Positions 1 to 17,284 of a stretch of DNA of 17,284 bases are shown piece by piece; position 1 is the first letter of the stretch, and every line of letters begins with the position of its first letter. The translations under genes were made by a program, and so were the position numbers. The stretch covers positions 1 to 17,284 of the forward strand of contig JAILCJ010000018.1 in the NCBI GenBank assembly GCA_024680445.1. The letters are read 5' to 3'. This DNA comes from Campylobacter sp. Its GTDB lineage: Bacteria; Campylobacterota; Campylobacteria; Campylobacterales; Campylobacteraceae. The notes under the pieces were generated by a model that saw only the letters and a program-made list of their open reading frames with translations, did no database searches and was not told where the DNA came from.

Positions 1-34
1 TTTAAAATAAAAAATTTAACAAAAAGGTTAAAAA

Positions 35-2149
35 TTGATCAAATTTTATACTAAATTTATGCATTTTTTTGAGAATTTTCATCTTTCAAAACAAAAAACT
101 TTGTTGATACTTATGGCGTTTATGTTTAGCGTTGGGGCGAGGTTTCTTTGGGTTGATTGGGCTTATGATATAGGAGATATATTTATAAACAACGGCGTTT
201 TGATGATAAATACAAATGACGGATACGCCTTTGCCGAGGGTGCAAGGGATATGTTGGCTGGTTTTCATCAAGAAAACGATTTGAGCTATTATGGCAATCC
301 GCTTAGCACCTTAACTTACTGGATAGTCAAGTATATGGGTATAAAACTAGAATTTGTGATGCTTTATCTTAGTGTATTTTTAAGTTCGCTCATTTGCGTT
401 GGAGTTTTGCTAATCGCCTTTGAATACAATCAAGCCAAAGCTGGTTTTGCCGCTGCCTTGCTTGCTGGCGTGGCAAATAGCTACTACAACCGAACCATGG
501 CTGGGTATTTTGACACAGATATGCTTACCGTGGTAATTCCTGTTTTTATCGTTTGGGGTTTGATTCGGGTTTTGGAGCGAAAAAATCCTTTCGATATCAT
601 CATAGCACCGCTTTTTGTCTTGCTTTATAATTGGTGGTATACGAGCGGTTTTTCCCTTGTTAGCCTTACTACCTTGCTTTTTGGACTTTACACCTTAGTT
701 TTTGACAGAAAAAATTCGCTAAATTATCTCACTCTTGCACTTATGCTTATTGGCATTGCGAGTTTAAATTTTTATCTTAAAATTTTACTCATTTTGGCTG
801 TGTATTTTTATGTGATATATAGTAAAAATAAATTAAATATCAAAATTTCTTTTGCTTTACTTTTTGTTTCTTTCTTGCTATTTACCATTATGGGTGGGCT
901 AAATCCTATCTGGTTTCAACTAAAATTTTATATATTTAGAGACAGTGCAGAGCTTGCAAATACAAGTTTTAGATATTTTAATGTCAATCAAACCATACAA
1001 GAATCAAGCATGATAGACTTACAAATTTTTTGCGAACGCATAAGTTCTAGCGTCATAGTTTTTATCTGCTCGCTTGTAGGACTTGGCTTTTTTTGTTATA
1101 AATATAAAAGTTTTATAGTTTCGTTTGGCATGTTAGCACTTGGATTTATGGCTTTAAAAGGCGGACTAAGATTTACTATATACGCCGTGCCGATTATGGC
1201 AATGGGTTTTGGATATTTTGTATACATTTTACTAAATTTTTTCAAGCTAAAAAACGGCTTTTTTTCGGCAATTTACGCACTTATCGTTCTTGGAGCACTC
1301 TATCCGTCCATAATGCATATAAAACAATACCAAGTAACAACCGTTTTTTACGCAAATGAAGTTGAAAATTTAGAAAAAATCAAAAAAATTGCTGATCGTG
1401 AAGACTATGTTTTGGCATGGTGGGATTATGGTTATGGTTTGAGATATTATAGCGATGTAAAAACGCTTATAGACGGCGGAAAACACCTTGGACGAGATAA
1501 TTATGCCGTTAGTTTTGCCTTGTTTAAAGATCAAAATGCTTCGGCAAATATGGCAAGACTAGAAGTTGAATACACACAAAGAAATTTTAAAGAAAAATTT
1601 GGCACAAACTTAAATCAAATGATAAAAGAATATGGATCAAATTCTCTTGATGAATTTTTGATTTTGCTAAATGATAAAAATTTCAAAACTCCGCCAAAAA
1701 CTCGTGAAATTTATTATTATTTACCAGAGCGTATGCTCGATATTTTCCCAACGATAGTGCAGTTTAGCAATCTTGATCTAAACACAGGCAAGAAGTATTC
1801 TGACCCATTTTTTATAGTTTTTTCAGACGAATATATCAAAAAACATATCATTAGCTTTTCTGACGATCATAAAACAATCACTATAAATGGCGAAGAAATC
1901 GAGCTAGACGGATATTTTGAAAGCAGATATGACGAAAATGAAAAATTGCAAATTACTTCAAATTTTTATGATATGACTAGCGGATTTTATGTGATATATA
2001 TGCGAGATCAGGGCAAATACTTGCTACTTGATAAAAACATGCTAAACTCGACTTTTATACAACTTTATGTTTTAGAAAATTATGATAAAGAGCTATTTGA
2101 GCCAGTTATTTTAGACAGGGCAGCAAAAATTTATAGGTTAAAAAAATGA
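35..2149 (+). CDS. pglB: PglB oligosaccharyltransferase (N-glycosylation)
   Basis: Integral-membrane oligosaccharyltransferase of the STT3/PglB family; it transfers the lipid-linked glycan from undecaprenyl diphosphate to Asn in D/E-X-N-X-S/T sequons on the periplasmic side. The 704 residues are close to the roughly 713 of C. jejuni PglB. The N-terminal two-thirds is hydrophobic with many membrane segments; a periplasmic C-terminal domain follows from about residue 435. Visible active-site features are D62 in the first DGYAF loop, D160 and D162 in FDTDM, E323 in NQTIQE, the WWDYG signature at 462-466, DGGK at 480-483, and an MxxI motif at 567-570. The start is TTG, preceded by AAAAAGG at 21-27; an in-frame ATG at 59 is the alternative. 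The gene heads a run with pglA, pglC and pglD. An internal DQNAS sequon lies at residues 499-503. Upstream sequence is too short to show a promoter or preceding gene. Confidence 0.96.
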   Translation: MIKFYTKFMHFFENFHLSKQKTLLILMAFMFSVGARFLWVDWAYDIGDIFINNGVLMINTNDGYAFAEGARDMLAGFHQENDLSYYGNPLSTLTYWIVKYMGIKLEFVMLYLSVFLSSLICVGVLLIAFEYNQAKAGFAAALLAGVANSYYNRTMAGYFDTDMLTVVIPVFIVWGLIRVLERKNPFDIIIAPLFVLLYNWWYTSGFSLVSLTTLLFGLYTLVFDRKNSLNYLTLALMLIGIASLNFYLKILLILAVYFYVIYSKNKLNIKISFALLFVSFLLFTIMGGLNPIWFQLKFYIFRDSAELANTSFRYFNVNQTIQESSMIDLQIFCERISSSVIVFICSLVGLGFFCYKYKSFIVSFGMLALGFMALKGGLRFTIYAVPIMAMGFGYFVYILLNFFKLKNGFFSAIYALIVLGALYPSIMHIKQYQVTTVFYANEVENLEKIKKIADREDYVLAWWDYGYGLRYYSDVKTLIDGGKHLGRDNYAVSFALFKDQNASANMARLEVEYTQRNFKEKFGTNLNQMIKEYGSNSLDEFLILLNDKNFKTPPKTREIYYYLPERMLDIFPTIVQFSNLDLNTGKKYSDPFFIVFSDEYIKKHIISFSDDHKTITINGEEIELDGYFESRYDENEKLQITSNFYDMTSGFYVIYMRDQGKYLLLDKNMLNSTFIQLYVLENYDKELFEPVILDRAAKIYRLKK

Positions 2150-2265
2150 AAAAAACCATGCTTTGCATCAAAGCCAAAATTTCAAATAGCCTTGCTAAAA
2201 TGGCAAATCAAATTTCAAAAAATATAAATTTTTACGCACAAAAAGGCAAAAAATGGCAAGGATAG
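2146..2265 (+). CDS. Possible 39-aa small ORF bridging pglB and pglA
   Basis: An ATG overlaps the pglB stop codon in an ATGA arrangement and opens a 39-codon lysine-rich frame that ends at TAG inside the first codons of pglA. Its frame therefore spans the whole 103-bp gap between pglB and pglA. A weak AGG lies about 9 bases upstream. There is no signal peptide, clear membrane segment or recognisable domain. It may be a translated bridge that couples pglA translation to pglB, or simply an open frame in AT-rich spacer. I do not recognise it in other pgl loci. Confidence is low because the frame is short and of ordinary composition. Confidence 0.22.
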   Translation: MKKTMLCIKAKISNSLAKMANQISKNINFYAQKGKKWQG

Positions 2266-3380
2266 GCTTTCTTTCTCATGCTGATATGAGTATTTATTAT
2301 TTTAGAAGCCCCATAATGCGAGCTTTGCAAAAAAACGGGCACGAAGTTTTTGCTATTTGTCCAGATGGAGAATATGTAAAACGGCTAAAAAATGAATTCA
2401 AAGTAATTACCTATGAGCTTGATAAAGCAAGTTTAAATCCATTTATAGTATTTAAAAACGCCAAAAAATTAAGTGAAATTTTGGCTGGTTTAAAACTTGA
2501 TTTGCTCCAAACTTCGGCACATAAGTCAAATGTCTTTGGCACTTTTGCCGCCAAAAAAGCCGGTATAAAATATGTAATAAACTTAGTCGAAGGGCTTGGA
2601 AGTTTTTATATAGATGATGATTTTAAAACCAAAATAATTAGAAATTTTATAGAAATTTTATACAAAAAAGCCCTAAATATGAGTAATGCTTGCATTTTTG
2701 TAAATCAAAGCGATCCGCAGTATTTTTTAAGCAAGAATCTAATAGCCAAAGAAAAAATTATAAAAATCGCAAGTGTTGGCGTAAATAGCCAAAAATTTGA
2801 TCCAAATTCTACAAAAGCTATCAAATTTGATGAAATAAAAAATAATGAAAAAATCATTTTGATGATAGCTAGGGCCATGTGGCACAAAGGCGTTAGAGAA
2901 TTTTACGAAGCTAGCGAACTTTTAAAAGATAGAAAAGATTGTAAATTTGTTTATGTGGGCGAAGGTTTTGCTGGCAATAAATCAACCGCGAGTGAAGATT
3001 TTTTACGCGGTAAAAATGTGCTTTATCTTGGAGCAAGAGACGATGTGCCAGAGCTTTTAAAGGCAAGTTATATGCTGGTTTTGCCTAGCTATAAAGAAGG
3101 TTTTCCACGCACGGTTTTAGAGGCCATGAGTATGCAAAAACCAGTCGTTGCTAGTAATGTTTCAGGTTGCAATGAAGCCGTTATACAAGGCAAAAATGGC
3201 TTGCTTTGCGAGGTCAAAAATGCAAAGGATTTAGCCAAAAAGATCGAAACCTTGCTTGATGATGAAAATTTGGCAGCCAAGCTTGGTAAAAACGGTAGAA
3301 TAATGGTACAATCCGAGTTTGATGAAAATATCATTGCTAAAAAATATCTTGAAGTTTATAGGAAATTTATAAATGTATAA
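2253..3380 (+). CDS. pglA: PglA alpha-1,3-GalNAc transferase (GT4)
   Basis: Cytoplasmic-face glycosyltransferase that adds the first GalNAc, from UDP-GalNAc, to undecaprenyl-diphosphate-linked diNAc-bacillosamine. The 375 residues match the usual 376 of C. jejuni PglA. The GT-B fold shows an N-terminal half opening with RIGFLSHA, an AHKSN segment near 89-93 and EGLGSFYID at 113-121. The C-terminal donor-binding half contains ARAMWHKG near 206-213 and the GT4 EX7E pair at E282 and E290 within [14 protein letters not shown]. The ATG start has a good AAAAGG ribosome site at 2241-2246. The last 8 bases overlap the start of pglC, so the two are probably translationally coupled. The family is clear; donor specificity is inferred from close resemblance to PglA and from position between pglB and pglC. 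Confidence 0.95.
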
Positions 3381-3978
3381 AAATTTTTTTAAAAGATTTT
3401 TGGATTTTTTCGCTGCACTTTTACTCATCATTATAACCCTGCCTTTTAGCGTATTTACGGCGATTTTTGTGTATTTTAAAATCAGCAAAGATGTGATATT
3501 TACCCAAGAGCGTCCGGGCTTAAATGAGAAAATTTTTAAAATTTACAAATTTAAAACCATGAGCGATGAAAAAGATGAAAACGGCGTTTTGCTAAGCGAT
3601 GAATTTAGGCTAAATCGCTATGGCAAACTTATACGAAGCCTTAGTCTTGATGAATTGCCCCAACTTATAAATGTGCTAAAAGGCGATATGAGTTTCATAG
3701 GCCCAAGACCGCTTTTATGCGAGTATCTTCCGCTTTACGATCAAACGCAAAAACACCGCCACGACGTGCGTCCGGGCATAACTGGACTAGCACAAATAAA
3801 TGGACGAAATGCTATAAGTTGGAGGAAAAAATTTAAATACGATGTATATTACGCAAAAAATTTAAGCCTTGCCATGGATTTTAAAATCGCCCTTTTGACG
3901 ATAAAAAAAGTCATCAAAAAAGACGGCGTAAGCAAAGAAGGCATGGCTACAACGGAGAAATTTAATGGCAAAAACTAA
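3373..3978 (+). CDS. pglC: PglC phosphoglycosyl transferase (diNAc-bacillosamine-1-P)
   Basis: Small monotopic phosphoglycosyl transferase that moves phospho-diNAc-bacillosamine from UDP to undecaprenyl phosphate, the first membrane step of the pgl pathway. The 201 residues are typical (C. jejuni about 200). K7 and R8 precede a hydrophobic re-entrant helix at about 9-36; the catalytic Asp-Glu dyad is D93-E94 in [10 protein letters not shown], with the family motifs FIGPRP at 108-113 and RPGITG at 133-138. In C. jejuni a Ser-Pro pair breaks the re-entrant helix; here the pair reads Leu-Pro (L23-P24), so the proline is kept. It overlaps pglA by 8 bases and pglD by 14 bases, in the middle of a coupled cluster. 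Identification is firm. Confidence 0.95.
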
Positions 3979-4546
3979 AATTTATATTTATGGTCAAAGC
4001 GGACATGGATTCGTTTGTGCGGACATAGCAAGGGCGTGCGGATACGATGAGATAGTATTTTTAGACGATAAAAACGAACTAAAATTTAGTGAAAATTTGC
4101 CAAAGGCTGACATTATAATAGCCATAGGAAATAACAAAATTCGCCAAATTTTAGATGAAAATGTACGAAGTTACGGTTTTAATATCGTTAGTCTTATTCA
4201 CCCAAGTGCCGTTGTTAGCCCATCTGCCGTGATAGAACCGGGCGTTGTTGTCATGCCAAAAGCCGTGATAAACGCAAAAGCCGTGATAAAAAGAGGAGCT
4301 ATCATAAATAGCGGAGCTGTTATAGAGCATGAATGTTTTATAGGCGAATTTGCTCATATAAGCCCAAATGCCGCACTTGCTGGCAATGTTAAAGTCGGAA
4401 ACAGAACCCATATAGGCATAGGTTCGAGCGTGATTCAGTGTTTAAATATCGGCTCGGATTGCATTATAGGGGCAGGCAGTGTCGTAGTGCGAGATATCAT
4501 AGACGGCGTAAAAGCTTATGGCGTGCCAGCAAAGGTTAAAAGATAA
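3965..4546 (+). CDS. pglD: PglD UDP-4-amino-sugar N-acetyltransferase
   Basis: Acetyl-CoA-dependent transferase that acetylates the C4 amine made by PglE, giving UDP-N,N'-diacetylbacillosamine. The 193 residues match the family (C. jejuni 195). The N-terminal alpha/beta sugar-nucleotide part starts with [11 protein letters not shown] at 5-15 and DD at 34-35. A left-handed beta-helix follows, built from hexapeptide repeats from about residue 80 to 180 (SAVVSP, AVIEPG, VINAKA and similar). The catalytic histidine is H122 in [13 protein letters not shown], with E123 beside it and H131 conserved. The ATG start has a GGAG ribosome site at 3954-3957 inside pglC and overlaps pglC by 14 bases. It is the last gene before a 164-bp gap, which may mark a transcription-unit boundary. 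Confidence 0.95.
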
Positions 4547-4632
4547 AAATTTTTTAAAATTTGATGTTAAAATTTTTAAATTTGAAATTTAAAAGTAAAA
4601 AATCAAAAAATAATTTAAGATTCAAATTTAAG

Positions 4633-4641
4633 TGCTACAAT
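4633..4641 (+). promoter_or_regulatory. Possible second, weaker pglE promoter (upstream copy)
   Basis: TGC followed by TACAAT (4636-4641) in the upstream copy of the duplicated unit. The hexamer matches the consensus at 5 of 6 bases. If active, it would start transcription near 4648 and give a longer pglE leader. It could equally be a decayed duplicate. Confidence 0.4.
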
Positions 4642-4676
4642 TCACACAAAAATTTTAAAAAATTATGGAATTTAAG

Positions 4677-4685
4677 TGCTATAAT
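4677..4685 (+). promoter_or_regulatory. Probable sigma-70 promoter of pglE (extended -10, downstream copy)
   Basis: TGC followed by a perfect TATAAT (4680-4685) gives an extended -10. Upstream sequence is A/T-rich with no clear -35, as is usual for Campylobacter housekeeping promoters. Transcription would start near 4692, leaving a short leader that includes the AAGGA ribosome site at 4701-4705 before the pglE ATG at 4711. Confidence 0.65.
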
Positions 4686-4701
4686 TCGCACAAAATTTTA
4701 A

Positions 4702-5805
<1,104 letters not shown>

Positions 5806-7590
5806 ATGATACTTCAAGCAACAAAACTTAAAAGACTATTGTTTTTTCTAGCAGGCGATGCTATTATTTTTATAGTGTCGATTTACTTTGCGTATTTGTT
5901 GCGTTTTAATGGCAATATCCCAGATATTTTTTATAATGGATTTTTATTTACTCTCGCACTTTTGCTTATTTTAAAATTTTCATTTATGTGGCTTTTTAAA
6001 ATTTATAAAGTGCCGTGGAGATTTTTCGGACTAAACGAAGCTAGAAAAATTTTGCTAGTGCATATTTGCTCACTAGCAATTTTCATAATGGTATTTTTTA
6101 TAGTGCAAGACTGGATAAAACCTTATCCGCAAAGCGTTATTTGGATAGATTTTGTTATATCTTGCCTTTTGGTAGGTATGCTTAGAATTTCAAAACGTAT
6201 TTTTCTTGACTTTTCGCCAAAACCGCATCGTGGCGAACCTTGCATAGTTTATGGTGCTACAACAAAGGCTATACATGTTTTAAATGGCTTAAAACAAGGC
6301 TATCTTGACTTTTATGCCGTTGCCGTGGTTGATGCAAGACCCGATCTTATCGGCACTTATTGTGACGGATTCTTGGTTCAAGATAAAAGCGAAATTCCAA
6401 GCATCATTAAAGAATACAATGTCAAAACCGCTATCATCGCTCTTGCCATAACCCAAGACGAACTTCAAGTTATTTTTGATGAATTAACGGCACAAGGAAT
6501 TCGTGATTTTAAACGATTTTCAATGGTTGAAAACAATCCTATCAAAGATATTTCTATCGAAGATTTGTTAGCTAGAAAACCAAAAGACTTAAACCCTGAT
6601 ATCATTGCAAATTTCTTAAAAGATAAGGTTGTTTTAGTAACTGGCGGCGGGGGTAGCATAGGTAGTGAAATTTGTAAACAATGCTTGAAATTTGGTGTCA
6701 AACAGCTAATCATGGTCGATCACAGCGAGTATAATCTCTATGCTATCGGCGAAAACACAAAAGATAAACGAACCGTTAGCAAACTCGTAAATATCACACA
6801 CGAAAAGGATTTTGAGAAAATTTTTGCCGAGTACAAACCTCAAATCGTTATCCATGCAGCCGCTTATAAACATGTTCCGCTTTGCGAATTTAACCCACGT
6901 CCAGCGGTTATTAACAATATCATAGGCACAAAAAAAGTCGTGGATTTATCTAAAAAATATGGGGTTAAAAAAGTCGTTATGATAAGCTCTGACAAGGCTG
7001 TTCGCCCAACAAATATCATGGGTACAACAAAACGTGTTTGCGAACTTTATGCCCTAAATTCCAACGAAAGTGGCAACTGCGAGATAGTTTGTGTACGTTT
7101 TGGAAATGTGCTTGGTTCAAGCGGTTCTGTCATACCAAAATTTAAAGATCAAATCGAAAAAAATAAAGCTCTTAGCGTTACTCACCCAGATATCACTCGT
7201 TATTTTATGCTAACAAGCGAGGCTTGCCAACTGGTTTTACAAGCCGCTTCTATCGCAAAAGGTGGCGAACTTTTCGTGCTTGATATGGGTGAGCCGGTAA
7301 AAATAGTAGATTTGGCTAAAAAAATGCTTTTACTTTCAAACAAAGAACACCTTGGAATCGAGTTTGTAGGACTTAGACCGGGTGAAAAACTTTATGAAGA
7401 ATTGCTTATAAATCCAAATGATGTGCAAACCAAATTTGAAAGTATTTTTGTAACACATTCAGACCCTTATGACTTAAATTTGCTAAATTCACAAATTTCA
7501 AAACTTTGCGAATTAAAAGACGATGAAATCGCTACTGCACTCAAAGACATCGTCCCAGAATTCAAACACGCTTTAAATCAAAAAGGATAA
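5806..7590 (+). CDS. pglF: PglF membrane-bound UDP-GlcNAc 4,6-dehydratase
   Basis: Catalyses the first step of bacillosamine synthesis, UDP-GlcNAc to UDP-4-keto-6-deoxy-GlcNAc, with NAD+. At 594 residues it is very close to C. jejuni PglF (590). The N-terminal region has about four membrane helices (roughly 10-32, 43-65, 82-101, 109-127). A first nucleotide-binding-like domain spans about 140-240, and the catalytic short-chain dehydrogenase domain runs from about 270. The Rossmann motif TGGGGSIGSE is at 279-288, the NAD-side DHSEYN at 305-310 and SSDKAVRPT at 394-402. The usual SDR tyrosine of YxxxK is methionine here (M405, K409), a known hallmark of PglF-type enzymes in which the nearby D396-K397 pair takes over acid-base chemistry. 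It abuts pglE, and the ribosome site of pglG lies in its last codons. Confidence 0.95.
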   Translation: MILQATKLKRLLFFLAGDAIIFIVSIYFAYLLRFNGNIPDIFYNGFLFTLALLLILKFSFMWLFKIYKVPWRFFGLNEARKILLVHICSLAIFIMVFFIVQDWIKPYPQSVIWIDFVISCLLVGMLRISKRIFLDFSPKPHRGEPCIVYGATTKAIHVLNGLKQGYLDFYAVAVVDARPDLIGTYCDGFLVQDKSEIPSIIKEYNVKTAIIALAITQDELQVIFDELTAQGIRDFKRFSMVENNPIKDISIEDLLARKPKDLNPDIIANFLKDKVVLVTGGGGSIGSEICKQCLKFGVKQLIMVDHSEYNLYAIGENTKDKRTVSKLVNITHEKDFEKIFAEYKPQIVIHAAAYKHVPLCEFNPRPAVINNIIGTKKVVDLSKKYGVKKVVMISSDKAVRPTNIMGTTKRVCELYALNSNESGNCEIVCVRFGNVLGSSGSVIPKFKDQIEKNKALSVTHPDITRYFMLTSEACQLVLQAASIAKGGELFVLDMGEPVKIVDLAKKMLLLSNKEHLGIEFVGLRPGEKLYEELLINPNDVQTKFESIFVTHSDPYDLNLLNSQISKLCELKDDEIATALKDIVPEFKHALNQKG

Positions 7591-7592
7591 AT

Positions 7593-8489
7593 TTGATACT
7601 AAAAGAAATCAAACGTTACAGCGAGGCAAGATATAAAATCAGAGCCTATCTGCACTATATTTTTACAAGAAATTTGCCAGATCACTCACCAACTCTTAGC
7701 ATAGAAAGCATAAACGAAAGTTTTAAACATATGACTTATGAGGTAGACAAATTTGATGCTTTTTATGTGCTTGACAACAGCGGTTTGCAGGTGCAAGATG
7801 CGATAAGTTTAAATACCGAATTTAAACATGGTGGCGGTGAAAATCGTGCTCACAAGGCGTATTATTACGACTGCATAAAAGAGGGCAAATTTGTTATTAC
7901 CGACCCATATCCCTCAAAATTTAATGGGGAACTTTGTGTAACGGCTAGCATGCCTATATACAATGATAAAAATGAATTAAAATTTATCGCATGCGGAGAT
8001 ATTTCTTTAAAAAATGTCCTTAAAATCGCTGGTATCGGCAATCTCGAAGGATATTTTTCAAATTTCGAACGCTTTTTTTACGCTCTGATTTGTGCGGCTT
8101 TATTTATGATATGCTCGTTTTTATTTTGGCACGGCGTAAGGGGCTTTTTGGAGAAAAGTTTCGTTCATGTAAATGTAGAAGAAATTTTTGAATCAACTAT
8201 CATTTTGACCTTGGCTCTGGCGATTTTTGATCTTGTAAAAACGATATTTGAAGAAGAAGTTATAGGCAAACACCACGATGAAAATAGCATGATATACAAA
8301 ACCATGGTGAGATTTATCGGCTCTATCATAATCGCCCTTGCCATAGAAGCCTTGATGTTGGTGTTTAAATTTGCCATTACGGCACCTGAAAATATCATAA
8401 ACGCCATTTATCTTATCAGCGGCGTAGCCCTTTTAATGGTTGCGCTTAGTGTTTATTTGTTTAGCGTTAAAAAACAGGAGAAAAAATGA
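7593..8489 (+). CDS. pglG: PglG, membrane protein with PDC-like sensor domain (function unknown)
   Basis: Resembles PglG of the Campylobacter pgl locus, a conserved protein with no established step in glycan synthesis. The first 30 residues are basic. Residues about 45-145 look like a PDC/Cache-type sensor fold, with FDAFYVLDNSG at 54-64, a TDPYPS segment at 103-108 and a strand ending FIACGDISL. Four hydrophobic helices follow at about 161-179, 200-218, 240-260 and 270-291, and the C-terminus is basic. No kinase, methyl-acceptor or cyclase domain is present. No membrane helix precedes the sensor part, which is unusual for a PDC domain, so its location is uncertain. The start is TTG with a strong AAAAGGA site at 7581-7587. 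The last 4 bases overlap the hisH start (ATGA). Identification as PglG is good; the sensor call is inference. Confidence 0.85.
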   Translation: MILKEIKRYSEARYKIRAYLHYIFTRNLPDHSPTLSIESINESFKHMTYEVDKFDAFYVLDNSGLQVQDAISLNTEFKHGGGENRAHKAYYYDCIKEGKFVITDPYPSKFNGELCVTASMPIYNDKNELKFIACGDISLKNVLKIAGIGNLEGYFSNFERFFYALICAALFMICSFLFWHGVRGFLEKSFVHVNVEEIFESTIILTLALAIFDLVKTIFEEEVIGKHHDENSMIYKTMVRFIGSIIIALAIEALMLVFKFAITAPENIINAIYLISGVALLMVALSVYLFSVKKQEKK

Positions 8490-9097
8490 TAGCCATAATC
8501 GACTACGGCGCAGGAAATATTCAAAGTGTGCGTAATGCTATCGAAAAAGTCGGTGCAAAGTGCGAACTCGTTAGCGACGCAAATGTTTTAAAAAATTACG
8601 ATAAGGCGATTTTGCCGGGCGTTGGAGCCTTTGCACAAGCCATGCAAAAACTAAAAAATGCAAATATGCACGAAGCCATAAAAGAATTTTGCAAAAGTGG
8701 CAAAGCCTTTTTAGGCATTTGTTTAGGACTGCAACTACTTTTTGAACAAAGCGAAGAATTCGGCACTTATGAGGGACTTGGACTTTTAAAAGGTCGCATA
8801 GTTCGTTTTGATGAAAGCAAATTTGATAAAGCCTTAAAAATTCCGCATGTAGGCTGGAATACGGTGCATTTTGCTAAGCAAACTCCTATAAATTTAGGTT
8901 TGAGAGAATTTGAATATTTATATTTTGTGCATAGTTATCACTTGCTTTGTGATGATGATGTTAAGCTCGGTACTAGCGAATACGGTTATGAATTTGTAAG
9001 TGCCGTAGCCCATGAAAACATTTTTGCCTTTCAGGCTCACCCAGAAAAAAGCCACGATGTTGGGCTTAAAATTCTAAGAAATTTCAAGGATTTATAA
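8486..9097 (+). CDS. hisH: HisH, glutamine amidotransferase subunit of imidazole glycerol phosphate synthase
   Basis: Class I glutamine amidotransferase that releases ammonia for HisF in histidine synthesis. The 203 residues are of normal length. The nucleophile is C79 in [11 protein letters not shown], and the His-Glu of the catalytic triad are H185 and E187 in FQAHPEKS. The oxyanion strand PGVG is at 44-47, and the HisH-typical HVGWN and YFVHSYH are at 121-125 and 146-152. It overlaps pglG by 4 bases and hisA by 1 base (TAATG). HisH paralogues exist in flagellin-glycan pathways, but direct pairing with hisA argues for true histidine synthesis. Its partner hisF is not in the window. In C. 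jejuni, as I recall, the his genes are in a separate his cluster, so this placement is lineage-specific. Confidence 0.94.
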
Positions 9098-9807
9098 TGG
9101 ATATTTTCCCGGCGATTGATCTAAAAGAAGGCAAGGCGGTAAGACTTAGCAAAGGTTTAATGGATTCGGCTAAAATTTATTCAGATACGCCAAGCGATCT
9201 TGCTAAAAAATTTGAAGATATGGGTGCAAAATGGTTACATATAGTAGATCTTGATGGTGCCTTTGCTGGTGAAATGAAAAATTTTGATACGATTTGTAAC
9301 ATAGTAAAAGCTACAAAATTAAAGGTGCAAGTTGGTGGCGGAATTCGCGATGAAGCTCGTATCAAACGCTATCTTGATCTTGGAGTTAGACGAACTATTT
9401 TAGGTTCAGTAGCACTAAATGATCCAAATTTTGTTAAAAGTATGGCTAAAATTTATCCCATAGTCGTCGGTATAGACGCAAAAAACGGCTTTGTAGCGAC
9501 ACAAGGTTGGGCAGATGTTAGCCAAGTTAGGGCTGAAATTTTAGCTAAGGAATTCGCAAATGCAGGCGTTGAAGCGATAATTTGTACCGATATCGCAAAA
9601 GATGGTATGCTAGGCGGAGTAAATGTAGAATTTAGCCTACAAATCGCTCGCGCAAGCGGACTTGAAACCATAGCCAGTGGCGGTGTTAGCTCACTTGACG
9701 ATGTTTTAAGGCTAAAAGAGTGCGGAGAAATTTCAGGTGTTATAGTTGGAAAAGCTTTTTACGAAGGAAAAATCGATTTAAAAATCGCATTTAATAAAAT
9801 TTCTTAG
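9097..9807 (+). CDS. hisA: HisA, ProFAR isomerase
   Basis: (Beta-alpha)8-barrel isomerase that converts ProFAR to PRFAR, the substrate of the HisF-HisH synthase. The 236 residues are normal. It begins [17 protein letters not shown] with catalytic D8. The second acid is D127 in GIDAKNG, T164 lies in [12 protein letters not shown], and the phosphate-binding signatures GGGIR at 80-84 and ASGGVSS at 193-199 are intact. The start overlaps the hisH stop and has an AAGGA site at 9086-9090 inside hisH. A weak AT-rich inverted repeat (9808-9814 with 9826-9832) follows, but no GC-stem terminator. HisA and HisH catalyse neighbouring steps, so the pair is functionally coherent. Confidence 0.95.
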
Positions 9808-9834
9808 TTTTAAAGCTTAGCTAAATTTAAAATT

Positions 9835-9843
9835 TGATAAAAT
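9835..9843 (+). promoter_or_regulatory. Probable promoter of the cheY-prmA-ftsH cluster
   Basis: TGA followed by TAAAAT (9838-9843) forms an extended -10 in an AT-rich 64-base gap, with no obvious -35. Transcription would start near 9850, about 20 bases before the cheY start. A short AGCAA-TTT-TTGCT hairpin (9846-9858) lies at the presumed start of the transcript. Readthrough from hisA is also likely because no strong terminator is seen. Confidence 0.5.
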
Positions 9844-9871
9844 AGAGCAATTTTTGCTAAAAGGATGTTAT

Positions 9872-10237
9872 GTGAAGATTTTGGTTGTAGATGACAGCTC
9901 AACAATGAGAAGAATAATAAAAAATACACTTCAAAGACTTGGCCATAGCGATATATTAGAAGCAGAACACGGTTTGGAGGCTTGGAATATACTTTGCGAA
10001 ACTCCGGGTGTAAATATACTTATAACTGATTGGAATATGCCAGAAATGAATGGGCTTGAACTTGTTAAAAAGGTTCGTGCAGAGCAAAAATATATCGATA
10101 TGCCTATAATCATGGTAACGACAGAAGGCGGTAAAGCCGAAGTTATAACGGCACTTAAAGCCGGGGTTAATAACTATATCGTTAAGCCATTTACTCCACA
10201 AGTTCTTAAAGAAAAACTCGAAGATGTTTTAGGTTAA
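9872..10237 (+). CDS. cheY: CheY chemotaxis response regulator
   Basis: Single-domain receiver protein that, once phosphorylated by CheA, binds the flagellar switch. At 121 residues it is almost identical in pattern to Campylobacter and Helicobacter CheY: MKILVVDDSSTMRRIIKNTL, then ITDWNMPEMNG. The acidic pocket is D7-D8, the phosphoacceptor D53, with conserved T83 in MVTTEGG and K105 in VKPFTPQ. The chosen start is GTG at 9872, six bases after AAGGA (9861-9865). This matches the family N-terminus. An in-frame TTG at 9854 would add six residues and place the ribosome site inside the gene, and the nearby ATG at 9870 is out of frame. The stop overlaps the prmA start (TAATG). No other chemotaxis gene is nearby. 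Confidence 0.95.
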   Translation: MKILVVDDSSTMRRIIKNTLQRLGHSDILEAEHGLEAWNILCETPGVNILITDWNMPEMNGLELVKKVRAEQKYIDMPIIMVTTEGGKAEVITALKAGVNNYIVKPFTPQVLKEKLEDVLG

Positions 10238-11061
10238 TGCAAGAGAAATTTTACGAACTAGGTGTTAAAAGTTCAAATTTTAAAGATGAAATTTTAGATT
10301 TTATTTTTTCTCTTGGAATTACTTGCGTACAAGATGAGGACGGCTGGCTTATCGTCCGTGATGAAGATGATTTATCGCAAGTAAAATGGGGCATAGACGA
10401 GTTTGTTTCAAGACTTTCTAAAACCCTTAACAAGACAAACGATCTTGACACTTACATAAATTTAAAAGATAACAAAGACTGGATAAATGAATATAAAAAA
10501 GGCGTAAAACCTATAGCTTTGGGCGATTTTTACATAAGACCAAGTTGGGAAAAGCCAGATGAAAATTTGCAAAATATTATTATAGATCCAGCACTTGCTT
10601 TTGGTTCTGGACATCATGAAAGCACAAGTTCATGTTTGCTCTTTATACAAAAATATGCAAAAAATACCTTTAAAGCTATCGATGTTGGTTGCGGTAGTGG
10701 AATTTTAAGCATAGCACTTTGCAAACTCGGTTGTGTCGTAGATGCCTGTGATACAGACGAATTAGCAGTACAAAGTGCAAAACAAAATGCAAAACTAAAT
10801 CATACAAATTTTAATCAAATTTGGACTGGTTCTATTTCAAATTTGAACGAAAAATATGACTTTGTCGTCGCAAATATCATAGCTGATGTTATATTTGTGC
10901 TAAAAAATGATTTGAAAAATATTTTAAAAGATAGTGCATACTTAGTGCTATCTGGAATTTTAAATAAGTATGAAAAACGCATACTTGAAGAATTTTCTGA
11001 TTTAAAACTTATTCAATCTCGCAGTGTTAGCGAGTGGATGAGTTTTGTATTTAAAAAATAA
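10237..11061 (+). CDS. prmA: PrmA, ribosomal protein L11 methyltransferase
   Basis: SAM-dependent methyltransferase expected to methylate lysines of ribosomal protein L11. The 274 residues are slightly short for PrmA, as is usual in epsilonproteobacteria. The N-terminal substrate-recognition half (1-100) is divergent. The catalytic half shows DPALAFGSGHHEST at 117-130, the SAM motif AIDVGCGSGILS at 147-158, DACDTDELAV at 169-178 and ANIIADV at 212-218 in the substrate-methylation loop position. The ATG overlaps the cheY stop by one base, so translation is probably coupled. Thirteen bases separate its stop from the ftsH ATG. The closest alternative is a generic methyltransferase, but the AFGSGHH motif is characteristic of PrmA. 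Confidence 0.93.
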   Translation: MQEKFYELGVKSSNFKDEILDFIFSLGITCVQDEDGWLIVRDEDDLSQVKWGIDEFVSRLSKTLNKTNDLDTYINLKDNKDWINEYKKGVKPIALGDFYIRPSWEKPDENLQNIIIDPALAFGSGHHESTSSCLLFIQKYAKNTFKAIDVGCGSGILSIALCKLGCVVDACDTDELAVQSAKQNAKLNHTNFNQIWTGSISNLNEKYDFVVANIIADVIFVLKNDLKNILKDSAYLVLSGILNKYEKRILEEFSDLKLIQSRSVSEWMSFVFKK

Positions 11062-11074
11062 GAAAGACGAGATA

Positions 11075-12961
11075 ATGGAAAATAAAGACAACAAAAATCA
11101 AGACAATGGATTTTTTAATAAAAATCCTATATTAATTTTTGCTATTTTTGCAGTTGTAATGGTGTTAATATTTAGGTCCCTTGGAGACGGGGATTCTATG
11201 CTAAATGGTTCAAATTCTGCCAAAACAGTTTCATACTCTGAACTAAAATCCATGATAGCTGCTAAACAAATTTCAAGGGTTGAAATTTCAGATACAAGTA
11301 TTAGAGCCTTTGGAACGAATCAAGAACTTTTCATAACAAAACGCATTTTATCTGATACGACCTTAGTTCCTTTGCTTGATCAAAGCGGAGTTGAATACAA
11401 AGCTTATAGCGAAAAAACATGGCTTGGCGAACTTATATTTTCTTGGGTTTTGCCAGTGTTTATATTTTTTGCTATTTGGATGTTTTTTGCAAATCGTATG
11501 CAAAAAAATATGGGTAGTGGCATACTTGGCATAGGCAGTGCCAAAAAACTCATAAGCTCTGAAAAACCAAAAGTCAAATTTGATGATGTAGCCGGTGTTG
11601 AAGAAGCAAAAGAAGAAGTTGTAGAAATCGTTGATTATCTTAAAAATCCTGATAAATATATCCGCCTTGGTGCAAAAATTCCAAAAGGCATTTTACTAGT
11701 TGGACCTCCGGGAACTGGTAAAACACTTCTTGCAAAAGCCGTTGCAGGCGAAGCAGATGTTCCATTTTTTTCAATGTCAGCATCAAGTTTTATAGAAATG
11801 TTTGTAGGCGTTGGTGCAAGTCGTGTTCGAGATCTTTTTGAAAACGCAAAAAAAGAAAGCCCAGCCATAGTTTTTATAGACGAGATAGACGCTATCGGTA
11901 AAAGCAGAAATTCTAGTCCTATGGGCGGAAACGATGAAAGAGAGCAAACCTTGAATCAATTGCTTTCAGAAATGGACGGTTTTGATTCAGATAAACTCCC
12001 AGTTATCGTTATCGCTGCAACAAACAGACCTGAAATTTTAGATGCCGCTCTTTTAAGACCGGGACGTTTTGATAGACAAGTTTTGGTTGATAAACCAGAC
12101 TTTAAAGGTAGAATCGATATCTTAAAAGTGCATATGAAAGATGTTAAAATTTCACGAGATGTTGATTTAAATGAGATAGGACGCCTTACAACAGGCTTGG
12201 CTGGTGCGGATTTGCAAAATATCATAAACGAAGCTGCACTTCTTGCTGGTAGAAAGTCTAAGCCAGAAGTCGAACAAGCAGATCTTGTCGAAGCCGTTGA
12301 ACGCTCTATTGCCGGTTTAGAGAAAAAATCACGCAGAGTAAATCCAAAAGAAAAACGTATAGTTACTTATCACGAAAGCGGACACGCTCTCATCGCCGAA
12401 GTTACAAAGGGTGCGAAAAAAGTTACAAAAGTTTCAGTTATACCTCGTGGCTTGGCGGCTCTTGGCTACACCTTAAATCGCCCAGAAGAAAACAAATTTA
12501 TGATGCAAAAACATGAACTTATCGCAGAAGTTGATGTACTTTTGGCTGGTCGTGCAGCAGAAGAAATTTTCATCAAAGAAATTTCGACTGGTGCTAGCAA
12601 CGACCTTGAAAGAGCAACCGATATATTTAAATCTATGATAAGCGTTTATGGTATGAGCGATGTTGCAGGACTTATGGTACTTGAAAAACAACGCAACAGT
12701 TTCCTTGGTGGACAAAGCATGAAGGATTATAGCGATAATATGGCTCAAGCAGTCGATGATGCCGTAAAAAGCATGCTAGATGAAAGATATGCCGCAGTTT
12801 TAGAAACTTTACGCACTTATGCTGACGCTATCGAGGATATGGTAAAAGCGCTTTATGAAGATGAAACGATAGAGGGCGAAAGAGTAAGAAAAATCATTAG
12901 AGAATTTGAAGAAAAAAATGGTCTTGAAAGCAGACTAGAACCAGAAGAAGGCGAAGCATAA
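11075..12961 (+). CDS. ftsH: FtsH ATP-dependent membrane zinc protease
   Basis: Membrane-anchored AAA+ metalloprotease that degrades membrane and regulatory proteins. The 628 residues are typical. Two membrane helices, about 19-34 and 121-139, flank a periplasmic domain. Cytoplasmic motifs are all intact: Walker A GPPGTGKT at 210-217, the pore loop FVGVGA at 243-248, Walker B IVFIDEID at 265-272, the SRH ending RPGRFDR at 328-334, and zinc-binding HESGH at 433-437 with the third ligand D510 in SNDLERAT. The C-terminus is acidic. The chosen ATG gives a conventional hydrophilic N-terminus; an upstream in-frame TTG at 11045 lies inside prmA and has no good ribosome site. The site before the ATG is weak (AAGAAAGACGAG). 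The stop overlaps the next gene (TAATG). Confidence 0.97.
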
Positions 12962-13554
12962 TGCATTACATCGCAAAGTCAGGCTTAAAATTTATATTAT
13001 TTTTTGGCGTTTTATTTTTATTGGCTTTAATCTTTGATTTTTGCGAAGTTTTTTTTGGCATAATTTTTGTGCTTAGCGTTTTGTTTTTTAGAAACAAAAT
13101 TTCAAAAATGATTTTAAATGATCCAAGTGCCATAATTTCGCCGATAGATGGCAAAATTTCGCAAATCGAACAAGGCGAATTAAATGGCAAAAATTTTCTA
13201 AAAATTACCATAAAAAAATGCCTTTTTGGCGTTGGAGTTGTTTTTTCGCCTTGCGAGAGCAAAATTTTATCTTTTAGCAAAAGGCATGGATTGTTTTTAT
13301 GCGATTTTATAAAAAACGCTCAAGCTTTAAATGAAAAAGCGATTTATCATTTTGAAAATGGCGTTGCGATGCGTGTCATCGCTGGTGGATTATCTCGTGA
13401 GTTAAGTCTTGAAAATCCCGGCTTTTCTTACAAAGGCGACGAGCTTGGATTTTTAGGCAGTGGCGAAGTCGTGCTATTTTTGCCACCACAAAGCAAAATC
13501 ACTTTAAATGTAGGTGAAAAAGTAAGCTCACTAAGTACGCTTTGTTATTTATAA
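12961..13554 (+). CDS. psd: Phosphatidylserine decarboxylase-related membrane protein
   Basis: A 197-residue protein with the layout of short phosphatidylserine decarboxylases, which make phosphatidylethanolamine. Two hydrophobic helices lie at about 10-25 and 28-44. SPIDGK at 60-65 corresponds to the SPxDG motif; LNEKAIYHFENG at 123-134 and MRVIAGGLSREL at 137-148 match the NER and IAG-ARR regions; LGSGEVVLFLPP at 165-176 matches the autocleavage region, with S167 as candidate pyruvoyl precursor. The expected DVHVNRxPxxG segment reads GVGVVFSPCESK (90-101), so the usual autoprocessing histidine and arginine are missing. It may therefore be an inactive or altered homologue. It overlaps ftsH by one base, and pssA, the preceding enzyme of the pathway, follows 10 bases later. 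Family call is good; enzymatic activity is uncertain. Confidence 0.75.
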   Translation: MHYIAKSGLKFILFFGVLFLLALIFDFCEVFFGIIFVLSVLFFRNKISKMILNDPSAIISPIDGKISQIEQGELNGKNFLKITIKKCLFGVGVVFSPCESKILSFSKRHGLFLCDFIKNAQALNEKAIYHFENGVAMRVIAGGLSRELSLENPGFSYKGDELGFLGSGEVVLFLPPQSKITLNVGEKVSSLSTLCYL

Positions 13555-13564
13555 AAGAGTTAAA

Positions 13565-14281
13565 ATGGAACAAAAACCGCAAATTTTATACATTTTACCA
13601 AATTTATTTACAGCTTCAAGTGCCTTTTTAGGCGTTGTAAGCGTGATAGCTAGCATAAATGGAGAATTTACAAAAGCCATAGTTTATATCATACTTTCAC
13701 TGATTCTTGATGGACTTGACGGCAGGATAGCAAGACTAACAAATACCACCAGCAAATTTGGTGTTGAATTTGATAGTTTGGCCGATCTTGTTGCTTTTGG
13801 TGTCGCTCCAGCCGTACTTTTTTATATGTCGATAGGGCATAATTTTGGCAGACTTGGTGCCTTAACAAGTGCCATATTTGTAGTGTTTGGAGCTATTCGT
13901 TTGGCAAGATTTAATGTTACAACCGGCACTTATGAACCAAATGTTTTTATAGGACTTCCTATACCAACTGCAGCAATAATTTGTGCTTTGTATGTTGGCA
14001 TTTATGAAAATTATTACCTTGAAGGTTTTGAGTGGTTTTACTTTGCCTTGGTCTTTTTGCTTTCATTTTTAATGGTTAGCAATATCCGCTATCCAAGCTT
14101 TAAAAAACTAAATTTCAAACAAGCAAATGTCACTCGTATATTAGTTATACTTGTTATTGTTTTTTCTTTGTTATACTTATACCCATTTGAAAGTGCTACC
14201 ATGCTAATGAGTGTTTATGTCATTTATGGCTTGGTAAGAGCTGTGATAATGTTTTGTAAAAACCCTAAAAAGGATGAATAA
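13565..14281 (+). CDS. pssA: PssA, CDP-diacylglycerol-serine O-phosphatidyltransferase
   Basis: Integral-membrane CDP-alcohol phosphotransferase that makes phosphatidylserine from CDP-diacylglycerol and serine. The family signature DGx2ARx8Gx3Dx3D is complete: D49, D52-G53, A56-R57, G66, D70 and D74. The protein starts MEQKPQILYILPNLFTASS, a typical PssA opening, and shows about six hydrophobic segments over 238 residues. ARFNVTTG at 114-121 and FIGLPIPTAA at 128-137 are also characteristic of bacterial type II PssA. The ATG follows the psd homologue by 10 bases with only a weak AAAAGAG ribosome site, which fits coupled translation. Its stop overlaps the ATG of the putative leucine leader peptide (TAATG), whose AAGGA site is in the final pssA codons. 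Confidence 0.95.
   Translation: MEQKPQILYILPNLFTASSAFLGVVSVIASINGEFTKAIVYIILSLILDGLDGRIARLTNTTSKFGVEFDSLADLVAFGVAPAVLFYMSIGHNFGRLGALTSAIFVVFGAIRLARFNVTTGTYEPNVFIGLPIPTAAIICALYVGIYENYYLEGFEWFYFALVFLLSFLMVSNIRYPSFKKLNFKQANVTRILVILVIVFSLLYLYPFESATMLMSVYVIYGLVRAVIMFCKNPKKDE
14242..14250 (+). promoter_or_regulatory. Possible promoter for the leader peptide and leuA within pssA
   Basis: TGT followed by GATAAT (14245-14250) resembles an extended -10, about 30 bases upstream of the leader ATG. Transcription would start near 14257. No -35 is evident. Such a promoter would be needed if leuA is controlled apart from the cheY-pssA cluster. The match is modest. Confidence 0.25.
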
Positions 14282-14352
14282 TGAACACAAAACACATATT
14301 TAAAATTTGCTTACAAAATATCACATATGCACTACTGCTGCTACGCAAGTAG
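14281..14352 (+). CDS. Putative leucine leader peptide upstream of leuA (23 aa)
   Basis: A short frame of 23 codons starts at an ATG overlapping the pssA stop, with a strong AAGGA site (14270-14274) six bases upstream. Near its end are four consecutive leucine codons, CTA CTG CTG CTA (14332-14343), then Arg, Lys and TAG. The two CTG codons look rare for this AT-rich gene set. It ends 54 bases before leuA, the committed enzyme of leucine synthesis. Position, size and Leu run are those of an attenuation leader peptide such as E. coli leuL, where ribosome stalling on Leu codons senses charged leucyl-tRNA. The overlap with pssA also means pssA transcripts carry it. The role is inferred from this pattern. 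Confidence 0.7.
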   Translation: MNTKHIFKICLQNITYALLLLRK

Positions 14353-14400
14353 CACAAATTCTCTTTTTTCACTCATCACAAAAATAAATTTAAAAAAGGA
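14332..14400 (+). promoter_or_regulatory. Candidate leucine-responsive leader RNA structures
   Basis: A perfect 6-bp hairpin, TGCTAC-GCAA-GTAGCA (14339-14354), forms over the last Leu codons and the stop codon. The same 3' arm can instead pair with an earlier CTACT (14332-14336), so two stems compete. A TCTTTTTT tract (14362-14369) can pair with AAAAAAGG (14392-14399), which is the leuA ribosome site, so leuA translation could be masked. The T-tract starts nine bases after the hairpin, too far for a classical intrinsic terminator. The choice between transcriptional and translational control cannot be decided by eye. Confidence 0.4.
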
Positions 14401-14406
14401 CAAATC

Positions 14407-15918
14407 ATGAACAATAAAATTATAATCTTTGATACAACTTTAAGAGACGGCGAACAAAGCCCTGGTGCATCGATGAACACGGCTGAAAAATTACAAATCG
14501 CACTTCAACTAGAACGACTTGGCGTTGATGTTATGGAGGCGGGTTTTGCGGCGGCAAGTCCGGGGGATTTTGAAGCTATAAATTTGATAGCCAAACAAGC
14601 TCAAAAAATTTCAGTTTGCTCTTTGGCTCGTGCTTTAGATAAAGATATAAAAGCGGCTGGTGATGCCATAGCTCCGGCTCCAAATCATCGCATACATACC
14701 TTTATTGCCACAAGTCCTATTCACATGGAATACAAACTAAAAATGAAAGCAGACGAAGTTATAAAACGAGCCGTAGATGCTGTTACATACGCCAAAACCT
14801 TCTGCGATGATGTCGAGTTTAGTTGCGAAGATGCGTGCAGAAGCGATATTTCATTTATGAAAGAAATTTGCGATGCGGTTATAACAGCCGGTGCTAAGAC
14901 GATAAATTTACCAGATACAGTTGGTTATCGTTTGCCAAATGAAATTTATGAAATTTTTAAGCAAATGTGCGATTATATCGGCTCTCGTGCCATAGTTTCG
15001 GCTCACAATCATAACGATCTTGGCCTTGCAGTTGCCAACACCTTTTCTTGCATACAAGCAGGTGCTAGACAGGTTGAATGCACTATAAACGGACTAGGCG
15101 AACGTGCCGGAAATACAGCACTTGAAGAAATAGCCATGGGTATAAAAACCAGAGCAGATTTTTTCGGTTCGCTTTATACCGATATAAATTTTAAAGAAAT
15201 TTATCCTTCAAGTCGTCTAGTGGCAAATATCACAGGCATAGAACCGCAACCAAACAAAGCCATAGTCGGCAAAAACGCCTTTGCACATGAAAGTGGCATA
15301 CATCAAGACGGAGTTTTAAAACACAGAGAAACTTATGAGATAATGAAAGCCGAAGATATAGGGCTTGATAAAAATTCATTAGTTCTTGGCAAACACAGCG
15401 GTCGCCATGCATTTAAAGACAAGCTAAAAACGCTTGGTTTTGAACTCGATGATGAAGCTTTAAATACAGCATTTGAGAAATTTAAAATTTTAGCCGATAA
15501 GAAAAAAGAAGTTTTTGATGACGATATAAGAGCCTTGGTTTCAGAACAAATCATCACGATAGTCGGTGCTTACGAAATTACAGATTTGCTTCAAAGCAGT
15601 TGTGGCAATCTCGCAAGTGCATCTATTAGCATTAAACATGACGACAAAATTTACAGCGATTCTGCACTTGGAAACGGTGCTGCCGATGCGATATTTAAAG
15701 TCATAGATCGCATTAGTGGCATAAGTGGTTTGCTAAAAGATTACAAAGTTACGGCTGTTTCACAAGGTAAAGACGCCCTTGCAAAAGTTGATGTTAAGGT
15801 TGAATTTCAAGGCAATGGTGCAGTCATGGGACACGGACTTGATATAGATACCATGAAGGCAAGCGCAAAAGCCTATGTTGGTGCTTTAAATAGTTATCTA
15901 AAAATCAAAAACATCTAA
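14407..15918 (+). CDS. leuA: LeuA, 2-isopropylmalate synthase
   Basis: Condenses acetyl-CoA with 2-ketoisovalerate, the committed step of leucine synthesis. The 503 residues are typical of the LeuA type 1 family. The catalytic barrel begins [16 protein letters not shown] (8-23; R13, D14 and E16 in the active site). Metal ligands include D14, H200 and H202 in SAHNHNDLG, followed by GLGERAGN at 229-236 and the subdomain with KHSGRHAF. The C-terminal part from about 370 is the leucine-binding regulatory domain, implying feedback inhibition. The ATG has a strong AAAAAAGGA site at 14392-14400. A Leu-codon leader peptide lies directly upstream and a strong terminator directly downstream. No other leu gene follows. 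Homocitrate synthase is an alternative but fits less well with the leader. Confidence 0.95.
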
Positions 15919-15922
15919 ACCC

Positions 15923-15953
15923 AAAACCTTGCCGTTTTTTGGCAAGGTTTTTT
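15923..15953. terminator. Bidirectional rho-independent terminator between leuA and pglJ
   Basis: A perfect 11-bp stem, AAAACCTTGCC (15923-15933) with GGCAAGGTTTT (15941-15951), encloses a 7-base loop and continues into a T-run on the plus strand, five bases after the leuA stop. On the minus strand the same stem ends in TTTT, so it can also serve pglJ, whose stop is about 40 bases away. This is the clearest terminator in the window. Confidence 0.9.
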
Positions 15954-15992
15954 AAAAAAATTCATTTTGCACTAAAAACATAAATTTAAAAA

Positions 15993-17117
15993 TTAGTGCG
16001 AAAGGCTTTGTAAAAATTCCACGAGTTTTGCGGCTATTGCGGTGCTGTCAAAATCTTTAGCACGTTTGTAAGCGATTTTTTCGTATTTTTCTCTAAGCTC
16101 TGCCTCGTTTAAAGCCCTTAACATGGCTTCTCGCATTTGTTTTTCATCATCAACGCCAACTAAAATTCCAAATTCATCATCACCCAAAAGTTCCCTAGCT
16201 CCGCTTTTATGATCGGTTGAAATCACCATTTTATCGCAAGCCAAAGCCTCTAATAAAACATTTGAAAAACCCTCGAATCTTGACGCGCTCACAAAGCATG
16301 ACGAGTTTTTTATATGTCTAAAAGGGTTGGTGTCTGTGCCTAGCAGTCGCACCCTATCGGCGATATTTAGGGCGTTTATTTGGGCTTGAAGTTCGTCTTT
16401 TAACGGACCTTTGCCAAGTATGCCAAGGGTGGCACGACTATCGTCGATAGAAGCTATGATACGAATAAGCATGGCTTGATTTTTGCCCTCGTCAAGACGA
16501 CCGATATTTAGAAAAAAAGGCTTAAACTTCGTGTTTAAATCCACGCCTTTCATCTCGTCTATAAGCCCTAAATTTAGGGCATTGTAAAGGACTTTTACCT
16601 TGTTTTTACAAATGCCAAAATTTTCTATCAAATCATCGGCATTACCCTTGGCATTTGCCAAAATCAAATCAGCCTTAGGATAAAGAATTTTAAGCAAAAT
16701 TCTATTTGCAAAACCCCTAAGACCGCTTTTATATATTACAGACGGGCAGCTTCTTTCGCTCATTACCAAAGCCCCTTTAAGCCCAAAAATTCGAGCGATA
16801 GCGGCTATATAGCAAGGACGATTCATAAGCACAAAATGCGTATCGATGCCGATTTTATTGCAAAGTTTTTTATACTGCAAAGCAAGTCTTGGCAAGGCAA
16901 AGGCGAGACGAAAAAGTTTTTTTACACCTTTTTCATAAGGGTCGGAGTTTTCGATAAGGTGGATTTTTACGCTATCTGGCAAAGCATATGAGATGATATC
17001 GCTCATCAAGACCAAATGCACTTCATAGTCTTTGCATAAAAATGGCAAAAGGTTTGAAACGACGCGTTCGGCACCGCCCGGACCCATAGAATATAAAAAC
17101 ACAGCTAATTTTTTCAC
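15993..17117 (-). CDS. pglJ: PglJ-like GalNAc transferase (GT4)
   Basis: GT4 glycosyltransferase closely resembling C. jejuni PglJ, which adds the second GalNAc (alpha-1,4) to the undecaprenyl-linked glycan after PglA. With a GTG start it has 374 residues (C. jejuni about 365). It opens KKLAVFLYSMGPGGAERVV with the acceptor-side GGAE at 14-17; later come LYPKADLILANAKGN at 145-159, GRLDEGKN at 206-213, the EX7E pair E282 and E290 in FEGFSNVLLE, and TDHKSGARELLGDDEFG at 301-317. PglJ fits much better than PglH over these blocks. GTG at 17117 is chosen because it matches the PglJ N-terminus and has GGGGA five bases upstream; a TTG at 17129 would add four residues. It is convergent with leuA and about 14 kb from pglB. 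Acceptor specificity is inferred. Confidence 0.88.
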   Translation of the reverse strand: MKKLAVFLYSMGPGGAERVVSNLLPFLCKDYEVHLVLMSDIISYALPDSVKIHLIENSDPYEKGVKKLFRLAFALPRLALQYKKLCNKIGIDTHFVLMNRPCYIAAIARIFGLKGALVMSERSCPSVIYKSGLRGFANRILLKILYPKADLILANAKGNADDLIENFGICKNKVKVLYNALNLGLIDEMKGVDLNTKFKPFFLNIGRLDEGKNQAMLIRIIASIDDSRATLGILGKGPLKDELQAQINALNIADRVRLLGTDTNPFRHIKNSSCFVSASRFEGFSNVLLEALACDKMVISTDHKSGARELLGDDEFGILVGVDDEKQMREAMLRALNEAELREKYEKIAYKRAKDFDSTAIAAKLVEFLQSLSH

Positions 17118-17284
17118 TTTTATCCCCAATTCTTTTTTATCAAAACACTAAAAATTTATCAAATTTGCTTATAAAATTTAGCCGTAAATATACTAGCGTT
17201 TGGCTTAAAATTTGACTAAAAATAAGAAAAAATTTACTTAAATTTTTAGTAAATTTGATATTTGCTTATTTGTTTAGGTTTGAG
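17118..17284 (-). promoter_or_regulatory. Upstream region of pglJ with a weak promoter candidate
   Basis: This very AT-rich stretch shows no gene. On the minus strand TATAAG (17173-17168) matches the -10 consensus at 5 of 6 bases and would give a leader of about 45 bases before pglJ. A perfect 9-bp inverted repeat, AAATTTACT (17230-17238) and AGTAAATTT (17248-17256), lies further up; it has little GC and could be chance, an operator or the end of a neighbouring unit outside the window. Confidence 0.25.

What the first reader, a model, noticed from the sequence alone, without database searches (positions are those of the whole stretch)
14281..14352. Leucine-codon leader peptide squeezed between pssA and leuA
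A 23-codon frame has a strong ribosome site, four consecutive Leu codons (CTA CTG CTG CTA) just before its end, and lies directly upstream of leuA. This is the classical signature of ribosome-mediated amino-acid attenuation, as known for E. coli leuL. The start overlaps the phospholipid gene pssA, so ribosomes leaving pssA could re-initiate on the sensor and link leucine sensing to the upstream cluster. Attenuation of this type is little described in epsilonproteobacteria as far as I know.
Basis: partly seen in the sequence, partly recalled or inferred. Interest (0 to 1): 0.75.

Follow-up and report, generated by a model that had tools for sequence, protein, structure and literature searches.

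The report
Leucine-sensing leader peptide before leuA
A tiny 23-amino-acid reading frame with four leucine codons in a row sits just before the leucine-synthesis gene leuA and probably lets the cell make that enzyme only when leucine runs short; this kind of switch was already predicted for the group, but here the leucine codons themselves form one arm of a small conserved RNA hairpin.

Summary
It is not chance: 45 of 46 same-genus leuA loci have a leader ORF with a leucine run here. It belongs to LeuL, predicted in 2013 for C. jejuni and most Epsilonproteobacteria with leu genes, and seen by ribosome profiling in C. jejuni in 2025; 'little described' is therefore out of date. Added here: in this genus the leucine codons form the 5' arm of a hairpin ending at or after the stop codon, in 44 of 44 leaders analysed but rarely in other genera (3 of 57 at 5%); the RNA after it is nearly G-free. 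Antiterminator and sequestration of the leuA ribosome site got no support (0 of 32 each). Best model: a ribosome stalled for leucyl-tRNA holds this hairpin open and leuA is transcribed; after release the hairpin closes and transcription stops. Leucine sensing is likely; the readout is inferred, and no expression data exist for this organism.

The parts
14281..14352 (+). leuL leader ORF, 23 codons plus TAG, overlapping the pssA stop by 1 nt
   Evidence: leader in 45 of 46 same-genus loci
14267..14274 (+). ribosome site AAAAAGGA of the leader
   Evidence: sequence; most relatives read AAGGAGAG at this place
14332..14343 (+). control codons CTA CTG CTG CTA
   Evidence: rare codons
14336..14354 (+). 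Leu-codon hairpin in two overlapping registers: TGCTAC-GCAA-GTAGCA (14339-14344 with 14349-14354) and a 7-pair form (14336-14342 with 14348-14354); the stop codon TAG 14350-14352 lies in the 3' arm
   Evidence: present in 44 of 44 leaders analysed; pair counts
14355..14370 (+). tail of the hairpin, CAAA then the T-rich TTCTCTTTTTT, then C
   Evidence: T content differs widely among relatives (3 to 9 of the first 12)
14353..14397 (+). 45 nt without a G between the leader stop and the leuA ribosome site
   Evidence: sequence; comparison
14396..14400 (+). ribosome site AAGGA of leuA
   Evidence: sequence
14407..15918 (+). leuA, 2-isopropylmalate synthase, the presumed regulated gene
13565..14281 (+). 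pssA, CDP-diacylglycerol-serine O-phosphatidyltransferase, directly upstream; its stop overlaps the leader start
14242..14250 (+). possible extended -10 element TGTGATAAT inside pssA; weak
   Evidence: not better than synonymous controls for the window alone (51% as good); pooled over 32 related rows 6.16 against 5.35, 0 of 200

Best explanation
This is a LeuL leader-peptide element that senses leucyl-tRNA for leuA. Ribosomes start at 14281, on the AAGGA site or by re-initiating after pssA, and read to CTA CTG CTG CTA. If leucyl-tRNA is scarce the ribosome stalls on those codons. Because the codons are the 5' arm of the one conserved hairpin, the stalled ribosome holds it open and RNA polymerase goes on into leuA. 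If leucyl-tRNA is plentiful the ribosome reaches TAG, in the 3' arm, and leaves; the hairpin closes and transcription stops in the U-rich, G-free RNA that follows. Shown here: the ORF, its conservation, the rare-codon run, the hairpin and its placement, the G-free spacer. Inferred: translation in this organism, stalling, termination and the response to leucine.
For: Leader with a Leu run between pssA and leuA in 45 of 46 same-genus loci. Rare codons CTA/CTG. Hairpin containing the Leu codons in 44 of 44 leaders analysed; over 21 distinct rows mean -8.0 against -0.6 kcal/mol after codon shuffling, at most 3% of 60 shuffles as good in any row. 97.4% of 114 cells paired and an A-U to G-C change on both sides in 7 of 19 rows. 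In L115 the frame is shifted (peptide ends LLLLLVA) but the hairpin is kept. G-free spacer: mean G 0.7%, zero in 16 of 21 distinct rows, against 15.5% and zero in 0 of 42 other upstream regions. The C. jejuni LeuL RNA ends shortly after the stop codon (PMC3847290) and its start is used (PMC11955535).
Against: The U-tract is poor in several relatives (3 or 4 T in 12 nt in 8 of 21 distinct rows) and the scan lists no terminator at the site. The hairpin has only 5-8 pairs. Only one base pair shows a two-sided change, the number of pairs with such a change does not exceed shuffles (494 of 500 reach it) and no tree was built, so the number of independent events is unknown. A ribosome at the stop codon also covers the hairpin, so release must be quick or the polymerase must pause. 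G033 lacks the leader, and G002 and G037 keep a leader without an intact leuA. No expression data for this organism.
Confidence: 0.5

Rival explanations
1. Rho-dependent attenuation: Rho loads on the G-free RNA after the leader once the ribosome has left; a ribosome stalled at the end of the leader, or the opened hairpin, hinders this. The hairpin pauses the polymerase rather than terminating it.
For: Spacer nearly without G and with 20% C against 15.5% G and 11.2% C in controls; poor U-tracts in several relatives; rho present in this genome, 665 bits against a cut-off of 509.
Against: Only about 45 nt of G-free RNA, most of it beyond the reach of a ribosome stalled on the Leu codons; the window itself has a good T-tract; a G-free spacer could simply be unstructured RNA for leuA initiation; G depletion is milder in leaders of other genera (7.1% in 55 rows).
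Confidence: 0.2
2. Classical three-segment attenuator as in E. coli leuL or trpL (recalled): an antiterminator outside the Leu codons competes with a terminator hairpin.
For: By eye, the segment upstream of the Leu codons (14303-14314) can pair with the hairpin 3' arm and tail, in the window and in C. concisus-type leaders.
Against: That pairing is not better than codon-shuffled controls: 0 of 32 rows at 5%; window 9.5% of shuffles as good. Leu codons lie inside the hairpin instead of before it.
Confidence: 0.1
3. Translational attenuation: the tract after the hairpin or the Leu codons hide the leuA ribosome site until a ribosome stalls, as in cat or erm leaders (recalled).
For: RNAalifold pairs the tract after the hairpin with the leuA ribosome site in the larger set of rows.
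Against: Tail with leuA ribosome site: 0 of 32 rows above shuffles. Leu codons with leuA ribosome site: 0 of 21 in the genus. Masking 14314-14346 as if by a ribosome makes the leuA ribosome site less, not more, unpaired in the model.
Confidence: 0.1
4. No regulation by leucine: a conserved small peptide or a spacer ORF with another role.
For: G033 does without it; G002 and G037 keep an intact leader ORF without an intact leuA.
Against: Conservation of the Leu run in 45 of 46 loci while the rest of the peptide diverges, rare codons and the hairpin constraint; a start used in C. jejuni LeuL.
Confidence: 0.05

Closest known systems
LeuL of Campylobacter jejuni and other Epsilonproteobacteria (PMC3847290; PMC11955535)
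   Same: Short ORF with a ribosome site and a run of rare Leu codons at its end, before leu genes; same proposed role.
   Different: C. jejuni LeuL has 28 aa and 5 Leu codons and precedes leuABCD; here leuA stands alone, the ORF overlaps pssA, and the Leu codons form a hairpin arm. The passages I saw do not mention such a hairpin; the supplements could not be opened.
E. coli leuL attenuator (recalled)
   Same: Leader peptide with four adjacent Leu codons before leuA.
   Different: There the control codons precede alternative hairpins and the leader opens its transcript; here no antiterminator was found and the leader lies behind pssA.
Actinobacterial ilvB leaders and leuA LEU element (PMC1262725, passages)
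   Same: Branched-chain control codons overlapping a candidate terminator hairpin (ilvB); Leu run taking part in a base pairing before leuA (LEU element).
   Different: GC-rich unrelated genomes; the LEU element pairs the Leu run with the leuA ribosome site, which got no support here; the paper cites mutation data not consistent with classical attenuation in S. coelicolor.
pyrBI attenuator of E. coli (recalled)
   Same: A ribosome close behind the polymerase physically prevents the terminator hairpin.
   Different: Senses UTP through polymerase speed, not a charged tRNA through control codons.

Membership tests
Epsilonproteobacterial LeuL leader peptide | 20-35 aa ORF with a ribosome site before a leucine-synthesis gene | tested here: met
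   23 aa, AAGGA, 54 nt before leuA
Epsilonproteobacterial LeuL leader peptide | several Leu codons near the C-terminus, rare ones in C. jejuni | tested here: met
   CTA CTG CTG CTA; CTG 10 and CTA 72 of 584 Leu codons
Epsilonproteobacterial LeuL leader peptide | found at the same place in relatives | tested here: met
   45 of 46 same-genus loci; 104 of 138 loci over the order by an automatic filter
Epsilonproteobacterial LeuL leader peptide | translated, on a short RNA that ends after the stop codon | not testable with these tools
   reported for C. jejuni only
classical three-segment amino-acid attenuator | leader ORF with cognate control codons | tested here: met
classical three-segment amino-acid attenuator | terminator hairpin with a U-tract between control codons and the gene | tested here: inconclusive
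   hairpin conserved, U-tract variable, not listed by the scan
classical three-segment amino-acid attenuator | competing antiterminator pairing | tested here: not met
   0 of 32 rows above control
classical three-segment amino-acid attenuator | derepression when the amino acid is short | not testable with these tools
   needs expression data
Rfam families | match at gathering score | tested here: not met
   0 matches in the window

The most novel reading that the evidence does not exclude
A minimal one-hairpin attenuator: the sensor codons are themselves the 5' arm of the termination hairpin, so a stalled ribosome acts by direct occlusion with no antiterminator. It sits within a run of same-strand genes, and the conserved pssA-leuL stop-start overlap may deliver its ribosome by re-initiation. 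This anatomy is a property of one Campylobacter genus, while other genera of the order keep the leucine leader with a different anatomy, in which Leu codons tend to match the leader's own ribosome site.
Probability: 0.35. Interest if true: 0.55.

Novelty: new member of a known kind. Interest (0 to 1): 0.36.

Why it matters
It supports by independent comparison a leucine switch that, in the papers seen here, rests on a prediction and on ribosome profiling in one species, and it gives a simple testable layout: one short hairpin whose arm is the codon run. If direct occlusion is right, ribosome-mediated attenuation can work with a single hairpin in AT-rich Epsilonproteobacteria, and searches that demand an antiterminator or a strong terminator would miss it. 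The conserved overlap with pssA would also make it an attenuator whose ribosome could come from the gene before it.

Tried and rejected
Antiterminator between the segment upstream of the Leu codons and the hairpin 3' arm: seen by eye, then 0 of 32 rows at 5%. Sequestration of the leuA ribosome site by the tract after the hairpin: suggested by RNAalifold, 0 of 32 rows at 5%. Pairing of Leu codons with the leader's own ribosome site: 3 bp in the window, 0 of 21 rows in the genus, 15 of 57 in other genera; kept as noticed in passing. Own promoter inside pssA: not above control for the window, pooled signal only over related rows. Leucine tRNA for CTA/CTG: Leu(UAA), Leu(CAA) and Leu(GAG) found; Leu(UAG) not seen among 28 tRNA matches in a 226-contig draft, so inconclusive. 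Leader before leuB- or leuC-like genes elsewhere in the genome: none in the three stretches fetched; the stretch before the second leuC-like match (C52:886) was not looked at. The first control set for G content still held leuA itself and was replaced.

Rows dropped before counts: from the hairpin count, L120 (the script mis-set its leuA start; its leader is visible) and L016 (no leader). From the pair count, four of the 21 distinct rows (L022, L024, L027, L119); two leaders of leuA-less genomes were added. One search allowed stems of 4 pairs, of 5. The 34 loci without a leader include contig edges, a broken leuA and loci such as L034, L052 and L184 where a leader-like stretch is visible but failed the filter; some of the 138 loci are very probably the same genome fetched twice (L031/L007, L032/L119).

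Papers: PMC3847290 outline with abstract, passages and section 10; PMC11955535 and PMC1262725 passages; other papers search listings only. Searches. Their listings show no paper whose title or abstract start describes a Leu-codon hairpin in Campylobacter; supplements could not be opened and most subscription journals are not in the library. E. coli leuL and trpL, pyrBI, cat and erm are recalled.

Full report
What is there. The frame at 14281-14352 is as described. It begins on the last base of the pssA stop (TAATG), has AAAAAGGA at 14267-14274, carries CTA CTG CTG CTA at 14332-14343 and ends 54 nt before leuA. Profile matches above the curated cut-offs name PssA (TIGR00473) and LeuA (TIGR00973). 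No Rfam family matches the window.

More than chance. Four consecutive CTN codons occur once in the window over all six frames, four Leu codons of any kind five times. A shuffled 14260-14406 holds an ORF with LLLL in 21 of 5000 trials. CTG is 10 and CTA 72 of 584 Leu codons in 16 window genes.

Conservation. 47 of 48 same-genus genomes match LeuA; G037 has only a broken copy and G002 has none. Of the other 46 loci, 45 have a leader ORF with a Leu run between pssA and leuA, two of them starting with GTG. The exception is G033, where leuA follows pssA directly (this assembly is listed with 6% contamination). The pssA stop overlaps the leader start by 1 nt in 2 and 4 nt in 30 of 32 distinct rows. 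The rest of the peptide varies: 34 of the 45 carry a KFLPKIEIKN core or a close form, the window does not. Over the order, 104 of 138 loci have a leader by an automatic filter.

The hairpin. In 44 of 44 same-genus leaders analysed the Leu codons can pair with sequence at or after the stop codon. Forms are TGCTAC/GTAGCA with the stop in the 3' arm and GCTGC/GCAGC with the stop before the 3' arm. Over 21 distinct rows the mean energy is -8.0 kcal/mol against -0.6 after shuffling codons and tail, and at most 3% of 60 shuffles were as good in any row. In a similar test (stems of 4 pairs or more) 21 of 21 rows of the genus and 3 of 57 from elsewhere pass at 5%. Pair counts on 19 rows: 97.4% of cells paired (shuffles 93.5%), one pair changed on both sides in 7 rows; the number of such pairs (494 of 500 shuffles reach it) and the number of pair types (500 of 500) do not exceed shuffles. 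No tree was built, so this may be one event. Two further signs are independent of that count: in the GCTGC rows the GCAGC arm lies after the stop codon and still matches, and in L115 the frame is shifted so that the peptide ends LLLLLVA while the hairpin is kept.

What follows the hairpin. The window has CAAA and then TTCTCTTTTTT. Relatives have 3 to 9 T in the first 12 nt and the terminator scan lists nothing here, so a canonical intrinsic terminator is not established. The spacer up to the leuA ribosome site has mean G 0.7% and none in 16 of 21 distinct rows; leader spacers of other genera have 7.1%, none in 5 of 55. In 42 regions upstream of other genes it is 15.5%, never zero (23 of the same genus, 18.3%). 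This fits avoidance of structure or Rho loading; rho is present.

Structures that did not hold up. An antiterminator (0 of 32), the tract against the leuA ribosome site (0 of 32) and the Leu codons against the leuA ribosome site (0 of 21) do not exceed controls. The leader as a whole folds no better than shuffles (58 of 200 as good). Masking the bases under a stalled ribosome does not free the leuA ribosome site in the model.

Mechanism. With one conserved hairpin whose 5' arm is the sensor codons, the simplest reading is direct occlusion: a ribosome waiting for leucyl-tRNA on 14332-14343 prevents the hairpin; one that finishes and leaves allows it, and transcription ends before leuA. I put leucine sensing at about 0.85, on anatomy and analogy with LeuL, and this readout at about 0.5. 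The weak point is timing, since a ribosome at the stop codon also covers the hairpin.

Known or new. PMC3847290 predicted LeuL (28 aa, five rare Leu codons, a short RNA ending after the stop) upstream of C. jejuni leuABCD and orthologues in most Epsilonproteobacteria with leu genes. PMC11955535 saw its start codon by retapamulin profiling and, by tBLASTn, generally found it only in C. jejuni or related Campylobacter; the present comparison by position finds leaders more widely, as the 2013 paper said. PMC1262725 noted control codons overlapping candidate terminators before actinobacterial ilvB, the closest precedent for the hairpin. So this is a new member of a known kind, with an anatomical variation conserved in its genus and untested.

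Natural losses. G002 (no leuA match) and G037 (broken leuA) still have a leader ending PLLLLR or PLLLLK after pssA, with a hairpin. They are most simply relics of recent loss, but a role of the leader RNA without leuA is not excluded.

Noticed in passing
leader regions of L049, L060, L065, L066, L068, L179, L182 and others outside the window's genus: Leu codons are complementary to the leader's own ribosome site, for example TGCTCCTTA with TAAGGAGCA in L182. 15 of 57 rows exceed synonymous controls at 5%; own pairs score 14.78 against 13.81 for swapped partners, 0 of 300. Kinship could explain part of it. Absent from the window.
   Followed up: partly
L129 (G037) and L130 (G002), downstream of pssA: Leader ORF with a Leu run kept although leuA is broken (G037) or not found (G002).
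   Followed up: partly
L016 and L128 (G033): The one same-genus locus with a full-length leuA match but no leader; leuA follows pssA directly.
   Followed up: no
L042, L043, L066, L070 and similar Sulfurovum-type loci, after the leader: A recurring CTAAT..ACC / GGT..ATTAG hairpin before leuA, in several followed by a T-run: a candidate terminator distinct from the Leu-codon hairpin.
   Followed up: no
leaders L033, L036, L044, L079, L174, L175, L190-L192 and the C. concisus-type rows: The peptide core LPKIEIKN recurs before the Leu run in several genera, which suggests selection on peptide or RNA beyond the Leu codons.
   Followed up: no
genomes of the unnamed genus g2: The best LeuA matches there are only 47-49% identical, against 66-82% in other genera of the family: probably a different leuA lineage, some with leaders of their own.
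   Followed up: no
window 15993-17129, minus strand: Convergent gene behind leuA matches PglJ above its NCBIfam cut-off; leuA has no leuBCD behind it in the window.
   Followed up: partly
window 7593-8489, plus strand: A 298 aa frame with no NCBIfam match at E 0.001.
   Followed up: no
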